Source: Anabaena sphaerica FACHB-251
GTDB lineage: Bacteria; Cyanobacteriota; Cyanobacteriia; Cyanobacteriales; Nostocaceae
Direction: 5' to 3'
NCBI RefSeq assembly: GCF_014696825.1
Contig: NZ_JACJQU010000007.1
Location: 186,001-250,000 of the forward strand
Length of the DNA: 64,000 nt
This document shows, piece after piece, positions 1-64,000 of this stretch (the stretch's first letter is position 1; every line of letters starts with the position of its first letter). Under the pieces are notes generated by a model that worked only from the letters and a program-made list of their open reading frames with translations, ran no database searches and had not been told where the DNA came from. Position numbers and translations under genes: made by a program.

Positions 1-136
1 TTTCTGGCAAAGGAATAAAATGCTGTTTTCCGTCATATATACTGCTCTCAAAAGCATCTAATCCATTACATTCACCAAAAAAAGCATCCATGCCGACAAT
101 TGCCATTTTTGCGGTCTTATTTTCTTGAATACTCAT
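1..136 (-). CDS. Ketoacyl-synthase-type polyketide/PUFA synthase protein, N-terminus only (partial)
   Basis: The gene starts at an ATG at 136-134 and leaves the window at position 1, so only about 45 residues are visible. They begin MSIQENKTAKMAIVGMDAFF and continue with a GLDAFESSIYDGKQ-type stretch. AIVGMDAFF is the opening of a ketoacyl-synthase fold as found in PfaC/HglC-HglD type proteins. The start overlaps the stop of the upstream KS gene by four bases (ATGA), which points to translational coupling and one operon. Whether the rest carries an active KS, a chain-length factor or dehydratase domains cannot be seen. Placement in heterocyst-glycolipid synthesis is inferred from the neighbours. 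Confidence 0.8.
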   Translation of the reverse strand, partial: MSIQENKTAKMAIVGMDAFFGECNGLDAFESSIYDGKQHFIPLPE

Positions 137-1494
137 TTGCTGACTTCCCCCTGTTCCAGAATTAAATGAGAGTTTGTTCCACCAAATCCAAATGCGCTTA
201 AAGCTACGTGTTTAGTTCCTTTACTCGGCCAAGTTGTGGCGGTTCTGACAATGTTTTGAGGCGAAACCACATTATTTTCAGAACCCATAGGTTCACTGAC
301 ATTAATGGTTGCTGGAATAACATTATGAGACATACTTAAAATCGTCTTTGTTATCCCCACCATGCCGGCAGCAACGAGTAAATGACCGACGTTATTTTTA
401 GTTGAACCCACCAAAGGTGGGGCTTGGTTTTGACCAAAAAAGCCTTGAACAGAGTTAGATTCGGTGGTATCTCCTAACAGAGTGCCGGTAGCGTGACACT
501 CTAAATAATCAATTGTTTGGGGGTCAAGTTCTGCCTCAGCATAAGCTCTTTGGTATGCAAGAGTTTGTCCTTGAGCATTAGGACTGAGGAGGTGCTTACC
601 TTTACCATCATTAGATAAACCATTACCGCAAATTGTTGCTAAAATTTTGTCTCCATCTCTAACAGCATCACTGTATCTTTTGAGCATTACCATTCCTATG
701 CCTTCGGAGGTAATTAACCCGCGTGATGCTTTATCAAGAGGACGACTAATGCCATTTTCTGGATATCCTTGAATACCCGAAAATAACATTCTTAAAAACA
801 ACGGGTCTGAGCAACTAATAGCACCAGCTAACATCACATCAGCTTTGCCAGATTGCAAATAATGGGATGCTAATTTAATGGCATAAAATGATGATGAACA
901 GGCAGCATCTATACATAAATGAGTTCCAGAAAGCGCAAAGGCACGGGAAATTATGGCAGCAGGTAAACCAGAAACCATCGCATTATATGGTGATGCTTTG
1001 GCTGTGGTTAATGAACCACCTAAACGGAAATCTTTTTCCTGTAGAAGTTCACCAATAGCAGGTTCAATAGTTTGCTGATAAATGGGAGCAAACAATTGAT
1101 TAGATGCTTTGGTTGGTAAAGCCAGAGTTCCTAAAATTACGCCACATTTTGAGAGTGCAGATTCATTTCCCCAATAGCCACTGTTAACAATTGCTTGTTT
1201 AGCTGCATACAGTGACCATTTAAATGTATTATCTAAGCTTTGTACAAATTCCGCAGGTAAATTGTACTCGCTAGGATTAAAATCAAAGTTCCGAATAAAT
1301 CCACCTTTGAGAAAGTAGAATTTTTCCGGTTTGCCTTTGGTAGAATCGTAGAATATGCTAGGATCTAAACCTAAATCGGCTACGCTAATATCAGAGGTTG
1401 AGTCTTTTTCTTTGCTGAGATTCTGCCAAAATTGTTCAGGATTATTGGCATCTGGAAAGAGGCATGATAATCCAATGATGGCTATTTTTTCCAC
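133..1494 (-). CDS. Beta-ketoacyl synthase of the heterocyst-glycolipid (hgl-type) PKS operon
   Basis: A stand-alone condensing enzyme of about 453 residues. It opens MEKIAIIGLSCLFPDA from a GTG start and carries the KS triad: Cys in DAACSSS (about residue 199), His in ECHATGT (about 334) and His in KNNVGH (about 371), so it looks catalytically competent. It should extend an acyl chain held on the ACPs of the upstream HglE-like protein. The frame stays open to a TTG at 1581, but I prefer the GTG at 1494: it has an ACGAGG site nine bases upstream, homology to KS proteins starts there, and the 29 extra residues are encoded by a dispersed intergenic repeat. The stop overlaps the next gene's ATG. 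Membership of the hgl pathway follows from context. Confidence 0.85.
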   Translation of the reverse strand: MEKIAIIGLSCLFPDANNPEQFWQNLSKEKDSTSDISVADLGLDPSIFYDSTKGKPEKFYFLKGGFIRNFDFNPSEYNLPAEFVQSLDNTFKWSLYAAKQAIVNSGYWGNESALSKCGVILGTLALPTKASNQLFAPIYQQTIEPAIGELLQEKDFRLGGSLTTAKASPYNAMVSGLPAAIISRAFALSGTHLCIDAACSSSFYAIKLASHYLQSGKADVMLAGAISCSDPLFLRMLFSGIQGYPENGISRPLDKASRGLITSEGIGMVMLKRYSDAVRDGDKILATICGNGLSNDGKGKHLLSPNAQGQTLAYQRAYAEAELDPQTIDYLECHATGTLLGDTTESNSVQGFFGQNQAPPLVGSTKNNVGHLLVAAGMVGITKTILSMSHNVIPATINVSEPMGSENNVVSPQNIVRTATTWPSKGTKHVALSAFGFGGTNSHLILEQGEVSK

Positions 1495-1534
1495 TGTTGA
1501 AATCCTCGTTGGGGTAGAAGGGAAAGAAGTAAGT

Positions 1535-1562
1535 TTCTCACGCAGAGGCGCAGAGAGAGAGA
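1535..1562. repeat. Dispersed CGCAGAGGCGCAGAG intergenic repeat, copy 1
   Basis: A TTCTCACGCAGAGGCGCAG-type segment just upstream of the KS gene. Nearly the same sequence lies in the next gap of the operon at 3514-3548, where the CAGAGGCG unit is repeated. It is a short intergenic repeat and not coding sequence. Confidence 0.7.
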
Positions 1563-1628
1563 TTTTTACTTCTTTTCCCAAGTCTTTTAGGATTTACGCG
1601 ATTCCCCCAAACGTGGTTATTAGTTGTT

Positions 1629-1719
1629 GTAGGTTGGGTTGACGTAAGGAAACCCAACATGAGAAAAATCAAAATTTTGGTGATGTTTTTGGGTTGCGCT
1701 GTCGCTTAACCCAACCTAC
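1629..1719. repeat. Imperfect palindromic repeat (GTAGGTTGGGTT type), copy 1
   Basis: The ends GTAGGTTGGGTTGA and TTAACCCAACCTAC are inverted complements about 60 bases apart. The interior includes GGAAACCCAACAT and TGGGTTGCGCTGTCGCTT. A related copy lies at 60972-61050. It sits between two hgl genes on the same strand and could form a strong hairpin in their mRNA. Confidence 0.75.
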
Positions 1720-1735
1720 AATTTTTGTCTCTTGG

Positions 1736-3466
1736 TTACTTCTTGTTTAACATTTTCATTGGCCAAATTACTGCTTTTGCACCTAAGATACGTGAGTATA
1801 TTCTTCCTTCACGACTGTGCAGAATAAAATTAGCAGTTGCTCCAGTATCTGTCTTATTTTCGATTTCACAAGATACATAAAAGGGTGAGTTACAAGGTAC
1901 AGCTAAAAATTGTTCGGAATATGTTAATTGTCCTGGCAAACATACTTCTTGATGACAGTGATTTAACCAAATCCAAAGTGATTGTGTACTGATGTCGGTT
2001 GTATAAGGATTGTGCCATTTTACAGGGAATTGTCCTTGTTGTTGTGCGGAGATTTCTTGCCAACAACACTCGACTGTTATTTTGTGAGAGTTAACATTTA
2101 ATACTCTGGTGATTTCCTGAAATGCTGGCCCATGAAATAAGGATGAATCCCCATTTTGATAAAATCCTTTACCTGTAGTAGTAATGATATTATCTTCTAC
2201 CAGATTCATTGCTTCATATATGGGTGCTTCTGGCATTTTTCCCACTACCTTGACGATAGCAGAGAAGTGATAATGAGTTTTACCTTGAGGGTTTTTACTC
2301 AATATCTTGGCTTGAAATTCAATATATTCACCATTGGCTTTGGAGAGTTCTTGAATTTCTAGAATATATTCATCTGCGAGAGTTGCATTAAAGGTAATTC
2401 CTTTCAAAACCTTAAATTCTCTACAATTTAAGTAGCGATAACCTGGATAAATCTCTTCACAAGCATGAATCATCCAAGACATAGCACAGGTGGCTGGTAA
2501 TACTTGCGCCCCGGCTATGGTATGATCATACAAAAAGGGGTTTTCTGCTAATGTCATCCGTCGTCTAATGCGATGACTTTTTAGCTCTGGTTCTAATGGT
2601 GTTGGTGGTAGATTCATGGGACTACCTATCACAACTTGAGAAGAATTTTGATAGGCTGGATGTAGTTCATTAACTAACATTTGTGTGCCTATTTCTACAG
2701 GAATAATATCAATTCCTCTTTCGGCAAATGCTTTTTTTAGTTGTGGTGTTACCATACCACTATCCCAACCACCCCAATTAATTGCAACTACATGAGATTG
2801 CGGATAATTTTTCTTAAATTGGTGGGCTGATTTATTGAGAATTTCGTTAGCTATGGCATAATCACTTTGTCCAATATTCCCATAAAAACCAGTCACGGAA
2901 GAAAACAAAACTAAATGCTGTAATTGCTGAGGATTAATACTATTAAGGAGATTTTGTAATCCTTGCACTTTGGCAGTGTAAACCTTTTCAAAATCTTCAG
3001 ATGTTTTCTTCTCAATTAACTTATCAGCTAAGTTACCCGCACCGTGAATAATGCCTGTAATGTGACCAAACTTCTGAGCAACCGCATGAAGTTTTTCTTT
3101 CAATGCTAATGTATCAGTCACATCAACGCTAATATATTCAGCCTTTGCACCTGCTGCTTGAATTGCTGCTAAAGTCTGCTTAATTTCCCGACTGGAATTA
3201 ATTTCATTAAATATCTTCTGCACCATCATGGGTGTTGGTTTCTCACCTTGAGAAATCAAATTTTCCATGATGCGTTTTTTCAAGGCTGCATCTTCTAAAC
3301 AATCACGTGCATATTCTGGTTCTGGAGTGATTTCGGAACGACCTAAGAGAATGAATTTACAAGGGTGATGTTGTGCTAATTTAATTGTGCATTGTGCAGT
3401 GATTCCCTTTGCTCCACCACTGACAACGAAGACAGATGATGGATTAACTTGAAGTGTTGCTGTCAT
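1736..3466 (-). CDS. PfaA/HglE-type KR catalytic half plus dehydratase (KR-DH) protein
   Basis: 576 residues. The N-terminal half is the catalytic Rossmann part of a ketoreductase: nucleotide loop GGAKGIT (residues 17-23), Ser in LFSSVTG, and Tyr/Lys-region motif SDYAIANE. The C-terminal half is a hot-dog dehydratase: HxxxGxxxxP appears as HTIAGAQVLP, and the second acid is in DISTQ. In PfaA these domains follow the ACPs in one chain. Here the structural half of the KR is at the C-terminus of the upstream protein (3606-8972) and the catalytic half is in this one. It should reduce and dehydrate ketoacyl intermediates of the envelope glycolipid chain. It lies 139 bases after the HglE-like gene on the same strand. 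Confidence 0.85.
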   Translation of the reverse strand: MTATLQVNPSSVFVVSGGAKGITAQCTIKLAQHHPCKFILLGRSEITPEPEYARDCLEDAALKKRIMENLISQGEKPTPMMVQKIFNEINSSREIKQTLAAIQAAGAKAEYISVDVTDTLALKEKLHAVAQKFGHITGIIHGAGNLADKLIEKKTSEDFEKVYTAKVQGLQNLLNSINPQQLQHLVLFSSVTGFYGNIGQSDYAIANEILNKSAHQFKKNYPQSHVVAINWGGWDSGMVTPQLKKAFAERGIDIIPVEIGTQMLVNELHPAYQNSSQVVIGSPMNLPPTPLEPELKSHRIRRRMTLAENPFLYDHTIAGAQVLPATCAMSWMIHACEEIYPGYRYLNCREFKVLKGITFNATLADEYILEIQELSKANGEYIEFQAKILSKNPQGKTHYHFSAIVKVVGKMPEAPIYEAMNLVEDNIITTTGKGFYQNGDSSLFHGPAFQEITRVLNVNSHKITVECCWQEISAQQQGQFPVKWHNPYTTDISTQSLWIWLNHCHQEVCLPGQLTYSEQFLAVPCNSPFYVSCEIENKTDTGATANFILHSREGRIYSRILGAKAVIWPMKMLNKK

Positions 3467-3513
3467 AATTCAACTTTATAATTGATTCTGTGTTGATGAA
3501 TAAATTTATGATT

Positions 3514-3548
3514 TTTTCACGCAGAGGCGCAGAGGCGCAGAGAGAAGA
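3514..3548. repeat. Dispersed CGCAGAGGCGCAGAG intergenic repeat, copy 2
   Basis: Second copy of the repeat at 1535-1562, in the gap between the KR-DH and HglE-like genes. A short hairpin (GTGGGCATTGCCCAC) follows at 3581-3595. Confidence 0.7.
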
Positions 3549-3605
3549 AAGGAAGGAAGACGCGAAACACAATTTTTGTGTGGTGGGCATTGCCCACCTT
3601 ACAAA

Positions 3606-6600
3606 TTACTCGGCTTCAGCTATGAGTGTGACTCGTCCTTGGGAGCTATAACCAACTTCACCGATATATCTGTTAGAATCATGCAATTCTGCTACAATAT
3701 ATTCTGCTGATTGGTGCGGGTCTAAGGTTGGGTTTAAATCAATTGCTCTGAAGAAAACTTTTGGCCATTCCCATCGCAAACTCTTGGTTAGTCCAAATAA
3801 TCCTGCACCGATAATTCCGAAGTTTTCTGTGTGGTCTAATCCAAATGCACCGTCGAAATGGGCAACTGTGCAGAAGCTGACTCTTCCTTCTAAATTAGCG
3901 GCTGTGTTGAGCGATTGTTTGAGATGTTTCGCCATCAAAAATACTTGTTTGACAATCGCTTTTTCTGCTTCTAAATAGGAAGTTTGATTTGGGTTTGCGG
4001 TTGTGAATTGTGGATGTAGGTGAATGAATGCCCCAATCTTGCCGTGTTGAATGGTGATACTCTGTAATAGTAATTGCAGATGTTCTTCACTCATGTTTGC
4101 CAAGGTGATGCGGGTAACGCCTGTTGGTAATGGCAATTGTTCTGCAACTAATGATTGGGGGAAACTTAAAACTACTACTTTCCAACCTTGTTCGCTGAGT
4201 GCATGAGCTAGTTTGCTGGTGGTGAGGGAACCATCATCGGTGATTAAACCAATGTGTCCCTCTGGTAGTTTGCATTCCCAAAAATCTGGTCGGGGTAAGG
4301 TTTTTAGTTGTACCGGACGACGGGGGAGGTTTGGGTCTGCTGGTGGTGGAGGGGTTAAGTCCACCACTTCTTTTATTTGCTCAAAATCAAGCTTTTTTTT
4401 TTCACCTCCCACCAGCTTCTGGAGGTAGTTAACTATTTGTCCAATTGTCCGCAGGTCGCCTAATTCTTCTATATTTGGTTTGGGTAAGTCGGGGTATGCT
4501 TCTTGCATCGCTCCCAGAATTTCTACCCGTTTGATGGAGTCTATCCCTAAGTCGGCTTCCATGTCCATGTCTAGTTCTAGCATCTCGACTGGGTAGCCTG
4601 TTTTTTCACTGGTGATGTTTAACAGGGTTTGACCTAAATCTGCATAGTCGTTGCTGTCTTCTGGGGGTTGGGGACTGGGTACTAGGGACTGAGGACTGGG
4701 AAGTGGGGACTGGGGAATGATGATTAACTCTTGTGTTACTTCCTCTGTCACCTCTATGACTTCTTCTGTCACCTGTAAGCTGTCACCTGTCACCTGTTTT
4801 TGCAGATACTCAACAACTTGACCGATGGTGCGTTTTTCTGCGAGTTCTTCTAAGTTTGGTTTGGGTAGGTCGGGGTATAATTCTTGCAATCCTCCCAGAA
4901 TTTCTACCCGTTTAATGGAATCAATTCCTAAGTCGGCTTCCATGTCCATGTCGTATTCGAGCATTTCTATGGGATAGCCTGTTTTTTCGCTGGTGATGGT
5001 GAGGAGGTTTTTACCTATTTCCTGAATATTAATGCTGGGACTAGAAGAGATTGTGGGAATAAATTCGTCTTTCTCCTCTGCTCCTCTGCTCCCCTGCTCC
5101 TCTGCTATTATTTGGGGGATAGGTTCTGCAATTTTAGGAATAGAAGGAACAACCGATTCTATTACTGGTTCTATTGCTGGTGCTTGGGTTTCTACAATTT
5201 TGGCGGTGGGAGGAACAACTGTTTCTGTAATAGTTGGTTCTGGGCTGGGGGGCATTAATTCCCGCAGACTGTTGGTGTGTGTTTCGGTGAATTGGGGGGG
5301 AATTACAGGTTGAGTTGTTTCTGCGTCAGCAATGAGTAGAGAATATTCTTGTTGAATGAGTTGGAAAAAGTTTTTGGTGTATTCTACTTGTTCACGCAGG
5401 TATTGTTCATGAATGCGGAGGGTTTCACTTTGTTGGCTGTGAAACTGCATCATGCTCCGCTCGAAAGTTTCCATGACAACTTGTTTGAGTTGGGCGGTTT
5501 CTGAAGGTTTACTATTAATAAATAATGTGTTCTGTTGTTGCATCAGTTGGAAAAATGTTTTGGCATATTCCATTTGATGGTTCAGATATGTGCCGTGAAT
5601 GTGTAGGTTATCACTTTGGTTTTCTTGAAACTGGTTCAGGAGGTTTTCTAAACTTTCCAGAACCTGGTGGAAGTTGTGATTTTTATCTGGTGTTTCCATT
5701 TTCCCTCCTGGACGTTCTGCGATTGCATAAAGGGCTGTAGGTAATAATTCTTTGGTTGTTTGATTTGCAGGTGTGGCAGAATTCATCTGAGGCTGATGTA
5801 AGGAAGTAACTACTGGGGTTTTCTTGTGTCCGTTGCCGTTGCTGTTGTGTCCGTTAGTAGCAGGAATTACGGGAGTTGTAGGAGTTACAGAATTTGGAAC
5901 TTCTAATTTTTGAGGTTCTTGAATTTCTAAAGTTCTAGACTCCTGAATTCCTTTAATTTGGAAACCATCTTGCAATGCTTCAGCGAAAGCATTTTTAGTT
6001 TTTTCAGAAACGTAGTTAATGCCTCTTAATTTGACGTTTAAGGCTTTTTTGGTTTCAATTGCGGGTATGGCTGCTGGTAGTTGGTAAGGATCTAGATTAC
6101 TCAAATTCATACCAATAACGCGCAGTTGTATTGCTGCTTCTTTCAGAGAGCGATCGCTGTTTTTCTGGGTGCTGGGATTGAGTGATACTGTAATGTGAGG
6201 GCGATCGCCTAAAGTATCTTTGACCAGGTTGCTAAGAATTCGTTTTGGTCCAAATTCTACGAAGCAGTAACCACCAGCAGCGTAGATGTTTTCAATCTCT
6301 TGCTTGAACAGGACTGAACTAGAAAGGTGTCCTTCCAGAACTCTTTGAATTCCTGATGGTTCTTGGGGATATTGTTTACCGGTGACGTTGCTGAAAACAG
6401 GAACTTTGGGATTTTGGAACTCTACAGATTTAGTAGCGATCGCAAATGATTTTTGAGCAAATGCAATTAAAGGTGTATGGAAAGCAGCGGAAACTGGTAA
6501 CAATACCGCCCCATATCCTAACTCTTGAAACTTCTGCTGGATCTTCTTAATTTCACCAGTTGGACCAGCCAAAACAACTTGCGTGGGAGAATTAAAATTA

Positions 6601-8972
6601 GCGATCGCAACCTGGGGAAAATTCCGCAGCACCGCTTCCACTTTATTAATATCTTCCTTCACCGCTAACATACTACCCGCGTCATGGTCTGGATCTTTCG
6701 GTGCAGCCATCGCTTGACCTCTAGACTTAACCAAGAACAAATAATCCTCCTCAGTCAGCACTCCCGCAGCCCACAAAGCTGTCAATTCACCAAAACTATG
6801 TCCAGCGGCAAAATCTGACTTAAACCCAGCTTGTTGGAAGATAGAATACAAACCGGCACTAAATACCCCAATTGCAGGTTGAGCATATTCTGTTCTTTGC
6901 AAAGCTGCAATTTGAGCAGTTTTTTCTGCTTCCTCAAAAGTCGGACGGGGGAAAACAATTTCCGAAACAGGCTGCAAATTATCTTGAATTAACAGACTAT
7001 CCATCAACCCATACAAACGTCGCAAAGCCGGGAAATTCATCACCGCTTCTCTACCCATTTCTAGGTATTGAGAACCTTGTCCAGAGAATAAAGCAACAAC
7101 TTTTCCTCCTACTTCCATCCCAGAAGAACGGTAATAAATACCTTGAGGATGTTCCCAAGAAACTGCTGAAGGCTTATTTTTCAGCAAATCAATACTAACT
7201 TTGAGTAACTTACAAGTCTCTTGCAGATTTTCAGCTACAAACCCAATTCTCGCCGCAGTTTTGGGAATAGTTAAAGATTTCGATTCTTGAACTAATTGAG
7301 AGTAATGTCTTTCTCCCTCGTTAGATTGCAAATTATTGAAAGTCGCTTCTAACTTGTTGATTAATTCACTGGGATTGGCAGCAAATAATAACATTTCACT
7401 CGCCGCATTATGTAAACGATAAGCCTGTTGTTGTTCTGCTTCGTATTCTTCCAAAACAACGTGATAATTAGTGCCACCAAACCCAAAGGAACTTACACCA
7501 GCCCGTCTTGGCGCTTCACCTTCTGCACGAATCCAAGGTCTAGTTTCCGTGTTCAAATAAAACGAAGAATTTTGAATATCGAGCTTAGGATTTGGCTCAG
7601 TAATATTGATAGTTGGCGGTAAAATCTTGTGATGTAGCGCCAGAGCAGTTTTAATTAAACTTGCTGCACCTGCGGCGGCTTTGGTATGTCCAATTTGAGA
7701 TTTTACACTACCTAAAGCAATATGCTGTTTTTTGTCATCATATTGACTAAAGAAATCTCGTAAAGATCCGAATTCTGTGGGATCTCCAGCCATTGTTCCT
7801 GTACCATGTGCTTCCATCAAGCCCACAGTTGCAGGAGAAAAACCAGCATCATTATAAGCACGTTCTAGGGCTTTAACTTGTCCTTCTTTGCGAGGAGCGT
7901 AAATACTCTTGTAGCGGCCATCGCTAGAAGTGCCAATACCTTTGATAACTGCATAGATTTTATCACCATCTCGTTCCGCATCTTCGAGACGTTTAAGAAC
8001 AATCATGCCGATACCTTCACCTAACATCATCCCATCAGATTTAGCATCGAAAGGTTTGACGTTTTCGCTAGGAGTAACAGCAGGAGTTTTACTAAAAGAA
8101 ATGTAAGCCATGATGGTGTTATCGGTATCAACACCACCGGTTAGCATCATATCGCTACGATACTCAATTAGCTCACTAATTGCCATTTTTAAAGCACCGA
8201 ATGAACTAGCACAAGCTGCATCAACTACACAGTTCATTCCGCCAAAATTCAAGCGGTTGGCAATTCTTCCCGCAACCACATTAGCCAACATTCCAGGGAA
8301 AGCATTTTCATCCCATTTAATGTATGCACTTTTAATTTTCTCCACGATTTTCTGAGTATCTTCATCAGATAAACCGCTGCTTTTGAGGACTTTTTCCCAA
8401 ACAGGATATTCTAATCGGGCAGATAATGGCATCCCTAGCTGTTTAGCCATTGCTACGCCTAAAATTACCCCCACATTCTCGCGGCTAAATTCACGAGATT
8501 GGCCATAACCCGCATCTTCCATTGCTTCTTTCGCAACTACTAAACTTAACAGTTGCGATACATCCGTAACTTCTAAAATGCTGGGAGGAATACCAAATTC
8601 CATCGGGTTAAAATCTACTTCGGGGATAAATCCACCGCGTTTACAATAGGTTTTATCCTCTGGTGTTCTGGGGTTGGGATCATAGTAATCTTTAATGCTC
8701 CAATGGGTATCAGGAACATCGGTAATACAATCAATTTTGTTAACAATATTCGCCCAGTATTGCCTTAAGTTTCTGGCTTGTGGTAATAGAGAAGCCATGC
8801 CGACAATTGCAATGGGATTTTGTTGCAGTTGTCTGTTAATTTTGTGAGTTGACATTTGATTTTCTGACTTCATTTTTTTTCCCTCTATAAACCTAATCAA
8901 ATCCTTTTCACAACTGTTAACGAGGCTCTCTAACTCTGCCAAGGCAGTATCAATTGAATCAGCAGATATCAT
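3606..8972 (-). CDS. hglE: HglE-like type I polyketide synthase (KS-AT-ACP-ACP-KR structural half)
   Basis: 1788 residues. KS about 50-510: Cys254 in DAACASS, His389 in EAHGTGT, His429 in SQIGH. AT about 625-920: Ser726 in GHSFGEL. A Pro/Gln/Glu-rich linker about 1000-1310 holds two 50-residue helical repeats. Two ACPs have LGIDSIKR with phosphopantetheine serines near 1349 and 1475. The C-terminal 250 residues match the non-catalytic subdomain of a PfaA-type KR. PfaA/HglE proteins build the polyol chain of heterocyst glycolipids. The outer ATG at 8972 has no visible ribosome site, whereas the in-frame ATG at 8873 follows AGAGGG closely and is a good alternative start. The inter-ACP and pre-ACP linkers contain peptides encoded by intergenic tandem-repeat sequence. 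The exact paralogue (hglE or hglE2) is uncertain. Confidence 0.88.
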   Translation of the reverse strand: MISADSIDTALAELESLVNSCEKDLIRFIEGKKMKSENQMSTHKINRQLQQNPIAIVGMASLLPQARNLRQYWANIVNKIDCITDVPDTHWSIKDYYDPNPRTPEDKTYCKRGGFIPEVDFNPMEFGIPPSILEVTDVSQLLSLVVAKEAMEDAGYGQSREFSRENVGVILGVAMAKQLGMPLSARLEYPVWEKVLKSSGLSDEDTQKIVEKIKSAYIKWDENAFPGMLANVVAGRIANRLNFGGMNCVVDAACASSFGALKMAISELIEYRSDMMLTGGVDTDNTIMAYISFSKTPAVTPSENVKPFDAKSDGMMLGEGIGMIVLKRLEDAERDGDKIYAVIKGIGTSSDGRYKSIYAPRKEGQVKALERAYNDAGFSPATVGLMEAHGTGTMAGDPTEFGSLRDFFSQYDDKKQHIALGSVKSQIGHTKAAAGAASLIKTALALHHKILPPTINITEPNPKLDIQNSSFYLNTETRPWIRAEGEAPRRAGVSSFGFGGTNYHVVLEEYEAEQQQAYRLHNAASEMLLFAANPSELINKLEATFNNLQSNEGERHYSQLVQESKSLTIPKTAARIGFVAENLQETCKLLKVSIDLLKNKPSAVSWEHPQGIYYRSSGMEVGGKVVALFSGQGSQYLEMGREAVMNFPALRRLYGLMDSLLIQDNLQPVSEIVFPRPTFEEAEKTAQIAALQRTEYAQPAIGVFSAGLYSIFQQAGFKSDFAAGHSFGELTALWAAGVLTEEDYLFLVKSRGQAMAAPKDPDHDAGSMLAVKEDINKVEAVLRNFPQVAIANFNSPTQVVLAGPTGEIKKIQQKFQELGYGAVLLPVSAAFHTPLIAFAQKSFAIATKSVEFQNPKVPVFSNVTGKQYPQEPSGIQRVLEGHLSSSVLFKQEIENIYAAGGYCFVEFGPKRILSNLVKDTLGDRPHITVSLNPSTQKNSDRSLKEAAIQLRVIGMNLSNLDPYQLPAAIPAIETKKALNVKLRGINYVSEKTKNAFAEALQDGFQIKGIQESRTLEIQEPQKLEVPNSVTPTTPVIPATNGHNSNGNGHKKTPVVTSLHQPQMNSATPANQTTKELLPTALYAIAERPGGKMETPDKNHNFHQVLESLENLLNQFQENQSDNLHIHGTYLNHQMEYAKTFFQLMQQQNTLFINSKPSETAQLKQVVMETFERSMMQFHSQQSETLRIHEQYLREQVEYTKNFFQLIQQEYSLLIADAETTQPVIPPQFTETHTNSLRELMPPSPEPTITETVVPPTAKIVETQAPAIEPVIESVVPSIPKIAEPIPQIIAEEQGSRGAEEKDEFIPTISSSPSINIQEIGKNLLTITSEKTGYPIEMLEYDMDMEADLGIDSIKRVEILGGLQELYPDLPKPNLEELAEKRTIGQVVEYLQKQVTGDSLQVTEEVIEVTEEVTQELIIIPQSPLPSPQSLVPSPQPPEDSNDYADLGQTLLNITSEKTGYPVEMLELDMDMEADLGIDSIKRVEILGAMQEAYPDLPKPNIEELGDLRTIGQIVNYLQKLVGGEKKKLDFEQIKEVVDLTPPPPADPNLPRRPVQLKTLPRPDFWECKLPEGHIGLITDDGSLTTSKLAHALSEQGWKVVVLSFPQSLVAEQLPLPTGVTRITLANMSEEHLQLLLQSITIQHGKIGAFIHLHPQFTTANPNQTSYLEAEKAIVKQVFLMAKHLKQSLNTAANLEGRVSFCTVAHFDGAFGLDHTENFGIIGAGLFGLTKSLRWEWPKVFFRAIDLNPTLDPHQSAEYIVAELHDSNRYIGEVGYSSQGRVTLIAEAE

Positions 8973-10734
8973 GGCATGGAGTAATCTTGAGGACTGTGGA
9001 TTGTTTAGCTACAGGAATTGCTGTCGCTTACACATAAATAATGAAGCTATTTCTTCTTACCAGTATTAGTAGCTGCATAAGAAATCAGGCTTTTTCATCC
9101 ATCAACACCACACGGTAAATACTGCCTTGATTCCACATCTAAATAATTGCCATTATTGGTGTATTGATGCAATTTAGTAACACTGAATTCAGGAAAAAAT
9201 ACTATACAAGGTTATCTTTCCTTTTTTTGTTTTCTCAGAGCCTTTATGAGTAAATACTGGGGCATATTAGAAAGGTAAATTTTGTCCACAGCATTTAGGA
9301 AACTTTATACAAAGGACTCTAGATATTGTAGAAACTGGTAAAATATTCTGAACGTGCTTTAGGTACTAAACTGGTGAATTGCATCCCATTGTCAGGGTAA
9401 ATATTTTGGGCGTTTTTATCCCACTGAAGGGAAACTGAAAAGTAGGGATGAAATTAGAAATGTGTTTTTTCCTTGCCCCATTTGGATGATCTAGCTGCAA
9501 TACAGAAACGCAATTAGTGTGAATCATAACGTTCTGTCTCTTGATAAATACCATAGCCAGTTTCACCGTCCAGGATAATCTATTTTATGCGATTCAAGCA
9601 ATAAAAGCTGCCAAGCTCGTTACAGAAAGAACACAACCTTGAATCTAAATTCATACCAAGTGAAAAAATACTTAAACGAGTTGATGGGGTGAATAACAGT
9701 GGCTAGGTTATAGTATTTTTTCCTTTTCACGCTTAATTAATTGACTGATGCCTTGCTGCTTTTAAATATTGAATTATTACAAAGATTAGCACACTTTATA
9801 GAAATTGAATAGTTCATTTAAAGTAAGTTTATAAAAAATATTTTTGGTTCAGAAACTCACTTGGAAATACTCAACCCGTATAATCGTATAATCTTTGACT
9901 AAAATTTGTGCCGCAAGGGTTTTGGTGTTTAGGTGTTATCCAATCTTTTTACCTAGAGCTATGAATATTTGTAGAGAAACTGTCTATTAAGTCACAAATC
10001 ATTAAATACACATTTTGTTGTTTTGAACATAAATATCTTTTTTTCAGAGAAACATCATAATTCAGCTTTAGTATTTGATGAATTTTTAAGATAACTTATT
10101 TTGTTACTCAAAGTGGTTATTTATAAAGCAAATATTAATTTAGTGAATGTAATAGAATCAACACAAATGCCTGACTCCAAGCTTCGCGAATGGGTGAATG
10201 TGTGATGAAATCTGCACATTTTTACTTGAAAAAGCCTTATCTGATAAGGGAAATACAGATTTAATAGTTAATTTATGAGCTTTTAAAGGAATGGTCTATA
10301 TAAAACACATATTTTCAGTTATGTTTTTGAGTTCCAATTTGGTTGTTAATGTCAAGAGAATTAGTTATATTTTATTTGTTGACAAAATCAAATACTTTTG
10401 GCAGAATTGAATTTAAGTTTATTCAGTTTTTCCGGTTCATTGCATCAGAGATTCAATATATCTGGAAACCAATATCTTTAGTAAGCGTTATTGTATTTTT
10501 CGCTACTTCATGAAACGCCAATTAAGGATAAAACTGAGGAAAATTGGAAGTAATATCATTGTTGATTTTGCCGTTCATCTTGTAATCTTTAGCGGCTACA
10601 AAATCTGAAAACAATTCATACAAAACTAATTAGGCTTGTCCACTGCCTGGGAGTAAAACTATGGGGGATAAGTTCTCTTAGGTAATTTGCGGTATTAAGA
10701 CTATCCCTGTTCAGAAAATAATGGGAATAAAAAT
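8973..10734. other. 1.76 kb gene-free divergent region between hglE-like and hgdB
   Basis: This long AT-rich stretch separates the minus-strand PKS operon from the plus-strand hgdB cluster. I see no convincing gene in it. The longest frame (9366-9566, minus, 66 codons) lacks family features and looks accidental. The region must carry promoters for both operons. A GTA-N8-TAT at 10683-10695 resembles half of an NtcA site but is imperfect and very close to the hgdB start. No tRNA or strong terminator was recognised. Confidence 0.6.
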
Positions 10735-11943
10735 ATGGCAGTAAACAAAGAAAGCCAATTATTGAAAAGAGCCTCTAGGAAGTGGAAAATAATTTTAGCA
10801 GCTTCCCTTGCTTTAGCTACTGGTTTAGCATCTTTCTACAGTTTTTCTCAATTGAAGGTAAAACCTAATTCTCCGGTTCCATCTTCTGGAGTCAACTCTC
10901 CCAAAGCAACTCCTGTAAAAGTTGCTGTAACGGCTTTAGGACGTTTGCAACCACAAGGCAAAATTACTTATTTATCTGCTCCCAATTCCGTCAACGGTGT
11001 GCGTGTAGAAAAACTGTTGGTAGCTGAAGGAGACGAAGTAAACGCGGGACAAGTATTAGCTTATTTAGAAGACTATGCTCGTTCTCAAGCTGCTATTAAA
11101 CAAGCTTTTGATAAGTTACTAGTTGCTAAAGCTAAACTTGCACAGGTAAAATCTGGAGCAAAACCCGGTGATATCAATGCTCAAAAAGCAACAATTACTC
11201 GTTTAGATTCACAATTAAAAGGTGAAGTTGCTGCTCAAACAGCGACAATTAACCGCATTCAAGCGGAAGTAGATAATGCTCAAAAAGAGAGCGATCGCTA
11301 TCAGCAATTGTACAAAGATGGTGCAATTTCAGCTTCCATCTCCGATACTAAAGCCTTGCAACTCAAGACAACACAACAACAATTAACAGAAGCTAAAGCT
11401 ACTCTTCTACGAATTCAAAACACCTTACAAAATCAAATTCAGGAAGCAAAAGCTAGACTCAACAGCATTGCAGAAGTACGTAATGTCGATGTTGCGTTAG
11501 CAGAAAGTGAAGTCAAGAGTGCTGAAACTGCTATTCAACAAGCCAAAGCAGACTACGATTTAACTTACATCAAATCCCCCATAGATGCCAGAATTTTGAA
11601 AATTCATACCAAAAATGGTGAAGTAATCGCTAATTCTGGCTTTGCTGAACTTGGTAAAACTTCAAACATGAATGTAATTGCTGAAGTTTATCAAACCGAT
11701 ATTCAAAAAGTGCGTGTTGGTCAAAAAGCGATCATCACTAGTCCTGCATTTTCTGAAAAATTACAAGGAACAGTCAGGGAAATTGGTTGGCAAGTTGACA
11801 AACAAAGAATCTTTAGTATTAACCCCACTTCAGATACAGATCGCAGAATTGTTGAAGTAAAAATATCCATTGATAATCCTGCTGATAGCAAAAAGGTATC
11901 TCGCTTAACTAACTTGCAGGTAGATGTTGCTATTCAAATCTAG
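10735..11943 (+). CDS. hgdB: HgdB/DevB-like HlyD-family membrane fusion protein
   Basis: 402 residues: an N-terminal membrane anchor (about residues 18-38), a biotinyl-lipoyl-like segment with LLVAEGDEVNAGQVLAYLED (about 97-116), a long alpha-helical coiled-coil hairpin (about 125-270), the returning lipoyl half (TYIKSPIDARIL) and a beta-barrel part. It is the periplasmic adaptor of a DevBCA-type exporter that links the inner-membrane permease to a TolC-like outer-membrane channel. In Anabaena PCC 7120 a DevB/DevC pair named HgdB/HgdC sits beside the hgl genes and is needed for the heterocyst glycolipid layer. The same layout here supports the name. It is 57 bases upstream of hgdC. A GGGAAT eight bases before the ATG is a weak ribosome site. 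Confidence 0.85.
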   Translation: MAVNKESQLLKRASRKWKIILAASLALATGLASFYSFSQLKVKPNSPVPSSGVNSPKATPVKVAVTALGRLQPQGKITYLSAPNSVNGVRVEKLLVAEGDEVNAGQVLAYLEDYARSQAAIKQAFDKLLVAKAKLAQVKSGAKPGDINAQKATITRLDSQLKGEVAAQTATINRIQAEVDNAQKESDRYQQLYKDGAISASISDTKALQLKTTQQQLTEAKATLLRIQNTLQNQIQEAKARLNSIAEVRNVDVALAESEVKSAETAIQQAKADYDLTYIKSPIDARILKIHTKNGEVIANSGFAELGKTSNMNVIAEVYQTDIQKVRVGQKAIITSPAFSEKLQGTVREIGWQVDKQRIFSINPTSDTDRRIVEVKISIDNPADSKKVSRLTNLQVDVAIQI

Positions 11944-12000
11944 TCATTAGTAGGTGACAGTTATTAATTATCCTTACCCATTACTAATGACTAATAACTA

Positions 12001-13191
12001 ATGACTAAATATATGAATGTAAAAATTCCTTTAGCATGGCTACAGTTAGCCCAGCAAAAAGTCCGTTTTGTCGTAGCTGTAGCTGGTATTGCCTTTATTG
12101 TGCTGCTAATGTTCATTCAACTTGGTTTCCAAGATGCACTTTATTCTAGTGCTACAGCAGTACATCAGAATCTCAAAGGTGATTTATTTTTAGTCAGTTC
12201 TCAATATAAATCTTTGACTTCTAATCAAAGCTTTTCTCGAAATCGTTTATACCAAACATTAGGGTTTAATGGTGTCGAGTCAGTTAGCCCTATGTATTTG
12301 CAATTTGCAAAATTAAAAAATCCTGCTACTGGCGAAAAATATTCAATCTATGTAATTGGTTTCGATCCGGGGAAACCAGTAATGAATATCCCAGAAGTCG
12401 AGCAGAATTTAGATAAGCTGAAAATTCCTGATGTCATGTTATTTGATAGGGATTCTCGACCAGAATTCGGTCCAATAGCAGCAAAATTTGATCAGGGAAA
12501 TACAGAACAAACAATTGAAATCTTTTCCTTCGATTCTCTGCAAGGTTATCGAGTCAGAGTAGGTGGTTTATTCAGTTTAGGCCCTTCCTTTGGTGTAGAT
12601 GGAAATTTAATTGTTAGTGACTCAACTTTCTTAAGAATCAATCCTAATATCCGTCCTGCAGAAAATATAGATGTAGGTATTATTAAACTCGAACCAGGTG
12701 TTGATCCAAATCAGGTTTTAAAAAATTTGCAGGCAAATTTACCTAATGACGTACAGATTTTTACTCGTCCACAATTTATTAATTTTGAAAAACAATATTG
12801 GGCCGCCAGAACACCCATTGGTTTCATTCTGAACTTGATGTTAACAATGGCTTCTGTAGTCGGTGTAGTTATTGTCTATCAAATTCTTTACAGCAACATT
12901 GCTACTCAATTTATTGCCTACGCAACCTTAAAAGCTATCGGTTATGCCAACGGTTATTTATTAAATGTGGTTTTTCAACAGGCATTAATATTGGCTTTAT
13001 TAGCTTATATACCAGGATTTATTGGTTCAGTTGCTTTATATGACTTTGCTATGCAAGCAACTAAATTACCCATCGTCATGACTTCTAATAATGCCCTAAT
13101 TGTCTTAACCTCTACCGTTTTAATTTGCATAACTTCTGGAGCATTAGCCATTAATAAACTTCGCTCCGCAGATCCGGCTGATATTTTCTAA
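12001..13191 (+). CDS. hgdC: HgdC/DevC-like ABC exporter permease
   Basis: 396 residues with the FtsX/DevC layout: one transmembrane helix near residues 21-43, a large periplasmic domain (about 45-265), then three C-terminal helices (about 272-297, 325-350, 362-385). It forms the inner-membrane part of the glycolipid exporter with the preceding HgdB-like adaptor. No DevA-type ATPase gene follows, and the next gene is an epimerase, so the ATPase must be encoded elsewhere. A second in-frame ATG four codons downstream is an alternative start. The hgdB-hgdC gap contains short direct repeats of the ACTAATGACT type. Confidence 0.85.
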   Translation: MTKYMNVKIPLAWLQLAQQKVRFVVAVAGIAFIVLLMFIQLGFQDALYSSATAVHQNLKGDLFLVSSQYKSLTSNQSFSRNRLYQTLGFNGVESVSPMYLQFAKLKNPATGEKYSIYVIGFDPGKPVMNIPEVEQNLDKLKIPDVMLFDRDSRPEFGPIAAKFDQGNTEQTIEIFSFDSLQGYRVRVGGLFSLGPSFGVDGNLIVSDSTFLRINPNIRPAENIDVGIIKLEPGVDPNQVLKNLQANLPNDVQIFTRPQFINFEKQYWAARTPIGFILNLMLTMASVVGVVIVYQILYSNIATQFIAYATLKAIGYANGYLLNVVFQQALILALLAYIPGFIGSVALYDFAMQATKLPIVMTSNNALIVLTSTVLICITSGALAINKLRSADPADIF

Positions 13192-13244
13192 GCAATCTGG
13201 ATCAAATTCAGAAATTCAAGTCAACATATTTACTAATCAATACT

Positions 13245-14249
13245 ATGAACCTCAACAACAAAACTATTCTCATCACTGGAATTGACGAATTTATCGGCTT
13301 ACGTGCAGCAGAGTTAGCTATAGCTCAAGGAATGAAAGTACGTGGTTTACAAACTTCTTCAGCACAGGATAAAAACCTACAAAATTTAGGAATTGAAATT
13401 ATAGTTGGTAGCATCACTGACGAGAAAATTGCCCAAAAAGCTTGTCAGGGAGTAGACATTATTTTACACACCGCTCAACTGGCAGAAGAAGCTGGAGAAC
13501 TTAAGCATTTTCGGGAAATCAATGTTAATGGTAGCTTGAATATAGCTAAAGCCGCAAAAGCAGCTGGTGTAAAAACCTTTGTACATCTTTCTACAGTCTT
13601 AGTTTATGGCTTCAACTATGCCAATAATATTACAGAAATCGGTGCAGTTTCTGGGGATAATAATTCCTACTGTCAAACAAAAATTGAAGCAGAAACAGAA
13701 GTTTTAAAACTGAATTCACCTCCAGATTTTGGAGTAATAATCATTCGGGCAGGAGATGTTTATGGACCAGGAAGTATTCCTTGGATAGTGCGCCCAGTAT
13801 TGATGATGCGACAAAAATTATTTGCCTATGCGAATGATGGTAAGGGTGTGATGAATCACTTGTATGTCGATAATTTAATTGATGCCATCTTTTTAGCTAT
13901 AGAAAAAGAAACCTATGGCGAAGTTTTTAATGTTACAGATGGGGAAGAAACATCCTGGAAAGACTACTTCATTCACTTAGCAGCAATGGAAGGTTTACCT
14001 GCTCCCATGTCTCTGCCTAAAGAGGAAATGAAGTTATTCTTACGAGTGCGTAACCAGGGACAAAAACTGTTTCGGAAAAAAGCCGATATTCTCCCCGAAT
14101 CTGTAGACTTCATGAGTCGTCCTTATTCTTATTCTATTGCTAAAGCTACAAGTTTATTAAATTATAAACCCAAAATTGACCTCGAAGAAGGCATGAAGCG
14201 CACTCATCAATGGTTGCAAAAAACTGACATTCAAAAATTGATGAAATAG
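13245..14249 (+). CDS. NAD-dependent epimerase/dehydratase (extended SDR), hgd cluster
   Basis: 334 residues of the extended short-chain dehydrogenase fold. The N-terminal cofactor loop is ITGIDEFIG (residues about 10-18). The catalytic pair appears as SYCQTKIEAE (Tyr-x3-Lys), preceded by Ser/Thr in HLSTVLVYG. A GDVYGPG substrate-side motif follows. It is 53 bases after hgdC and 32 bases before a glycosyltransferase, so it probably belongs to the same transcript. An epimerase occupies the equivalent place in the Anabaena hgd cluster (all5345, from memory). It may act on the sugar donor or on the aglycone. The substrate cannot be read from sequence. Confidence 0.8.
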   Translation: MNLNNKTILITGIDEFIGLRAAELAIAQGMKVRGLQTSSAQDKNLQNLGIEIIVGSITDEKIAQKACQGVDIILHTAQLAEEAGELKHFREINVNGSLNIAKAAKAAGVKTFVHLSTVLVYGFNYANNITEIGAVSGDNNSYCQTKIEAETEVLKLNSPPDFGVIIIRAGDVYGPGSIPWIVRPVLMMRQKLFAYANDGKGVMNHLYVDNLIDAIFLAIEKETYGEVFNVTDGEETSWKDYFIHLAAMEGLPAPMSLPKEEMKLFLRVRNQGQKLFRKKADILPESVDFMSRPYSYSIAKATSLLNYKPKIDLEEGMKRTHQWLQKTDIQKLMK

Positions 14250-14281
14250 TAGGACTAGGATAAGTTTGTGGGGAATAGCGT

Positions 14282-15253
14282 ATGTATAAATCTCGACCTC
14301 AATTAAGTATTGGACTACCTGTATACAACGGCGAAAAATTTCTTCAAGCATCTCTAGATGCTCTGTTAAATCAGACTTTTAGTGATTTTGAATTAATTAT
14401 CTCAGATAATGCTTCTACAGATAATACTGAAGAAATTTGTAGAAATTATGCCGCAGAAGATCAACGGATTCGTTACTATCGCAATTCTAGTAATATCGGT
14501 TGTGCTTGTAATTTCAATCGTGTTTTTAAGTTGTCTAATGGTGAATACTTTAAATGGGCAGCTTATGATGATTTACACGCTCCTGATTTTCTCAGTAAAT
14601 GTATACAGGTACTTGAGGAAAATCCTAATTATATCTTATGCCATTCTCACACATCGTTTATTGATCACCAGGGTGAGTTTCTCCAACACTATGATATTAA
14701 ACTCAATACTAATTCAGAAAAACCACAAGTCAGGTTTGATGAATTACTAACTAAACATCTGTGTTATCAAATGTATGGTGTAATTCGCCAAAGTGCCTTA
14801 AAAAAAATCCCTCTTATGGGTGGTTACGGTAATGCAGATGGAATTTTACTATTAAGGCTGTCCATAATTGGACAATTTTATGAAATTCCCGAACATTTAT
14901 TTTTTGCCAGGATTCATCCCCAGCAATCTCTGAGTATGTTTTTTCCCCATTACCTATCATTTACTCACAAAAATCCTCAATATTCATTAGATATGTTACC
15001 AGATTTCTATGAGTATTCTGTGTGGTTTGATTCAGCTAATAAGGGGAAGATTTTATTTCCTCATTGGCGAATATTTAAAGAATATTTACTTTCAATTAAT
15101 CAAAGTCAACTGAATTTGTATGAGCAACTATTGTGTTATTTTAGTGTTGCTAAAAAGCTGGCTGGTACAGAATCTTTATTAATTAAAGATTTGTGGTTAG
15201 CAGCCAAAATGTTGAAATTGCAAAAATTAGCAACAAAGGATGCTTTAAGTTGA
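14282..15253 (+). CDS. Family 2 glycosyltransferase
   Basis: 323 residues. A GT-A fold starts at LSIGLPVYNGEKFLQASLDA, with the nucleotide-binding Asp in ELIISDNASTD (about residues 38-48) and a DxD-like AAYDD near residue 97. No transmembrane helix is evident, so it is probably cytoplasmic or membrane-associated. It lies inside the hgd/hgl gene run and may add or modify sugars on envelope glycolipid or polysaccharide. The acceptor is unknown. The start ATG at 14282 is 32 bases after the epimerase stop. Confidence 0.78.
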   Translation: MYKSRPQLSIGLPVYNGEKFLQASLDALLNQTFSDFELIISDNASTDNTEEICRNYAAEDQRIRYYRNSSNIGCACNFNRVFKLSNGEYFKWAAYDDLHAPDFLSKCIQVLEENPNYILCHSHTSFIDHQGEFLQHYDIKLNTNSEKPQVRFDELLTKHLCYQMYGVIRQSALKKIPLMGGYGNADGILLLRLSIIGQFYEIPEHLFFARIHPQQSLSMFFPHYLSFTHKNPQYSLDMLPDFYEYSVWFDSANKGKILFPHWRIFKEYLLSINQSQLNLYEQLLCYFSVAKKLAGTESLLIKDLWLAAKMLKLQKLATKDALS

Positions 15254-15289
15254 GCTAATTAATATTTAATCAATCATATCTAGCCGCTT

Positions 15290-15757
15290 ATGTTGAAAAT
15301 ATCTCGTGTTTCTTATCTATTGTTCGCGACTTTGTTAAGCTTCAGTTGTGCTAACACTGTTCATGCAGAACCAACCACAGCATTAACTGTAGTCGTGAAT
15401 GGTATACGTCACAAAACAGGTGAAATTTGTTTCAGAATTTACGATTCTGAAAAAGGATTTCCTCTGAGTAATTCTAGTGAAGTTCAAAGTGGCTGCACTA
15501 AAATTTCTGGTAGTTCTGTTAAGAAGGTATTTTCGGGTTTGAAACCTGGTACTTATGCTGTTGCATTAGTTGACGATCAAAATGGCGATCACAAACTCAA
15601 TAAAGACTTTTTTGGCATTCCCAAAGAAGGTTTTGGAATTTCCAGAAATCCCATTGTTTCCATCCAAACTGGTACACCAACATTCCGCAATGCCAGCTTT
15701 AAAATGAGCAAAAATACAACTATCAATATCACCATGAAATATTCTCTTGATCCCTAG
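15290..15757 (+). CDS. Secreted DUF2141 family protein
   Basis: 155 residues with a signal peptide (VSYLLFATLLSFSCANTVHA, cleavage after about residue 26). The mature part has the DUF2141 pattern: VVVNGIRHKTGEICFRIYDS near the start, then GLKPGTYAVALVDDQNGDHK and a KEGFGIS motif. The family is a small secreted beta-sandwich of unknown function. It lies between two glycosyltransferase genes, 36 bases after the first, and probably shares their transcript. A role in envelope assembly is inferred from position only. Confidence 0.8.
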   Translation: MLKISRVSYLLFATLLSFSCANTVHAEPTTALTVVVNGIRHKTGEICFRIYDSEKGFPLSNSSEVQSGCTKISGSSVKKVFSGLKPGTYAVALVDDQNGDHKLNKDFFGIPKEGFGISRNPIVSIQTGTPTFRNASFKMSKNTTINITMKYSLDP

Positions 15758-15771
15758 AGAATAGGTGACAG

Positions 15772-15842
15772 GTGACAGTTACAGGTTACAGGGAAGGGTT
15801 TGACAAATAACAACTGACAACTGACAACTGACAACTGACAAT
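15772..15842. repeat. Short tandem repeats (AGGTGAC and CAACTGA heptamers)
   Basis: Two kinds of heptameric repeat fill the gap between DUF2141 and the next glycosyltransferase: AGGTGAC/AGGTTAC units near 15772-15795 and four copies of CAACTGA near 15806-15840. Such STRR arrays are common in heterocystous cyanobacteria. Confidence 0.85.
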
Positions 15843-15849
15843 AAATTTC

Positions 15850-17109
15850 ATGGAAGATGTGACTACATTTCTGTCTAAGTCTTTGATAGGTTGGCTGGTT
15901 ATGCAGGTATGTTTCACGCTGATCTTTTTATGGTATCTGCGTTCATACAAACAACCATTACTATCAGATAACCAGTTACCCAAAACGGCAGTAATTCTTT
16001 GTTTACGAGGTGCTGATCCGTTTTTACCTAATTGTGTGCGATCGCTGTTAAAACAAAACTACCCACAGTACGATTTAAAGGTGATCGTAGATAGTCCAGA
16101 AGATCCAGCTTTTAAAGTTGCCAAGGAAGTAATAACTGAAATTGGTGCAACTAATTTTCAAATTAGCACCTTGAGAACAGTACGCCACAATTGTAGTCTC
16201 AAATGCAGTTCTTTAGTACAAGCAGTTTCCGATTTAGATGACTCTTACCAAGTAGTTGCATTAGTAGATGCTGATACCATAGTTCATGCTAATTGGTTAA
16301 GAGAATTAGTTAGTCCTCTCATCGATGAAAAAGTAGGACTAACAACAGGAAACCGTTGGTATGTACCTACAGGTAAATATTGGGGTTCTTTGGTACGCTA
16401 CGCCGGCAATGTCTCTACCGTGGTGCAAATGTTCCTATTTCAAGTTCCTTGGGGTGGTAGTTTAGCAATTAAAAAAGAAGTGCTGCACCAAACAGAACTA
16501 CTTGAGAAATGGGGAGAAGCTTTTGGTGACGATATGCTCATGCACAAAGTCCTCAAAAAGCAGGGATGGCGGATTAAATTTGTCCCTTCTTTGTTAATGG
16601 TTAACCGGGAAGAAAGCGATTTACCCAGTTTGTTGACATCTCTCAAACGCTTAATACTTTGTTACCGACTTTATCACCCAAATTGGTTGGCTTTAGTCAG
16701 TGATGCTGTTTCCAGTATTTTCTTTCCCACTGTCACCATCGTATTAGCTTTAGGATTGTTGTTAGCAACAGAATGGAATACGGCATTTTCCTTATTTAAA
16801 TCCTATAGCATCTACACAATTGGATTACTTTTGTTGATGCTAGTCATGGAACTAGGAATACAAGAAGTAATTCGCTCTCAAGGTCAAGTGACTCCTCAAG
16901 TTTCACTAACTACAATCATGAAAATGTTGATTGCTATTCCTTTGACACAATGGGTTTATGGATTAGCAATGCTATCTTCCCTGTGGATGTCTACAGTCAC
17001 ATGGCGTGGTCTTACCTATCGAATTCAAAGTCCTTGGCATATTCGCTTAGTTGAATATCATCCTTATCAATGGTTAGACCAACCCATTGATCCCAAAATT
17101 TCTCTGTAA
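15850..17109 (+). CDS. Membrane glycosyltransferase, GT2/GT21 (ceramide glucosyltransferase-like)
   Basis: 419 residues: an N-terminal transmembrane helix (about 11-28), a cytoplasmic GT-A domain (about 40-265) with VALVDADT near residue 139 and GEAFGDDML near 220, then several C-terminal transmembrane helices (about 278-305, 312-338, 350-378). This is the layout of ceramide glucosyltransferase-like enzymes that glycosylate a lipid at the membrane. In the hgd/hgl neighbourhood the likely acceptor is a long-chain polyol or its glycolipid. Start choice: ATG at 15850, just after the heptamer repeats. Confidence 0.78.
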   Translation: MEDVTTFLSKSLIGWLVMQVCFTLIFLWYLRSYKQPLLSDNQLPKTAVILCLRGADPFLPNCVRSLLKQNYPQYDLKVIVDSPEDPAFKVAKEVITEIGATNFQISTLRTVRHNCSLKCSSLVQAVSDLDDSYQVVALVDADTIVHANWLRELVSPLIDEKVGLTTGNRWYVPTGKYWGSLVRYAGNVSTVVQMFLFQVPWGGSLAIKKEVLHQTELLEKWGEAFGDDMLMHKVLKKQGWRIKFVPSLLMVNREESDLPSLLTSLKRLILCYRLYHPNWLALVSDAVSSIFFPTVTIVLALGLLLATEWNTAFSLFKSYSIYTIGLLLLMLVMELGIQEVIRSQGQVTPQVSLTTIMKMLIAIPLTQWVYGLAMLSSLWMSTVTWRGLTYRIQSPWHIRLVEYHPYQWLDQPIDPKISL

Positions 17110-17218
17110 TTTCATTCGGGCATTTTATTAATTATCAGAGCAAACATCTACAGTTTCATGAAATAGTTGCTGCGTAAATCCTAAACCCAGCACGTTCATG
17201 AAATAATTTACCTCAACC

Positions 17219-18481
17219 ATGAAAAAACAACCTCTCCGCATCGCATTATTTACAGGCTTATATGCTCCTTTTTTAACAGGCGTATCAGTTGCCGTACATC
17301 AGCGAGTCCATTGGTTACTTGAACAAGGACACGAAGTTTTTCTCATTCATCCACAAATCAATAATCAGTACAGTAAACAAGTTGGGAATCGTCCCATGTC
17401 GGGACTAGAAGAACTACAATCTTTTCCCAACTTTTCATCTTATGCTTTCCCCACAGAACCGCTGATCTTCTATAAATCTCTACCCCAACCATTGAACTAT
17501 CGACATTGGAGCGATACTCAATTACTAGAAAAGTTTCAGCCTGACATCATCGTAGTTGAAGAAGCAGCCCAGATGAGAGGGCTATACTCATTTTTCCTAC
17601 AAGGTTATGGACGACCTGTAGGAGTTGATTACGCCAAACAAACTAAAACCCCGATTATCTCCGTTTTTCATACCGATATCGTCGCCTATATTCGATATTA
17701 TTTAGGTGATGTATTATTCGGACTCCTGCGTCCCATTATTCCTCTTTTAGTTCAGCAGTTTAGTGAGGCTTATAACCTCAACTTATTCTCTTCTAAGGAA
17801 CAACTATCTAAGTACGAAAAGCTGAAATGTCAACGTGGGGAATACCTTCCCTATCAAGGAATTAATTGCGAAAAATTTCATCCCCGCAACATCTGTTATG
17901 ATCCAATTCCCAACGATAAAAGACCGACAATTTTATTTGTGGGACGTATCACCGCAGAAAAAAATGTTACTCAGCTTTTAGATGCTTATCCCTTGATTGC
18001 TGCTAAAATTCCAGATGTCCATTTAGTGATTGTGGGTAGCGGACCTTTAGATAAAGAAATTCATCGCCGCGCTCAAAATTTCCCAGGCAATGTGACTATT
18101 TGGGGTGAATCTCACGGTACAGAACTTTTGGGATGGTTTGCTAGAGCCGATGTTTTTATTAACCCTTCAGTTACGGAAAACTTCTGCACTACAAATAACG
18201 AAGCTTTAGCTTCTGGAACTCCTGTAGTTGCTGCTATTGCTCCCTCAACCGCTGAACAGGTAATAGTTGGTTATAATGGCTTTCTTGCTCAACCCAACAA
18301 CGTCAAAGATTTTGCTGAAAAGATCATTACAATTTTAGAAAATCCGGATCTTAAAGCTCAATTATCTCAGCAAGCTCGCCCCTCTATCTTAGAATTTGAT
18401 TGGTCAGTATGTAGCCGCAAGTTTGAAGATAGGCTCTACCAGTTAGTGGATATACCCCAAAAAGTTGAGTTGTCCTCATAA
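17219..18481 (+). CDS. hglT: GT4 family glycosyltransferase, probable HglT (heterocyst glycolipid synthesis)
   Basis: 420 residues of the GT-B fold. The N-terminal acceptor domain begins LRIALFTGLYAPFLTGVSVA. The donor domain has ILFVGRITAEKN (about 238-250), VIVGSGPL and the E-x7-E type signature VTENFCTTNNEALASGTPVV (about 320-340). All key GT4 elements are present. In Anabaena PCC 7120 the glycosyltransferase that makes the main heterocyst glycolipid (HglT, all5341) ends the equivalent gene run, and position and family fit here. Identity rests on synteny, not alignment. It is followed by a possible structured RNA. Confidence 0.72.
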   Translation: MKKQPLRIALFTGLYAPFLTGVSVAVHQRVHWLLEQGHEVFLIHPQINNQYSKQVGNRPMSGLEELQSFPNFSSYAFPTEPLIFYKSLPQPLNYRHWSDTQLLEKFQPDIIVVEEAAQMRGLYSFFLQGYGRPVGVDYAKQTKTPIISVFHTDIVAYIRYYLGDVLFGLLRPIIPLLVQQFSEAYNLNLFSSKEQLSKYEKLKCQRGEYLPYQGINCEKFHPRNICYDPIPNDKRPTILFVGRITAEKNVTQLLDAYPLIAAKIPDVHLVIVGSGPLDKEIHRRAQNFPGNVTIWGESHGTELLGWFARADVFINPSVTENFCTTNNEALASGTPVVAAIAPSTAEQVIVGYNGFLAQPNNVKDFAEKIITILENPDLKAQLSQQARPSILEFDWSVCSRKFEDRLYQLVDIPQKVELSS

Positions 18482-18490
18482 TTATTATCG

Positions 18491-18725
18491 CTCATAGGTC
18501 AAAAAAAAGCCAATTTGGCTACATATCGGTGATTTTGTCTGGTAGAGTATTCAAGTAATTGACCTGTGGGCTTTTAGGTTGCAAGTTTGAGACCTTAGCA
18601 AACTTTGCCACAGTTTTATCAGTGGAGCTATGACCTACTCTAACTGATAATAGTGTTGGTATTGCCCTCAACTGTGCCTAAAAATCTTTAGACCTCATAA
18701 GTAATAACTTCTTATGGGGTCTTTC
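18491..18725 (+). ncRNA. Candidate structured RNA between hglT and the pix operon
   Basis: The 240 bases after the GT4 stop can fold into successive helices: AGGTCAA (18496-18502) with TTGACCT (18559-18565), GCAAGTTTG (18581-18589) with CAAACTTTGC (18599-18608), and CACAGTTTTATCAGT (18609-18623) with ACTGATAA (18643-18650) and AACTGTG (18670-18676). An 11-bp terminator stem follows. I recognise no known family (not tmRNA, RNase P, SRP or Yfr1 by motif). It could be a stand-alone small RNA or a structured 3' untranslated region. Confidence 0.35.
18691..18724 (+). terminator. Rho-independent terminator-like hairpin
   Basis: GACCTCATAAG pairs with CTTATGGGGTC across a TAATAACTT loop (11 bp including one G-T pair), followed by TTT. 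It would end the hgd-hglT transcript or the candidate RNA just upstream. Confidence 0.6.
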
Positions 18726-18954
18726 ATTATCTAAGAGTCTGGAAATAAAAAAAATTCCAGACAAAATTAAAGTAATTTTGTCTGATGTTTTAATCATTTA
18801 ACTTAAGCAATATATCAAGTTGAGATTTTTAGCAACTACTTAAAATACTAAATAAATATATTTGAGGTTTGAAAAACTGTGATTGCTCAGACATAATTCC
18901 TGGAGTTAGGTCTTAAGCGTTACATTCAAAAACTTGATTTTTTATATTTAGTCA

Positions 18955-19049
18955 GCAAAAATATAAATAAGTCTAACATCTTGTAGGCTCTCTTGGTGAC
19001 AACTTAACCTTATCCAATGTCCACAGTCCGCACCTGCGGACTTTTTTTT
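18955..19049 (+). ncRNA. Candidate small RNA ending at a strong terminator
   Basis: A TATAAATAAG element near 18960 could serve as a -10 box for a transcript of about 75-80 bases that ends at the strong terminator at 19025-19049. No frame is open across it, and the nearest plus-strand gene ends more than 500 bases upstream, so a terminator here suggests a local transcript. No -35 box at normal spacing was found, so the promoter is weakly supported. Confidence 0.3.
19025..19049 (+). terminator. Strong rho-independent terminator
   Basis: AGTCCGCA-CC-TGCGGACT forms a perfect 8-bp GC-rich stem followed at once by eight T. It is about 570 bases from the previous gene and 750 bases before pixG. 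Confidence 0.85.
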
Positions 19050-19800
19050 AGAGCAACGAGGAGTCCAAGTAATACTGTTAATACTGTTCAGTTAAGATAT
19101 TCAACTGATCATCTAGCTTGGGGAAAAGTTAAAGGGTAAATGTTTTTCTTACCCCTTGCAAAGTTAAATACACATCATTAATATTTCTAATCAAAATTAG
19201 ATTATTAATAATATTTATTAATTAATTAAACAAAAACAGCTAATTTTCAGTCATCTTCAAAATTTTTGGACTGAATATTTGAGTCTTTCAGCAGTTTTGT
19301 GATATTTTACAGCGATTATGATAATTATCTTATGTATTTTTTGGTTAACTTTGTTAAAAAAAATTCAATATTTTTCAAAATATACATAATATCTATATTA
19401 TACTAACTATTACAAAAATACCAAAAACACTGAGTTTGCTCAACGTAAATTCAGTAAATTTGCGGATAACTTACAAGGAAATAATGCGTAAAATAGAATC
19501 TAGGTGTAGTTTACGTTTAAATACCTAAATCCTAAATATTGCCGTTTAGCCAATCCCACTGTCATTAAAAATATCAACAGGGTGTAAAGTATTAAATAAA
19601 TCATCTGCTCAATTATCTTTAGAATCACTTTTAATCAAGACTAAACAAGTGCTGTATAACAATAGTATAGGAAAACAAAGGGTGCTATTCATACCGTTGA
19701 GACTACATATGTTTCTGTCAATTTTCAGGGGATTACTGACTCCTGTGTGGATAATATTAGATTCTCTAGAGGCTGACTTATTGATTACAAGGAACAAAGT
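19050..19800. other. AT-rich region upstream of pixG
   Basis: No gene is supported here. It is very AT-rich, with runs of TAATAATATTTATTAATTAATT type. It probably carries the pix operon promoter and a long leader. A minus-strand frame at 19609-19797 has no recognisable features. Confidence 0.5.
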
Positions 19801-21009
19801 ATGACCAACTCAGAACTCATAGAATCTCATAACTTACTGAATGAGTTTAAAACCTGTACTCAGTTTCAATACAATGGAAAATTAAATATTAAAAGTTCCA
19901 AAGGCCGTCAATGGGCTTTTTACTATCGCCTCGGACGGATAGTTTGGGCTACAGGTGGAACTCATCCCTTCCGACGCTGGCGTAGACAAATGGCTCAATA
20001 TTGCCCCGATATCGACCTAGAGAAGATTCGCTGTCGAAGTGAGGATTTTGCCATCGATTACTGGGATTATAATATCTTGGATATCTTATACAAAAGACAG
20101 AAAATCCAACGAGAACAAATTCAAGCTATTGTCGAAAACACAATTGCAGAACTATTTTTTGATTTAGCGCAGGAAGTTGATTTTGCTTCTGTAAGTTGTA
20201 ATCTAAGTCAGGAAGTGATATTAGATATGCCCATGAGCTTCACAAGTGCAGATATGTCAATCAAACATATGCAAGACTCATGGGCGATTTGGTCACAAGT
20301 CGGTTTGGCGAATGTTTCTCCTAACTCATCACCAGTCCTACGGAGACCAGAACAACTCCAACAAATGGTTAGTGCATCTGTATACAAAAACTTTGTCAAT
20401 TTAATTAATGGCAAATACACTCTGCGAGAACTCGCTGTAAAAATGAAACAGGATGTGATGCCTGTTTCTCGTTCCTTACTTCCCTATATCCTCAAAGGAA
20501 TCATTGAGTTAGTAGAATTACCTGACTTACCTCTACAAGTTACTGATGGAGACAATTCCAACTCCAGACAAACCAGAAATCGGATTCATCGCATTGCACC
20601 ACTGATAGCTTGTGTTGATGATAGTCCTCTGGTGTGTAAAACGCTAGAGGATATTATTACCTCTAATGGACTGAGATTTACCAAAGTTCAAGATGCTATA
20701 CAAGCTTTACCTGTTCTGATTCAAGACAAACCAGATTTAATTTTCTTGGATTTGATTATGCCTGTAGCCAGTGGTTATGAAATTTGCACTCAATTACGGC
20801 GCATTCCTGCTTTTGCTAATACACCAGTAATTATCTTAACTGGCAATGATGGTCTTTTGGATCGAGTGCGCGCCAAGGTAGTGGGTTCGACAGATTTTAT
20901 CTCTAAACCAATAGTGGCTGATCGAGTCATGGGTGTAATACGTAAATATTTACCTGTACAGGCTAACTCAACTGTTAGAAATACGGCTAATTTAGAAGTT
21001 CCTAATTAG
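19801..21009 (+). CDS. pixG: PixG/PatA-like response regulator (PATAN + receiver)
   Basis: 402 residues. An N-terminal PATAN (DUF4388-type) domain with FQYNGKLNIKSSKGRQWAFY and YRLGRIVWATGGTHPFRRWR covers about residues 1-130. A helical middle follows, then a C-terminal CheY-like receiver from about 275 with acidic pocket ACVDDS, phospho-acceptor Asp in FLDLIMP (about 322), Thr in ILTGND and Lys in FISKP. First gene of a pixGHIJL-type phototaxis operon (ptxA position in Nostoc punctiforme). PATAN regulators act in phototaxis and pilus control through the motor ATPases. Start at ATG 19801 with AAGGAA eight bases upstream. Two PATAN paralogues lie at 48469 and 49746. Confidence 0.85.
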   Translation: MTNSELIESHNLLNEFKTCTQFQYNGKLNIKSSKGRQWAFYYRLGRIVWATGGTHPFRRWRRQMAQYCPDIDLEKIRCRSEDFAIDYWDYNILDILYKRQKIQREQIQAIVENTIAELFFDLAQEVDFASVSCNLSQEVILDMPMSFTSADMSIKHMQDSWAIWSQVGLANVSPNSSPVLRRPEQLQQMVSASVYKNFVNLINGKYTLRELAVKMKQDVMPVSRSLLPYILKGIIELVELPDLPLQVTDGDNSNSRQTRNRIHRIAPLIACVDDSPLVCKTLEDIITSNGLRFTKVQDAIQALPVLIQDKPDLIFLDLIMPVASGYEICTQLRRIPAFANTPVIILTGNDGLLDRVRAKVVGSTDFISKPIVADRVMGVIRKYLPVQANSTVRNTANLEVPN

Positions 21010-21301
21010 AGTGATGTTTACTTTGCACCGAGATATAATAGTTGATAAAATATACCTCTGATCGCAAAACAATTACAGCCAAATTGTTTTTTTCCTCAGT
21101 TGGCCTCATTCAGGATTTTTTAATTCACTTAAATCATGAACTTACATGATGTAAATTTATGTTGGTAAGTTTACTGATGGAAATATCTATACAATGATTC
21201 AAGATATAATGGCAACACAGACTAGTGTTATATTCATCTGTCTGAGTGTATACCTAAGTCTTTACTTCCAGGCTGAAAAAATAATTTAATAGGTAGTTCC
21301 C

Positions 21302-21667
21302 ATGAGTACTGTTTTAGTAGTTGAAGATGGTTTGACTGATATGGAAATTATCAGCCGTTACTTGCGACAGGCAGGCTATTCTGTGATTTCTGCCACCAGC
21401 AGTGAAGAGGCACAACAAAAAATAGATGCGAATAAACCTGATGTTATATTGCTAGATGTAATTTTACCGGGTAAAAGCGGTTTTGAAATTTGTCGAGAAC
21501 TACAAAATAACCCTAATACTAGCCAAATACCTGTGGTTTTCTGCTCTACTAAAAATAGTGAAGTAGATAAGATTTGGGGTAATATGTTGGGCGCTAAAGC
21601 TTACCTATCAAAACCAGTAGATAAGGAAGAATTAGAAAAGACTTTGAAAACATTGATCAACAAGTAA
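21302..21667 (+). CDS. pixH: CheY-like response regulator PixH
   Basis: 121 residues, a single receiver domain: acidic pair in VVEDGLTD, phospho-acceptor Asp in ILLDVILPGKSG (about residue 52), Thr/Ser in VFCSTKNS and Lys in AYLSKPVD. No output domain, so it works as a CheY in type IV pilus phototaxis signalling. The stop codon is unusual: its TA is the target duplication of a MITE (21667-21779) and its last A is the first base of the element. Joining the flanks gives AAG-TAG, so the insertion changed TAG to TAA and left the protein intact. Confidence 0.88.
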   Translation: MSTVLVVEDGLTDMEIISRYLRQAGYSVISATSSEEAQQKIDANKPDVILLDVILPGKSGFEICRELQNNPNTSQIPVVFCSTKNSEVDKIWGNMLGAKAYLSKPVDKEELEKTLKTLINK

Positions 21668-21779
21668 GTAGGTCGGTGTTAAAAATTGTCGTTATGACAA
21701 GGCAGGAGGCAGGAGGGAAGAGGTTTTTAGACAACGTTACTTTTTGTTACATACTTCTGTATTTTCGCGCCTTTCTACT
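21667..21779. mobile_element. MITE type B (TA target, AGTAGGTCGG ends), copy 1
   Basis: A 113-bp element with ends AGTAGGTCGG and CGCCTTTCTACT as imperfect inverted repeats, flanked by TA at 21665-21666 and 21780-21781. The interior shares GTTAAAAATTGTCGTTATGA and TTTTTGTTACATACTTC with the copy at 46078-46203, while the middle carries GGCAGGAGG tandem repeats. It encodes nothing. The TA duplication suggests mobilisation by an IS630/Tc1-mariner-type transposase. Confidence 0.8.
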
Positions 21780-21878
21780 TAGAAAATATTTCATTAAATC
21801 AAAAAAACAATAGTCACTATTTAAAATTGAGTTTTAATCATTAAATAGTGGCTAAAAAATTATCTAATAAAAAGGAAA

Positions 21879-22358
21879 TTGACTTTGGAAACCAAACAGA
21901 AATTTTTAAGTTTTAATTTGGGAGAGAGAGATCAAGCAGTAATTTCGTTACAGCATATCACCGAGGTATTACGTATATCCTTAAGTGAAATTTGCGTAGT
22001 TCCACAGATGCCAAACTGCGTATTAGGTATTTATAGTTGGCGTGGCGAAATGCTGTGGTTGGTTGATTTAGAAGAAATGTTAGGTTATCCACCTCTTTTG
22101 CAAGGTTCAAATTTACTCACAAAAATGATGGCAATTGTGCTAGAAAACGAGGGTAAATATTTGGGGCTGATGGTGCGCCAATTGACCGATATTGAGTGGT
22201 TGGATACGCAGCAAATGAAGATTCCCTCTCCTGACCTATTTTATCCAGCAATGTCACCTTTTCTGCACGGATACATTACTAACGGTTCAGAGCAGATGAT
22301 TTTCAATTTAGACGCTCTGGCAATTCTCCAATCACCAATGTGGGGTAGTCATAACTAA
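21879..22358 (+). CDS. pixI: CheW-like adaptor PixI
   Basis: 159 residues with one CheW domain: LSFNLGERDQAVISLQHITE near the start, VPQMPNCVLGIYSWRGEMLW (about 41-60) typical of CheW, and a C-terminal GYITNGSEQMIFNLDALAIL. It couples the photoreceptor-MCP to the CheA kinase. Start is a TTG at 21879 right behind AAAGGAAA. A second TTG two codons later is equally spaced for that site. It is separated from pixH by the MITE. Confidence 0.85.
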   Translation: MTLETKQKFLSFNLGERDQAVISLQHITEVLRISLSEICVVPQMPNCVLGIYSWRGEMLWLVDLEEMLGYPPLLQGSNLLTKMMAIVLENEGKYLGLMVRQLTDIEWLDTQQMKIPSPDLFYPAMSPFLHGYITNGSEQMIFNLDALAILQSPMWGSHN

Positions 22359-22476
22359 CAAATTTTCTGGTAACAACTAAAAAAAATAGGTAATTTGCAT
22401 CTTACCTACCATTGAATATTTTATGGATCACAACTGGAAATTGCTAGTAACTAAAAAATAAATTGAGGGGAAGCAA

Positions 22477-25400
22477 ATGACAACTTTATATCAAAGTAAT
22501 GAAGACCGAGGAAATATCTTTGCTGAAGTGGAAAAATCAGACAAAGAAAATGGCAGCACCTTAGAAAAATTTGCCCGCAATGATGTATCTACATCTAAGG
22601 CTATTTCTCAGGAATTTAAAGTCTGGCGGCAACGCTTTCAATACATAACAACGCAGATGGGTCAAGCCCCGGATCTGGATTCTTTACTAAAGATAACTGT
22701 AGCGCAAGTTAGGGATAAAATTGGTGGCGATCGCGCATTAATTTATCAATTTACTAACTCTGAAGCTGGTACAGTTTTAGCAGAATCAAGAACTACAGGT
22801 TGGACACCATCTTTAGGTGAGAATCTGCCCGCTATTTTGTTTGGATTATATACCAATCAAGATTATATTGAAGCCGTAGCAATTGACGATATTAATCAGA
22901 TTCAAGTAACTCCCTATCAGAAACAACTACTGGATAAATTTCAAGTTACAGCTAGTTTAAGCCTGCCGATTCTGATAGATAGTAAAGTATGGGGTTTATT
23001 AGTAATCCATAGTTGTGGTTCAGAACGTCAATGGCAAGAGGCAGAAATTACTCTACTCTCGCAAATAACTACAGAAATTACCTACAGATTGCAGAGTTTT
23101 AAATTACAAAAAGAACTGCAACAGTCAGCATTGGCCAAGCAATCAGTAGCTAAAGTCATCAGCAAAATTTTACAACAGCCAGATGTAGATAAAATCTTTC
23201 AAACTACGACTCAAGAAGTCCGTCAATTACTCAAATGCGATCGCGTTGGTGTTTATCGTTTCAACCCTGATTGGAGTGGGATATTTGTTTCCGAATCAGT
23301 GGGTAACAATTGGACGAAAATCGTCACCCCTGACTATAAAATGGTTTGGGAAGATACCCACCTACAAGAAACCAAAGGTGGAAGATATGCCAAAGGGGAA
23401 ACCTTTGTAGTTAATGACATTTATAAAACAGGTCATGCTCAATGTCACATTGAGATATTAGAGCAGTTTGACACCAAAGCTTATATCATTGCTCCCATCT
23501 TCTCAGGTGAAAAATTGTGGGGTTTACTAGCAGCTTATCAAAATACCGGGGCGCGGGAATGGCAAGACTGGGAAGTGAGCTTTTTAACACAGATAGGCTT
23601 GCAATTTGGTGTGGCTATTTCCCAGGGAGAATATTTGGAACAAGTGCAGAAACAAAGTGAGCAACTAGCCCAGATTAATAAACAAGAAAAATTTCTAGGC
23701 AAGATTGTTAACCGCATTCGACAAGCTTCCAACTTAGACGGCATCTTCAAAACTACAGTACAAGAAGTTCGTCAAGCATTAAAGTGCGATCGCGTCGGTG
23801 TTTATCAATTCCAACCAGACTGGAGTGGTCAATTTATCGCTGAGTCAGTGAGTAGTGGCTGGATAAAAATAGTTACGCCTGACTTTAAAATGGTCTGGGA
23901 AGATACCCACCTGCAAGAAACTCAAGGTGGTAGATATGCCGCAGGGGAAAGTTTTGCAGTCGATGACATTTATCAAGTTGGTCATGCTCAATGCCACATT
24001 GAGATATTAGAGCAAATTGAAGCCAAAGCTTACATGGTTGCTCCCATCTTCTTCGGGGAAAAACTCTGGGGTTTGTTGGCAACTTATCAGAACTCTAGCA
24101 CCCGCCAATGGCAACCTTGGGAACTCAGCTTTTTACAACAAATCGGCTTACAATTTAGCCTCGCTAAAACACAGATCGATTATGTAGAACAAGTAGAATC
24201 TAAATCTCAAGAACTAATTCAGATTGCTGAACAAGAGAAAACCCTCAACAAAATTGTCAGCCGCATTCGTCAATCCAGAGAAGTAGACGAGATATTCACA
24301 ACTACTACCCACGAAGTTCGGCAGGCATTAAAATGCGATCGCGTCGGTGTTTATCAATTTAAACCTGATTGGGGTGGTGAATTTGTAGCTGAATCAGTCG
24401 GTACTGGTTGGACAAAATTAGTCGGTCCAAATATCAAAACCGTCTTAGATGATACCTACTTACAAGATACGAAAGGTGGCAGATATGCCAAAGGCGAAAC
24501 CTTTGTTGTTAATGACACCTATAAAATAGGTCTAGCCCCTTGCCACATTGCAATTTTGGAGCAGTTTGAAGCCAAGTCTTATGTAATTGTGCCGATATTT
24601 TTTGGCGAAAAACTCTGGGGCTTGTTGGCAGCTTATCAAAATACTGGATCTCGTGAATGGAAAGAGTCAGAAGTCAACTTTTTAAAACAGATTGGCTTGC
24701 AATTTAGTCTGGCTAAATCACAGTTAGATTATATAGAACAAGTACAATTGCAATCTCAAGAAATCACTCAGATTGCTGAACAAGAGAAAACCGTCAACAA
24801 AATAGTCAACCGCATCCGCCAATCCTTCGATTTAGAAGACATCTTCAAAGCAGCTACTCAAGAAGTTCGCCAAGCTCTAAAATGCGATCGCGTCGGTGTT
24901 TATCAATTTAAACCTGATTGGAGTGGACAATTTTTAGCAGAATCAGTAGGTAGTGGCTGGATGAAAGTTGCCACAGCCGACTTTAAAATGGTTTGGGAAG
25001 ATAGCCACTTGCAAGAAACCCAAGGCGGTAGATATGCCAAAGGCGAATCCTTGGCAGTCAATGACATCTATCAAGTCGGTCACTCTCAATGTCACATAGA
25101 GATTTTAGAGCAGATTGAAGCCAAAGCTTACATAATAGTTCCCATCTTTTATGGAGAAAAATTGTGGGGATTACTTGCAGCTTATCAAAACAGTGGAACT
25201 CGTGAATGGCAACCCAGAGAAATCAACTTTTTAGAGCAGATTGGCTTGCAATTTAGTTTAGCGAAATCTCAGATTGATTATATAGACCAAGTAAAATCGC
25301 AATCTCTGGAAATCAGTCAGATTGCTGAACAAGAGAAAACAGTCAACAAAATAGTCAACCGTATCCGCCAATCGTTCGATTTAGAAGACATCTTCAAAGC

Positions 25401-27438
25401 AGCTACTCAGGAAGTCCGTCAGGCATTGCGGTGCGATCGCGTTGGTATTTATCAATTTCATCCTAATTGGAGTGGACAATTTATAGCTGAATCAGTATCA
25501 AGTGGCTGGATAAAAGTTGCTACCCCGGACTTTAAAATGGTGTGGGAAGATAGCCACTTGCAAGAAACTCAAGGCGGTAGATATGCCAAAGGTGAAAACT
25601 TCGTTGTTAACGACATTTATAAAGTTGGGCATTCTCAATGTCATGTTGAGATTTTAGAGCAAATTGAAGCCAAAGCTTACATGATAGTTCCCATCTTTTA
25701 TGGAGAAAAATTGTGGGGATTACTCGCAGCTTATCAAAACAGTGGAACTCGTGAATGGCTAACCAGAGAAGTCAACTTCTTAGAACAAATTGGTTTGCAA
25801 ATTAGTCTTGCAAAATCTCAGATTGATTATATAGAACAAGTAAAGTCTAAATCTGAAAAACTAGCTCAGATAGCTGAACAAGAAAAAGCCATCACCAAGA
25901 TAGTCAACCGCATCCGCCAATCTTTAGAAGTAGAAGAAATCTTCAAAACTACCACTCAAGAAGTCAGACAACTACTAAAATGCGATCGCTCCGTCGTTTA
26001 TCAATTTACATCCGATTGGGGAGGCGAATTTGTAGCCGAATCAGTATCTAGTGGTTGGGTGAAACTAGTCGGTCCTGGTATTAGAACCACCTTAAATGAC
26101 CCTTGTCTACAAGACAATGAAGGTGGGCGCTATAAAAAAGGTGACACCTTAGTAGTCAACGACATTTATAAAGCTACCCTTGATCCCTGCTACATAGAAA
26201 TCATTGAAAAATATGAAGCTAGAGGATACATCATTACTCCCATCTTATTTGGAGATAAACTCTGGGGTTTACTGGCAGCTTATCAAAACTCCGCACCTCG
26301 TCATTGGGAAGAATCAGAAATTAACTTGTTGTCACGTATCGGCGACCAATTAGGACTAGCCTTACAACAAACAGAATACTTAAAACAGCTACAAACTCAA
26401 TCTTCCAAACTCTCAGAAGCAGCCCAAAGGGAAAAAGCCGCCAAAGAATTACTCCAACAACGGTCTATTCAACTGCTTAGAGCTATTAGTCCAGCACTCA
26501 GCGGTGATTTAACAGTTCGCGCCCCCATTACAGAAGATGAGTTAGGTACAATTGCCGATGCTTACAATGGCACACTGCAAGCACTACAACAAATCGTCAT
26601 TCAGGTACAAACCGCTTCCCAAGAAGTTGCCCAAACCTCTATCCACAGTAATTCTTCACTAGTAGGATTGACTGATTTAGCAAAAGAACAGTCCGACGAA
26701 ATCACCCAAGCCTTACGCGATATTCAACAGATGGTAGATTCTACCCAAGCGGTAGTAACCAGCGCCCAACTAGTACAAATAGCTGTACAACAGGCCAACA
26801 AAACTGTAGATTCTGGTGATACAGCCATGAACCAAACAGTAAATGCTATTCAGGCCATTCGTGAAACCGTCGCCCAAACTAGCAAAAAGATTAAACGCCT
26901 GAGTGAATCATCACAAAAAATCTCCAAAGTAGTAAATTTGATCAGCAACTTTGCCTCACAAACCAACGTACTGGCTTTAAATGCTGCTATCGAAGCTACT
27001 CGTGCCGGTGAATATGGTAAAGGCTTTGCAGTGGTAGCGGATGAAGTTCGTTCTTTGTCTCGTCAGTCCGCAGCAGCAACCATCGAAATTGAAAAATTAG
27101 TCCAAGAAATTCAAACTGAGACTGGGGAAGTTGCTGTAGCAATGGAAACGGGTATCCAGCAAGTAGTAGAAGGGACAAATTTAGTTAGTGAAACTCGCCA
27201 AAACTTGAACGCCATTGTTTCCGCCACTGCGGAAATTAGTCAACTCATTGAGCGCATTACTGAAGCCACTCAAAAACAAATGGATCAATCGGTAACAGTA
27301 ACAGCATCAATGAATGATGTGGCTGCAATTGCCAATAAGACCTTTGGTGAATCTCAAGAAATTGCTACCGTGTTCCAAAACTTATCAGGAATGGCTCAAG
27401 CTTTATTAACAACGGCTGGTAAGTTCAAAGTCAAGTAA
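22477..27438 (+). CDS. pixJ: PixJ/PtxD-like phototaxis receptor with seven GAF domains and MCP output
   Basis: 1653 residues: seven GAF domains spaced about 183 residues apart (from about residue 50 to 1300), a HAMP-like segment (about 1315-1375) and an MCP signalling domain (about 1390-1650) with tip NVLALNAAIEATRAGE. GAF2-GAF6 keep the bilin-binding Cys-His (for example HAQCHIEILEQ), with cysteines near 324, 504, 688, 871 and 1054, so they look like cyanobacteriochromes. GAF7 has DPCY there plus an upstream DPCL, a possible second cysteine. GAF1 lacks the Cys. No transmembrane helix is seen, so the receptor is probably soluble and held in an array. It would sense light direction or colour for pilus-driven hormogonium phototaxis. 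The start has a strong GAGGGGA site. Confidence 0.92.
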   Translation: MTTLYQSNEDRGNIFAEVEKSDKENGSTLEKFARNDVSTSKAISQEFKVWRQRFQYITTQMGQAPDLDSLLKITVAQVRDKIGGDRALIYQFTNSEAGTVLAESRTTGWTPSLGENLPAILFGLYTNQDYIEAVAIDDINQIQVTPYQKQLLDKFQVTASLSLPILIDSKVWGLLVIHSCGSERQWQEAEITLLSQITTEITYRLQSFKLQKELQQSALAKQSVAKVISKILQQPDVDKIFQTTTQEVRQLLKCDRVGVYRFNPDWSGIFVSESVGNNWTKIVTPDYKMVWEDTHLQETKGGRYAKGETFVVNDIYKTGHAQCHIEILEQFDTKAYIIAPIFSGEKLWGLLAAYQNTGAREWQDWEVSFLTQIGLQFGVAISQGEYLEQVQKQSEQLAQINKQEKFLGKIVNRIRQASNLDGIFKTTVQEVRQALKCDRVGVYQFQPDWSGQFIAESVSSGWIKIVTPDFKMVWEDTHLQETQGGRYAAGESFAVDDIYQVGHAQCHIEILEQIEAKAYMVAPIFFGEKLWGLLATYQNSSTRQWQPWELSFLQQIGLQFSLAKTQIDYVEQVESKSQELIQIAEQEKTLNKIVSRIRQSREVDEIFTTTTHEVRQALKCDRVGVYQFKPDWGGEFVAESVGTGWTKLVGPNIKTVLDDTYLQDTKGGRYAKGETFVVNDTYKIGLAPCHIAILEQFEAKSYVIVPIFFGEKLWGLLAAYQNTGSREWKESEVNFLKQIGLQFSLAKSQLDYIEQVQLQSQEITQIAEQEKTVNKIVNRIRQSFDLEDIFKAATQEVRQALKCDRVGVYQFKPDWSGQFLAESVGSGWMKVATADFKMVWEDSHLQETQGGRYAKGESLAVNDIYQVGHSQCHIEILEQIEAKAYIIVPIFYGEKLWGLLAAYQNSGTREWQPREINFLEQIGLQFSLAKSQIDYIDQVKSQSLEISQIAEQEKTVNKIVNRIRQSFDLEDIFKAATQEVRQALRCDRVGIYQFHPNWSGQFIAESVSSGWIKVATPDFKMVWEDSHLQETQGGRYAKGENFVVNDIYKVGHSQCHVEILEQIEAKAYMIVPIFYGEKLWGLLAAYQNSGTREWLTREVNFLEQIGLQISLAKSQIDYIEQVKSKSEKLAQIAEQEKAITKIVNRIRQSLEVEEIFKTTTQEVRQLLKCDRSVVYQFTSDWGGEFVAESVSSGWVKLVGPGIRTTLNDPCLQDNEGGRYKKGDTLVVNDIYKATLDPCYIEIIEKYEARGYIITPILFGDKLWGLLAAYQNSAPRHWEESEINLLSRIGDQLGLALQQTEYLKQLQTQSSKLSEAAQREKAAKELLQQRSIQLLRAISPALSGDLTVRAPITEDELGTIADAYNGTLQALQQIVIQVQTASQEVAQTSIHSNSSLVGLTDLAKEQSDEITQALRDIQQMVDSTQAVVTSAQLVQIAVQQANKTVDSGDTAMNQTVNAIQAIRETVAQTSKKIKRLSESSQKISKVVNLISNFASQTNVLALNAAIEATRAGEYGKGFAVVADEVRSLSRQSAAATIEIEKLVQEIQTETGEVAVAMETGIQQVVEGTNLVSETRQNLNAIVSATAEISQLIERITEATQKQMDQSVTVTASMNDVAAIANKTFGESQEIATVFQNLSGMAQALLTTAGKFKVK

Positions 27439-27606
27439 AAGATGGGGACTGGGGACTGGGGACTGGGGACTGGGGACTGGGAATTGGGAACAGGGAACAG
27501 GGAACAGGGAACAGGGAATAAAGAATAGGCAAAAGATAAATATTCTGCCTCCTGACTCCTGACTCCTGCCTCCTGCCTCCTGCCTCCTGCCTCCTGCCTC
27601 TTGCCT
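27436..27606. repeat. Composite short tandem repeats between pixJ and pixL
   Basis: Heptamer runs in series: GGGGACT units (27444-27480), GGAACAG units (27487-27520), then CTCCTGA/CTCCTGC units (27550-27605). They fill nearly the whole gap between two operon genes. Open frames through them are low-complexity artefacts. Confidence 0.9.
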
Positions 27607-27640
27607 CTTGCTATAATTCCTAAAATTAAAATCAAAACTT

Positions 27641-30600
27641 ATGATTACAGACACTGAAATTCGCGAACAAGGCTATGCCTACTTTTTGGCGGAAGCCCCA
27701 GATTTATTACAAGTAATTGAACAAGATTTATTTAGCCTATCAGAAACCTATAGCATCAATAAAGTTCATAACTTAATGCGGGCAACTCATACAATTAAAG
27801 GGGGAGCCGCTACTGTTGGGCTAGATACAATCAATATGATAGCCCATTCTTTAGAAGACATATTTAAGGCTTTATATAGTCCTGACGTAGTTATAGATAC
27901 TGAATTGCAAACCCTCCTACTAGAAGCTTACGAATGTCTTCAGTTGGCTGTCACCGCAGAATTGACATCAAATAATATTAATAGTGAAGAACTTCTGCAA
28001 AGAGCAACTTCTGTATTTGCAGAACTACAAACAAAATTAGGTGATGCTTTTGGGGCTGAGTCTCATATTCCTACTTCTGAAGAATTAGGATTTGATATTG
28101 TGCAGTCTATTTTTGAAGTAGGAGTTGCCCAACGTATAGAAAGTATTGCTGAAGCTATTAATAATTCCCTAACCAATCAGGAATTAGGCGAGTTTTTAAA
28201 CTCTCACGTTGAAGTATTTCTAGGGTTAGCTGAATCTTTAAATCTACCTGGTTTGAAAGAACTATCTCAGACCATTATGGCTGTATTAGTAGCTCATCCC
28301 CAGAAAGTACATCAAATAGCAGAAATTGCTTTAGCTGATTTACAAGCAGCACAAAAAGCAGTTTTAGCAGGCGATCGCACAGTTGGAGGTTCCCCTTCTG
28401 CTGCTTTGCAAGCACTAACAACAGTGGCAAAAGATGACTCACCTGTTAAACCCACTACTAGCTCTTTGGCTAAAGTCCCCAAAAATGAGTCAGGAATCAT
28501 CCATAAGAACAACTCTTTTGCCAACAAATTTTTCAGCCTCACCACCGAATTTTACCAATTTTTAACCACATCTGGTCACAGAAACGACGAGCCTTTAAAA
28601 CCAGCAAATGCTAAATTTTACTTAAAAGTTATTCGCTATATTTTCGGCTGGTTTAATCACGAAAGAGAAATACCAGAATCAGATCTGAGTTTAGATTTAT
28701 TAATTCCTAGAGATCATCCAGATTATTCAGAAAATTATGTGGAAATTTGGCTCAATCAATTTCAGGATTTTATTAAAGATGAACAAGATCAGCAGAACCT
28801 TTGCCTTTATCGTCGGGGTGTTATTTCCATAATTATCCTAGCTGTTGCTGAATTTGAGTATTCAGTTAAAAAAAATGATAATGCCATATCAATTATTAGC
28901 ACACTCCGAAAAGAAATCCGCAAATTAGGAAAAGAATATAAAAATTATCCTCCTGTGACAGAGGAAGAAAAAAAATGGCTAGACAGTCCCAAGTTACAAG
29001 AATTATTAGTTATTAAAGAAGTATCCACCCCTGTAGTTACTGCCACTGACTATAATCTAGTGGAGGAAATATGGGGAGGAGATACTATCTCAGGAACAGT
29101 CGGGCAATCTCTGATACCACATACCGCCGAAAATGTTAAAGATGATAATTATTTAGAAAGTGTCACATCATCAGTTATCAGTGATCAAGTATTTACAAAT
29201 ACTCCTGATTCAAACTACGAAATTATTACTGATGATTCCGAAACCAAAAATAGAGAATTAGAAGATAAATCTCAACCATCCCCAAATAAGAATACCCGAC
29301 AATCTTCATTTGTGCGTGTAGATGTAGAGGGATTAGAACGCCTCAATTACTTGGCTGGAGAATTACTTATTTACCAAAAACGACGATCTTTATATGATGA
29401 TCAGATTATAGAATTAATTGAGCAGTTAAGTCAGAAATTAAGCCAGCATCAAGCAGTTTTACAAAAATTACGTGATTTGCCTTTGCAGGGAAACAATTTT
29501 TCCATAGCAACCAGCCAAAAAGTTTCGGCTGTACAATTTGATGCTTTAGAAATGGATGTCTATACAGAATTTAATCTGACATTACATGAAGCACTAGAGG
29601 AAACACTGCAACTACAAGAAACATCAGAGTCTCTTGACTTGCTGATTAAACAATCTGGTCAAATTAGTGAGAAAAAATATAATTTAACTCTTGGCATTAT
29701 AGATAACCTTGCCGAAGCAAGAATGCTGCCTTTGGGAACCATCTTAAATCGCTTTCCGCAAATGGTCAGCAATCTGGCAAATGTTTATGCAAAAAATGTA
29801 GAATTAAAACTCACTGGTACACAAGTTCCCATAGATAAAGCTATTGCCGAAAAACTCTATGATCCCTTAGTGCAATTAGTTCGTAATGCTTTTATTCATG
29901 GTATTGAATCTCCAGAAATGCGCCATGAACTTGGCAAAAATCCACAAGGTTTAATAGAAATACGCGCCTATCATCAAGGAAATCAAACTATTATTGAAGT
30001 TCGAGATAATGGTCAAGGTTTAAATCTAGAAAGTATTCGCAGGAGAGCTATTGACCTGAATCTTATACCAGATGATAATAACCCTCAAGGCTATTATCAC
30101 CAAACTGAATCAGAACTGATCGATCTAATGTTTTCACCTGGATTTTCCACCGCTGGCAAGGTGAGTGAAATTTCTGGACGTGGTATGGGATTAGATATTG
30201 TCCGTACTCAGTTGCAATCTCTTAATGGCATGATTTCAGTACAATCATTGCCCAATGAAGGAACAACATTCATACTCAAAATCCCCTTTTCTATGACCAC
30301 AGATAAACTAATGCTAGTCCAGTCCGGGGGTATTGTTTATGCCTTACTGCTAGATAGTATCGAGAAAATACTAATTCCCTCGGAGCAGCAAATCAAAAAA
30401 TTTGAAGGCAAACAAATTTTATATTGGCATTCGGGTGAGGAAGAACTTGTTGTCAACCTCATCAAACTTGAAAGTTTAGTGTATTACAATGGTTCAGTTG
30501 TTGGTAGCAATTATTTAAATAATATACCCAAAAGTGCTGATACAGAAATAATGAAAAATCCTGTGCTTCTACTCAAACGCAATCAGGGGATTTTGGGTTT

Positions 30601-31342
30601 AGAAGTTGACCAAATTATCGGTGAACAAGAACTAGTAATTAGACCTTTAGGTAGTACCATCACTCCACCAAAATATATTTATGGTTGTAGTAGTTTAGCT
30701 AATGGCAACCTGATTTTAGTGCTTGATGGCACTATGTTGATAGATTCTCAACAGATGCAGGCCACACTTGATGTTAGAACTCTACCAACAACTTCTGGGT
30801 TCCACAAACAAGCTTTGCCAATGTCGGAGGATAATGTATCTATATCATCTACACCGCTACTGACTGCATCTTCTACCTCCAATACTATCGAATCTCCACC
30901 AAATTCTTATGCAGCGATAACCCCAAAATTACCAAAAGTAGTTTTGATCATAGATGATGCTATTAGTGTCCGACAAACTATTGTTATGACTTTGCAAAAG
31001 TATGGCTATCAAGTATTTTCAGCCCAAAATGGAGTAGAAGCGATTGAGCAGTTAGAATTACATCCAGAAATTGAAGTGGTTATTTCTGATTTAGAAATGC
31101 CTCGGATGAATGGATTTGAATTATTAAGTCATATCCGTCAACATTCAGCCTGGGCTAAAAAATCGGTGGTGATTCTCACTTCTCGTAGTTCTGAAAAACA
31201 TCGTCAGTTGGCTCAAGAATTAGGTGCAACGGCTTATTTAACTAAGCCTTATTTGGAGCATGAGCTTCTTTCTACTGTTGAGAGTTTAGCGAACCGCGAT
31301 AGTGGTGGTTTGAATCAGGGGTTAATTTCAGCAGGTAAATAG
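27641..31342 (+). CDS. pixL: Hybrid CheA histidine kinase PixL
   Basis: 1233 residues: N-terminal Hpt domain with phospho-His50 in RATHTIKGGAA, a second helical segment (about 135-250), a long middle region without recognised motifs, a dimerisation helix at VEGLERLNYLAGELLIYQKR (about 563-582), a HATPase with N box VRNAFIHGIE (about 747), G1 VRDNGQGL and G2 ISGRGMGLDIV, a CheW-like regulatory domain and a C-terminal receiver (from about 1100) with Asp near 1150 in ISDLEMPRMNG. It takes the signal from the PixJ receptor and passes phosphate to PixH/PixG. It is the last gene of the operon and is followed by a terminator. Confidence 0.92.
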   Translation: MITDTEIREQGYAYFLAEAPDLLQVIEQDLFSLSETYSINKVHNLMRATHTIKGGAATVGLDTINMIAHSLEDIFKALYSPDVVIDTELQTLLLEAYECLQLAVTAELTSNNINSEELLQRATSVFAELQTKLGDAFGAESHIPTSEELGFDIVQSIFEVGVAQRIESIAEAINNSLTNQELGEFLNSHVEVFLGLAESLNLPGLKELSQTIMAVLVAHPQKVHQIAEIALADLQAAQKAVLAGDRTVGGSPSAALQALTTVAKDDSPVKPTTSSLAKVPKNESGIIHKNNSFANKFFSLTTEFYQFLTTSGHRNDEPLKPANAKFYLKVIRYIFGWFNHEREIPESDLSLDLLIPRDHPDYSENYVEIWLNQFQDFIKDEQDQQNLCLYRRGVISIIILAVAEFEYSVKKNDNAISIISTLRKEIRKLGKEYKNYPPVTEEEKKWLDSPKLQELLVIKEVSTPVVTATDYNLVEEIWGGDTISGTVGQSLIPHTAENVKDDNYLESVTSSVISDQVFTNTPDSNYEIITDDSETKNRELEDKSQPSPNKNTRQSSFVRVDVEGLERLNYLAGELLIYQKRRSLYDDQIIELIEQLSQKLSQHQAVLQKLRDLPLQGNNFSIATSQKVSAVQFDALEMDVYTEFNLTLHEALEETLQLQETSESLDLLIKQSGQISEKKYNLTLGIIDNLAEARMLPLGTILNRFPQMVSNLANVYAKNVELKLTGTQVPIDKAIAEKLYDPLVQLVRNAFIHGIESPEMRHELGKNPQGLIEIRAYHQGNQTIIEVRDNGQGLNLESIRRRAIDLNLIPDDNNPQGYYHQTESELIDLMFSPGFSTAGKVSEISGRGMGLDIVRTQLQSLNGMISVQSLPNEGTTFILKIPFSMTTDKLMLVQSGGIVYALLLDSIEKILIPSEQQIKKFEGKQILYWHSGEEELVVNLIKLESLVYYNGSVVGSNYLNNIPKSADTEIMKNPVLLLKRNQGILGLEVDQIIGEQELVIRPLGSTITPPKYIYGCSSLANGNLILVLDGTMLIDSQQMQATLDVRTLPTTSGFHKQALPMSEDNVSISSTPLLTASSTSNTIESPPNSYAAITPKLPKVVLIIDDAISVRQTIVMTLQKYGYQVFSAQNGVEAIEQLELHPEIEVVISDLEMPRMNGFELLSHIRQHSAWAKKSVVILTSRSSEKHRQLAQELGATAYLTKPYLEHELLSTVESLANRDSGGLNQGLISAGK

Positions 31343-31357
31343 ATATAGGACACATTA

Positions 31358-31405
31358 CAAAAAGGTTGAATATACCACTTTTTTTCATCTTTCAACCTTT
31401 TTTTA
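31358..31405 (+). terminator. Rho-independent terminator of the pix operon
   Basis: AAAAAGGTTGAA and TTCAACCTTTTTTT pair across a loop of about 20 bases and run into a T tract. It lies 16 bases after the pixL stop. Confidence 0.8.
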
Positions 31406-31584
31406 CTATATTATTTATGAGTTTAGGCGCTTAATCTTGTTAAATCGAAACTATGATTCACAAATGTAAATACAGGCGAAATTATCCATCTAGCTTCCCA
31501 GTCATTAGATTGTTGTAACTACGATTAAATGCTATTTTTATATTTGAATGTTTTCTGTTTTTTGACTTAATATCTATTTCTCAT

Positions 31585-32313
31585 ATGGAATTTGACTTTA
31601 ATAATTTAGACCCACTACTAGCAACTTTGACTGATATTTTTGCAAATGCTGGAGATACAAAAAAAGTTGCCATACTTGCAGAAGCAACTGCAAAAATTAA
31701 GCATATAGATTGTGACAACTGGAACGGTGGAACTGATGTTTATAATTTATATTTAACAATTCCCGCTTATCTATTTAGCCAAATTGCTGATGAGCAAGAG
31801 ACCTTAGAGCAAGAAATTCAGGAAAATATATCCTATGTACTAAATCCATATATGGAAAATTGGTGCATTAAATGGGTTGTCATATCACCAATATTATCAA
31901 GTGATACTCAATGGAGAGAAAAAGCAAAAGCTTTTGTAGAAGGGCAAGGTATCAACAATCAAGGACGTGTACGTTCAGACAACATTGCAAGTAAATCCTG
32001 TGATGGATTATTATTTCGATCTCAACCAGAAATCTATTTGTATGAGGGGTTTAAGAGGCTTGGAGTTCCTTTTGCACCTCTTGCGGTATTTATTCGAGGG
32101 GGTCAAGATTATCGTCGTATTGAACCAGATTTTCTAATTATTAAAGATGGAATAACAATGATTGTTGAGGTTGATGGTGATACTGTTCATAGAGAATTAC
32201 CCGCACAAGCTCATGATAGGTTAAATATGCTCACTCATGAGGGAGCTATTGTAGAACGGGTATTAGCAAGCGAATGTGACACGCCTGAAAAAGCAAAACA
32301 ATGCGCTTCTTGA
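31585..32313 (+). CDS. Orphan protein with C-terminal Vsr/DUF559-like PD-(D/E)XK nuclease domain
   Basis: 242 residues. The C-terminal third has the pattern of Vsr/DUF559-type endonucleases: EPDFLII (Asp about 182), then VEVDGDTVH (Glu195, Asp197, His202), then HDRLNMLTHEGAIVERVLAS. The N-terminal 130 residues contain YNLYLTIPAYLFSQI and IKWVVISPIL and match no family I can name, so they may be a sensing or partner-binding part. It stands alone between the pix terminator and the convergent pot operon, with no methylase or helicase nearby. A defence or effector role is possible but unproven. Confidence 0.65.
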   Translation: MEFDFNNLDPLLATLTDIFANAGDTKKVAILAEATAKIKHIDCDNWNGGTDVYNLYLTIPAYLFSQIADEQETLEQEIQENISYVLNPYMENWCIKWVVISPILSSDTQWREKAKAFVEGQGINNQGRVRSDNIASKSCDGLLFRSQPEIYLYEGFKRLGVPFAPLAVFIRGGQDYRRIEPDFLIIKDGITMIVEVDGDTVHRELPAQAHDRLNMLTHEGAIVERVLASECDTPEKAKQCAS

Positions 32314-32484
32314 TTAATAGAAATTCTTAAGAAGCGAAAAAAAAATATGTAATGACATATGATCGCATCCTCATTGCTGTCTTGGTAGATATGATCGCAC
32401 TAAGGCTTAATTCCTCCCTTATTGACAGTGGGTGTAGAGATGTAACTAATTAATTTCCAAGTTTCCAATTATCGTAAATAATTT

Positions 32485-33402
32485 CTACTTCTTCGGTGTT
32501 GCTTCCCCAAATTTGATCACAAGTGCGATCGCTATACTCACCACTAAAATTAACGTCATACTCAAAGCTGAACCAAACCCCCAATTTTGAGTAGCACCAA
32601 GAAACTGGTTATAAACTAACCTAGCAGCAGTCATACTAGAAGCACCACCCAGTAATTCTGGATCAATAAAATCCCCCAAAGCGGTGATAAATACCAACAA
32701 AGAACCAGCAGCAATACCTGGAAAAACCTGTGGTACAGTCACCTTCCAAAAAGTTTGCACTGGATTTGCACCCAAATCAGCTGCGGCTTCCAGTAACTGC
32801 TGGTCTAGTTTTTCCAGAGAGGCATACAACACTAAAACCATATAAGGTAATAAACTGTAAGTCATGCCAATTAATACCGCTGGATTGCGGTGAAGCAATT
32901 CCAACGCTGGTAAACCTATGCTGGTGAGTATACTATTCAATAATCCCGTAGGACGGAGAATAGTAATCCAAGCATAAGAGCGCAGTAAAGAAGAAGTCCA
33001 TAAAGGCAAGACAAAGCCTAATAACAGCAAATTGCGCCAGCGTTTTGGTGCTATTTGAGCAATCCAATAAGCCACAGGAAACCCTAAAAGTAAACAAATA
33101 ATTGTTGTATTAATTGCCAAAAATAGGGAATTAAATATTACTCGTAAATAAAGCGGTTCCAGAATACGGATATAGTTGTCAACACCGTTAGGATTGACAA
33201 TATCCCCTGGTCGGATATCCGTTACTAAACTCAATTGAAAAATGATTAATGTGGGCAGTAACAATAACAGTAATAACCAAATCCCAGATGGTGCCAGTAA
33301 GGACACAGGTGGCAACCATTTAAAAGGATAGTGATGCCATTGCGTTTTTTTGACAATATCGTCGGGGGATTCAATTAGGGAATTAGGACTTTGAATAGAC
33401 AC
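32485..33402 (-). CDS. potB: PotB-like polyamine ABC transporter permease
   Basis: 305 residues with about six transmembrane helices and the permease EAA loop as EAAADLGANPVQTFWKVTVP (about residues 204-223). The N-terminus begins with a GTG (33402) and a charged cytoplasmic stretch before the first helix (about 34-54). It would form the membrane channel for spermidine/putrescine uptake with PotA and PotD upstream. Classical systems have two different permeases (PotB and PotC). Only this one is present here, so it may work as a homodimer or with a partner elsewhere. Confidence 0.82.
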   Translation of the reverse strand: MSIQSPNSLIESPDDIVKKTQWHHYPFKWLPPVSLLAPSGIWLLLLLLLPTLIIFQLSLVTDIRPGDIVNPNGVDNYIRILEPLYLRVIFNSLFLAINTTIICLLLGFPVAYWIAQIAPKRWRNLLLLGFVLPLWTSSLLRSYAWITILRPTGLLNSILTSIGLPALELLHRNPAVLIGMTYSLLPYMVLVLYASLEKLDQQLLEAAADLGANPVQTFWKVTVPQVFPGIAAGSLLVFITALGDFIDPELLGGASSMTAARLVYNQFLGATQNWGFGSALSMTLILVVSIAIALVIKFGEATPKK

Positions 33403-33462
33403 GACCAGATACCAATTTGTTTGATTTTAGATTTTGAATTATGAAAATAACACTAACTAATT

Positions 33463-34548
33463 TTAAGCTAGTAATTGAGTCCAGTATCGCTCATAAACTT
33501 CTTCAAATTCGCCTACTGGAGTGAGACGTTCACACTTGTCTAGAATTGCTTGTGGAGGAAATAAACTAGTATTATATTGAATTTCTTGTGGTAATTGTTC
33601 AAATCCGGCACGATTGGGAGTAGAAATATTCAGTCTTCTGCTGATTTCGGCGGCTACATCTGGTTGCATGAGGAAGTTAATCCAGCTATAAGCTCCAGGG
33701 ATATTAGGGGCTGTTTTGGGAATGACAATAGTGTCTGTCCATAGAGAAGAACCACTGCGAGGAATCACATATTTAAACTTGGGGTTTTCCTTGGATATCT
33801 TAACTCCATCAGCAGAGTAACACATAGCTAATAATAAATCTCCTGCCAGCATTTGATTTTGCCAAGCATCGGTATCAAAAGCTGCGATCACAGGTTTTAA
33901 AGACCTCAATTTTTCATAAGCTGCTTTAATTTCAATCTCATTTTGTGAATTATAAGAATAACCTAGCATCTTTAATGTTGCACCCATCACCTCCCGCACA
34001 TCATTGAGTAAGGTCATCCGCTTATAAAGTTTCTGCTGGTTTTGCCAAAGATACTCCCAATCTTCAGGTGGAGTTTCCAGTTTTTCAGAGTTGTAAACTA
34101 ACCCTGTTGTTCCCCAATTAAAAGGCAGACTATAACGGTTATTAGGGTCATAAATAGGATTTTTAAATTGGGTAAATAAATTTTCTAACCCTATTAAACG
34201 TTCATGATTGATTTCTGCTAACAAATTTTTCTCTACCATCTTCTGCACCATATAATCAGATGGATAGATAATGCTATAAGTACCACCACCTCCAGCTTGT
34301 AATCTAGCCAGCATCACATCGTTGGAATCAAACGGATCTGCCAAAACTTTGATGCCAGTTTGGGTGGTAAAGGTAGATAGCAATTGTTGATCAGTATATT
34401 GACTCCATGTATATATATACAATTCATCACTTTTCCCAGAACTAGTAAAATGATTGGCGCTCACATTAGCTAATCTCCACCCACAACTACTTAAAGACAA
34501 GCTAGAAAGCAGCGCCATTTTTTTGATAAATTCTCTTCTCCTAGTCAT
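33463..34548 (-). CDS. potD: PotD-like periplasmic polyamine-binding protein
   Basis: 361 residues of the family 1 solute-binding fold. The N-terminus TRRREFIKKMALLSSLSLSS has a twin-arginine-like RRxF pattern, and a Cys at about residue 22 (LSLSSCG) could be a lipobox. Recognisable PotD parts are LYIYTWSQYTDQ, IIYPSDYMVQKMVEKNLL and LPFNWGTTGLVYN. It captures polyamine outside the inner membrane and delivers it to the PotB permease. It lies six bases after potA and about 60 before potB, so one operon. Ligand preference (homospermidine, spermidine or putrescine) cannot be told. Confidence 0.85.
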   Translation of the reverse strand: MTRRREFIKKMALLSSLSLSSCGWRLANVSANHFTSSGKSDELYIYTWSQYTDQQLLSTFTTQTGIKVLADPFDSNDVMLARLQAGGGGTYSIIYPSDYMVQKMVEKNLLAEINHERLIGLENLFTQFKNPIYDPNNRYSLPFNWGTTGLVYNSEKLETPPEDWEYLWQNQQKLYKRMTLLNDVREVMGATLKMLGYSYNSQNEIEIKAAYEKLRSLKPVIAAFDTDAWQNQMLAGDLLLAMCYSADGVKISKENPKFKYVIPRSGSSLWTDTIVIPKTAPNIPGAYSWINFLMQPDVAAEISRRLNISTPNRAGFEQLPQEIQYNTSLFPPQAILDKCERLTPVGEFEEVYERYWTQLLA

Positions 34549-34554
34549 TTTCTG

Positions 34555-35697
34555 TTAATTAACCCTTGATGTTTGACCAATAGCTAAACAGTCAGTTTCT
34601 GCCCACCAAATGTAGATGGGTGTATTTTGGTCGGGTAAGTTACCAAAGGTGTTGGGTTGTAAAACATTAACATTCACGCCGTTGGCTAATTCCACGACAT
34701 AATTAACATGAGTACCCAAATACATGACATTAACTAGTCTGCCTTCAAAGCAGTTTGTTGGCAGATTGGGTTGATAAAGGGAAATCTGAATTTTTTCAGG
34801 ACGCACACTTAAGACTACCGCTTGTAATAATTCAATGGGTGTATCTTCTGTACGAGCAGCAACAATTGACAGTCCAGTTTTAGTCAAAATCTGCACACAC
34901 TCGGCATCAATGGTAGTGATTTCACCGCTGAATAAATTTGTATCACCAATAAAATCAGCGACAAAAGCGGTTTGAGGACGTTCGTAAATTGTGCTAGGAG
35001 TACCGATTTGTTCAATTTTGCCTTGATTCATCACCGCGATCCGATCAGATAAACTTAGTGCTTCCTCCTGATCGTGTGTAACCATGACAAAAGTTAATCC
35101 TAACTCTTTGTGAAGATTGCATAGCTCAACCTGCATTTCCTTCCGCAGTTTTAAATCTAATGCCCCCAAGGGTTCATCTAGGAGCAAGACTGTGGGACGA
35201 TTAACTAAGGCCCTAGCTAAAGCCACCCGTTGCTGTTGACCACCAGAAAGCTGAGAAGGTAAGCGCGATCGCAAACTTTCCATTTTCACCAGCTTTAAAG
35301 CTTCCGTGACTCTGCTATTAAGTTCTGATTTGGATAATTTTTTTAACCGTAATCCAAAAGCAATGTTATCCCACACATTTAAGTGATTAAACAGAGCATA
35401 GCTTTGAAATACAGTATTTACAGGTCTCCTATAAGGAGGCACATCAGTCATCGACTGACCTTGAATTAGCAACTTGCCTGCATCAACCCGTTCAAACCCG
35501 GCAATTAACCGGAGTATAGTTGTCTTACCACAACCAGAAGGTCCTAAAATACTAAAGAACTCTCCCTGTCTAACATCCAAGTCCACGCCATGTACTGCCG
35601 GTTCTTGGCTGAAAAACTTGAATACGTTTCGCAGTTCAACATCAAGCGGCTGATAATTGCTTACACTCCTCTGATTCTGCATCACAGTTTGAGCCAT
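34555..35697 (-). CDS. potA: PotA-like polyamine transport ATPase
   Basis: About 380 residues from the preferred ATG at 35697 (MAQTVMQNQ). The frame is open to 35742. ABC ATPase motifs: Walker [11 protein letters not shown]-loop FQSYALF, signature LSGGQQQR, Walker [12 protein letters not shown] and switch His in VTHD. A C-terminal TOBE-like domain follows (about 285-380), as usual for PotA/MalK-type subunits. It powers polyamine import with the downstream PotD and PotB. First gene of the operon. A type III MITE (35818-35951) lies about 120 bases upstream of the start, in the shared gap with the divergent PBP2 gene. Confidence 0.88.
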
Positions 35698-35817
35698 AAT
35701 TTTCAGTAGAATGCCTTGATATGATGAAACTTGGTTGAGCAATGTAGGCTATGAAATAGACTACAAATCACACTTTGATTTATTGTATCTGGCAAGAACA
35801 CCCTTGTTAAAAATATA

Positions 35818-35951
35818 TAGGAATCCGGTTTGATTACTGATAACTTGCGTGGCGTAGCCATAATTACTTGTGTAGGCCAGAGGCCAGAGGCCAGAGAATT
35901 AAGGAAGATTAAGGTATACCCAGCGGGAGCAAAAATCAAATAGGAGTCCTC
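35818..35951. mobile_element. MITE type III (TAGGAATCCGG ends), copy 1
   Basis: About 134 bp with ends TAGGAATCCGGTTTGATT and AAATCAAATAGGAGTCCT, imperfect inverted repeats. The interior has CTTGCGTGGCGTAGCCATA and AGGCCAG repeats. It lies between the divergent potA and PBP2 genes. Related copies are at 45596-45740 and 60522-60666. Confidence 0.75.
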
Positions 35952-35998
35952 TACTAGCCATTGTTTTAGACTCAATGCCGGATAGGAGTTAGAAACTA

Positions 35999-37849
35999 TT
36001 GTTTACAGATAATATTAATTTCATGCAACCTTTTAATCTTATGGCTATATTACCATCACCACTTAGTAGTCAAAAAAATACGCGCACAGTTGGGCGTGGT
36101 TCTCAGTCGGTATTTTTAATACTATTCACTTTATTGATGACCTCTGGAATAGGCGCTCGTTTAGCTTATTTGCAAATTATTGAGGGTCCAAAACTCCGGC
36201 AACGGGCAGAGTCTAACCGAATTCGGATGATTCCCAAACAACCAGAAAGAGGCAACATTTTTGACCGTAATGGCAAACTGTTAGCGACTACTCGCTATCC
36301 GCGCTCTGTTCATTTGTGGCCAATGGCACATACTAAGCCCTCATGGTCAGTTGTGGGTCCGCGTCTGTCCCAAATCCTCGATATTCCTCAAGAGGAGATG
36401 GAAAAGAAACTGATAGAAGCAGGGGCCAATTCTTCTTCTCTCATTCGCATTGCTCGTGACTTAAATGATGCACAAGTTACAGCCTTGAAGGAATATGAGA
36501 CGGAACTGACAGATGTAGAAATCAATACGGAAGCTGTGCGTCATTATCCTGATGGTAGGCAATTAGCGCATATACTCGGCTATACCCGCGAACTGACAGC
36601 AGAACAGCTAAAAAAACGGAAATCTGAAGGCTATCGTCTCGGTGATGTGATTGGCCAAATGGGTGTAGAAAAAGCCTATGAAAAAACCCTCCGGGGTGAA
36701 TGGGGAGGTCAGCAAGTAGAAGTGGATGGTGCTGGTAGACCGCTGCGGGTATTGGGAGAGAAACAGGCGAAAGCTGGTAATGATTTACACTTGACAATCG
36801 ATTTAGACATCCAAAAAGCAGCGGAAAAAGCTTTAGGTAAGCGCAATGGGGCAATTGTCGCACTCAACCCCAACAACGGTGAAGTCTTAGCAATGGTATC
36901 CCATCCTACCTATGACCCAAATATTTTTTCTAAACAAAAACTCTCTCAAAAAGACTGGGAAAGCGTCCAAGGTGCTGAACATCCTTTGGTGAATCGGGCT
37001 TTAAGTGCCTTTCCCCCAGCTAGTACGTTTAAAATTGTCACCACGACAGCGGGCATAGAATCGGGTAAGTTTTCTCCTAACGTAGTGCTACAAACCTATG
37101 GTTCTTTAACTATTGGTGGCACAAGATTTGGTGAATGGAATCATGCGGGATTTGGTCCCTTGGGTTTTGTTGGGGCTATGCAGTGGAGTAGTGATACTTT
37201 CTTTTATCAAATTGGTAAAGGTGTAGGGGGTCATAAATTGATTGAATGGACTCGCAAATATGGCTTTGGTGAAAAAACTGGTTTTGACTTTTCCACAGAA
37301 GAAGCAAAGGGTTTAGTTCCCGATGAAAACTGGAAACGCAAAGTTTGGAAAATGCCTTGGACTGTAGGCGACTCTATTAATATGTCCATTGGTCAAGGTG
37401 CTTTACAAACTACACCCCTACAAGTGGCTGTAATGTTCGCTGTACCGGCTAATGGTGGTTATCGAGTGCAGCCCCATTTAATTAAAGACAATGGAGACGC
37501 ACAAAACTGGCGCGAATCTTTAAATATGAAGCCAATAACTATCAAAATTCTCCGTGAGGGATTGCGGAAGGTGGTGTCTGAAGGTACGGGTAAGGCTTTG
37601 AATAAACCAAATATTCCCCCAGTGGCTGGTAAGAGTGGTACAGCGGAAGCTTGGAAGGGTAGAGCAAAACAGAATCACGCTTGGTTTGGCGCTTATGCAC
37701 CCGCTGATAAACCAGAAATTTTAATTGTGGCTTTTGCTGAACATTCCGGGGGTGGTGGCGGTAGTGTGGCTGCACCAATGATTTTAGAAATCATGGAAGA
37801 ATATTTTGCCCGGAAGTATCCAGGGAAGTATAAAACAGGTGACAGGTGA
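35999..37849 (+). CDS. mrdA: Penicillin-binding protein 2 (peptidoglycan transpeptidase)
   Basis: 616 residues: a cytoplasmic start, one membrane helix (about 36-56), a PBP dimerisation domain (PERGNIFDRNGKLLA near 81-95) and the transpeptidase domain with Ser342 in PPASTFK, SSD in MQWSSDTFFY and KSG in VAGKSGTAEA. These are the three PBP active-site motifs, with the SxD form usual for the PBP2 branch. It cross-links peptidoglycan during cell elongation. The TTG start at 35999 follows AGGAG, and in-frame ATGs at 36023 and 36041 are alternatives. No rodA is adjacent. Confidence 0.88.
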   Translation: MFTDNINFMQPFNLMAILPSPLSSQKNTRTVGRGSQSVFLILFTLLMTSGIGARLAYLQIIEGPKLRQRAESNRIRMIPKQPERGNIFDRNGKLLATTRYPRSVHLWPMAHTKPSWSVVGPRLSQILDIPQEEMEKKLIEAGANSSSLIRIARDLNDAQVTALKEYETELTDVEINTEAVRHYPDGRQLAHILGYTRELTAEQLKKRKSEGYRLGDVIGQMGVEKAYEKTLRGEWGGQQVEVDGAGRPLRVLGEKQAKAGNDLHLTIDLDIQKAAEKALGKRNGAIVALNPNNGEVLAMVSHPTYDPNIFSKQKLSQKDWESVQGAEHPLVNRALSAFPPASTFKIVTTTAGIESGKFSPNVVLQTYGSLTIGGTRFGEWNHAGFGPLGFVGAMQWSSDTFFYQIGKGVGGHKLIEWTRKYGFGEKTGFDFSTEEAKGLVPDENWKRKVWKMPWTVGDSINMSIGQGALQTTPLQVAVMFAVPANGGYRVQPHLIKDNGDAQNWRESLNMKPITIKILREGLRKVVSEGTGKALNKPNIPPVAGKSGTAEAWKGRAKQNHAWFGAYAPADKPEILIVAFAEHSGGGGGSVAAPMILEIMEEYFARKYPGKYKTGDR

Positions 37850-38097
37850 CAGAAGAAGCAGGGGGAGTAGGCGAGCAAGGGAGCAGGCGAGCAGGGGAGT
37901 AGGGGAGCAGGGGAGTAGGGGAGTAGGGGAGTAGGGGAGCAGGGGAGTAGGGGAGCAGGGGAGTAGGGGAGCAGGCGAGCAGGGGAGTAGGGGAGTAGGG
38001 GAGTAGGGGAGTAGGGGAGCAGGGAGCGGAGGAGAAAAATCCAATCCCCAATCACCAGTCCCCAGTCCCCAGTCCCCAATCACCAGTCCCCAATCAC
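37840..38097. repeat. Long short-tandem-repeat array between PBP2 and VanY genes
   Basis: About 25 imperfect GGGGAGTA/GGGGAGCA octamer units (37865-38030), with AGGTGAC units on the left and TCCCCAGTCCCCAAT-type heptamers on the right (38045-38095). It fills the space between two convergent genes. Frames through it are low-complexity Pro/Leu/Ser strings and are not genes. Confidence 0.92.
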
Positions 38098-38888
38098 TGC
38101 ACAGGTTTAATGTTTCTGGCTTTGTAGAAAGTTTCTAAGCTATTGCGATCGCCTACAAAACGCCAGTGCCAAGGTTCATAACTTACGCCTTGAGAATTAT
38201 CCTTGGGAAAAGATAACTCAAAGCTAAAACGGGCAGCATTTGCTTGTAGCCACTGATAGGCTTTGGTATTCTCAAAAGTAGCTTGCAGGTTAGTAGCTGG
38301 TACTGCTCCATCTCCTATATCTACTGCATAGCCTGTATGATGCTCACTATGACCAGGAGGGGCGCTGAGGGCGGCTCTTTGGGCGGGGGTTTGATTACGT
38401 TGAGCGCCTACATTAAAAAATAACTGTTCTTGGTCTTTGACTGAACGAAAACCAGAAAGAGGCGCTAAAATTACACCTGCACTTCTGGCTGCTTGTGCCA
38501 TAGCTTGAAACCTTTGGGCGGCTGCTTGTCGCATTCTGATCCGGCCATCGGCAGTAATTGGTAACAATTCTGATTCTGGTGCTTCAGGATATGCCAAATG
38601 CCCCAAAATTGCATCATTATTTGTAGTTGGGGTATTAGTTACTGTTGGTATAGAACTAACTGGTGTTGGTTGAGAATCAGCATTTTGTTTGGGTGCTGTA
38701 ATAAAAAATAAAAAACCACTACCTACAGCCAGAAACATAAATCCTACTAATCCCCCAATGACCAAAACTAGCGGTTGCACGCGCAGTCTAGATCCAGTAT
38801 CAGGAGTATCGCGTAAAGCAGCTGGAATATCATCACCAGGATCTGATGATGAGTTTTGCGGTTTTTCTGGAAACCCAGCCTTTTTCAA
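38094..38888 (-). CDS. VanY-type D-alanyl-D-alanine carboxypeptidase, membrane-anchored
   Basis: 264 residues. One N-terminal transmembrane helix (about 42-66) with a short cytoplasmic tail, a Thr/Pro-rich spacer, then the peptidase M15/VanY domain with SGFRSVKDQEQLF, the zinc motif SEHHTGYAVDIGD (SxHxxGxAxD) and EPWHWRF near the C-terminus, which supplies the last zinc His. It trims D-Ala from peptidoglycan stem peptides outside the inner membrane. It is convergent with PBP2 across the tandem-repeat array. The start ATG is at 38888. Confidence 0.87.
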   Translation of the reverse strand: MKKAGFPEKPQNSSSDPGDDIPAALRDTPDTGSRLRVQPLVLVIGGLVGFMFLAVGSGFLFFITAPKQNADSQPTPVSSIPTVTNTPTTNNDAILGHLAYPEAPESELLPITADGRIRMRQAAAQRFQAMAQAARSAGVILAPLSGFRSVKDQEQLFFNVGAQRNQTPAQRAALSAPPGHSEHHTGYAVDIGDGAVPATNLQATFENTKAYQWLQANAARFSFELSFPKDNSQGVSYEPWHWRFVGDRNSLETFYKARNIKPVQ

Positions 38889-38972
38889 GTCTCTACTCCT
38901 GGTTGTTTACAATTTGGGATTTTAGATTTTAGATTTTGGATGGTGAAAAACTGACTAAATTTAGCTTTTCGC

Positions 38973-40004
38973 TTGCCATTGCTGCAAAACATTTTTATTG
39001 GTGTTATTCAAAATTTGAGCCTGGAAAAAAATTACCAAAATAGATATCATTTTATATCTCTTTTTTTAAGTAGAATCTTGATAAATCTCTTAGAACTATA
39101 TATCAAATTGGTAGGATTAATCCTAGTAGGAGTAATTCTAGGACGCAAATTACCTGCTACATTTCCTACCCGTTTAGGTCAATTTCTATTTTGGATAGGA
39201 GTACCGATAAGTATTGTTGCTTTTTTAAGACAAACCGACTTATCAGGACAGATTTGGATTGCACCTGCGATCGCCTATTTAGCCATTTTACTAGGAGCAT
39301 TTTTAGCTTGGATAGTGATCCAAGGTCAAGCCTATTTGACAAATTCTCTCCCCCAACCATCGACCCAAGGTAGTTTAATTCTAGCGTCAATGGTTGGTAA
39401 TACAGGTTATCTGGGCTTTCCCATCACTTTAGCAATGGTCGGCAAGGAATACTTCGCCTGGGCTTTATTCTACGATTTATTGGGGTCACTTTTCGGGGCT
39501 TATGGTCTGGGGGTATTACTAGCAACCCGTTTTGGCAACGCAGGCCAAAATCATGGACAAATGGCTAAAGCTATTAAGGCTATATTAATCAATCCTGCCT
39601 TATGGAGTTTTGGGTTTGGGTTACTATTTCGCCAAGTGACAATTCCCCCGGTTATGGAATTTGGCTTAGATACATCAGCTTGGTGTGCTGTAGCTTTATC
39701 CTTGATTTTAATAGGTATGAGACTTTCACTGTTGAGTTCTTGGTACAAACTCAAACAAGCAGGAATCAGTTTGGTTATTAAAATGCTGTTAGTTCCGCTG
39801 ATTTTAGGCAGCACATTATCATTTTTTGGTGTCACTGGTGAAGCTGCAAAGGTCATAGTCTTACAGATGGCCATGCCTCCAGCTTTTGCCACACTGGTAT
39901 TAGCCGAAACCTTTGATTTAGACCGGGATTTGGCTGTGACGGCTTTAGCAATGGGGTCTATGGTATTGTTAGTAACTCTTCCGTTTTGGTTGTGGTTGTT
40001 TTAA
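38973..40004 (+). CDS. AEC family (auxin efflux carrier-like) permease
   Basis: About 343 residues in ten hydrophobic segments with the AEC pattern: LVGLILVGVILGRKLP near residues 48-63, SMVGNTGYLGFPITLAMVG (about 138-156) and a C-terminal VLAETFDLDRDLAVTALAMG. The family exports small organic acids or related compounds, and the substrate here is unknown. The start is uncertain: the frame opens with a TTG at 38973 and the first 45 residues are poorly conserved in type, so translation may start farther in. Confidence 0.75.
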   Translation: MPLLQNIFIGVIQNLSLEKNYQNRYHFISLFLSRILINLLELYIKLVGLILVGVILGRKLPATFPTRLGQFLFWIGVPISIVAFLRQTDLSGQIWIAPAIAYLAILLGAFLAWIVIQGQAYLTNSLPQPSTQGSLILASMVGNTGYLGFPITLAMVGKEYFAWALFYDLLGSLFGAYGLGVLLATRFGNAGQNHGQMAKAIKAILINPALWSFGFGLLFRQVTIPPVMEFGLDTSAWCAVALSLILIGMRLSLLSSWYKLKQAGISLVIKMLLVPLILGSTLSFFGVTGEAAKVIVLQMAMPPAFATLVLAETFDLDRDLAVTALAMGSMVLLVTLPFWLWLF

Positions 40005-40257
40005 TTGGGAATCCGCCAATTGAAATTGCGGAAGAATTAAACGCAGATGTAGCTTGCTTCCCGCAGGGTACACAGATAAACGCAGATAATTTTGTACCTC
40101 ATTATAGGAAAGGCTGTATAGTGCCAAAAAAAGAAAAACTTAAATAATTGGCTTCAAATTAATGTAAACAATTCATGAATTTTGGTAAGATAAACACAAG
40201 TATGGAAAAAAGTATTAAAGAATGACAGTCACTAATTCATCAAAGTAGAGGTAAATT

Positions 40258-40701
40258 ATGACCGTAAACACAGATTTACAATCTTTATATGAACTAGATG
40301 AAAATTTATGGTTAGAAGAGACAATTATTTTACTAAAGGAAAAACGTTTTCAAGATTTAGACTTAAATAATCTAATTGAGGAGTTAGAAGCTTTGGGCAA
40401 AAGAGATAAAAATGCTGTTGCTAGTTTATTAGAACAAATAATTAGACATTTTTTATTATTACCCTATTGGACAGAAGAATATGAAATAAATGGTAATTAT
40501 TGGCAAACAGAAATTATTGGTTTTCGTAACCAACTTGAGAGATTATTAACCAATAATTTACAAAATTATCTCCACAGTAAATTAGAAAAAATTTATAGAA
40601 GTGCTTTAAAATATGTGAAGCAAAAAACTAGATTTAAAATAGATTTTCCAGAAGATTGTCCTTATACTTTAGAACAACTTTTAGATGAAAATTATTTGTA
40701 A
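40258..40701 (+). CDS. DUF29 family protein
   Basis: 147 residues. Features of the DUF29 family are visible: LYELDENLWLEETIILLKEK at the start, LDLNNLIEELEALGKRDKNA, and a LLEQIIRHFLLLPYW helix. It is all-helical and cytoplasmic with no signal. The family is very common in multiple copies in cyanobacteria and its function is unknown. An AGAGG ribosome site lies about eight bases before the ATG. It stands alone, with a type II inverted-repeat element downstream. Confidence 0.85.
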   Translation: MTVNTDLQSLYELDENLWLEETIILLKEKRFQDLDLNNLIEELEALGKRDKNAVASLLEQIIRHFLLLPYWTEEYEINGNYWQTEIIGFRNQLERLLTNNLQNYLHSKLEKIYRSALKYVKQKTRFKIDFPEDCPYTLEQLLDENYL

Positions 40702-40764
40702 ATCTAGAATCAATATAGAGACATTTACTAGAACATCTCTACAAGATTTATTGATAGCATATAT

Positions 40765-40877
40765 AGGACTTACGCAAGATTGAACTCAAAACCTGATTCT
40801 TGCGTAGGGGTAATACCGCAACGGGCAAGCAAGCTACATGAATTACCCCTACTTCCGCTCTGTTTTGCGTAAGTCCT
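40765..40877. mobile_element. MITE type II (AGGACTTACGCAA ends), copy 1
   Basis: 113 bp with near-perfect inverted ends AGGACTTACGCAAGA and TTTTGCGTAAGTCCT. The core has GGGGTAATACCGCAACGGGC. An inverted copy of identical length is at 60816-60928 and a shorter relative at 57912-57963. It lies between convergent DUF29 and phosphoribosyltransferase genes and encodes nothing. Confidence 0.85.
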
Positions 40878-40902
40878 GATATATTAAAATCTGGTCTTAT
40901 GA

Positions 40903-41424
40903 TTATGTAACTGCTAAATTTTGCTTTTCTGCCAATTCTTTAGGGGTTGTATGTTCATAGATTTCAAAAGGTTGATGAATCCAGGGGTTATCGGGTAAAT
41001 AATCAGTGTAGTAATCTGGGGCAATAACTGAACAGTCTTTATACCAAATTACAGCAGTACGGATTTCTTCAATGGGAAACTCGCTATGTTCTTTTAGCCA
41101 AGGGATAGTTTGTTGCAGAGTAATTCCCGAATCCACTAAATCATCGACTAAAAGAATTCGGGAACCTAACCTGTCGGTTGTCATCGTTAAGTGAGGGGAA
41201 ACAATTAAACCACCCCTTTCTTGTTTACCTGCGCCACTGTATGATGAAGTAGCTAAAATTGCTAATGGTTGATTATATATCCGGGAGAGAATATCTCCTA
41301 CACGCAGTCCCCCTCTGGCAAGACAGACAATTTGATTGAATTCCCAACCGGATTGATAAATCTTCACAGCTAATTGTTCAATTTTGTGGTGATAATCTGA
41401 CCAAGAAACGTAAAGGTCTGACAT
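40903..41424 (-). CDS. Phosphoribosyltransferase (hypoxanthine/xanthine-guanine type)
   Basis: 173 residues of the type I PRTase fold, with the PRPP-binding loop as SRILLVDDLVDSGIT (about 89-103) and an N-terminal FNQIVCLARGGLRVGDILSR. It matches the small purine PRTase group that makes nucleoside monophosphate from base and PRPP. The exact base is not clear from motifs. It is divergent from the downstream-strand GPH transporter (73 bases between starts). Confidence 0.8.
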   Translation of the reverse strand: MSDLYVSWSDYHHKIEQLAVKIYQSGWEFNQIVCLARGGLRVGDILSRIYNQPLAILATSSYSGAGKQERGGLIVSPHLTMTTDRLGSRILLVDDLVDSGITLQQTIPWLKEHSEFPIEEIRTAVIWYKDCSVIAPDYYTDYLPDNPWIHQPFEIYEHTTPKELAEKQNLAVT

Positions 41425-41497
41425 AAAACTCAGGGAAGTATTTTTTAGTTAGCACTGAAAGCAAATCCAAACTATCTTAATATGAGCGTAAGTTATT

Positions 41498-42934
41498 ATG
41501 AACGATGCTAATAGTGAAAAATTAGCCAGTGAAAAGTTAGATTTGAAAACGAAACTGGCTTATGGGGCTGGAGATTTAGGCCCGGCAATTACTTCTAATA
41601 TTGCTATATTTTTTCTGCTGGTGTTCTTTACTAATGTCGCTGGTATTCCAGCGGGGTTAGCTGGTAGTATTTTGATGATTGGTAAAATTTGGGATGCTGT
41701 CAATGATCCAGTTGTGGGGTTATTGACTGACAAAACTAAATCTCGTCGCTGGGGTCGTCGTTTACCTTGGTTGTTATATGGTGCAATTCCTTTTGGTATT
41801 TTCTTTTTCTTGCAATGGATTGTACCACAATTTAGCCCAGAGCAAAGTAGTAATATTTGGCCATTGTTCTGGTATTACGTCGTAATTGGTGTCATATCTC
41901 AAGCGTTTTTTACTGTGGTCAATTTGCCTTATACGGCAATGACACCGGAATTATCTCAAGATTATGATGAACGGACTAGCCTGAATAGCTTTCGCTTTAC
42001 TTTTTCCATTGGTGGCAGTATTTTATCATTGATTTTAGCGCAAATTGTTTTTTCTGTGATTGATAATCCTCAACAACAGTATCTAGTTTTAGCCGCAATT
42101 TGTACTGTGATTTCGACTTTATCTTTATATTGGTGCGTTTATGGAACACGCGATCGCATTATGGCTTTTGAAGCTAAACGTATCCAATTGGAAGAAACAG
42201 CAGAAATTCCTTTTATTGAACAGATCAAAATTGCCTTCAGTAATCGACCTTTTTTGTTTGTTATTGCTATCTATCTTTTTTCTTGGTTAGGGGTACAAAT
42301 TACCGCCAGCATCATTCCCTATTTTGTTATTTACTGTATGGGGATGAAAAACTCAGAAGTTCCCACAGTTTTGATTGCGGTGCAAGCAACGGCTTTATTA
42401 ATGTTATTTGTCTGGAGTAATTTAAGTAGAAGGTTTGGTAAAAAACTTGTTTATTTTCTGGGAATGAGTTTATGGATAATCGCTGCTGCGGGACTATTTT
42501 TCTTAAAGTCTAATCAAATTGGTTTAATGTATGTGATGGCTGTAATGGCTGGTTGTGGTGTTTCTACAGCTTATTTAATTCCTTGGTCAATGATTCCTGA
42601 TGTGATTGAATTAGATGAATTACAAACCGGACAAAGACGGGAAGGAGTTTTTTATGGGTTCATGGTGTTATTGCAAAAGTTTGGTTTAGCTTTTGGGCTA
42701 TTTATAGTAGGTAATGCTTTACAAGCATCGGGTTTTAAAGAAACTGTAGTTGGACAAAGTACATTACCTATACAACCTGAATCAGCGTTGTTAGCTATTA
42801 GAATTGCTGTAGGTCCAATACCCACAATTTGTTTAATTATTGGTTTGATTTTGACTTTTTTCTATCCCATTACCCGCGAGATGCACGCGGAAATTATGTT
42901 GAAGTTGCAGGAAAGACGGGAGAATAATTCTTAG
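41498..42934 (+). CDS. GPH family (MelB-like) sugar:cation symporter
   Basis: 478 residues, twelve predicted transmembrane segments. Family marks: KLAYGAGDLGPAITSNIAIF at the N-terminus, KIWDAVNDPVVGLLTDKTKS (about residues 60-80) followed by RWGRRLPWLLYG, and PWSMIPDVIELDELQTGQRR near 360-380. The family carries glycosides or related solutes with Na+ or H+. The substrate here is unknown. Its stop overlaps the 3' end of the convergent DUF3037 pseudogene by a few bases. Confidence 0.85.
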   Translation: MNDANSEKLASEKLDLKTKLAYGAGDLGPAITSNIAIFFLLVFFTNVAGIPAGLAGSILMIGKIWDAVNDPVVGLLTDKTKSRRWGRRLPWLLYGAIPFGIFFFLQWIVPQFSPEQSSNIWPLFWYYVVIGVISQAFFTVVNLPYTAMTPELSQDYDERTSLNSFRFTFSIGGSILSLILAQIVFSVIDNPQQQYLVLAAICTVISTLSLYWCVYGTRDRIMAFEAKRIQLEETAEIPFIEQIKIAFSNRPFLFVIAIYLFSWLGVQITASIIPYFVIYCMGMKNSEVPTVLIAVQATALLMLFVWSNLSRRFGKKLVYFLGMSLWIIAAAGLFFLKSNQIGLMYVMAVMAGCGVSTAYLIPWSMIPDVIELDELQTGQRREGVFYGFMVLLQKFGLAFGLFIVGNALQASGFKETVVGQSTLPIQPESALLAIRIAVGPIPTICLIIGLILTFFYPITREMHAEIMLKLQERRENNS

Positions 42935-43546
42935 GTTTTTTCTCCCAATTTTTGTTTGATGCGTGGATATAAATTGAACCTGAAACTTGTTGGACTTTTC
43001 ATTGAATTTCCCGATCTTTTTGGTTTTGATTTGGGCGTTCTTTCACGCAAATAGGTATTAGCAATTTCTTCTAGTAAATCATCAACACTATCTAATGAAC
43101 CTGGTTCGGTGATTTGAATGCTATTTATCCATTCTTGTGCTATTTTCAAGATTATTTCTTGATAGGAAACTTCATTTAGCTTGTCTTCTGAAAAATAGAT
43201 ATCCTTCTTTAACGTTATTCTCCATGAGACGAGCAAAATTTTTGAGAAATTTAATATCTTCCATGCCAAAAATTTGCACTCTTAGCCAATTCTTCAGGAA
43301 GCGTACACGAATATTTTGATTAAGTAACTTGGCACAATTAAATATAAAACCTCTCTCCAAACCTCTCCCCTACCAGGGGAGAGGCTTTTACTCCCCCTTC
43401 CCTAGTAGGGAAGGGGGCTGGGGGGTTAGGTTTATATTATATTTTTTAACGCCCACTTACTTATCAAAAGCAATAACACCAATATTGATCCGTTGATCTG
43501 CGATTGGATCAGGAACATACTGAATTACACTATATTTGCTTGCCAT
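42931..43546 (-). pseudogene. DUF3037 gene disrupted by a MITE and a frameshift
   Basis: The start at 43546 reads MASKYSVIQYVPDPIADQRI and then NIGVIAFD, the DUF3037 N-terminus, and stops inside the element at 43323-43461. Removing the element and one TA joins GTIAFD-type sequence in frame to NQNIRVRFLKNWLRVQIFG and EDIKFLKNFARLMEN. A second lesion, one extra T in a T5 run near 43191-43195, shifts the frame before SEDKLNEVSYQE and the rest to 42931. DUF3037 proteins are small, often next to HipA-like kinases. None is found here. Not functional as it stands. Confidence 0.85.
43323..43461. mobile_element. MITE type A (AGTAACTTGGCAC ends), copy 1, inside DUF3037
   Basis: 139 bp, ends AGTAACTTGG and GCCCACTTACT, flanked by TA at 43321-43322 and 43462-43463. 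The interior is a pair of GC-rich hairpins (CTCTCCCCTACCAGGGGAGA and CCCTTCCCTAGTAGGGAAGG). Copies are at 47940-48080 and, inverted, 60669-60807. The outer end is shared with type B elements (GTTAAAAA next to AGTAAGTGGGC). Confidence 0.9.
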
Positions 43547-43612
43547 AGAACTTAGTTATACATTTGCTAAAGATATTCCCACAATTCGTACTGGCGTTTG
43601 ATCAAGACGGTA

Positions 43613-44353
43613 TCAGTATTTAAAACACTCAATCCCAAAATGAGGCATACAATCTAGATAATCCTGCCAAAATTCTTGACTAAATTCCTTGATACCTTCA
43701 GGAGAAACTAGCATTTTTTGCCAACGTATATCTTTAAAACCAACTTTTTCCAATACCTTTTTATATGTATCTTTGCTGAGATAATAGTTATCAAAACTAA
43801 ATTGTTTATCCGCAACAGAAAATATCAGCTTTATAGCTGTTCCTGGTTGCAGTGGTTCAGTAATAGTTTTAATAAATCCATATTTTTCAGTTTTGAGGTA
43901 GGAAATAGGAGATTGTTCACTATTATTATTTAATGTCACAAAACGCCCTCCTGGTTTGAGATTTGTAAATATGGTTTGACACATTTTTTGTAATTGTTCT
44001 TCAGTTTGGGCATAATTAAGTAAATAAGAAGCAACAACTAGATCAAAATCGCCAATTTTACCTAGTTCCATCACATTACCGACAATATATTGAATATCAA
44101 GTTGATTTTTAGCTTCTTCCTGTCTTGCCAGTTCCAGCATTTTCTCGGAAATATCAACTCCTACAACTAAAGATGCACCCTTTTGTTTAAATTGTCTAGT
44201 ATATAATCCTTCTCCACAAGCTAAATCAAGAATTGACTTCCCTGTGATATCACCAAGCATATTAAAATATGTATATCTTTCAATATGCAGACGGATCGGC
44301 AACTCTTTGGCTTTTTTATATTCTTGGGCTATGCTGTCGTAATGTTCTGCCAT
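43613..44353 (-). CDS. Class I SAM-dependent methyltransferase
   Basis: 246 residues with the methyltransferase fold: motif I ILDLACGEGLYTRQF (about 40-54), motif II acid in VVGVDISEKML (about 62-72), and FDLVVASYLLNYAQ (about 101-114). The start is MAEHYDSIAQEYKKA, typical of the ubiE/Tam-like group. The substrate is unknown and no pathway partners are adjacent. It lies between the DUF3037 pseudogene and chrA. Confidence 0.8.
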   Translation of the reverse strand: MAEHYDSIAQEYKKAKELPIRLHIERYTYFNMLGDITGKSILDLACGEGLYTRQFKQKGASLVVGVDISEKMLELARQEEAKNQLDIQYIVGNVMELGKIGDFDLVVASYLLNYAQTEEQLQKMCQTIFTNLKPGGRFVTLNNNSEQSPISYLKTEKYGFIKTITEPLQPGTAIKLIFSVADKQFSFDNYYLSKDTYKKVLEKVGFKDIRWQKMLVSPEGIKEFSQEFWQDYLDCMPHFGIECFKY

Positions 44354-44409
44354 TTTTTTACCTACTGCTACATTTATAGTTAAATAACTAAATAAAATTC
44401 ACACATCTA

Positions 44410-45579
44410 TTATTGGAAATATCCCACAACAGAAACACCCCAACCAATTAAACCACCACCTAATACCAACCATGCTGCATTGATGCGATAGCGAATGGCT
44501 AAAACTGCGGAAATCAAGAAAATAACTAAACCAAAAAAATCCACATAAAGCGTTTTTGTTAAAGTTAAAGTCGTGATTCCTAATTGCAATGTAGTCACTA
44601 CCATTAAAGCTACAGCACTGACATTCACTGCATCTAAAAAAGCCCTTGTCCAAGATGAGGCACGTAAGCGAGGAATGAGAGGATTTAAAATAGCCACGAA
44701 TAAAAATGAAGGGAGGAAAATTCCCACCGTTGCCACAATTGCACCAGGTATATCAGCAATGATATAACCTATAAAGGTAGCTGTGGACAGCACTGGTCCA
44801 GGAGTAAATTGACCGATAGCAACAGCATCTAATAACTGCTGTTGTGTTAACCAACCATATTCATTTACTAACCCACCTTGTAAAAATGCAATTAGTAAAT
44901 AACCACCACCAAATAACACACTACCAACTTTGAGAAAAAATAAACCTAATTTCCATAAAGGTACAACAGGAGTTATAGTTATTACTGGCAAAGTTGTAGA
45001 AATAGTTAAAGCGGTAATAATTAAATTAATTTGATTACTATTACGTAACCAAATCATTCCTAATATTCCCCCCAACAACAAAGCAATAACTTCATTAATA
45101 TTACCAAACCAAGTTATTAACCCAACTGCTACAGCAATTATAAGTAATTGTCTGGTTTTTACTGCTTTTTTTCCTAAACTCCAAAGGGCATTCAAAATAA
45201 TAGCTAAAACCGCAGGTTTAATCCCATAAAGTAAAGGCGAAAATTGGGGTAAAGTTCCATAATTCACATAAATCCAAGCCAAGATACCTGTAATTAAAAC
45301 CGCAGGTAAGATAAAACAAACACCCGCAACAATCAGACCTAGCCATCCTGCATAAATGTATCCTACATGAATGGCCATCTCTGTAGAATTGGGACCAGGA
45401 ATTAAATTAGTCGCACCCAACAAATCCAAAAAATGCTCTTGTGTTAACCACTGACGACGCTTGACTACCTCATCTTCTATCATGGCAATATGGGCAACTG
45501 GTCCCCCAAAACCAATCACACCCAGTTTAAAAAAGAGTTTAGCAACTTCACCCAAACGATTTAAAGGTAAGTTATTCAT
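44410..45579 (-). CDS. chrA: ChrA chromate transporter, two-domain form
   Basis: About 389 residues from the preferred ATG at 45579 (MNNLPLNRLGE). The frame also has a TTG at 45591. Two homologous halves are visible: GVIGFGGPVAHIAMIEDEVV with LIPGPNSTEMAIHVGY in the first, and GSVLFGGGYLLIAFLQ with FTPGPVLSTATFIGY in the second. This is the long ChrA family, inner-membrane proteins that expel chromate. A type III MITE ends only 16 bases upstream of the start, so any native promoter has been pushed away, and no ribosome site is obvious. Confidence 0.88.
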   Translation of the reverse strand: MNNLPLNRLGEVAKLFFKLGVIGFGGPVAHIAMIEDEVVKRRQWLTQEHFLDLLGATNLIPGPNSTEMAIHVGYIYAGWLGLIVAGVCFILPAVLITGILAWIYVNYGTLPQFSPLLYGIKPAVLAIILNALWSLGKKAVKTRQLLIIAVAVGLITWFGNINEVIALLLGGILGMIWLRNSNQINLIITALTISTTLPVITITPVVPLWKLGLFFLKVGSVLFGGGYLLIAFLQGGLVNEYGWLTQQQLLDAVAIGQFTPGPVLSTATFIGYIIADIPGAIVATVGIFLPSFLFVAILNPLIPRLRASSWTRAFLDAVNVSAVALMVVTTLQLGITTLTLTKTLYVDFFGLVIFLISAVLAIRYRINAAWLVLGGGLIGWGVSVVGYFQ

Positions 45580-45595
45580 ATTATTTATCAATCTA

Positions 45596-45740
45596 TAGGA
45601 CTCCTATTTGATTTTTGATAGCTTGCGTGGCGTAGCCATACAAACTCAGTACACCTTATATTCCTTCTTTTCTGTTCCCTGTTAAGAGTTCCCTGTTCCC
45701 TACCTCTACGAGTAAATTCAGGAATCAAACCGGATTCCTA
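45596..45740. mobile_element. MITE type III, copy 2, directly upstream of chrA
   Basis: 145 bp with ends TAGGACTCCTATTTGATT and CAAACCGGATTCCTA, flanked by TA (45594-45595, 45741-45742). The interior includes CTTGCGTGGCGTAGCCATAC and TTCCCTGT repeats. Nearly the same sequence, inverted, is at 60522-60666. Confidence 0.85.
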
Positions 45741-45963
45741 TATTTACACTGGTTACAATATAAAATACAAACTAGAGATTAAAAATAGGTTTTGAAATTG
45801 CTAAAAGTAGTCAAGTATACAAAATCGATTGATTTAGTGTAGTATAATAGGATATCTGATCAAAAATTCAGTGACTCTTTCAGCAGTAACACTTAGTATA
45901 ATTTGCAGAATTGACTGTTACATAAATAGTTAACAGTCAATTTACTCAAAAACTAATTACTGA

Positions 45964-46482
45964 TTAAGGTGCAGGATTAGGGTAGTATTGTCAACTGCAT
46001 CTATTTCAGCCAAAATATCTTTATTGAGAACAACATTTACACTTTCCAAGTTTTCTTTTAGTTGTTCCATTGTAGTAAGTAAGTGGGCGTTAAAAATTGT
46101 CGTTATGACAAGGGAACAGGGAACAGGGAACAGGGAACGGGGAAGAGGGTTTTGGTGAATTTACTTTTTGTTACATACTTCGGTTTTTCCCCGCCGACTT
46201 ACTTAGCACCGATAATTGTACTAGCTACAAACCAACGACTTCGCACAAATGCTAAAGCTAATTGTGCAGGTTTTATTTGATAATGTTGGGCAATTTCTAC
46301 ATAAGCTGTAACTGCTTGTGTGACATTGGATTTTAAATAAAGCTGACCAAAGTTGGCAAATAAAGCAACTCTTGATTTTTCAGGAACACCATGCAGATAT
46401 TTACCAGATAAAAAAACCAAATCCCAAAGGAATATGAGCTAGTAAACTTTAATTTACTTTCACCTAGTTGATTGTATTGCAT
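45964..46482 (-). pseudogene. Aldo/keto reductase remnant (deletion, frameshifts, MITE insertion)
   Basis: The ATG at 46482 reads MQYNQLGESKLK, an aldo/keto reductase N-terminus. The sequence then jumps to the C-terminal third (LLAHIPLGFG), so the middle is deleted. A T7 run shifts frame before LSGKYLHGVPEKSR, which continues through SRWFVASTIIGA. The MITE at 46078-46203 interrupts. After it the gene resumes with TTMEQLKENLESVNVVLNKD, loses one base, and would end YPNPAP-stop at 45964. Excising the element and one TA restores GATTMEQ in frame. Clearly dead. Confidence 0.88.
46078..46203. mobile_element. MITE type B, copy 2, inside the aldo/keto reductase remnant
   Basis: 126 bp, ends AGTAAGTGGGCG and CGACTTACT, flanked by TA at 46076-46077 and 46204-46205. 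The interior shares AAAAATTGTCGTTATGACAA and TTTTTGTTACATACTTC with the copy after pixH. The centre is GGGAACA tandem repeats. Confidence 0.9.
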
Positions 46483-46677
46483 ATCCTGATATTATTAGTT
46501 GATTATGTTTATGTTATACCAAATTGATATGAAGTTGCAGAGAATAAGATATCAAGAATAATTGACCGCAGATAAACGCAGATAAACACAGATAAAGATG
46601 GATGATTCAATTGATGTCATCATTCTGTGCAGCCTCACATAAAATTGGTATTATACCAATTTTCTAGAATTTTACTA

Positions 46678-47670
46678 TCAATTAGTTTTAGTTATAGTAG
46701 CTTCTCTCACAGCTACAGCAGTATCTGTAAAGTCACTAAATACTCCATCGATACCTAACTTAAAAAACAGTTTATATTCCTCTTGGGGGTTGTCTTGAAA
46801 ATCTAAAGGTAAGAAGTAATTTTCGTTGCGGAATGTCCAAGCATGAACTTGTAAACCAGCTTGATGAGCATCTCTAATTAAAGATGTTGATGATAGTAAT
46901 TTACCTGTACTATCTCTGGGTATTATTAAGTTTTTATTGACTCCTATTACTTGTGCATATTCAGCAATTTCTTTTAAACCAGCTGGCTTGATTATGTCTT
47001 GATATGTGCGAGGTTCCCCAGTGATGACAAAATCATAAGGTTGACCTGAATCATTGATTAATTGTACTAAAGGAAAATCTGTTTTTTTGGCTAGTTCTTG
47101 CAGGTTACTAACTTCAAAGGATTGAATAAATACAGGCAAATTAGTTTGTTGTAAAATTGCCAATAGAGTTGTCTCTAATGGCAAACCAATTGACTTAAAG
47201 TATGTTGGATGTTTGGTCTCTGGGTAAATACCAATAACACGACCATTTTTTAAACTTTGATTCTGGACTAAATCAATGATTTCTTGTAGTGTAGGAATTG
47301 TTAAACATCCATTATATGCAGTATTTTGGAGACGTAGTTGGGGAATACGTTCTTTAGCTGTTAATGTTTTTAATTCTGCTAATGTGAAATCTTCGGTAAA
47401 CCAACCTTTTTTAATTTCACCATCAATTATTTTCGTAGTTTGCAAATGAGCAAATTCAGGATGATTAGCAACCTCCGTAGTTTCTGATATTTCATTTTCA
47501 TGACGCGCAATTAAAATACCATCTTTGGTAATAACTAAATCTGGTTCAATATAATCAGCACCTAAATCAATCGCTAATTGATATGCGGACAAAGTATGTT
47601 CGGGTCGGTATCCGCTTGCACCTCTATGAGCAAGAATAAGTGGGAGTTTAACTGATAATATATTTGCCAT
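46678..47670 (-). CDS. glpQ: Glycerophosphodiester phosphodiesterase
   Basis: 330 residues of the GDPD TIM-barrel: LAHRGASGYRPEHTLSAY (catalytic His in HRGA, about residue 15), YIEPDLVITKDG and ARHE supply the metal ligands and second His. It splits glycerophosphodiesters to glycerol-3-phosphate and an alcohol. There is no obvious signal peptide at MANILSVKLPLIL, so a cytoplasmic or atypically exported form is likely. The ATG is at 47670. The gene is alone, with MITE-derived DNA on both sides. Confidence 0.87.
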   Translation of the reverse strand: MANILSVKLPLILAHRGASGYRPEHTLSAYQLAIDLGADYIEPDLVITKDGILIARHENEISETTEVANHPEFAHLQTTKIIDGEIKKGWFTEDFTLAELKTLTAKERIPQLRLQNTAYNGCLTIPTLQEIIDLVQNQSLKNGRVIGIYPETKHPTYFKSIGLPLETTLLAILQQTNLPVFIQSFEVSNLQELAKKTDFPLVQLINDSGQPYDFVITGEPRTYQDIIKPAGLKEIAEYAQVIGVNKNLIIPRDSTGKLLSSTSLIRDAHQAGLQVHAWTFRNENYFLPLDFQDNPQEEYKLFFKLGIDGVFSDFTDTAVAVREATITKTN

Positions 47671-48468
47671 TTCTTTAGAGATTCTTTAGAAACTGTTAGT
47701 GAAGTAAATATAAAATAAATATAATTATTTATAACTTGTTTACAAAAAAAAATTAAGGTTTGTAATATTTTCGATTTGCTTTCAGTTTGCTATTACAAAA
47801 TTATACACAATTTCTTAGTTATTAATTTGGTAAACGATGACTGATGATGTGGTTGCAGCATAGTGCAGGTAAATGAAGTACAAAAAAGAGTGAAAAAGCC
47901 TTAAGGATTTTCCTGCTATAAGTATGTTTAATTTTATTAAGTAACTTGGCACAATTAAATATAAAACCTCTCTCCAAACCTCTCCCCTACCAGGAGAGAG
48001 GCTTTGACTCCCCCTTCCCTAGCAGGGAAGGGGGTTGGGGGGTTAGGTTTATATTATATTTTTTAACGCCCACTTACTTAACATAAATTAATATAAGATA
48101 TTATTGCTAAATAAACCTAGATATTACTAATTAAATAATCCAAGAAAAATTTACAAAATTTACGCTAAATTTAGTTCTATTATCTACAAAGTACCTATAG
48201 AATGATAATTAGTAAACTCTTGTACCTTTAAATTCTATAATCACGACAGACAATATGCTCCCTTTCATATTTTCTCCACCAAAAATGTGTAGATTAAATA
48301 TGAAAGAGATTTTTTATAAAGTTTTTATAGAGTTTAGAAATATAAAGAAATAATAATTTACCAAAGGATAACCAATGATTAATGTACAAATAACTAATTC
48401 ACTCTAATTATAAAGATATTAGCTTTCTAGTTTTGACTGATTCAGTTCAAATTTAAATATATAAATCT
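47671..48468. other. Intergenic region with a type A MITE
   Basis: No gene is supported. Besides the element at 47940-48080 the region is plain AT-rich DNA that must include the upstream region of both the GDPD and the PATAN gene. Confidence 0.5.
47940..48080. mobile_element. MITE type A, copy 2
   Basis: 141 bp, same ends and hairpins as 43323-43461 and the same orientation, flanked by TA (47938-47939, 48081-48082). It lies in non-coding DNA. Confidence 0.88.
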
Positions 48469-49089
48469 ATGAGTACCCACACGGCTACCGCAACGGATAT
48501 CGAAAGAAGCCAGGTATTTGATGAATTTAGAAAATGTATGCAAATACAATATAATGGCAAGTTAACGGTTGTCAGTCCAAAAGGACATAACTGGAGCTTC
48601 TATTATCGGTTAGGACAGATAGTTTGGGCAACGGACGGAACTCACCCCTATCGCCGTTTGCGTAGGTATGTAACTCAAAATTGTCCCCAGATTGATCCGA
48701 ATAAAATACAGTTAAGTCCTCCTGAATCAATATCAATAGACTATGCGGATTATTGTTGGTTAAAAACTTTATATAAAAACCAACAAATCAAACGAGAACA
48801 GATTAACGAAATTGTAGTCCATACCATAGTAGAAATGCTATTTGATTTAGCCCAAAATGTAAATCTGTTCTCTTTGAATTGGGAACTAGACCAGAAAGTT
48901 ATTTTGGAAGCGCCAATTATGTCTACTTCTGCAATTATGTCTATAGAACATATGGAAAAACGGTGGAATCATGTCTCAGAAGCTTGGTTAGCTAGTGTTT
49001 ATCCTCACTTAAAACCAATATTTTACAAGTTAGATCATTCGTCGGAAATCTATCTCATTGGGCGTTTTCTGATTAAGATTTTTGATTAA
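48469..49089 (+). CDS. PATAN-domain protein lacking a receiver (truncated PixG/PatA paralogue)
   Basis: 206 residues. The N-terminal PATAN domain is complete: MQIQYNGKLTVVSPKGHNWS, FYYRLGQIVWATDGTHPYRR. Similarity to the 395-residue neighbour runs through the helical middle as far as LASVYPHLKPIFYKLDHSSE, then the frame turns into unrelated residues (IYLIGRFLIKIFD) and stops. The receiver domain is missing and no remnant of it is visible downstream. It may be a decayed gene or a working PATAN-only protein. The N-terminal part shows no lesions. Confidence 0.7.
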   Translation: MSTHTATATDIERSQVFDEFRKCMQIQYNGKLTVVSPKGHNWSFYYRLGQIVWATDGTHPYRRLRRYVTQNCPQIDPNKIQLSPPESISIDYADYCWLKTLYKNQQIKREQINEIVVHTIVEMLFDLAQNVNLFSLNWELDQKVILEAPIMSTSAIMSIEHMEKRWNHVSEAWLASVYPHLKPIFYKLDHSSEIYLIGRFLIKIFD

Positions 49090-49745
49090 AAAACTTACTT
49101 ACAGCAGATTGCAAATCAATGAGGCTTCCGTGAGCGTCAGCCGATAGCTTGCGTGGCGTAGCCATACGGTACAGAATCTAAATTCAAACCTCCCTTTACA
49201 AACCCAGACTAAAAATAGTCGCGTGGAAAGCTTCAATTAACGCTTCCTTGTCCTTCGTTCATGGGGGTTTCTTCCATGAACGCGTTGGTTTTTTAACACC
49301 AACTGACTGAAACCTCTAGCAAAAATTTATCTGGATCAGGATTTCCGTGAATTGGTATCAGCGATGGGATTCTCAATAGAAATGATGTTTTGGCATCTTT
49401 ATAAATATTTTTTATACAAGTTTTATCAAAACTATTATACGTATCGTTACTAAGTAAGTTTAGGTTTTAGTATTGAAGAATACATATTTTTAGTTTAATC
49501 CAGTCCTAACCTATGTACAGATATTTGATAAACCTTTGACCAATAAGGCGGAATTACCAAGTATCACACAAATCTAAATTAAATCTTATACATATGCCTT
49601 TTTGATGTTTACTATGATATTGTATAAAATATGTGACCATCAAATAGGCAGTTACTGAATTTCTTTACATCTTTCACGTAACCCTGATGTTCGGAAACCG
49701 GATAAATCTATCGATTTTGCAGTCAACCTATCAATTACAAAGATT
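49090..49745. other. Intergenic region with degenerate repeats and hairpins
   Basis: It holds a GATAGCTTGCGTGGCGTAG segment (49144-49162) also found inside type III MITEs, a hairpin GTTCATGG/CCATGAAC (about 49258-49282) and another GTTGG...CCAAC (about 49285-49306). No receiver-domain remnant or gene is recognised. Confidence 0.5.
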
Positions 49746-50933
49746 ATGAATATTTCTGAAAAGCAGGAATCGATGAAACTAATTGAACAGTTTCAAATTT
49801 GTACGCAACTTAGGTACAACGGCAGACTAGATATTAAAAATTCTCAGGGTAAAGTCTGGAGCTTATATTACCAATTTGGACAGCTAGTTTGGGCAACAGG
49901 AGGAACGCATCCTTATCGTCGTTGGATGAGAAATATAAATCAGAATTTTCCTGGTATAGATATTAATAAAGTAAAGAATGACTCAACAGTTAAATCGATA
50001 GATTTCTGGGATTATCTCCTATTGTTCGAGTTATATAAGAATAATGTCATCCAGTCTGAGCAGCTGAAAAAAATTGTGGTCAATACGATCAAAGAAATTT
50101 TGTTTGATATTTATCAACAAGGAAAATCTTCAACTTTCACATTTGAACGCAAACCAGAAATAGTCTTAGATATCACAATCCTTTCCACAAGCACCAGGAT
50201 GCTACTTAAACAAACGCAAGAGGAATGGAATAACTGGATAATAGCAGGAATGTCCAGCATTTCTCCCCATTTGTCACCAGTAGTAATAAGACCTGAACAT
50301 CTGCGTCAAGCAGTTAGTGCGGTGGTATACAAAAATTTTGAGAGGTTAATGAATGGTAACTACACTCTGTGTGATTTAGCTATAAAAATGAACCAGAATG
50401 TTTTAGCCCTTACTCGTTCATTGGTGCCATACATTCGCCAGGGAATTATGGAACTGAGAGAAGTCCCTGATTTACCTTTACTATTTAATAGTTTGACACA
50501 CAATGATGCTGGTAAATTAAAAAGTAAGAGCAAAGTACCTCTAGTAGCTTGTGTTGATGATAGCCTCCATTTTTGCAAATTGTTAGAGCAGATTATTACC
50601 TCTAATGGTATGAGGTTTACTAGTATTCAAGATCCTGTGCAAGCTCTACCAAATCTAATTCAAAAAAAACCTGACTTAATTTTTTTGGATTTGATTATGC
50701 CAACTGTTAATGGACATGAACTCTGCGCTCAATTACGATGTAGTTCTATTTTTGCAAAGACACCAATTGTGATCTTGACAGGAAGTGATGGCGTTTTTGA
50801 TCAAGCAAGGTCTAAGGTTTATGGTGCAACAGATTTTATTAATAAATCTGTGGCTTCGGATAAGGTTTTAGTGACAATAAATAAGCATTTAGGAATGACC
50901 TTACCTGCTGAGATGCCCGTGCTTGTTGGTTAA
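49746..50933 (+). CDS. PixG/PatA-like response regulator (PATAN + receiver), paralogue
   Basis: 395 residues with the same layout as pixG at 19801: PATAN part LRYNGRLDIKNSQGKVWSLY and YQFGQLVWATGGTHPYRRWM, a helical middle with SISPHLSPVVIRPEHLRQAV, and a receiver with ACVDDS, Asp in IFLDLIMPTVNG (about 317), Thr in VILTGSD and Lys in FINKS. It stands outside a che operon, next to the receiver-less paralogue. PATAN regulators are known in pattern formation (PatA) and phototaxis (PixG). The sequence here is closer to the PixG type than to PatA by its opening motif. Confidence 0.83.
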   Translation: MNISEKQESMKLIEQFQICTQLRYNGRLDIKNSQGKVWSLYYQFGQLVWATGGTHPYRRWMRNINQNFPGIDINKVKNDSTVKSIDFWDYLLLFELYKNNVIQSEQLKKIVVNTIKEILFDIYQQGKSSTFTFERKPEIVLDITILSTSTRMLLKQTQEEWNNWIIAGMSSISPHLSPVVIRPEHLRQAVSAVVYKNFERLMNGNYTLCDLAIKMNQNVLALTRSLVPYIRQGIMELREVPDLPLLFNSLTHNDAGKLKSKSKVPLVACVDDSLHFCKLLEQIITSNGMRFTSIQDPVQALPNLIQKKPDLIFLDLIMPTVNGHELCAQLRCSSIFAKTPIVILTGSDGVFDQARSKVYGATDFINKSVASDKVLVTINKHLGMTLPAEMPVLVG

Positions 50934-53479
<2,546 letters not shown>

Positions 53480-53481
53480 AA

Positions 53482-54660
53482 ATGAAATCTGAATTTCAAT
53501 ACACCACACTCTCTCACCCAGAAGATATTAAACAACTAGGATCTATCCTCAACCAGTCTTTTATCACTTCACCTAGTGACGAGGAATTATACATCAATTG
53601 TATTGGCGCAGAAAACTTCCGCATTATCCATCACAATCAATATATTGCTGGTGGACTGGCAACTTTAAACATGGGACAATGGTGGGGAGGAAAGCGTGTA
53701 CCGATGACAGGAATAGCCTCAGTTGGTATTGCTCCAGAATATCGTGGAGATGGTGCAGCTTTAGCTTTAATGCAACATACCATCCAAGAACTTTATGCTC
53801 AAGAAGTACCTATTTCCGTCCTCTATCCAGCTACACAAACCCTATACCGAAAAGTTGGATTTGAGCAAGGGGGTAGTTATTGCATTTGGGAAATTCTCAC
53901 TGATAGTATTCAGGTGTGGGAACAACCTTTACCTGTGCAACCTGTAATGTTGACTGATCATCAAATATTTCATGATTTATATCAGCAACAAGCACAATTA
54001 ATTCCCGGATATTTAGACAGAAATTCAGCACTTTGGCAACTACTCACTCAATCAAATGATCAGCAAAAAGTTTATGCTTATTTTATTGGTTCTCAACAAC
54101 AACCCCAAGGCTACATCATCTTTAACCAAGAACGAACAGAAGATGGCGCAATATTAAAAGTAATAGATTGGGTAGTTCTCACAGATGCTGCTGCACAAAC
54201 TTTCTGGTCTTTTTTGTTCAAGCATCGCTCCCAAATTAAAAAAGTGCAATGGAAAAGTAGTGTAATTGATTCCTTAAAATTGCTGTTACCAGAACCAATT
54301 GCCAAAATATCACTTCAGAAACTTTGGATGCTGAGGGTGATAAATTTATTTAAGGCTTTGGAAATGCGGGGTTATCCAGCGGGAATTCAAGCTGAACTGC
54401 ACTTAGACATTAAAGATGATTTGCTACCTGCAAATAACGGTAAATTTATTCTGTCTGTCGTCAATGGATGTGGTAAAGTGACCAAGGGTGGAAAGGGTGA
54501 GCTACAGTTAGATATTAGAGGACTAGCACCACTGTACACAGGTTTATTTTCCCCTCATCAGTTGCAGCAATTAGGAAAACTGGATGCTACAGAATCAGCA
54601 CTTTCAGCTGCTACGCAAATATTTACCAGTGTTTCCCCTGGGATGGCTAATTTCTTTTGA
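53482..54660 (+). CDS. Eis-like GNAT N-acetyltransferase
   Basis: 392 residues. The N-terminal GNAT domain has ITGIASVGI-type core (TGIASVGIAPEYRGDGAALA, about residues 74-93) with the acetyl-CoA loop. A second GNAT-like half and a C-terminal SCP2-like domain (LDIRGLAPLYTGLFSPHQL near 335-355) follow. This tripartite plan is that of Eis-type acetyltransferases, which acetylate amines of varied substrates. It is tightly coupled to ligA by a 2-base gap. The substrate is unknown. Confidence 0.82.
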   Translation: MKSEFQYTTLSHPEDIKQLGSILNQSFITSPSDEELYINCIGAENFRIIHHNQYIAGGLATLNMGQWWGGKRVPMTGIASVGIAPEYRGDGAALALMQHTIQELYAQEVPISVLYPATQTLYRKVGFEQGGSYCIWEILTDSIQVWEQPLPVQPVMLTDHQIFHDLYQQQAQLIPGYLDRNSALWQLLTQSNDQQKVYAYFIGSQQQPQGYIIFNQERTEDGAILKVIDWVVLTDAAAQTFWSFLFKHRSQIKKVQWKSSVIDSLKLLLPEPIAKISLQKLWMLRVINLFKALEMRGYPAGIQAELHLDIKDDLLPANNGKFILSVVNGCGKVTKGGKGELQLDIRGLAPLYTGLFSPHQLQQLGKLDATESALSAATQIFTSVSPGMANFF

Positions 54661-54721
54661 GACTTACCCGGAACTAAGAGTCAACAGCACGAAGTAATTA
54701 TCTATTCTTGATACTTGACTT

Positions 54722-55678
54722 GTGTATAAACATGATTCAACCACCTATAACTACATCATGCATCAAACTTCGGGTCGCTGGCGTTTAGGACTAGGTTTAT
54801 CGTTACTAACGGTGTTTTTATGGGGAATTTTACCAATAGCCTTAAAGGTAACGCTACAAGCCCTAGATGTCTACACCATCATTTGGTTTCGCTTTTTGAT
54901 GTCGTTTGTATTGCTGGGAATTTATTTATTTGTACAGAAAAAATTACCAACTCTAGAACAATTACGTTCTAGTTCTGGAAAATTATTAGCAATAGCGACA
55001 ATATTTTTGGGAGGAAATTATTTTCTCTTCATGCAAGGTTTAGCATTAACCACAGCTGCTAACGCAGAAGTGCTAATTCAGTTAGCTACTGTTTTATTGG
55101 GTTTTGGTGGTTTAGTTATTTTTAAAGAACGTTATACATTATGGCAATGGCTTGGTGTTAGTCTCTTAACGTTAGGTTTTCTGTTGTTTTTTAAATCTCA
55201 AATCACAAATTTAATAACAGCACAGGGACAATATCTTTTAGGAAGTGGATTAATTTTATTAGGTGCTGTTTCATGGGCTATTTATGCCTTGGCACAAAAG
55301 CAGCTATTACAATCTTTATCATCCTATCATATTATGCTGATAATTTATGGTGGATGTGCTTTATTATTTACTCCCTTTGCCAAAATAAATACAATTTTTA
55401 ATCTGGATATTTTGCCTTTATCAATGCTGCTATTTTGTGGTTTAAATACTTTAATTGCCTATGGTGCTTTCGCTGAATCATTAGAACATTGGGAAGCTTC
55501 CAGAGTTAGTGCAGTCGTAACTTTAGCTCCCATTATCACTTTAATAGCCGTTTGGTTGGTTGCAGACATTTTTCCTAATCTCATTCCCCCGGAACACATT
55601 ACCTTAATAGGAATTATTGGCGCTTTGTTAGTTGTTTCTGGTTCTGCGGCGATCGCTTTAGGCAAATCTGAAAAATAG
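54722..55678 (+). CDS. EamA/DMT family permease
   Basis: About 318 residues with ten transmembrane helices in two EamA repeats: LTVFLWGILPIALKVTLQAL starts the first, and GAVSWAIYALAQKQLL the second. The drug/metabolite transporter superfamily exports small metabolites. The substrate is not predictable. The frame opens with GTG at 54722, but the ATG at 54758 (MHQTSGRWRLGLG) starts just before the first helix and is a reasonable alternative. Confidence 0.82.
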   Translation: MYKHDSTTYNYIMHQTSGRWRLGLGLSLLTVFLWGILPIALKVTLQALDVYTIIWFRFLMSFVLLGIYLFVQKKLPTLEQLRSSSGKLLAIATIFLGGNYFLFMQGLALTTAANAEVLIQLATVLLGFGGLVIFKERYTLWQWLGVSLLTLGFLLFFKSQITNLITAQGQYLLGSGLILLGAVSWAIYALAQKQLLQSLSSYHIMLIIYGGCALLFTPFAKINTIFNLDILPLSMLLFCGLNTLIAYGAFAESLEHWEASRVSAVVTLAPIITLIAVWLVADIFPNLIPPEHITLIGIIGALLVVSGSAAIALGKSEK

Positions 55679-56110
55679 AATTTACAGCAGCAGTCAGCTT
55701 TAAATTTGATTTAATTTCAGTTAAATAGTTCTTCCTTATCAAGGATAAGCATATCATCTTATGAAGTCCAAGTCAATACTATAATTTCTTAATTTTGGCA
55801 AAAAATATTAACAATTTTGTAAATTTATTTGATATTTAAAGCTACATAATAAACACTGAGGTAAAGGCTTATTTTATTGACTAAAATCTTAGCAGAATAT
55901 ATAGCTCCTATATAAGTCAATAGAGCCACATCGATTCAGGTGGCTATTGCTATTTCCTTCTTGAAAGTTGATTTTTTATTCCAGAGAAAAAAAGTTCAAA
56001 ACTATCCAGAAGACTGAGGCAAACAAGAGTATATAAATTAATCAACAGGGTGTCTGAATAACTACCAAATTTAACGCCTCGCTAAACAACATCACTGAAA
56101 CATTGGAGCG
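55679..56110. other. Intergenic region between EamA and DUF1400 hydrolase genes
   Basis: Mostly AT-rich. A short hairpin AGCCAC/GTGGCT near 55922-55944 has no T tract. Nothing else is recognised. Confidence 0.5.
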
Positions 56111-57811
56111 ATGAATAGTTTGTTTGGTAATTGGTCTAGCAGACTGAGAAGAAATTCTCTATTGCTGGTACTGTCAATTTTGCTGCCAACATTTGGAATT
56201 AGTAATTCTGTCATGGCAGCAGAAAAAATATACGCTTCTTATTCTATACTAGAAATTCCCATTCCTGTGATTAGTTTAGAAACCTATACTAAAACAGGAA
56301 GAATTGATGATGAGTTGGCAGTTTATCAGCAATATATTTCATCTCAACAACTGCAAGAATTACGCCAAATTTTACTCAGGTCTATAAAAATTAGTCCCGC
56401 AGTTGCGTCACAATTTCTGCACACACAGCAGGGAGAATTTCTATTGCGACGTTTGGCTAAATTAATTACAACTAAATTTTCTCAAACTGAATCAGAATTT
56501 GATGATTTACGGACTGCAATAATTTCAGCATCTGGAGAACCAGAAGGCTTAACATTATTAAATTTATTACGGAAGTATCCCAGCAGTATTATTCGTCTTA
56601 ACTTAGCTGATAGTCTAGAAATAGCTGGGGAACTGGAGAAATTAATTAGTGAAACCAATCAAGCGATCGCTGTAATTCAACAACAATCAAAAATAGAAGC
56701 TGCTACTATCCCCAACTCCAATTTATCCTTCCTAGCAGATTTACAAAATCAAGGTATTTTTACATCTAAAAAATCTACGCTGGAATTTTTTGATGTCGCT
56801 CGAAATCGGCATTTATTAACGGATATTTATCTTCCTAATATTCAGTCTAGCACACCAGTAATTGTCATTTCTCATGGCTTAGGTTTAGACAGCAGTAACT
56901 TTCGTTATTTAGCCAAACACTTAGCATCCCATGGGTTAGCTGTTGTCGTTCCTAATCATCCTCATGGATCTCTAATTAATAGTAATAATAAAAAATTAGA
57001 AGAAGCAAATGAATTTATCAATAGACCTTTAGATATAAAATATATATTAGATCAACTAGAAAAAGCTAACAGGTCTGATCCAGAATTTAAAGGTAGATTA
57101 AATCTACAACGAGTGGGAGTAGTTGGCCAGTCTTTTGGTGGTTATACTGCGTTAGCTTTAGCAGGGGCAAAAATTAATTTTGAACAGCTACAAAAAGACT
57201 GTAAAACAGATGCGCTACGAAATACCTGGAATATGTCTTTATTCCTGCAATGTCGCGCTTTAGAATTGACAACTAAATCTCAACAACAAAATAATTTTAA
57301 TTTGCGGGATGAGAGAGTAAAAGCAGCGATCGCTGTTAATCCTATCACCAGTTCTATATTCGGTAAAGTTGGTTTAAATCAAATTCAAACTCCGGTCATG
57401 TTTATCGGTAGCAGTGAAGATACAGTCGCACCAGCTTTATATGAACAAATCTTACCTTTTTCTTGGTTAACTAATCCCCACAAATATCTTGTTATGCTTG
57501 TTGGTGGAACTCATTTTTCTAGCATTGGTAATAGTAACCCCGGAAGTCAACAAGTAGCATTACCCGCAGACATGGTTGGTGATGCTTCCCAAGCGCGTGC
57601 TTACATCAATTCTTTAAGTTTGCCTTTTTTCCAAACTTATGTATCTCAAAAGCCCCAATATCTTCCCTACCTGAACGCTGGTTACGCTCAAACTATTTCT
57701 ACTCAGTCTTTGGGTTTGAGTCTCGTTCAATCTCTCAACAGTCCACAGTTAGCACCAGTATTAGGTAATAATCATCAAGAAGCTATCCCCGGAAAAAAAA
57801 ACTCTCTTTAA
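56111..57811 (+). CDS. Secreted alpha/beta hydrolase with DUF1400 domain
   Basis: 566 residues. The N-terminal signal peptide (LLLVLSILLPTFGISNSVMA, ends about residue 36) is followed by a DUF1400 domain (IYASYSILEIPIPVISLETY onwards, about 40-165). The hydrolase domain has VIVISHGLGLDSSNFR (oxyanion region) and nucleophile Ser341 in GVVGQSFGGYTAL. A C-terminal GGTHFSS probably supplies the His. This two-domain plan is typical of cyanobacterial secreted lipase/esterase-like proteins. The natural substrate is unknown. A terminator follows at 57862-57892. Confidence 0.85.
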   Translation: MNSLFGNWSSRLRRNSLLLVLSILLPTFGISNSVMAAEKIYASYSILEIPIPVISLETYTKTGRIDDELAVYQQYISSQQLQELRQILLRSIKISPAVASQFLHTQQGEFLLRRLAKLITTKFSQTESEFDDLRTAIISASGEPEGLTLLNLLRKYPSSIIRLNLADSLEIAGELEKLISETNQAIAVIQQQSKIEAATIPNSNLSFLADLQNQGIFTSKKSTLEFFDVARNRHLLTDIYLPNIQSSTPVIVISHGLGLDSSNFRYLAKHLASHGLAVVVPNHPHGSLINSNNKKLEEANEFINRPLDIKYILDQLEKANRSDPEFKGRLNLQRVGVVGQSFGGYTALALAGAKINFEQLQKDCKTDALRNTWNMSLFLQCRALELTTKSQQQNNFNLRDERVKAAIAVNPITSSIFGKVGLNQIQTPVMFIGSSEDTVAPALYEQILPFSWLTNPHKYLVMLVGGTHFSSIGNSNPGSQQVALPADMVGDASQARAYINSLSLPFFQTYVSQKPQYLPYLNAGYAQTISTQSLGLSLVQSLNSPQLAPVLGNNHQEAIPGKKNSL

Positions 57812-57861
57812 CTATAGTCAGATGGGGATTTTGGATATTAGATATTGCTGTTACCTTGCTT

Positions 57862-57892
57862 CATCACATGATTTTTGGGTGATGTTTTTTTT
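57862..57892 (+). terminator. Rho-independent terminator after the hydrolase gene
   Basis: CATCAC pairs with GTGATG across an 11-base loop and is followed by eight T. Confidence 0.7.
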
Positions 57893-57911
57893 GCAATATT
57901 TTGTATCAGTT

Positions 57912-57963
57912 AGGACTTACGCAAGTGTCACATCAAATATCTCTTTTCGGGTGCGTCAGTCCT
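57912..57963. mobile_element. Short relative of MITE type II
   Basis: 52 bp with ends AGGACTTACGCAAG and GTGCGTCAGTCCT, matching the ends of the 113-bp type II copies but with a different, shorter core. Probably an internal deletion derivative or a decayed copy. Confidence 0.6.
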
Positions 57964-57974
57964 GAACAGTGTTA

Positions 57975-58194
57975 GAGGGTGTTTGAAAAGTCTAAATTCA
58001 TACTACCGTGAGCGATTAGAAATCGCGCCTACACCGACAAAACCCACCTGCGTGGGTTCAAAACCTTTATTTTTCATTAGTCCACGGAGGTGGACTTAGT
58101 TTGTGTAGTAGTGTTCGCGCCAGCGTGGCGTTCGCGGTAGCGTGCCGGAGGCATCAGCCATATTATATTCGCCAAAAACTTTTCAAACATCCTC
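57975..58194. mobile_element. 220-bp MITE with TTA target duplication
   Basis: Ends GAGGGTGTTTGAAAAGT and ACTTTTCAAACATCCTC are inverted repeats with one mismatch, flanked by TTA at 57972-57974 and 58195-58197. The interior contains hairpins (AACCCACCTGCGTGGGTT, GTCCACGGAGGTGGAC) and a GCG-rich palindrome. A 3-base TNA duplication is typical of IS1031-group (IS5 family) transposition. No transposase is encoded. Confidence 0.85.
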
Positions 58195-58265
58195 TTAAAT
58201 TAACGTGGAATATAATTAATTACCAATTCTGAATTATAAATTATTGGTCACGACATAGAATATAA

Positions 58266-58308
58266 TTAATTACGAATTACGAATTACGAATTACAAATTA
58301 CAAATTAT
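58266..58308. repeat. ACGAATT/ACAAATT heptamer repeat before truB
   Basis: Three ACGAATT and two ACAAATT units in tandem end a few bases before the truB GTG start, so the repeat forms part of its leader. Confidence 0.8.
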
Positions 58309-58311
58309 TCT

Positions 58312-59190
58312 GTGCAGGGTTTTCTCAACTTAAACAAACCTTATGACTGGACTTCCCATGACTGCGTAGCAAGGGTACGGAAACTGCTGCGTTTAAAACG
58401 GGTAGGACACGCAGGAACCTTAGACCCAGCAGCTACAGGCGTGTTACCCATCGCCTTGGGTAAAGCTACCAGATTATTACAATATTTACCAGGTGAAAAA
58501 GCTTACAAAGCTACTGTTCGCCTTGGCATACGTACAACTACTGATGATTTACAAGGCGAAGTTATCACCTCTCAGCCTTGTCCGGGCTTAAATTTAACGG
58601 ACATAAAAACAGAACTTTCCCGATTTATCGGCAAAATTGAGCAAATTCCCCCCAGTTATAGCGCCATTCAAGTGGAGGGAAAACGCCTATATGATTTGGC
58701 ACGTCAAGGAGAAATTATACAAGCACCAGTGCGGACAGTAGAAGTTTTGAATATACAAGTTTTAGACTGGCGTGATAGTGATTTCCCGGAATTAGATTTA
58801 GCGATCGCTTGTGGTGCAGGAACATATATTCGAGCGATCGCCCGTGATTTAGGAATTATATTCAACACAGGTGGAACCCTCGCCGCTTTAACAAGAACTG
58901 AAAGCAGCGGGTTTCACTTACAAGATAGCCTCACATTAACAGAATTAGAAACCCAACTTCAAAGCGGGACATTTCAACCCATCTCCCCAGATACAGCCTT
59001 ACAAAAATTACCATCTGTAAATTTACCAGGAACATTTGCCAAAAAATGGTGTCAAGGACAGCAAGTTCCTGTAAATTTTGATGTGTTAGGAATAGTGCGA
59101 GTCTATGAACAAGAAACCCGCTTTTTGGGGATTGGACAAATACAAGAACATCTATTGATTCCCCAAATGGTTTTTGAACCGATTTCCTAA
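58312..59190 (+). CDS. truB: tRNA pseudouridine(55) synthase TruB
   Basis: 292 residues. [20 protein letters not shown] opens the protein, and the catalytic Asp38 is in [39 protein letters not shown] and [13 protein letters not shown] are further TruB marks. It converts U55 of tRNAs to pseudouridine. The start is GTG at 58312, straight after a heptamer repeat, and no ribosome site is visible. A hairpin follows the stop. Confidence 0.95.
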
Positions 59191-59205
59191 TGTTAACCAC
59201 AAAAT

Positions 59206-59230
59206 CCCCGAATTCTTCAAGAATTCGGGG
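59206..59230. terminator. Perfect hairpin after truB
   Basis: CCCCGAATTCTT and AAGAATTCGGGG pair almost without a loop. There is no T tract after it, so it may be a dispersed hairpin and not a true terminator. A close relative is at 63237-63259. Confidence 0.5.
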
Positions 59231-59373
59231 ATGTGAGACCAAAAAAATGGTTGTTAAAATGATTTCTTCGCTGAACGCAAAATATTCTCTATCCTTGGGT
59301 ATAAATTTTGTATAAATACGGAATTTATCTTTCTAAATGTGGATTTGAATAAAGTATCAAGGGCAATCTCACT

Positions 59374-60186
59374 ATGATGAATTTGCAAAAATATATTAAT
59401 TCTCTCTTCAAAATTGCGATCGCACTTTCTCCATCCCTGATCATTATATCTACCTTTTCTTTACCCTCACTAGCACAACCTACCCCAACCCCAGGGCTTA
59501 GATTTCCTGAAGCACCTAACCGAGACAGCCCAGAAAGAACAGGTGCAGGAGGAAGACGGATTCAATTCCCATCGGGACAAGACCGAGGTAAACCTCAAAG
59601 AACAGGTGCAGGAGGAAGAAGGGGAAGGCAAAACTCTTGTATTATTACCGATAATGGCCAACCATCACTAACAGCCTTAATGCCGACAAGCGATAATCAG
59701 GGACAAACAGTGGTTGAAAATCCGAAATTGTATGTGTATGTTCCCAAAACTACGACACAAACTGGAGAATTTGTAGTCATAGATGATGAGGGAAATGAAG
59801 TTTACGAAACTAATTTTACACCACCTACTCAACCGGGAATAGTTCAACTGAGCATCCCAACCAGTGCTTCCTTAAAAACAGGCAAAAAATATTTCTGGTA
59901 CTTCACTTTAATTTGTAATTCTGAAGATAGAAGTCAGGATGAATATGTATCTGGTTCATTGGAACGTACTACACTAGGTTCACTATTAAATAGCTCCCTT
60001 CAGCAAGCAACACCTCTCAAGAAAGCTGAAATTTATGCAAAGAATAAGATTTGGTATGAAACTATCAGTAATGTTGCTTCCTTGCGTACTGAAGATCCAG
60101 AGGTATGGACAGACTTGTTAAAATCAGTTGGTCTAGAAGATTTTGCCCAAGCACCTTTCGTTGACTTTGGTAAACCAAAACCTTAA
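59374..60186 (+). CDS. Secreted DUF928 family protein
   Basis: 270 residues. A signal peptide (IALSPSLIIISTFSLPSLA, cleavage about residue 35) precedes a basic Gly/Arg-rich stretch in which RTGAGGRR occurs twice (about 52-60 and 74-82). The DUF928 core follows: LTALMPTSDNQGQTVVENPK, LYVYVPKTT and a KKYFWYFTLIC motif. DUF928 proteins are cyanobacterial, often near CHAT or adenylate cyclase genes. None is here. Function unknown. Confidence 0.83.
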   Translation: MMNLQKYINSLFKIAIALSPSLIIISTFSLPSLAQPTPTPGLRFPEAPNRDSPERTGAGGRRIQFPSGQDRGKPQRTGAGGRRGRQNSCIITDNGQPSLTALMPTSDNQGQTVVENPKLYVYVPKTTTQTGEFVVIDDEGNEVYETNFTPPTQPGIVQLSIPTSASLKTGKKYFWYFTLICNSEDRSQDEYVSGSLERTTLGSLLNSSLQQATPLKKAEIYAKNKIWYETISNVASLRTEDPEVWTDLLKSVGLEDFAQAPFVDFGKPKP

Positions 60187-60197
60187 TTTGGTCAACT

Positions 60198-60494
60198 CTA
60201 TTCCCAAGTTCCTACATCCCGCAATACATGGGGTATTTCTCCCTGTGATAAGGGAAACTCTAATATAGTTTCCCTATAACCCAAATATCCCGATTCAGTA
60301 AAAGACATCAACATCCGCGCTAGTGCTAACCACACCTCAGACTCATATTCCCAATCACCAGCACGTCTAGCACGACCAGCTATAGAACGTAACGCCCAAA
60401 AATACGAATTTCTTACCACTGACCCACCTTTTTTAAATTCAGGTACATCCTCGTGATGAAGAAATAAAACATTATTGTCAATTCTCGCTCTCAT
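60198..60494 (-). CDS. Small conserved-looking protein of unknown function
   Basis: 98 residues, not recognised as any family. The composition is protein-like, with RSIAGRARRAGDWEYESEVW and LGYRETILEFPLSQGE, and no signal or membrane helix. It is convergent with the DUF928 gene, 11 bases apart. A type III MITE starts 28 bases upstream of its ATG and is followed by two further elements, so its native promoter is probably lost or replaced. Confidence 0.6.
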   Translation of the reverse strand: MRARIDNNVLFLHHEDVPEFKKGGSVVRNSYFWALRSIAGRARRAGDWEYESEVWLALARMLMSFTESGYLGYRETILEFPLSQGEIPHVLRDVGTWE

Positions 60495-60521
60495 AGCAAT
60501 TTTATATTTTAGGTAATGATA

Positions 60522-60666
60522 TAGGAATCCGGTTTGATTCCTGAATTTACTCGTAGAGGTAGGGAACAGGGAACAGGCAACAGGGAACAGAAAAGAAGGA
60601 ATACAAGGTGTACTGAGTTTGTATGGCTACGCCACGCAAGCTATCAAAAATCAAATAGGAGTCCTA
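60522..60666. mobile_element. MITE type III, copy 3
   Basis: 145 bp with ends TAGGAATCCGGTTTGATT and CAAATAGGAGTCCTA, flanked by TA at 60520-60521 and 60667-60668. Inverted relative to 45596-45740 and nearly the same in sequence. Its right-hand TA is also the left-hand TA of the next element. Confidence 0.85.
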
Positions 60667-60668
60667 TA

Positions 60669-60807
60669 AGTAAGTGGGCGTTAAAAAATATAATATAAAC
60701 CTAACCCCCCAGCCCCCTTCCCTACTAGGGAAGGGGGAGTCAAAGCCTCTCCCCTGGTAGGGGAGAGGTTTGGAGAGAGGTTTTATATTTAATTGTGCCA
60801 AGTTACT
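60669..60807. mobile_element. MITE type A, copy 3 (inverted)
   Basis: 139 bp, ends AGTAAGTGGGC and CCAAGTTACT, flanked by TA at 60667-60668 and 60808-60809. It directly abuts the type III element on its left. Confidence 0.9.
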
Positions 60808-60815
60808 TAGTAATC

Positions 60816-60928
60816 AGGACTTACGCAAAACAGAACCGAAGTAGGGGTAATACCGCAACGGGCAAGCAAGCTACATGAATTACCCCTACGCAAGAATCAA
60901 GTTTTGAGTTCAATCTTGCGTAAGTCCT
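60816..60928. mobile_element. MITE type II, copy 2 (inverted)
   Basis: 113 bp, the same length as 40765-40877 and its inverse in orientation. Ends AGGACTTACGCAAAA and CTTGCGTAAGTCCT. AGTAAT occurs on both sides, a possible short target duplication. Confidence 0.85.
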
Positions 60929-60971
60929 AGTAATATTAAACAATAAGATATCCAAATATTTTTATAAAAAA

Positions 60972-61050
60972 GTAGGTTCGGTTGAGTTAGGAAACCCAAC
61001 ATCATTATTAAAGTTTTTGTTGGGTTGCGCTGTCGCTTGAACCAACCTAC
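60972..61050. repeat. Imperfect palindromic repeat (GTAGGTTGGGTT type), copy 2
   Basis: GTAGGTTCGGTTGA and TTGAACCAACCTAC are inverted ends, and the core GGAAACCCAACAT and TGGGTTGCGCTGTCGCTT matches the copy at 1629-1719. It lies 14 bases after the TonB-receptor stop, where it could act as that gene's 3' hairpin. Confidence 0.75.
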
Positions 61051-61063
61051 ATAAATGGAGAAA

Positions 61064-63145
61064 TTATATATTCGTAGTTAAACCCAGCCGAAAAGTAAAC
61101 CCAGGACTATAAATCCGATTAACTCGTTCATATTGTTCACCCAGTAAATTTTCTAAGTAAACAGTCAGTCCTAAATTTTTACTTACAGGAATTCGACCAC
61201 TCAAATCTAAATTCACAAAAGATGGCGAGAAATCTGTACTTTTATCACCACCAGCAGTATTGGCAAAAACAGAGCGACGAGTACCACTATTATAAGTCAG
61301 ATACAAATTAGCTTGCCATCCATCCTTTTGATAACCAATTCCACTTTGCAACAAAGAGAAAGGAATTAAACCTAATTGTAACCCTTTATCTGTTCCCGTT
61401 TTGATTTGGGCATCTGTATAAGTATAGTTAACAAAAGTAGACCAATCACGAGCTATTTTTAATTGCAAAGCAGCTTCTAAACCATTGGTATCTACTAAGC
61501 CGATATTTTCCCATCTCCCACTAATAACTCCTAACCGATTATCTAAACTGCTGCCAAAATAAGTAAACTGTGCCAGCAATTTACTAGATAAATTAATATC
61601 CACTCCCGCAGTCCAAGTTGAACCAGTTTCTGGTTTTAAATCCGGGTTGGGATTCCAATTATGAACCGTATCAAAAACATATAATTGATCTAAACCTGGA
61701 TTGCGTTGCGCTCCAGCCCAACTTCCGCGAATTGCAACTACAGGATTAAGGGCATAACGTAAGCCAACACTAGGATTAAAATAACTACCAAACTGGCTAT
61801 CAAAGCTTTGTCTTAACCCTAAATCAACTAGCAAAGCATCACTAATATTCCATGTATTAACAGCAAATAAAGCCGTATTTAAAACATTTCTATCTTCCTT
61901 TTCATTTTTATCAGCAAGAGTCGGGTTTGTACTTAAAACATCCCCCTTTAAGTTAGTATTCTGTAAATCAATACCCCAACGCAATTGATTATTTTGACTC
62001 AGTTTCCACTCGTGATCAACCCTGGCCGATATCTGTTTAGTATCTAAAACTCCAGTTCGGTAAAATCCCAGTCCTGTTGGTCCATAAGTGCTAAAGTAAT
62101 TTTGGTTATAACCGATGGTAGTTGTCAGATTTGAGTCGTTATCCTTACCCAGTCGAGTTTTCCAAGATAAGCCAATATTCAACCCATCATGGTCTAATCT
62201 ATCTCTTTGCAAAGGAAACCCAAAATAAATTAAACCCCGACGACTGCTAAGTGTAGTAACATCTAAATTCAAAGAATTTTTAGCATCTAAATCTAAACCA
62301 ATACTACCAAAATAGGTACTCTTTGCAGTATCAGCATTGAATAAAAAACCTTCGTTATCACGATTTGCAGCACCAACAGGAACACGGTAACGGTTATCTA
62401 TAAAATATCTTTCAAAGCTAAAGTTATATTTTACTTTATTAGCTGAACCAGCATAAGTTATCTGTTGATTATTTAAACTCAATGAGCCAAATTCTATACT
62501 ACCAGTTAATTTTGGCTGACTATAACCTTCTTTGGTAATTATATTAACAATTCCTCCAAAAGCTGAGGAACCATATAACGAGGAAGCAGCACCGCTATAT
62601 AATTCAACTCTTTCAATTGACTCTACAGGAATGCTATTTAAATCTGTGCTACCGTGATAATTGTTGATATTTGTGTTTATAGGTCTACCGTTAATCAAGA
62701 AAACAGATTGATTAATAGATGCACCACGATAGTATGTACCTGTGTGAATATCTGCACCATGTCCGACATCATTGATAGCAAAACCAGGCATTCTTTTTAA
62801 AACATCAGCGACGCTAGTAGCACCTTGTTTTTGAATTTCTTCTTTTTCAATTACATAAATTGGTGTAGATTCGGGTAAAGCGTCTTTTTCTCCAATTGCT
62901 TCTATGGAAATATCTGCATCATTTGTAGGAGTTAAATCTTCTTCTGGCTCAATTTCTGGCTCAACTTCATTTGCTGCGGGTTGTTGAGTTAATAATTTTG
63001 CATTTGTGGCGGGTATTTGGATTTCATTTAAACTAGGAATATGTGAATTTATGACGTTATCTTTAGTTTCATTATCATCAGCTACAGCAGGAAAAGCTAC
63101 CAGTAAACTTAGTAAAGAAACTGGTAAAAAAAAACTCTTATTCAT
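61064..63145 (-). CDS. TonB-dependent outer-membrane receptor
   Basis: About 693 residues from the preferred ATG at 63145. The open frame runs to 63226, but only the inner start puts the signal peptide (FFLPVSLLSLLVAFPAVA) at the N-terminus. An acidic, Pro-rich spacer precedes the plug domain (TSVADVLKRMPGFAINDVGH, about 115-135; GAASSLYGSSAFGGIVNIIT near 190), then a 22-strand-type barrel ending in LENLLGEQYERV and a C-terminal beta signal ending in Ile. It should import a siderophore, cobalamin or other scarce ligand. No siderophore genes are nearby. A TonB-family gene lies about 315 bases upstream on the same strand. Confidence 0.9.
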   Translation of the reverse strand: MNKSFFLPVSLLSLLVAFPAVADDNETKDNVINSHIPSLNEIQIPATNAKLLTQQPAANEVEPEIEPEEDLTPTNDADISIEAIGEKDALPESTPIYVIEKEEIQKQGATSVADVLKRMPGFAINDVGHGADIHTGTYYRGASINQSVFLINGRPINTNINNYHGSTDLNSIPVESIERVELYSGAASSLYGSSAFGGIVNIITKEGYSQPKLTGSIEFGSLSLNNQQITYAGSANKVKYNFSFERYFIDNRYRVPVGAANRDNEGFLFNADTAKSTYFGSIGLDLDAKNSLNLDVTTLSSRRGLIYFGFPLQRDRLDHDGLNIGLSWKTRLGKDNDSNLTTTIGYNQNYFSTYGPTGLGFYRTGVLDTKQISARVDHEWKLSQNNQLRWGIDLQNTNLKGDVLSTNPTLADKNEKEDRNVLNTALFAVNTWNISDALLVDLGLRQSFDSQFGSYFNPSVGLRYALNPVVAIRGSWAGAQRNPGLDQLYVFDTVHNWNPNPDLKPETGSTWTAGVDINLSSKLLAQFTYFGSSLDNRLGVISGRWENIGLVDTNGLEAALQLKIARDWSTFVNYTYTDAQIKTGTDKGLQLGLIPFSLLQSGIGYQKDGWQANLYLTYNSGTRRSVFANTAGGDKSTDFSPSFVNLDLSGRIPVSKNLGLTVYLENLLGEQYERVNRIYSPGFTFRLGLTTNI

Positions 63146-63212
63146 ATTTCTGATCTCACACCTGGTAAAAACAAATGCAAGTATTGTCTCTATTAATAAA
63201 AAACTTGTCAAA

Positions 63213-63259
63213 AGACAAGCTGTCATATTTCAGATTCCCGACTTCTTCAAGAAGTTGGG
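63213..63259. repeat. Two hairpins upstream of the TonB receptor
   Basis: CTTGTC/GACAAG (63213-63228) and CCCGACTTCTT/AAGAAGTTGGG (63237-63259). The second is a relative of the hairpin after truB. They lie between the TonB-family gene and the receptor and could end or modulate a shared transcript. Confidence 0.6.
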
Positions 63260-63460
63260 GATGTTTAAGAAGTTGGGATATTGTTCTTTAATGGTTCTTC
63301 GGTACTTGTTATGCTAAATTACCAATCGTGTATAAAGGGAACAGGGGGAAGAGACAATATTTTTCCATAATGTTAAAAATTATGGTTTAGTTCCTATACA
63401 TACTAAGCTTCCTGAGATTTTTTTGTCTAGATTTTGCATATTAGGTACGGAAGAACCTCT

Positions 63461-64000
63461 TTAATTACTATTTTCTGAATTCTTATTTGACTCAGGAGGG
63501 GTTGTAGAAGAAGGTGCAGCTACTTCCTCAGTTCTACTTTCATCAGCCTGATTATTTGTATCCGATTTGACTGGTTGACTGGGGGGAGTTGGGGTAGAAG
63601 CATCTTTTTCAGGTTTTTTCTGTGCTGCTTCTCTCTGTGTTTCTCTTCGTCGTTCTTGAAGTTTGCGGTGACGCTGTGATCCTTGAATAGCAAAATTAAC
63701 TGAAGCTCGCACTCCTTGTCTACCAGCATCTGTAGGTTTTAATTTCCATTCTTGTGCTGCTTGTTGAGCAGCTTCATCTAGTTCGCTATCACCACTGGAA
63801 CGAATTAACCGCACAAGAGTAACATTACCATGAGCATCTGTATCAATAGCAACTTCTGCTTTACCTTCTATACCCCGCCGTCTCGCTCTATCTGGATATT
63901 TGATATCACATCTAATACAATCTGCTCGATTTAATTTTGAACCATTTTCTTGAGGAGGTTTTGGTGCTGTCGCTACTGGTGTATCCTCTTTTTTTGGTTT
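63461..64000 (-). CDS. TonB-family protein, C-terminal part (partial)
   Basis: The frame is open from the right edge to the stop at 63461, about 179 residues. A Pro/Lys-rich stretch (EDTPVATAPKPPQENG) leads to a TonB C-terminal domain: YPDRARRRGIEGKAEVAIDT, then VTLVRLIRSSGDSELDEAA and WKLKPTDAGRQGVRASVNFA. An unusual hydrophilic tail of some 80 residues follows, rich in Arg/Gln/Glu and then Ser/Thr/Pro. TonB links inner-membrane proton force to receptors such as the one downstream. The N-terminal anchor lies outside the window. Confidence 0.85.
   Translation of the reverse strand, partial: KPKKEDTPVATAPKPPQENGSKLNRADCIRCDIKYPDRARRRGIEGKAEVAIDTDAHGNVTLVRLIRSSGDSELDEAAQQAAQEWKLKPTDAGRQGVRASVNFAIQGSQRHRKLQERRRETQREAAQKKPEKDASTPTPPSQPVKSDTNNQADESRTEEVAAPSSTTPPESNKNSENSN

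Follow-up and report, generated by a model that had tools for sequence, protein, structure and literature searches.

Judged by its sequence and operon context, the gene described here is an expanded PixJ-type phototaxis receptor, and the last of its seven GAF domains (GAF7), adjoining the signalling output, is a candidate dual-cysteine photosensor. The pairing of motifs that marks GAF7 is, at the level of sequence, a real observation and is conserved across a group of related species; with the extra cysteine, what was a red/green sensor has probably become a sensor of blue light. More specifically, we favour, with moderate confidence, a reversible thioether between Cys1210 and C10 of the bilin that would give GAF7 a violet/blue-absorbing 15Z dark state within a PixJ-type receptor of several spectral classes. 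The window referred to throughout is the whole stretch of 64,000 nucleotides from Anabaena sphaerica FACHB-251 that was analysed.

Pfam recognised seven GAF stretches and a single MCP signalling domain in the receptor ORF, and this fusion of a GAF array to an MCP domain is a feature of PixJ or tax1-type phototaxis receptors. GAF2 to GAF7 form six DNA-level repeats at a spacing of exactly 549 nt, with pairwise protein identities of 51–87%, compared with only 23–27% between GAF1 and the other six. The gene is single-copy in the host genome (6.19 Mb, 44 contigs), where the other 54 matches do not exceed 60% identity. No transmembrane segment is indicated in the receptor, since its highest 19-residue hydropathy mean is only 1.58 and falls inside GAF1. 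Pfam at E 0.001 returned no HAMP match in the receptor, although visual inspection alone suggested a HAMP-like stretch ahead of the MCP domain.

The neighbouring genes supply the CheY, CheW, CheA and PATAN-type regulator set of a phototaxis operon, with the N-terminal part of the regulator scoring as DUF4388-like only and no PATAN model reported for it by Pfam (Table 1). This gene set agrees with the published descriptions of tax1/pix in Synechocystis and ptx in Nostoc punctiforme (PMC5812497). At 38 of 44 related loci the receptor gene is likewise flanked, in its own orientation, by CheW upstream and CheA downstream; at the remaining six, CheW and/or CheA had no match at E 1e-15, and some of these stretches end early. 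Because the patterns of the search that found the 44 loci included NDPCLQDN, carriers of the GAF7 motif DPCL may be over-sampled among them.

Table 1. Receptor gene, its domains and motifs, and neighbouring operon genes in the window
Feature	Position	Strand	Basis
Response regulator, receiver and DUF4388-like N-terminal part (PixG-like position)	19801-21009	+	ORF list, Pfam
CheY-like response regulator (PixH-like position)	21302-21667	+	ORF list, Pfam
CheW (PixI-like position)	21879-22358	+	ORF list, Pfam
PixJ-type receptor gene, seven GAF domains and MCP signalling domain, 1653 aa	22477-27438	+	ORF list, Pfam
GAF1, without bilin cysteine, site PYQ	22630-23127	+	alignment, cysteine list
GAF2, WEDTHL, Cys323-His, helix Phe present	23140-23655	+	alignment
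GAF3, WEDTHL, Cys506-His, Ile at helix-Phe position	23689-24204	+	alignment
GAF4, LDDTYL, Cys689-His, WXDXXL Trp lost, no second Cys	24238-24753	+	alignment
GAF5, WEDSHL, Cys872-His, Ile at helix-Phe position	24787-25302	+	alignment
GAF6, WEDSHL, Cys1055-His, 87% identical to GAF5	25336-25851	+	alignment
GAF7, output-proximal, dual-cysteine candidate	25885-26400	+	alignment, careful tree
DPCL, residues 1208-1211, second cysteine Cys1210 (codon 26104-26106)	26098-26109	+	alignment
Canonical bilin Cys1238, then Tyr1239	26188-26193	+	alignment
MCP signalling domain	26785-27330	+	Pfam
CheA hybrid kinase: Hpt, HATPase, CheW, receiver (PixL-like position)	27641-31342	+	ORF list, Pfam

The preliminary description of this DNA had assigned a Cys-His bilin site to GAF2–GAF6, none to GAF1, and a second cysteine in DPCL with His replaced by Tyr at the main site to GAF7. 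All three assignments agree with our alignments (C323, C506, C689, C872 and C1055; PYQ in GAF1, also from the cysteine list; C1210 within LNDPCL and C1238-Y). Its THL or TYL triplet for GAF2–GAF6 is right for GAF2 and GAF3 (THL) and GAF4 (TYL), and has to be amended to SHL in GAF5 and GAF6. By signature GAF2 is canonical red/green and would act as a standard red/green switch. The helix Phe, which we take to be the residue after EILEQ in NpR6012g4, is kept in GAF2 and GAF4 but replaced by Ile in GAF3, GAF5 and GAF6, and by Tyr in GAF7. This residue has been linked to the blue-shifted (green) photoproduct of red/green domains (PMC5240096), and GAF3, GAF5 and GAF6, which lack it, may have altered photoproducts. 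The primers for NpF2164g5 spell EI-L/Y-EKIQAKAY, with Ile at the same place as in these three domains (PMC7504144).

The Trp of the WXDXXL motif, kept in GAF2, GAF3, GAF5 and GAF6, is lost in GAF4 (LDDTYL) and GAF7 (LNDPCL). By analogy with two CXDXXL domains described in PMC11284453, the dark state of GAF4 may be yellow-to-orange. In the careful tree described below, the GAF4 clade and the third GAFs of four-GAF arrays (L013, L022, L028) seem to have lost the Trp in separate events, barring domain exchange. A cysteine-less GAF1, finally, is ordinary: PYQ occupies the bilin site in 61 of 102 first-detected GAFs of the fetched loci, from locus sets that overlap and include some stretches beginning mid-array, and of the two GAFs of Synechocystis PixJ1 the second alone binds bilin (PMC5812497).

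The array has a varied history among related loci, 32 of 44 of which have four detected GAFs. Among DPCL carriers, the window and Trichormus sp. NMC-1 have seven and four others (L009–L012) six. GAF5 and GAF6 fall within one seven-row clade (support 100/96 in the careful tree). The position-3 GAF of L009–L012 and L053 has a V-EDT.. start and Cys-Tyr and is without a counterpart in the window, whose third position, unlike theirs, is the red/green-type GAF3. The divergent position-3 domain of those loci reads VEDT for the WXDXXL start and GARF for GGRY, with Cys-Tyr and no second cysteine.

The array's sequences point to more than a single spectral class, in support of the earlier suggestion that it may combine several colour classes, and several colours in one receptor have already been reported for PtxD (PMC5812497). 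The KLVGP segment offered alongside it, said to set GAF4 and GAF7 apart from domains with VTPD or ATPD, is indeed shared by the two, with the correction that GAF5 reads ATAD. Alignment with AnPixJg2 undoes KLVGP as a distinguishing mark, and it was ruled out as a colour-class marker: it says nothing on colour, because red/green AnPixJg2 and NpR6012g4 both have it.

Cys1210 aligns on the His of WEDTHL in NpR6012g4 and on the Cys of a DXCF-type domain (DHCF in L063), so that the closeness to DXCF noticed at the outset is exact in position; it does not extend to overall sequence, as GAF7 is only 40–42% identical to four DXCF domains and sits among red/green (XRG) domains. The cysteine is followed by Leu1211, not by the Phe of DXCF domains, and a motif of DPCL in place of DXCF counts against our preferred reading. 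By sequence and tree the nearest relatives of GAF7 are red/green domains, which makes it XRG by descent, yet it is not a typical red/green domain because LNDPCL has lost the Trp of WXDXXL.

The best PDB match of GAF7 was 6BHN (E 4e-76), presumably NpR6012g4, followed by AnPixJg2 (two entries) and JSC1_58120g3. Over the tree alignment, identity was 65% to NpR6012g4, 53% to AnPixJg2 and 40–42% to the four DXCF domains; over a structural alignment it was 31% to TePixJ (4GLQ). The careful tree comprised 77 GAF domains with motif columns removed, its rows hand-picked as the bilin-Cys GAFs of 18 arrays, two references and four DXCF rows. These four, from two other genomes plus the host genome, were the only DXCF rows in the trees, and Slr1393g3 and JSC1_58120g3, long branches in a first tree of 79 rows, were left out of the quick and careful trees. 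Ten DPCL domains formed one clade (support 95/99), and the DXCF rows split off at 100/100 with GAF7 not among them. An imported DXCF domain was thereby ruled out as the origin of GAF7 (40–42% against 65% identity, and the careful tree), within the limit of four DXCF rows. Since the DPCL domains form a single supported clade and GAF7 is nearer to NpR6012g4 than to the DXCF domains, it is probable that a domain of the red/green lineage adjoining the output regained its second cysteine a single time and then kept it.

All ten members of the clade have DPCL, Cys-Tyr and no WXDXXL Trp, although the columns of these motifs were absent from the tree, and from this sample the co-occurrence of DPCL and Cys-Tyr exceeds chance. 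The test of linked change between second Cys and Tyr drew on a sample with few independent pairs. The basal fork between the DPCL clade, NpR6012g4-type last GAFs and the rest had no supported order in the careful tree; position in the array and identity are what point to descent of GAF7 from an NpR6012g4-type last GAF. On the quick tree, with four outgroup rows, clade tests did not reject 'DPCL plus DXCF' (p-AU 0.891), and 'all last GAFs' was not rejected either (p-AU 0.906); the quick tree is not optimal, because both constrained trees scored higher.

This basal uncertainty bears on whether GAF7 instead retains an ancestral DXCF cysteine of the lineage that gave rise to red/green domains, a question independent of the photocycle. 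Such retention would fit the emergence of the XRG lineage from DXCF lineages through Cys loss (PMC11284453) as well as the unrejected placing of DPCL and DXCF on one side of a branch. We nevertheless regard it as improbable: with four outgroup rows the p-AU result merely lets the DPCL clade branch first, GAF7 is far closer to NpR6012g4 than to the DXCF domains, and retention would require several losses because Slr1393g3 and JSC1_58120g3, of the red/green lineage, are also without a second cysteine in alignments.

Further evidence for a single regain followed by conservation comes from the spread of the motif among relatives, surveyed in three overlapping sets (the 44 loci, a family search and an order search) whose counts are not additive. 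The last-detected GAF of the window and 44 loci (n=45) has DPCL with Cys-Tyr in six cases, W with Cys-His in 33 and other combinations in six. The six carriers are the window, Sphaerospermopsis aphanizomenoides, a Nostocales MAG, Anabaena lutea, Anabaena catenula and Trichormus sp. NMC-1. The family search covered 192 genomes, 99 of which had a match at E 1e-75 or better; among the best 30 matches, the only ones scored for motifs, 18 had DPCL with Cys-Tyr (the window included) and 12 had W with Cys-His, the 18 carriers spanning six genus codes in one family. DPCLQ is invariant in 18 distinct sequences, which were picked by DPCL and CY, so that the invariance is largely circular. The order search matched 15 of 291 genomes at E 1e-84 or better, every one in the same family as the window, with nine DPCL and Cys-Tyr (the window included) and six W and Cys-His. 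In L112–L114 the motif is W with Cys-His. It reads FDDPCL or FNDPCL in the g28 genomes, and L053 (FDDPCLQAIKGGDY) retains DPCL and Cys-Tyr although the GGRY that follows has diverged.

We tentatively extend these observations to a scenario that may well prove incorrect in part or whole, in which the output-proximal PixJ GAF of one clade within a Nostocales family switched from red/green to blue via a few linked changes (loss of Trp, Pro-Cys for Thr-His, Tyr for His) that were kept since, as the GAFs upstream of it duplicated and diverged, some losing the Trp or the helix Phe. If so, the array would be a four-class receptor with its final colour input rewired within a known lineage, and the four-GAF relatives would be natural before-states. 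Across a whole clade, a light sensor would then seem to have changed colour because the domain closest to the signalling output regained a single cysteine. Comparison with close relatives, which keep the red/green state, could show what residues the change requires besides the cysteine, and whether the colour to which movement responds is set by the output-proximal domain.

In the mechanism proposed for GAF7, Cys1238 would carry the bilin at ring A and Cys1210 would add reversibly to C10, producing the violet/blue-absorbing 15Z dark state. Light would then break the Cys1210–C10 bond, and the resulting 15E state would absorb at longer wavelengths: green to teal where phycocyanobilin (PCB) is converted to phycoviolobilin (PVB), and otherwise orange to red. 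The combined signal of the array would set CheA activity and thereby type IV pilus phototaxis, by analogy with PixJ and PtxD. That the violet/blue state is most likely the dark one follows from other XRG domains in which the DXCF cysteine was regained; these, which GAF7 resembles in joining red/green lineage to a Cys at the DXCF position, are reported to combine PCB-to-PVB isomerisation with reversible C10 ligation, a comparison made through the description in PMC11284453. At the three isomerisation sites named there, GAF7 carries Leu at the Trp site, Pro at the Thr site and, at the third, the Ala that red/green domains also have. These residues fit neither class and give no basis for predicting PVB isomerisation, or the photoproduct colour, from the sequence. 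Domains of TePixJ type likewise place the second Cys at the DXCF position in a similar fold, and GAF7 is predicted to share their chemistry. In Synechocystis PixJ1 the bilin-binding GAF, both second and last, is a blue/green sensor (PMC5812497). Against the proposed mechanism, converting the Tyr of DTYL to Cys in insert-Cys domains gave inefficient photocycles, though the Cys could disrupt conjugation (PMC5240096).

A second cysteine can also act in the opposite direction, as in AM1_1186g2, an XRG domain of the same lineage whose second Cys bonds in the photoproduct instead (red dark state at 641 nm, blue photoproduct at 416 nm; PMC6628166). GAF7 might likewise have a Cys-free red (or orange) dark state, with Cys1210 adding to C10 after light to give a blue photoproduct; membership of the XRG group and the Pro preceding the second Cys (Pro2509-Cys2510 in AM1_1186g2) speak for this. 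We consider it unlikely, if worth serious attention, as the second Cys of AM1_1186g2 lies in helix alpha3, termed a unique position, while Cys1210 is at the DXCF position, where regained cysteines in XRG domains are said to accompany PCB isomerisation and C10 ligation (PMC11284453), and as GAF7 is without the Trp that helps hold a red-absorbing dark state.

That Trp loss could itself shift the colour of a single-Cys GAF7 whose Cys1210 never bonds the bilin, or Cys1210 could serve only to promote isomerisation to phycoviolobilin. Precedent is offered by CXDXXL domains of the red/green lineage, which have a Cys near the bilin: in the one tested with iodoacetamide it does not ligate C10, two show green/teal photoconversion on phycoviolobilin, and in two the dark state is yellow-to-orange (PMC11284453). 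Their Cys, however, sits at the Trp position rather than the DXCF position, and DPCL persists in the clade beside a drifted flank, as in L053; an unbonded Cys1210 thus appears rather unlikely.

The substitution of Tyr for the His beside the bilin Cys raises the further prospect that GAF7 does not bind bilin at all and serves just as a connector between array and MCP part. We judge this highly improbable, since the canonical Cys is kept in 10 of 10 DPCL-clade members and Cys-Tyr occurs in a bilin-binding protein. In alignment, miRFP670nano3 has Cys-Tyr at the place of Cys1238-Tyr1239, and its forerunner miRFP670nano binds biliverdin (PMC6336887); by this analogy Cys-Tyr need not block bilin binding. 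The modelled fold is moreover closest to bilin-bound structures: neighbours of the AlphaFold model (pLDDT 83.8) include AnPixJg2 (Z 23.4, rmsd 2.1, 175 aligned) and the blue form of TePixJ (Z 21.8, rmsd 2.3, 146 aligned). GAF7 is thus predicted to fold like solved cyanobacteriochromes, a shared fold that by itself shows no function.

Preference for a dual-cysteine GAF7 places the receptor within a kind that is already known, with seven-GAF multicolour PtxD, regained DXCF cysteines and the red/blue AM1_1186g2 as precedents, and no priority is claimed for the GAF7 clade. XRG domains that regained a DXCF cysteine are reportedly the subject of work by Rockwell, Martin and Lagarias in 2017, under the title 'There and back again'. 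The literature searched, drawn on in excerpt and stopping short of that work, yielded no DPCL domain and no clade-wide regain at an output-proximal PixJ GAF, and a search on Anacy_3174, a possible homologue, gave nothing. The receptor has in common with AnPixJ and the NpR6012-type PixJ of Nostoc (domains AnPixJg2, 3W2Z; NpR6012g4, 6BHN) the XRG GAFs before an MCP domain; NpR6012g4 is nearest to GAF7 in sequence, and the CheW-receptor-CheA order recurs in related loci. It differs in having seven GAFs, against four detected in 32 of 44 related loci, and, from these systems as compared by their PDB domains, in a last GAF with DPCL and Cys-Tyr and without Trp. PtxD (NpF2164) of Nostoc punctiforme, compared by description only, also has seven GAFs before its MCP domain; at least six bind bilin, two have a second Cys, six colours are covered in total, and the protein is needed for positive phototaxis of hormogonia (PMC5812497). 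PtxD g3 is of the insert-Cys kind (PMC5240096), unlike GAF7.

Cysteines at the DXCF position also occur elsewhere. The third of four GAFs in L038 (MAG: Nostoc sp. NMS7) reads WADTCI with Cys-His, keeping the Trp, and looks like a separate Cys gain in a red/green-type domain of a PixJ array. The sixth GAF of L060, in a large GAF array of a genome of the same order, reads IEDTCL with Cys-His and lies outside the DPCL clade.
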